Assembly: GCA_027028665.1 (NCBI GenBank)
Contig: JALVIU010000284.1
Coordinates: forward strand, 1-9,418
Direction of reading: 5' to 3'
DNA from: Candidatus Atribacteria bacterium
Lineage (GTDB): Bacteria > Atribacterota > JALVIU01
Length of the DNA: 9,418 bases
In this document: positions 1 through 9,418 of the stretch, piece by piece
Position numbering within the stretch: the stretch's first letter is position 1
How the letters are laid out: every line of letters starts with the position of its first letter
Translations under genes and position numbers: made by a program
Notes under the pieces: model-generated
The model's input: only the letters and a program-made list of their open reading frames with translations
The model's database searches: none
What the model was told of the DNA's origin: nothing

Positions 1-1
1 C

Positions 2-475
2 CCTATAAGAGAGTGTACATGCACACCATCTCAAATAATTCGATATAGATCAAAGCTATCAGGACCCATTATGGATAGGATAGATATCCATATAGAGGTA
101 CCCAGGCTCCAGTATGAAGAGATCTCAAGGAAGGCATCTGGAGAGGAGACATCTGCCACAATAAGGGAACGAGTGATAAATGTACGTAATATCCAGAGGA
201 AAAGATATGAGGAACTACCCGATATCTCTCTTAATTCAGACCTTTATGGAAAATATATAGAAAAATACTGCATACTTACAGATGGTGCAAGGGTACTTTT
301 GAAAGAGGCATTTTCAAAGCTTGGATTAAGTGGAAGAGGATATACAAGTATTCTAAAGGTGGCAAGGACTATAGCAGATCTTGAGCAAAAAGATAATATA
401 GATGAATATGCTATATCAGAGGCCATACAGTATAGATCACTGGATAGAGATATATTTTCCCAGGTGAAGCTATGA
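2..475 (+). CDS. comM: ComM/YifB-family Mg-chelatase-like AAA+ ATPase, C-terminal part (5' truncated by window edge)
   Basis: The reading frame is open from base 2, so the ATG at 71 is internal and only the last 157 residues are present; family members are about 500 residues. The translation begins RECTCTPSQIIRYRSKLSGP followed by DRIDIHIEVP, the conserved Cys-x-Cys and DRID block found after the AAA+ core in this family. Near the end, LSGRGYTSILKVARTIADLE is the conserved sensor-2-like helix of the C-terminal Mg-chelatase domain. The Walker A and B motifs lie outside the window. In Vibrio, ComM is a hexameric helicase that drives branch migration during natural transformation; the wider role in other bacteria is less clear. 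The stop codon overlaps the next gene as ATGA, so the two are probably co-translated. Family assignment is firm; the cellular role here is inferred. Confidence 0.92.
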   Translation, partial: PIRECTCTPSQIIRYRSKLSGPIMDRIDIHIEVPRLQYEEISRKASGEETSATIRERVINVRNIQRKRYEELPDISLNSDLYGKYIEKYCILTDGARVLLKEAFSKLGLSGRGYTSILKVARTIADLEQKDNIDEYAISEAIQYRSLDRDIFSQVKL

Positions 476-906
476 CAAAGGTCCTAATGGGTATAGGAAA
501 TGAGCTAAATGGAGATGATGCAATAGGTGTACTCGTGGCAAGAAAGCTAAAGAGAGAACTTATTGACTGGGAAGTAATAGATGCAGGTATTATGCCAGAG
601 AGTTATACCTCAAAGATAGAACGACTAAAACCTGAGCTCATCGTAATGGTTGATGCAATAGATGAAGAGAGACTTATACCAGGAGATGTAAAAATAGTGA
701 ATAGAAAATCTATGGGCAATTTGATACTTTCCACCCATTCTATCCCTTTATCTGTACTTTATGATTATCTTTCACAAATTGTGCCAAGGATTATAGTTAT
801 AGGGATCAAGATAGGGGAACATGCACCGTATACACCATGTACGCTCAATGTAGATGAGATCTCAAAAAAGGTATATAATATTATTAAAGATATAAAAAGG
901 ATATAG
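472..906 (+). CDS. hycI: [NiFe]-hydrogenase maturation endopeptidase, HycI-like (peptidase M52)
   Basis: This 144-residue protein has the usual length of the M52 family, whose members cut the C-terminal tail off the hydrogenase large subunit after nickel insertion. The N-terminal GIGNELNGDDAIG motif (residues 7-19) is diagnostic. The nickel-sensing residues known from E. coli HybD (Glu16, Asp62, His93) correspond to Asp16, Asp61 in MVDAID and His89 in STHSIPLS. The STHSIPLS...YL block and Asp rather than Glu at position 16 resemble HycI, the group-4 (formate hydrogenlyase type) protease, more than HyaD or HybD. The ATG overlaps the comM stop (ATGA) with AGGTGA about 6 bases upstream. No hydrogenase structural gene is in the window, so the substrate is encoded elsewhere or upstream. 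The HycI subtype is likely, not proven. Confidence 0.88.
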   Translation: MTKVLMGIGNELNGDDAIGVLVARKLKRELIDWEVIDAGIMPESYTSKIERLKPELIVMVDAIDEERLIPGDVKIVNRKSMGNLILSTHSIPLSVLYDYLSQIVPRIIVIGIKIGEHAPYTPCTLNVDEISKKVYNIIKDIKRI

Positions 907-945
907 TGAGTAACTAAGAGTAAAGGCCTTAAAGCACTTATAAAG

Positions 946-974
946 AATAGTATACCAGTATCTATTATATTTTT
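946..974 (+). terminator. Possible weak intrinsic terminator after hycI
   Basis: Bases 946-950 (aatag) pair with 962-966 (ctatt). After a single bulged T, 952-955 (atac) can pair with 958-961 (gtat), and the run TTTTT follows at 970-974. The stem is AT-rich and weak. It lies 40 bases after the hycI stop, in the 69-bp gap between two convergent transcription units, which is where a terminator is expected. The MalG-type permease stops at 976 from the other strand, so the same hairpin could serve both directions, although the U-run only suits the + strand. Confidence 0.35.
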
Positions 975-975
975 A

Positions 976-1827
976 CTATCCCTTCACAGCCCCAGATGTA
1001 AGACCCTTTACAATATAGTTTCTAAACCACATGGTAAGTAGTATCGGGGGTATGCTCGCAACAACACCACCTGTACACATCATTCCATAGTCTATAAGAT
1101 GTCTACCTGTAAACTCTGAAATAGCAACAGGTATGGTTTTTGCCGCATAGGAACTTGTAAAAATAAGGGCAAAGAAGAACTCATCCCATGAAAGCATAAA
1201 TGCAAATATTGCAGTTGCCGTAAGCCCTGATGCAGCAAGGGGAAAGACTACCTTAAGTAATGTCTGCATCCGTGTTGCACCATCTATCATTGCTGCCTCT
1301 TCCAGCTCTTTTGGGATAGTCTGGAGAAAACCTATCATCATCCATATGGCAAAGGGAAGCGTAAATGTAAGATACAGAATTATGAGGATAAATTTTGTAT
1401 CAATAAGACCAAATCTCTTTGCAAATATGTAAAGTGGTATAATTGTTGAGAGGGCAGGGAGCATCCTCGTTGCCAGGATGGAGAGCTGTATAGGAGTCTT
1501 CCCCGGGAAATTTAGTCTTGCAAATGCATATGCGGCAAGTGATGCAAGTGTTAATGTAATAATGGTTACAAGTGTTGCAACTATTAAACTGTTTTTCATT
1601 GCCACCAGGAACATCTTGGTGCTTTCTGTTTTTCCACTTTGGAATAGTAATTCGTAATATCTATGAAATGTAGGATGAGTAGGTATAAACTTTGTCGGCA
1701 CAGAGAGTAGATCATTGTTTGTTGATATGCTTGATATAAATAGCCATAAAAATGGGGCAAGAGATATAAAGCCCACAACTATCATCATTGTATATATAAA
1801 GATTTTAAAACCCAGCTTCTTCCCCAA
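976..1827 (-). CDS. Carbohydrate ABC transporter permease, MalG family
   Basis: This is the inner-membrane permease subunit of a CUT1-type sugar importer (283 residues, normal for MalG). It has an N-terminal membrane segment at about residues 9-32 and further hydrophobic segments near 80-103, 115-136, 146-169, 200-222 and 250-268. The EAA loop, which contacts the ATPase, is ELEEAAMIDGATR at 174-186 with the downstream Pro196. The C-terminal YIVKGLTSGAVKG is typical of the family. The start is TTG at 1827: the upstream ribosome binding site AGGAGGT (1833-1839) is 5 bases away and no in-frame ATG fits. That site overlaps the stop codon of the preceding permease, so translation is probably coupled. 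It is the last gene of the sugar operon, and no ATPase gene follows. The exact sugar cannot be read from the permease. Confidence 0.93.
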   Translation of the reverse strand: MGKKLGFKIFIYTMMIVVGFISLAPFLWLFISSISTNNDLLSVPTKFIPTHPTFHRYYELLFQSGKTESTKMFLVAMKNSLIVATLVTIITLTLASLAAYAFARLNFPGKTPIQLSILATRMLPALSTIIPLYIFAKRFGLIDTKFILIILYLTFTLPFAIWMMIGFLQTIPKELEEAAMIDGATRMQTLLKVVFPLAASGLTATAIFAFMLSWDEFFFALIFTSSYAAKTIPVAISEFTGRHLIDYGMMCTGGVVASIPPILLTMWFRNYIVKGLTSGAVKG

Positions 1828-1832
1828 GATAT

Positions 1833-1839
1833 ACCTCCT
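1833..1839 (-). promoter_or_regulatory. Ribosome binding site that fixes a TTG start
   Basis: On the minus strand AGGAGGT lies 5 bases before TTG at 1827-1825. It shares bases with the TAG stop (1840-1838) of the upstream permease gene. This spacing decides the unusual TTG start of the MalG-type permease and suggests translational coupling of the two permease subunits. Confidence 0.8.
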
Positions 1840-2728
1840 AATATTCTACTTTATTATACAAAAGTTTTATATATATTACAGCAAGCACCATGATAAAAAT
1901 AGATATGATAAATGATAGCGCAGAGCCCTTCCCAAGGTGGAGATAACTAAATGTCTCGAGATATGCCTGATATGCTATTACCTGGGTGCCATTTGCAGGA
2001 CCACCACGTGTAATTACATATATAATATCAAACACCCTGAAGGCCTCAACTGTCCTTATAACCAATGCCACAAGTATGGCAGGTGTCAAAAGTGGTAATG
2101 TCACACTAAAGAAACGCCTTACTGCCCCTGCACCATCTATCTTTGCAGCCTCATATAGAGAATCAGGGACAGTGGTAAGTGCTGCAAGCATAACAATTAT
2201 CACAAATGGTGTGGTATGCCATATATCTGCAATGATAACAAAGTTTAATGCAGTAAAAGGATCTGCAAGCCAGGCCTTATATTTAGAAATAATCCCCAAT
2301 CTGTACAGAAGACCATTTAGTGCACCATAATCTGCATTATAGATCCACTTCCATATAGCACCATTTACAATAGTAGGAACTGCCCACGGTAGGATAATGA
2401 GAGTTTTTAAAAGTCCCATCCCTTTTACTTTCTGCATAAGGAGAAGGGCTATTAATATACCAAATACAAGTTCTAATGCAACAGATACACTCATAAAATA
2501 GAGCGTCCTCTTTATAGAAGCCCAAAACTCTTCATCTTGCAAGAAGTAAAGGTAATTTTTAAAACCTATGAATGGTCTAAAATGAGGACGGGTAAGATAA
2601 TATCTATGCAAACTCAGATAAAACGTATCCACTATTGGATATGCAATAATAAGTATAAGAACTACCAGAGTAGGAATAAGAAGCCAATATGCAAATTTTA
2701 CCTCTTCCTTTCTAAAGACCTTCCACAT
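1838..2728 (-). CDS. Carbohydrate ABC transporter permease, MalF family
   Basis: This is the partner permease of the sugar importer: 296 residues, the common length for CUT1 MalF-type subunits that lack the large periplasmic loop of E. coli MalF. Membrane segments are visible near residues 13-37, 75-98, 107-128, 160-183, 213-235 and 268-290. The EAA loop is YEAAKIDGAGA at 192-202, followed by LP at 211-212, and is the docking site for the ATPase. RGGPANGTQV at 241-250 is another conserved family block. The ATG at 2728 has GGGG (2740-2743) 11 bases upstream, a weaker site than the binding-protein gene's AAGGAGGT. Between that gene and this one lies a strong stem-loop (2755-2774), so this gene is likely expressed at a lower level. 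Confidence 0.93.
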   Translation of the reverse strand: MWKVFRKEEVKFAYWLLIPTLVVLILIIAYPIVDTFYLSLHRYYLTRPHFRPFIGFKNYLYFLQDEEFWASIKRTLYFMSVSVALELVFGILIALLLMQKVKGMGLLKTLIILPWAVPTIVNGAIWKWIYNADYGALNGLLYRLGIISKYKAWLADPFTALNFVIIADIWHTTPFVIIVMLAALTTVPDSLYEAAKIDGAGAVRRFFSVTLPLLTPAILVALVIRTVEAFRVFDIIYVITRGGPANGTQVIAYQAYLETFSYLHLGKGSALSFIISIFIMVLAVIYIKLLYNKVEY

Positions 2729-2754
2729 ATTTTATAATACCCCTTTTATAGATT

Positions 2755-2774
2755 AGAGGGGCATACGCCCCTCT
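2755..2774 (-). promoter_or_regulatory. GC-rich intercistronic stem-loop between binding-protein and permease genes
   Basis: Agaggggc (2755-2762) and gcccctct (2767-2774) form a perfect 8-bp stem with the loop atac. It begins 6 bases after the TAA stop of the sugar-binding protein. Read in the direction of the operon it is followed by AATCTATAAAA, with no U-run, so it is not a standard intrinsic terminator. Intercistronic stem-loops at this position in sugar-importer operons (malE-malF is the classic case) stabilise the upstream mRNA or partly block transcription, so binding protein exceeds permease. That role is inferred here; the structure itself is plain. Confidence 0.75.
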
Positions 2775-2780
2775 TTTGAG

Positions 2781-4028
2781 TTAATATTGTATTGCTTTTA
2801 TTTTCTTTGCGGCTTCATCAAGTGCCTTCTTAGGCGAAAGTTTACCTGTAAATGCCTTCTGGAGTGCTACCTGAAGTATCTTGGATGCCTCAGGATAGTA
2901 TGGAACCTTTGGTCTTACATGTGCATATGGCCACTGTTTTGCAAACATAGGAAGTGTTACAGGTTGTAATTTTACAAGCTCTGGATCCTTTGCAAGGGAT
3001 TTCCATATTGGAAGCATGTGAGCAGAGTACCTCTTTTGCACATCCTTACTTGTAAGATAGAGAATAAACTTCCATGCTTCCTCTTTATGTTTTGAAGTGG
3101 CAGCTACAGAATATCCCATAGAACCATTTATTGTAGAACTTACTATATCTTCACTTCCCGATGGAACAAGAGACATCTTTACCTTTCCTGCTACTTTTGA
3201 TTCTTTAGGGTCATTTGCAAGGTCATACATATACAACCAGTTTAATGCATATGCAGCCTTACCCTGAGAGAATGTAAGTCTTACCTCTTCTTCTGTGGAA
3301 ACAGTGGATGCAGGATTGGATATCCCCTCTTTAAGTGTTTTAACCATCCAGGAGAGGGCATTTACACCATGTGCATCATTGAATACAGGATTATTATTCT
3401 CATCAAAAAATTTTCCACCAAATCCATAAAGAATGGCTACGAAATCACAAACAGAGCATTCATTCTGAGACCATGACCATATTATAGGATATTCTACAAT
3501 CCCTTTTGTTTTCATTACTTTTGCCTGTTGTTCAAGCTCCTGCCATGTTTTCGGAGGTGCAGAAAATCCCGCTTTTTTAAGCATCTCTTCATTATAATAG
3601 AAGTACTCTGCATCAAGTAACCATGGCATTCCCCATACCTTATTCTTATATGTTACTATTTCCCATCCTGCAGGTCCAATATCTTCTTTCATCTCTTTCG
3701 TAATTTTCGATGTTACATCCCAGAGCCATCCCGCTTCTGCAAATTCTGCATACCAGATATCATCTACCAGTATAGCATCATATGCAGCAGCACCACCTGC
3801 CATAGCAGTAGCAATCTTATCATGTAATGCATCATATCCCACAAAGGTAAGATTTACCTTAATATCTGGATTTTTTGCTTCAAATTCCTTTGCCACTTGT
3901 TTCATTTCATCAACTGTCATTGCCGCCTGCTGCATTCCTATTACGTTAATGGTAACAGGCCCTGCCCAGACAAGAGAGGAAAATACCAAAAGACCTAAAA
4001 CTAAACCCAAGATCAAAAACCTCTTCAT
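2781..4028 (-). CDS. Periplasmic sugar-binding protein of ABC importer (MalE/COG1653 type)
   Basis: This extracellular solute-binding protein (415 residues, usual for the family) captures the sugar and delivers it to the two permeases encoded downstream. Residues 1-22 form a signal peptide: the charged start MKR, a hydrophobic core and a VWA cleavage site before Gly23. There is no lipobox Cys, so the product should be soluble in a periplasm. The mature part has the bilobed pattern of the family: AAYDAILVDD at 81-90, KVWGMPWLLDAEYFYYNEEML at 130-150, and the C-terminal EEAWKFILYLTS at 316-327. Its only cysteines are Cys191 and Cys194 (ECSVCDF), a CxxC pair near the expected ligand cleft. Many exposed Trp and Tyr residues suit carbohydrate stacking. 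The ribosome binding site AAGGAGGT (4036-4043) is the best in the operon. The ligand is unknown. Confidence 0.93.
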   Translation of the reverse strand: MKRFLILGLVLGLLVFSSLVWAGPVTINVIGMQQAAMTVDEMKQVAKEFEAKNPDIKVNLTFVGYDALHDKIATAMAGGAAAYDAILVDDIWYAEFAEAGWLWDVTSKITKEMKEDIGPAGWEIVTYKNKVWGMPWLLDAEYFYYNEEMLKKAGFSAPPKTWQELEQQAKVMKTKGIVEYPIIWSWSQNECSVCDFVAILYGFGGKFFDENNNPVFNDAHGVNALSWMVKTLKEGISNPASTVSTEEEVRLTFSQGKAAYALNWLYMYDLANDPKESKVAGKVKMSLVPSGSEDIVSSTINGSMGYSVAATSKHKEEAWKFILYLTSKDVQKRYSAHMLPIWKSLAKDPELVKLQPVTLPMFAKQWPYAHVRPKVPYYPEASKILQVALQKAFTGKLSPKKALDEAAKKIKAIQY

Positions 4029-4067
4029 AACTTATACCTCCTTTTTAATTGTCCCCTCTGAGGGAGA

Positions 4068-5090
4068 CTATTTTATTACAACCTTTCCCGTATTAGATAA
4101 AGTGCCAGGTTCCATTGCCTTTCCCCATGCAATTTGACAGGATATAAACTGTAGAGGAATAATATCAAAAAATGGAGTTAGATAGGGACTCTCTTCATCT
4201 ACTATATAAGTAGGGAATTCCTCATCTATAGATCTATTTGTGACAAATAAAAGAGCACCATTCTGGGATACTATTTTCTTTGCAAGTAGTATATCCTTTT
4301 CAAATACTTCTTTTTTCTCATACGATGAAAAAATAATTGTTCTGAAACCCTCAGATACCATATCCAATGGTCCGTGTCTAAAATCATATGTATCCATCCC
4401 CTCTGCATAAAAGTGTGCTGCCTCTTTCAATATAAGGGCACCTTGATACGCTGTAGAAAGAGATATACCTCTACCTAAAAGGGTTATATAATTTGTACCC
4501 AGGAAATAGGGATAAAATATATCTACAATCTTTTCTTCATCCTCTAAGTATTTATCTATTTTTTTAGAGATCCTTGAAAAATCAAATTCTTCTTGAGCAA
4601 ATATACTACTTAACTTTAATATCATAGCAAGGGTATTTATGTATGTCTTACTTGTAGTAGCCCTCTCCTTACCTGCATTCAGAAATAATACTCTATCCAA
4701 AGTCCTGGAAAGAGTAGAATTAGGGGCATTTGTAATACCTATCTTTAATGTATGATCCTTAAATACATCTAATAATAACCTTATCTCTATGCTCTCCCCT
4801 GATTGAGAAATTAATATAAGTAAGGTATTATTTTTAACTATATTAGAATAGTAATACAATAAATAGTTTGCAGGGAAGGAATATGTAGTAATATTGTGCT
4901 GATTTAGATATACCAAAGCAGGGAATGTTGCAAAATAAGAGCTCCCCATTCCTGTAAAGACAATCTTATCAATCTTTTTTACATCTATAGTTTCTATGGC
5001 CTTTAAAAACTCTTCTTTATAAAAATAATTATTTAAAGATGCTAATGACTTTGCTTCTTCTTTTATTTCTTTATAATAATTATTCACCAT
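4068..5090 (-). CDS. SIS-domain phosphosugar isomerase/deaminase (GlmS-isomerase / AgaS / NagB-II-like)
   Basis: The protein has two tandem SIS domains (340 residues) and no glutaminase domain, like AgaS, FrlB and NagB-II enzymes that act on amino-sugar or fructosamine phosphates in the cytoplasm. Phosphate-binding motifs are GMGSS at 47-51 and SQSGES at 95-100, with TSKTY at 146-150. The second domain has GRGIS at 206-210, LKEAAHFYAEG at 221-231 and RHGPL at 238-242. By alignment from memory with E. coli GlmS, Glu488, His504 and Lys603 correspond to Glu223, His239 and Lys336, so the isomerase chemistry looks intact. The gene starts 8 bases after the ROK gene, and its AAAGGAGG overlaps that stop codon. 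Whether it isomerises, deaminates or deglycates cannot be told; glucosamine-6-phosphate deaminase is one good option. Confidence 0.85.
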   Translation of the reverse strand: MVNNYYKEIKEEAKSLASLNNYFYKEEFLKAIETIDVKKIDKIVFTGMGSSYFATFPALVYLNQHNITTYSFPANYLLYYYSNIVKNNTLLILISQSGESIEIRLLLDVFKDHTLKIGITNAPNSTLSRTLDRVLFLNAGKERATTSKTYINTLAMILKLSSIFAQEEFDFSRISKKIDKYLEDEEKIVDIFYPYFLGTNYITLLGRGISLSTAYQGALILKEAAHFYAEGMDTYDFRHGPLDMVSEGFRTIIFSSYEKKEVFEKDILLAKKIVSQNGALLFVTNRSIDEEFPTYIVDEESPYLTPFFDIIPLQFISCQIAWGKAMEPGTLSNTGKVVIK

Positions 5091-5098
5091 TTCCTCCT

Positions 5099-6223
5099 TT
5101 AAATTTTCAGGATACTCTTTTGAACAAAGAAAAGTGCACCTATGGCCACACCAAATTCCTTAATCTTTCCCCTTTCAAATCTAACACCTTCAAGTATTTC
5201 TGGAAAAACAATTTTCTTTATAACGGGCAACATATAGGCCATGATTCTATCATATTGGTTATATCCTATACCTCCTTTAACTATAACCACTTCTGGATTT
5301 AAAAGATAAATTATATCAGATAAAGCAACCCCTATATGCTCGATTCCTTTCTTTATAATACTTGCTACATCCTTTCTTTCTTCCATTAGTTCAAAGCCTT
5401 TTTTTATATCTTGAATTCCTAGTACGCTAAATTTTTTCTCCAGAGAGGCACCTGAGAACCATTCCTCAAGGGGGCCAAAAGATAAGGGAAAAAACTTCTT
5501 ATCGATACTCCAATCGGTAATTATATTACCTATCTCTCCAGCAGTGCCTCTACTACCCCTATAGATCTTCTTCTCTATTATGATACCAGAACCAATACCT
5601 GTTCCTATAGATACAAGAAATATATTTTTATAGTCTCTTCCTGTTCCTATTCTGCTTTCTGCATATGCATCAAGAGTTACATCATTTTCTATATATACAG
5701 GAAGCCCAAATTTATCCTCTAAAAATACCTTAAGGTTCACATTTCTAAGCCCAAATGCAGGCATATATTTGACTACGCCCAGATCTGGCTCTACAGTCCC
5801 TGGAACCCCTATACCTATTCCTATTATATTTTTGAGGAATTTCTCCTTTAGCTTAGCTACTGTCTTTGTTAAAAGTCCTTCAAGTTCTTTTTGTGTAGTA
5901 ATGCCTCTTGTAGAATATTTCAAACTCCTCACAATATTACCATCAAGATCTCCTATTATCCCTTCAAGCTTGGTACCACCAATGTCGATACCAATTACAT
6001 ACATACAATCTGGAACAAAAGAGAGGCCTATGCGTCTTCTCCCAAATTTTTTAGATGTATGATTCTCTTTGTTTTCCCTGACAAAGCCAAGCTCTATTAA
6101 TTTCTTTATATGAACAGATACAACAGGTTTACTAAGTTTAAGTCTCTCTACTATTTCGATGCGGGATATAGACTTATTTTCCCTTATTATATTTAAAATA
6201 CGTCTTTCAGTATTATTAAGCAT
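5099..6223 (-). CDS. ROK-family transcriptional regulator (NagC/XylR type) lacking the zinc Cys motif
   Basis: The 374-residue length and architecture match ROK repressors. Residues 5-48 form a winged helix-turn-helix (SRIEIVERLKLSKPVVSVHI at 20-39 holds the recognition helix). A basic linker GRRR follows at 61-64, then an actin-like sugar-kinase fold. ATP and phosphate motifs are kept: GIDIGGTK at 78-85 and SIGTGIGSG at 205-213. The catalytic Asp of ROK kinases corresponds to Asp181 in IENDV. The usual CxCGxxGCxE zinc cluster is absent: the segment before GPLEEWFSG (250-258) has no Cys, and the His of the EIGH motif is Asn233. It probably represses its own operon at the palindrome 6255-6280 and is released by a sugar or phosphosugar. 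First gene of the operon; the ribosome binding site is weak (GAGAAGAG). Confidence 0.9.
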   Translation of the reverse strand: MLNNTERRILNIIRENKSISRIEIVERLKLSKPVVSVHIKKLIELGFVRENKENHTSKKFGRRRIGLSFVPDCMYVIGIDIGGTKLEGIIGDLDGNIVRSLKYSTRGITTQKELEGLLTKTVAKLKEKFLKNIIGIGIGVPGTVEPDLGVVKYMPAFGLRNVNLKVFLEDKFGLPVYIENDVTLDAYAESRIGTGRDYKNIFLVSIGTGIGSGIIIEKKIYRGSRGTAGEIGNIITDWSIDKKFFPLSFGPLEEWFSGASLEKKFSVLGIQDIKKGFELMEERKDVASIIKKGIEHIGVALSDIIYLLNPEVVIVKGGIGYNQYDRIMAYMLPVIKKIVFPEILEGVRFERGKIKEFGVAIGALFFVQKSILKI

Positions 6224-6240
6224 ACTTGTTCTCTTCTCTT

Positions 6241-6261
6241 GTATAAATTATGTATAAATTA
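6241..6261. repeat. Tandem 10-bp direct repeat in the sugar-operon leader
   Basis: GTATAAATTA occurs at 6241-6250 and again at 6252-6261, one helical turn (11 bp) apart. It lies between the 26-bp operator and the ROK start codon, and the second copy overlaps the operator edge. It may add contacts for a regulator, or be chance in AT-rich DNA. Confidence 0.45.
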
Positions 6262-6280
6262 GTTTATATAAACTAATTTA
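6255..6280. promoter_or_regulatory. Perfect 26-bp palindromic operator of the sugar operon
   Basis: Every one of the 13 base pairs is symmetric about 6267/6268; the core is TTAGTTTATATAAACTAA (6259-6276). It starts directly after the -10 box (6281-6286) and covers the expected transcription start, the standard place for a repressor site. The half site TTAGTTT/AAACTAA is the one known for Bacillus XylR, a ROK repressor, but here the halves are 4 bp apart instead of 11. The first gene downstream encodes a ROK regulator, so autoregulation is the natural reading. Confidence 0.8.
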
Positions 6281-6309
6281 ATTTTAGGTCGAAAATTTTC
6301 TCTCGTCAA
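6281..6309 (-). promoter_or_regulatory. Sigma-70-type promoter of the ROK-SIS-ABC sugar operon
   Basis: On the minus strand the -35 box TTGACG (6309-6304) and the -10 box TAAAAT (6286-6281) are separated by exactly 17 bp. Each matches consensus at 5 of 6 positions. Transcription would begin near 6274, inside the 26-bp operator, giving a leader of about 50 bases before the ROK ATG at 6223. Confidence 0.8.
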
Positions 6310-6351
6310 GTAAAAGACCTATATTGAAATCTAAGCATAGAGGAGTTAACT

Positions 6352-6384
6352 ATGGAAAAAATAAAAATATTTCTACATAATTAG
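6352..6384 (+). other. Tiny ORF (10 codons) with a ribosome binding site, opposite strand
   Basis: ATG at 6352 opens MEKIKIFLHN followed by TAG. AGGAG at 6341-6345 is 6 bases upstream, a proper spacing. It points away from the sugar operon, and no clear + strand promoter was seen. It may be the remnant of a lost gene, a leader peptide without a target, or chance. Confidence 0.2.
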
Positions 6385-6405
6385 TATGTGTCAAAAAATA
6401 TCTAA
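6381..6405. promoter_or_regulatory. Possible degenerate second ROK/XylR-like operator
   Basis: TAATTAG (6378-6384) and CTAATTA (6402-6408) form an inverted repeat with a 17-base spacer. The inner span from TTAG at 6381 to CTAA at 6405 is 25 bp, the length I recall for Bacillus XylR boxes, and its left arm TTAGTATGTGT resembles TTAGTTTGTTT. It would lie roughly 100-130 bp upstream of the transcription start and could support looping with the main operator. In such AT-rich DNA it may also be chance. Confidence 0.3.
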
Positions 6406-6477
6406 TTAGATAAAAGTTAACAAAATTTTTAAAATTTATATATAAATATAATTAATTTTTCTAACTTTTAAAACAGC

Positions 6478-6491
6478 TTTTCACGTGAAAA
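6478..6491. repeat. 14-bp perfect palindrome with CACGTG core
   Basis: TTTTCACGTGAAAA is perfectly symmetric and lies 31 bases past the thioesterase stop codon. It is the only GC-containing palindrome in the AT-rich gap. With no loop it is a poor RNA hairpin, so a protein-binding site is more likely than a terminator. No regulator can be assigned. Confidence 0.4.
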
Positions 6492-6521
6492 AGATAATAA
6501 CTTAGCTTAATAATGCTTAAA

Positions 6522-6908
6522 TTAAATTTCAATAGGGAAAAAAGTTGCCTTGGCTTTTGCCAAAATATTTCCCTCTTCTCCTTCTATCTTTCCTTCTGTG
6601 ATATATGCCTTCCCTTTTTTTTCTACAACTTTTCCTTTCGCTATAAGCTTTTTTCCTATAGGGACGGGTTTTAAAAACCTAACTTCTATTTTTGCAGTTA
6701 CCACATCTACTCCATAAGACTTACATGCATATACCATTATCTCATCCAATATAGTAGATGTAATACCTCCATGCATAATACCAGGATAACCCTCATATTC
6801 TCGTCTCGGCACAAACTCTACATAGCTTTCCCCGTCAGGTTTTACATCTATCTTGAGTTTTAAACCATAGGGATTATTGGGACCACATGCAAAACAATAA
6901 TTTTCCAT
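6522..6908 (-). CDS. PaaI-type hotdog-fold thioesterase
   Basis: The 128-residue length is typical of single-domain hotdog proteins, which act as dimers or tetramers on acyl-CoA or related thioesters in the cytoplasm. The N-terminal CFACGPNNPYGLKL (5-18) is the conserved CxxCGxxNPxGL segment of this PaaI-like subgroup. The active-site region is GIMHGGITSTILDEIM at 43-58, with HGG at 46-48 and the candidate acid Asp55 or Glu56. The C-terminal half (RFLKPVPIGKKLIAKGKV at 77-94) is the usual central-helix-to-strand pattern. The start is supported by AAAGGAG (6917-6923), 8 bases upstream. It appears to be a single-gene unit or the distal gene of weak read-through. Substrate unknown. Confidence 0.88.
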   Translation of the reverse strand: MENYCFACGPNNPYGLKLKIDVKPDGESYVEFVPRREYEGYPGIMHGGITSTILDEIMVYACKSYGVDVVTAKIEVRFLKPVPIGKKLIAKGKVVEKKGKAYITEGKIEGEEGNILAKAKATFFPIEI

Positions 6909-6992
6909 ATCTTATACTCCTTTCTTTTGAGTTTCAAAATTTTTAGTATGTTCTTTCCATTGTGAATAGAAAAAGATGAATAGCACCTTATA

Positions 6993-7021
6993 ATTATAAA
7001 GTGGAATTCAGGAGGTCAAAA
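6993..7021 (-). promoter_or_regulatory. Probable promoter of the thioesterase gene
   Basis: On the minus strand TATAAT (6998-6993) is a perfect -10 box. TTGACC (7019-7014) lies 15 bp upstream, or, shifted by two bases, TTTTGA (7021-7016) lies 17 bp upstream. The -10 overlaps the 12-bp palindrome TTATAATTATAA. The start would be near 6986, leaving a leader of about 80 bases. Confidence 0.55.
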
Positions 7022-7028
7022 GCCTCTG
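7009..7028 (-). terminator. Weak hairpin directly after the transporter stop codon
   Basis: Read on the minus strand, CAGAGG (7028-7023) pairs with CCTCCTG (7015-7009) with one bulged C and a 7-base loop. It begins immediately after the stop of the transporter gene. No U-run follows, so termination would be partial at best. It overlaps the -35 region of the thioesterase promoter. Confidence 0.3.
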
Positions 7029-8096
7029 TTATATATAGTATATATAAAGATATAAAAGTAATGTAGATATACCAAGAAATGGAATAGAATAAAGATGAAA
7101 CCTTTTTATAGAAACAATTCCCAACCTAATACCTATAAGATTTGCCAGGGAAGAGATCATAGTTCCATTACCTGCCACATTTACACCATATAAAAGCTGA
7201 GTATAAGAAGTTGTATAATGGGAAAATAAAAGAGCTGTTGGTACATTACTTATAACCTGAGATAATAATATTGAGGAAATAAAAATATTCCTTATAGATG
7301 AAAGCATTCCATCTATTACTCTAATCTCTTTTACCCCTCCTATGAGAATAAAAAGAAAAACGAATATAAGCAAGAGATTTAAGTTTATCCCATAGTAAAT
7401 GATTCTTTTATTTATTATTAAATAAGTAATACCTGTAATAATCAATGCCCATATTTGAAATTTATAGTTTATCAAAAAAATAGATGTGAAAAACAAAAAA
7501 ATAGATACTATAAAAAGAATGCGATTTTTTACAATTGGGACAAATGGCTTTATTTTTATTTCTGTTTTTTTAAAAGAAAAATAAATAACTATAATTAGCA
7601 AAGTAGCATTTATAATTTCAAATGGAACCATTTTCCATACAAAGTCAAAAAAACTCATAGAAAATGACTGATAAATATAGATATTTTGAGGATTTCCTAT
7701 GGGAAAGAGAGAGGACCCAATGTTTGCAGCCCATATTTCAAATATAATAAGCTTTTCTATATCTAAGTCAATCCTTTTTGAAATGGATAAGGTAATTGGT
7801 ATTATAAGAAACAAAGACACATCATTTGTAATAAATGGGGAAATTAAAAGTTCTATAAATATAAGTGAAAAAGCAATCCCTTTCTCTGTCTTTACCCTAT
7901 TTATAAATTTATCTGTAACCTGATTTAGATACCCAGAAAATTCAATTCCTTTGGTGATGAGCATAAAAGTGGAAAGAACTATTAGGGTATTATATTCTAT
8001 AAATAAGGGTACTTCCCTCAATATAGAAGGTTTCCATATAACAAATATAATTAGAAGAATAGTAAGGATTAGAAGAAAAGGATCTTTTTTAAACAT
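7029..8096 (-). CDS. ArsB/NhaD (ion transporter superfamily) membrane permease, YbiR-like
   Basis: The 355-residue protein has about ten to eleven hydrophobic membrane segments and short loops. Family motifs are TNDVSLFLIIPIT at 90-102, NIGSSLFPIGNPQN at 125-138 in the first half, and SQVISNVPTALL at 279-290 with GVNVAGNGTMISSLANLIG at 304-322 in the second half. These pairs of Asn/Pro/Gly-rich re-entrant loops define the ArsB/NhaD/CitT superfamily of arsenite, sodium-proton or anion carriers; the sequence is closest in feel to YbiR. It is shorter than ArsB (about 430), as YbiR-like members are. No arsR or arsenate reductase lies nearby, so arsenic resistance is not supported. It overlaps the upstream gene by 8 bases and its GAGG lies inside that gene, so they are translationally coupled. 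Substrate unknown. Confidence 0.82.
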   Translation of the reverse strand: MFKKDPFLLILTILLIIFVIWKPSILREVPLFIEYNTLIVLSTFMLITKGIEFSGYLNQVTDKFINRVKTEKGIAFSLIFIELLISPFITNDVSLFLIIPITLSISKRIDLDIEKLIIFEIWAANIGSSLFPIGNPQNIYIYQSFSMSFFDFVWKMVPFEIINATLLIIVIYFSFKKTEIKIKPFVPIVKNRILFIVSIFLFFTSIFLINYKFQIWALIITGITYLIINKRIIYYGINLNLLLIFVFLFILIGGVKEIRVIDGMLSSIRNIFISSILLSQVISNVPTALLFSHYTTSYTQLLYGVNVAGNGTMISSLANLIGIRLGIVSIKRFHLYSIPFLGISTLLLYLYIYYI

Positions 8097-8523
8097 TCAT
8101 CCTCATCTCACTCGTTGCATGGTAATCTGGTACAAGGGCACGTCCATCTGCAGAAACCCTAATATGGGCAATTATAAGCTTCTTAAATGCACAAGGCACT
8201 ACCCAGGCATCTTCTGGTTCTCTAAACTCCACCCCTTCAAGTACCATAAGATCTTTTAAGGAGTTCTCTACCTCTTCTTTTATCTTTTGTAAATCTATTA
8301 AAAGCTCAGATCCTCCCATTACTCCAGGAATTCCCTTTGGAAGAACAGACCAGGCTATAGGGTCAAAATGTATAAGATCAAGTACAAAACCATTATACAT
8401 AAGAGGTATTTTTACCTCTACTCTTCCATGTGGATGGGCCCTTTTGAAAGGATTACCTATAAAGAAGTCACCTTTTGCTTTTTTCACAAGCTCTATTGCA
8501 AGAGTAGGCTCTTTTTCCCACAT
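8089..8523 (-). CDS. Protein of unknown function, 144 residues
   Basis: I do not recognise this family. The gene looks real: a near-consensus promoter (8548-8577), a strong ribosome binding site AAAGGAGG just upstream of ATG, codon use like its neighbours, and an 8-base overlap with the transporter gene. No signal peptide or membrane segment is visible, so it should be cytoplasmic. The centre has candidate polar or metal-ligand residues: His30 and His32 (KRAHPHGR), His52 and Asp54 (LIHFDPIAW), Cys111 (VVPCAF), His120 and His135. Short Gly/Pro-rich turns (LPKGIPGVMGG, 61-71) and a helical segment (75-93) suggest a compact alpha/beta fold. Coupling to an ion transporter suggests a related role, but no function can be given. 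Confidence 0.8.
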   Translation of the reverse strand: MWEKEPTLAIELVKKAKGDFFIGNPFKRAHPHGRVEVKIPLMYNGFVLDLIHFDPIAWSVLPKGIPGVMGGSELLIDLQKIKEEVENSLKDLMVLEGVEFREPEDAWVVPCAFKKLIIAHIRVSADGRALVPDYHATSEMRMNV

Positions 8524-8547
8524 AGTACACCTCCTTTATTAATACTT

Positions 8548-8577
8548 ATTATACATGAATATGGTGCTATCTATCAA
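8548..8577 (-). promoter_or_regulatory. Promoter of the hypothetical-transporter unit
   Basis: On the minus strand TTGATA (8577-8572) and the perfect -10 box TATAAT (8553-8548) are 18 bp apart. The start would fall near 8541, giving a leader of less than 20 bases that is mostly the ribosome binding site AAAGGAGG. Confidence 0.7.
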
Positions 8578-8639
8578 TATTTGCTATAAAAAGATTAGAG
8601 AGATACAAGGCAGGTAGAAAAGGGGAAAATGCAAAAAAA

Positions 8640-9418
8640 TTAATTTTTATCCCTTATATTAATTTTATGAAATGGCCATTGTTTTAAATATTCAATTGGA
8701 TTATAAGGAGCATACTTTTTATATATAACAGAGAAAAATCGCTCTATAGATTTATCTGTCTTTTCAGTACCTTTTATGCCCCTATACTTTCTTGCTATCG
8801 CTATATCTCTTACAAGGGAAACCTCTTCCTGATTCACTGCATAGAAGGTGCCCTTTTCTTTGTGGAATTTACCAAGGTACATCTGCTCACTCATACCAGG
8901 AGTAGGGATAAATAGTGCATTTTTCTCAAGCTCTGTAAGGTCCATAATAGTTGTATAGCCTGACCGTGATATGATGAATTTTGCCCTATTCATAAGTTCA
9001 ACCCTTTTCTCTCCACTTACATATGTATATAGTGTTATGTCGTGTTTTTCATCATACACCATTTTCTCTTCACTTGGATCCCCTAAAAGGAAGACCTTTT
9101 TCCCTGGTAAATCTTCTGCCTCTTTCCTAAGCTTTGAGATGAGTGTACCTTTTTTGTCCTTAATATATCCACTTATTATAAATAAGTAATCTATATCCTC
9201 TTCTATCTTTTTCTTCTTATAACTTGAAAGGATACCTATATACTCTACCTTTTTCTTAGGTATAAACCTTAGATTATGGCTCAGATCTCCTGAGAGTGAC
9301 CCTTCATATTCTTCATAGTCAGGTACAAGGATCTTTCTGAAATTTAGAAAATGGATTCCGTTTCCAAGTTCACCACCTATTTTTATTAGTTCCATAAAAA
9401 AATCCACCATAAATCTTA
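8640..9418 (-). CDS. MurG/GT28-like glycosyltransferase, C-terminal part (5' truncated by window edge)
   Basis: The frame stays open through 9418 (codons for Arg and Phe precede the first ATG at 9410), so the ATG is probably internal and the N-terminal acceptor domain lies outside the window. About 258 residues remain. The section numbered from that ATG has a GT-B C-terminal domain: IDYLFIISGY at 73-82, GKKVFLLGDP at 103-112, and the donor-site block NRAKFIISRSGYTTIMDLTE at 141-160, followed by ALFIPTPGMSEQMYLGKF at 165-182. The last block matches the nucleotide-sugar-binding segment of MurG and related GT28 enzymes. The charged tail 205-256 is not typical of MurG itself, so a different cell-envelope or glycolipid transferase is likely. 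The usual ISGPEPQR-like loop of related proteins reads ISGYIKDKK here. Confidence 0.72.
   Translation of the reverse strand, partial: RFMVDFFMELIKIGGELGNGIHFLNFRKILVPDYEEYEGSLSGDLSHNLRFIPKKKVEYIGILSSYKKKKIEEDIDYLFIISGYIKDKKGTLISKLRKEAEDLPGKKVFLLGDPSEEKMVYDEKHDITLYTYVSGEKRVELMNRAKFIISRSGYTTIMDLTELEKNALFIPTPGMSEQMYLGKFHKEKGTFYAVNQEEVSLVRDIAIARKYRGIKGTEKTDKSIERFFSVIYKKYAPYNPIEYLKQWPFHKINIRDKN

What the first reader, a model, noticed from the sequence alone, without database searches (positions are those of the whole stretch)
5099..6223. DNA-binding ROK protein without the zinc cluster but with kinase residues: regulator, kinase or both?
Seen: the Cys cluster and EIGH His are missing (no Cys in 231-258; Asn233), yet DIGGTK (80-85), SIGTGIGSG (205-213) and the catalytic-position Asp181 remain, fused to an HTH. 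Known: ROK repressors such as NagC, Mlc and XylR normally keep the zinc motif for structure and for coupling sugar binding to DNA release. Inferred: ABC importers deliver unphosphorylated sugar, the SIS enzyme needs a phosphosugar, and no other kinase is in the operon, so this protein could phosphorylate the sugar as well as sense it.
Basis: partly seen in the sequence, partly recalled or inferred. Interest (0 to 1): 0.6.

Follow-up and report, generated by a model that had tools for sequence, protein, structure and literature searches.

The report
Zinc-less sugar-sensing repressor with kinase residues
This gene encodes a DNA-binding switch for a sugar-uptake operon whose sensing part still has the residues a sugar kinase needs but lacks the usual zinc site; it is most likely an ordinary repressor, and whether it also phosphorylates a sugar is an open, testable question.

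Summary
The sequence facts are right: a 374-aa winged-HTH + ROK protein (6223-5099, minus strand) with DIGGTK 80-85, N180-D181, SIGTGIGSG 205-213, EIGN in place of EIGH, and no Cys cluster. The AlphaFold2 model (mean pLDDT 93.8) matches both ROK repressors and ROK kinases. Zinc loss is not unusual: 21 of 71 sampled HTH-ROK proteins lack the cluster, and zinc-less ROK kinases have solved structures (FnNanK, the closest in sequence). What is rare is the complete DxGxT + Asp181 + Thr208 set in an HTH protein: 0 of 57 in this phylum, 3 of 14 others. One of those, in Rhizobium, also lacks zinc and the His and sits among peptide-uptake genes, so the combination is neither unique nor proof of kinase activity. 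The 26-bp palindrome before the gene has the TTAGTTT/AAACTAA arms of Bacillus XylR-type operators and is unique in the genome. The genome carries a NagK-like kinase, NagA and eight PfkB matches, none found under this operator. Best reading: a local auto-regulating ROK repressor. The dual repressor-kinase idea is not excluded (about 0.15-0.2), but nothing here shows it.

The parts
5099..6223 (-). HTH-ROK protein, 374 aa, first gene of the operon
   Evidence: ORF; PF00480 3.6e-46 and PF13412 4.2e-12; AlphaFold2 pLDDT 93.8, pTM 0.91
6077..6220 (-). winged helix-turn-helix, residues 2-49
   Evidence: Pfam HTH_24 residues 2-49; helices 4-15, 21-28, 32-45 in the model
5969..5986 (-). DIGGTK, residues 80-85: phosphate/Mg motif DxGxT of ROK kinases
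   Evidence: identical to E. coli NagK and NanK at this place, absent in NagC and Mlc
5681..5686 (-). Asn180-Asp181: sugar-binding Asn and position of the catalytic base
   Evidence: aligned with FnNanK Asn106-Asp107
5585..5611 (-). SIGTGIGSG, residues 205-213: second phosphate loop (Thr208)
   Evidence: Thr at this place in all sampled kinases, weighted frequency 0.16 in HTH-ROKs
5525..5536 (-). EIGN, residues 230-233: Glu kept, zinc/sugar His replaced by Asn
5474..5524 (-). loop 234-250 in place of the CxCGxxGC zinc loop; low confidence in the model
   Evidence: no Cys; pLDDT 59 for residues 241-250
5465..5476 (-). GPLE, residues 250-253: remnant of GCLE with the sugar-binding Glu253
   Evidence: alignment
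6255..6280 (.). 26-bp perfect palindrome TAAATTAGTTTATATAAACTAATTTA, probable operator; arms TTAGTTT/AAACTAA as between Bacillus xylA and xylR
   Evidence: unique in the genome
4068..5090 (-). SIS-domain sugar-phosphate isomerase/deaminase-like enzyme
   Evidence: PF01380; GlmS isomerase part 141 bits, below cut-off
2781..4028 (-). ABC transporter sugar-binding protein
   Evidence: PF01547; 45-47% identical orthologues in the phylum
1838..2728 (-). ABC permease 1
   Evidence: PF00528
976..1827 (-). ABC permease 2; no ATPase gene in the operon
   Evidence: PF00528

Best explanation
The protein is a local, auto-regulating ROK-family transcriptional repressor. As a dimer it binds the palindrome at 6255-6280, about 32 bp upstream of its own start codon, and holds down its own gene, the SIS enzyme and the sugar importer; when the imported sugar or its phosphate enters the ROK pocket the domain closes and the protein leaves the DNA. 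The pocket keeps Asn180, Asp181, Glu230, Glu253 and an intact ATP-phosphate/Mg site, so it may bind ATP as well as sugar; the zinc-bound loop is replaced by a flexible cysteine-free loop, which probably alters sugar specificity and the way closing is passed to the HTH. Shown: sequence, predicted fold, operator-like palindrome, operon order. Inferred: DNA binding, the ligand, the direction of regulation.
For: HTH + ROK in one ORF. The model aligns over its full length with the operator-bound ROK repressor Lmo0178 (5f7q, Z 38.8, rmsd 2.4 over 366 residues) and with Mlc and a Mlc homologue. The palindrome has exactly the TTAGTTT/AAACTAA arms of two xylA-xylR intergenic regions, and among 248 loci the pattern with 2-14 nt between the arms occurs only there and in the window; none in shuffles of the window. 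RokB, CysR, Mlc, NagC, RafR and Thermotogae ROK regulators have inverted-repeat sites of similar organisation (PMC4856308). Thermotoga ChiR, a ROK regulator, controls a chitobiose transporter plus nagAB operon and answers to chitobiose (PMC3750489).
Against: No binding, expression or ligand data. The spacing between the arms is 4 nt here and 11 nt in the Bacillus sites, so the geometry is not the same. Retention of all catalytic residues is unusual for a plain repressor (0 of 57 other HTH-ROKs in the phylum). No orthologous operon was found, so the operator could not be tested by conservation.
Confidence: 0.72

Rival explanations
1. Bifunctional repressor-kinase: the ROK domain phosphorylates the imported (amino)sugar with ATP and feeds the SIS enzyme, and the same domain gates DNA binding.
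For: All residues shown essential or important by mutagenesis in PsNagK (D6, T10, T132, D105; PMC10031466) are present as D80, T84, T208, D181. The best-matching solved ROK domain by sequence is FnNanK, itself zinc-less (29% identity, rmsd 2.2). At 12 columns that tell kinases from HTH-ROKs the protein matches the kinase residue at 8 (HTH median 3; lowest kinase 8, kinase median 11). Nearest rows by path in a tree built without the DIGGTK and zinc-loop columns are stand-alone kinases, and joining it to the kinases is not rejected (p-AU 0.45). No kinase gene in the operon; distant SIS homologues in relatives often sit beside one.
Against: The sugar-contacting His is Asn, whereas all 51 sampled stand-alone kinases have His and the Cys cluster; Lys316 replaces the first Gly of the GGG stretch. 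A Rhizobium HTH-ROK with the same set lies among peptide-uptake genes. Other kinases exist in the genome. The 12 columns include the motif columns themselves, so that score is partly circular.
Confidence: 0.17
2. Repressor in transition: ATP and sugar are bound but catalysis is lost; ATP occupancy is a second signal (energy state). This is a refinement of the best explanation rather than its opposite.
For: Intact phosphate site with an altered sugar pocket; HTH-ROKs from Chloroflexota and Actinomycetota keep DxGAT + Asp + Thr with zinc (L234, L239), and a Rhizobium one keeps DIGGTK without zinc.
Against: No nucleotide-binding data; none of the papers read reports a ROK repressor that uses ATP as a signal.
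Confidence: 0.25
3. Decayed or mis-assembled gene, no function.
For: Single fragmented genome assembly, no orthologue found.
Against: Open frame, first in a tight operon, confident full-length model, perfect palindrome upstream.
Confidence: 0.03

Closest known systems
XylR-type ROK repressors (Bacillus/Priestia xylA-xylR)
   Same: HTH + ROK layout; palindrome arms TTAGTTT/AAACTAA in the xylA-xylR gap
   Different: arms 11 nt apart instead of 4; these proteins have DIGVDY/DVGVDY, ENE instead of END, and a Cys cluster
Lmo0178 (5f7p/q/r), Mlc and NagC repressors
   Same: full-length fold, Z 35-39 for Lmo0178 and Mlc; 148 bits to the NagC model
   Different: they lack DxGGT and keep the ExGH His and the Cys cluster; NagC model cut-off 650 not reached
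Fusobacterium nucleatum NanK (5nck)
   Same: zinc-less ROK domain with DIGGT, END and GTGIG; 29% identity, rmsd 2.2 over 285 residues (PMC5458393)
   Different: no HTH; keeps the His of ExGH
MecR2 of S. aureus (4ija, XylR homologue)
   Same: HTH-ROK without the Cys cluster, EIGK in place of EIGH
   Different: DxGGT and the catalytic Asp are lost; an anti-repressor that interacts with MecI (PMC3406092)
Rhizobium jaguaris HTH-ROK (L232, NZ_CP032695 1794574-1795773)
   Same: HTH + DIGGTK + ND + GTGIG, His of ExGH lost (Thr), no Cys cluster
   Different: 31.6% identical; next to gamma-glutamyltransferase-like and peptide ABC transporter genes

Membership tests
ROK family (PF00480) | Pfam ROK domain over the curated cut-off | tested here: met
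   158.4 bits against 22.9
ROK family (signature motifs listed in PMC5458393) | DxGxT nucleotide motif | tested here: met
   DIGGTK 80-85
ROK family (signature motifs listed in PMC5458393) | catalytic Asp in the active-site loop | tested here: met
   Asp181
ROK family (signature motifs listed in PMC5458393) | ExGH sugar motif | tested here: not met
   EIGN: Glu230 kept, His is Asn233
ROK family (signature motifs listed in PMC5458393) | CxCGxxGCx(E/D) zinc motif | tested here: not met
   no Cys; Glu253 kept. Accepted ROK members FnNanK (PMC5458393) and MecR2 also lack it
ROK sugar kinase (functional class) | ATP-dependent sugar phosphorylation | not testable with these tools
   needs an enzyme assay
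ROK sugar kinase (functional class) | reaches a named kinase model (NagK, NanK, glucokinase, AlsK, Mak, BglK) | tested here: not met
   best 116 bits against cut-off 260 for ROK glucokinase; others further below
ROK transcriptional regulator | N-terminal helix-turn-helix fused to ROK | tested here: met
ROK transcriptional regulator | inverted-repeat site at the target promoter | tested here: met
   26-bp perfect palindrome 6255-6280 with XylR-type arms; binding itself not tested
NagC / Mlc equivalogs | curated score cut-off | tested here: not met
   148.5 of 650 and 98.3 of 530 bits

The most novel reading that the evidence does not exclude
One protein is both the repressor of the operon and the sugar kinase of its pathway, so that substrate turnover in the ROK site directly sets DNA binding; the zinc-less pocket is the adaptation that lets both jobs share one site.
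Probability: 0.15. Interest if true: 0.65.

Novelty: new member of a known kind. Interest (0 to 1): 0.33.

Why it matters
ROK repressors are thought to have arisen from sugar kinases that gained a DNA-binding domain (PMC12696579). A repressor that still has every catalytic residue would be a natural test case for whether that change passed through a stage with both functions, and for what the zinc site is needed for.

Tried and rejected
Zinc loss as a special mark of dual function: rejected, 21 of 71 HTH-ROKs lack it. L181 as a second HTH protein with DIGGTK: rejected, its N-terminal extension is read-through upstream of a stand-alone kinase. A kinase gene elsewhere under the same operator: the 22-mer with up to 3 mismatches and the paired half-site pattern occur only in the window; an 18-mer match with 2 mismatches lies inside an ORF, and a 3-mismatch match on the contig of the NagK-like gene lies between two other, convergent genes, not upstream of the kinase. 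Placing the ROK domain by phylogeny: unresolved, long branch, no supported neighbour; joining to kinases not rejected; a second test did not finish. Transporter-NagA link in G004 (L073): the transporter and the NagA-SIS-ROK genes are convergent, and other transporter orthologues stand without them, so it is no proof of a GlcNAc substrate. The search for related loci in genome contigs gave one distant kinase only. Papers on a ROK protein with both functions: none found in the open library; the 2013 Thermotogae ROK paper and the S. aureus NanK paper are not held.

Full report
Observation. The ORF at 6223-5099 (minus) encodes 374 aa. DIGGTK is 80-85, SIGTGIGSG 205-213, the IEND motif places Asn180-Asp181, and GEIGN gives Glu230 and Asn233; the only Cys is Cys73. 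Pfam finds ROK at 76-369 and a winged HTH at 2-49.

Fold. From an alignment of 69 ROK proteins AlphaFold2 gave mean pLDDT 93.8 and pTM 0.91; only the inter-domain linker and residues 241-250, where the zinc loop would be, are weak. Full-length matches are the ROK repressor Lmo0178 bound to operator (Z 38.8, rmsd 2.4, 366 residues), a Mlc homologue and others; the ROK domain also matches kinases with rmsd 2.2-2.7, including human ManNAc kinase with ManNAc and ADP. The fold therefore does not separate repressor from kinase. By sequence the best solved match of the ROK domain is F. nucleatum NanK, which also has no zinc site although its active-site features are conserved (PMC5458393).

Active-site inventory. 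In P. shigelloides NagK, D105N and D6N/A abolish activity and T10V and T132V impair it; His157 also binds zinc (PMC10031466). The counterparts here are Asp181, Asp80, Thr84 and Thr208 (all kept) and Asn233 (changed). Glu230 and Glu253, counterparts of human ManNAc kinase Glu566 and Glu588, are kept. So everything tested there as essential for the chemistry is present, and the sugar/zinc His and the three Cys are gone.

How unusual is it? I collected ROK proteins from up to 50 genomes of the same phylum, E. coli NagC, Mlc, NagK, NanK and Mak and 12 HTH-ROK proteins of other bacteria from plasmid records. The sample leans towards sequences similar to the query. Of 71 HTH-ROK proteins besides the query, 21 lack the Cys cluster, so zinc loss is common; the other HTH-ROK protein of the same genome (contig C55) has lost it too. 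Only four have DxGxT and only three have DxGxT + Asp181 + Thr208: L232 (Rhizobium; also no zinc, His to Thr), L234 (Chloroflexota, zinc motif kept) and L239 (Actinomycetota, zinc motif kept); none of the 57 from this phylum does. All 51 stand-alone kinases sampled have the His and the Cys cluster. The solved HTH-ROK structures 4ija, 2hoe and 5f7r also lack DxGGT. The query thus combines a kinase-like phosphate site and base with loss of zinc and His.

A counter-example. The Rhizobium protein L232 has the same combination and lies between genes of an oligopeptide-type ABC transporter and a gamma-glutamyltransferase-like gene (gene names by my reading of the sequences, as the record has no annotation there). 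Nothing in that immediate neighbourhood asks for a sugar kinase. Retained catalytic residues in an HTH-ROK are therefore weak evidence for kinase activity.

Evolution. In a maximum-likelihood tree of ROK domains built without the DIGGTK and zinc-loop columns, the query is a long unsupported branch; its nearest rows by path are stand-alone kinases (at most 30% identity), and placing it with the kinases is not rejected (p-AU 0.45). It may be a relatively direct kinase-to-regulator conversion, but the data do not decide.

Operon and pathway. Gene order on the minus strand is ROK, SIS enzyme, sugar-binding protein, two permeases, with gaps of about 8-52 bp and no ATPase or kinase gene. The SIS protein resembles the GlmS isomerase part and GlmD, far below every curated cut-off, so its substrate is not settled. 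In relatives, distant SIS homologues often sit beside a PfkB-like kinase, or beside a ROK kinase and a NagA-like gene, whereas transporter orthologues mostly stand alone. In the query's own genome there is no stand-alone ROK kinase, but there is a BadF/NagK-like kinase on C206, a NagA over cut-off on C385, a second SIS enzyme nearer to GlmD on C257, and eight PfkB matches, some of them fragments at contig ends. A kinase step could therefore be served from elsewhere. The genome is about 90% complete in 413 contigs, so absences are soft.

Operator. Positions 6255-6280 form a perfect 26-bp palindrome, about 32 bp upstream of the start codon. By hand estimate, a perfect 26-bp palindrome in this 298-bp A+T-rich gap is expected in roughly 1 of 10,000 cases. 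Its arms TTAGTTT/AAACTAA are those in the xylA-xylR gaps of Priestia megaterium and Bacillus velezensis, which read TTAGTTT-11 nt-AAACTAA; here the spacer is 4 nt. An A. bescii XylR operator has GTTTGTTT...AAATAAAC arms (PMC12285236). The site is unique in the genome at up to 3 mismatches over 22 bp and as a half-site pair; the near-matches over 18 bp that I looked at lie within a gene or in a convergent gap. This argues for a purely local regulator.

Conclusion. The best-supported reading is a local ROK repressor whose pocket probably still binds ATP and sugar. Whether it catalyses phosphoryl transfer cannot be decided from sequence; the altered His, the Rhizobium counter-example and the presence of other kinases keep the probability near 0.15-0.2. 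I did not have model coordinates, so pocket distances were not measured.

Noticed in passing
L061, L063-L069, L071, L075 (relatives): In about ten genomes of the phylum a SIS enzyme is followed by a PfkB-like kinase ('GNxSLDLxLGxI') and, a little further, a protein of about 548 aa that looks UbiB/AarF-like, in several cases just downstream of parA-parB-like genes; the cluster is conserved and its role is not obvious.
   Followed up: no
G000:C55 4736-5851 (L079): The only other HTH-ROK protein of the window's genome also lacks the Cys cluster (EVGH kept, short loop), like a group of phylum relatives next to ribose-type transporter genes (L005, L006, L133, L134), with which it groups in the tree.
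   Followed up: partly
window 8089-8523, minus: 144-aa ORF without any Pfam match at E 0.01, between a CitMHS-type transporter gene and a glycosyltransferase-28-like gene.
   Followed up: no
L023, L025, L156, L158, L177, L182: A conserved group of HTH-ROK proteins with DLGGEN, END, RTGIG and ExGY and no zinc cluster: another partly kinase-like, zinc-less regulator type, with Tyr where L. monocytogenes 4htl also has Tyr (PMC5458393).
   Followed up: partly
L120, L122, L123, L073: Orthologues of the window's transporter are often divergent from a 727-729-aa gene that begins like a membrane-bound sensor or chemoreceptor (TLKGKL...FLLFALVPFF).
   Followed up: no
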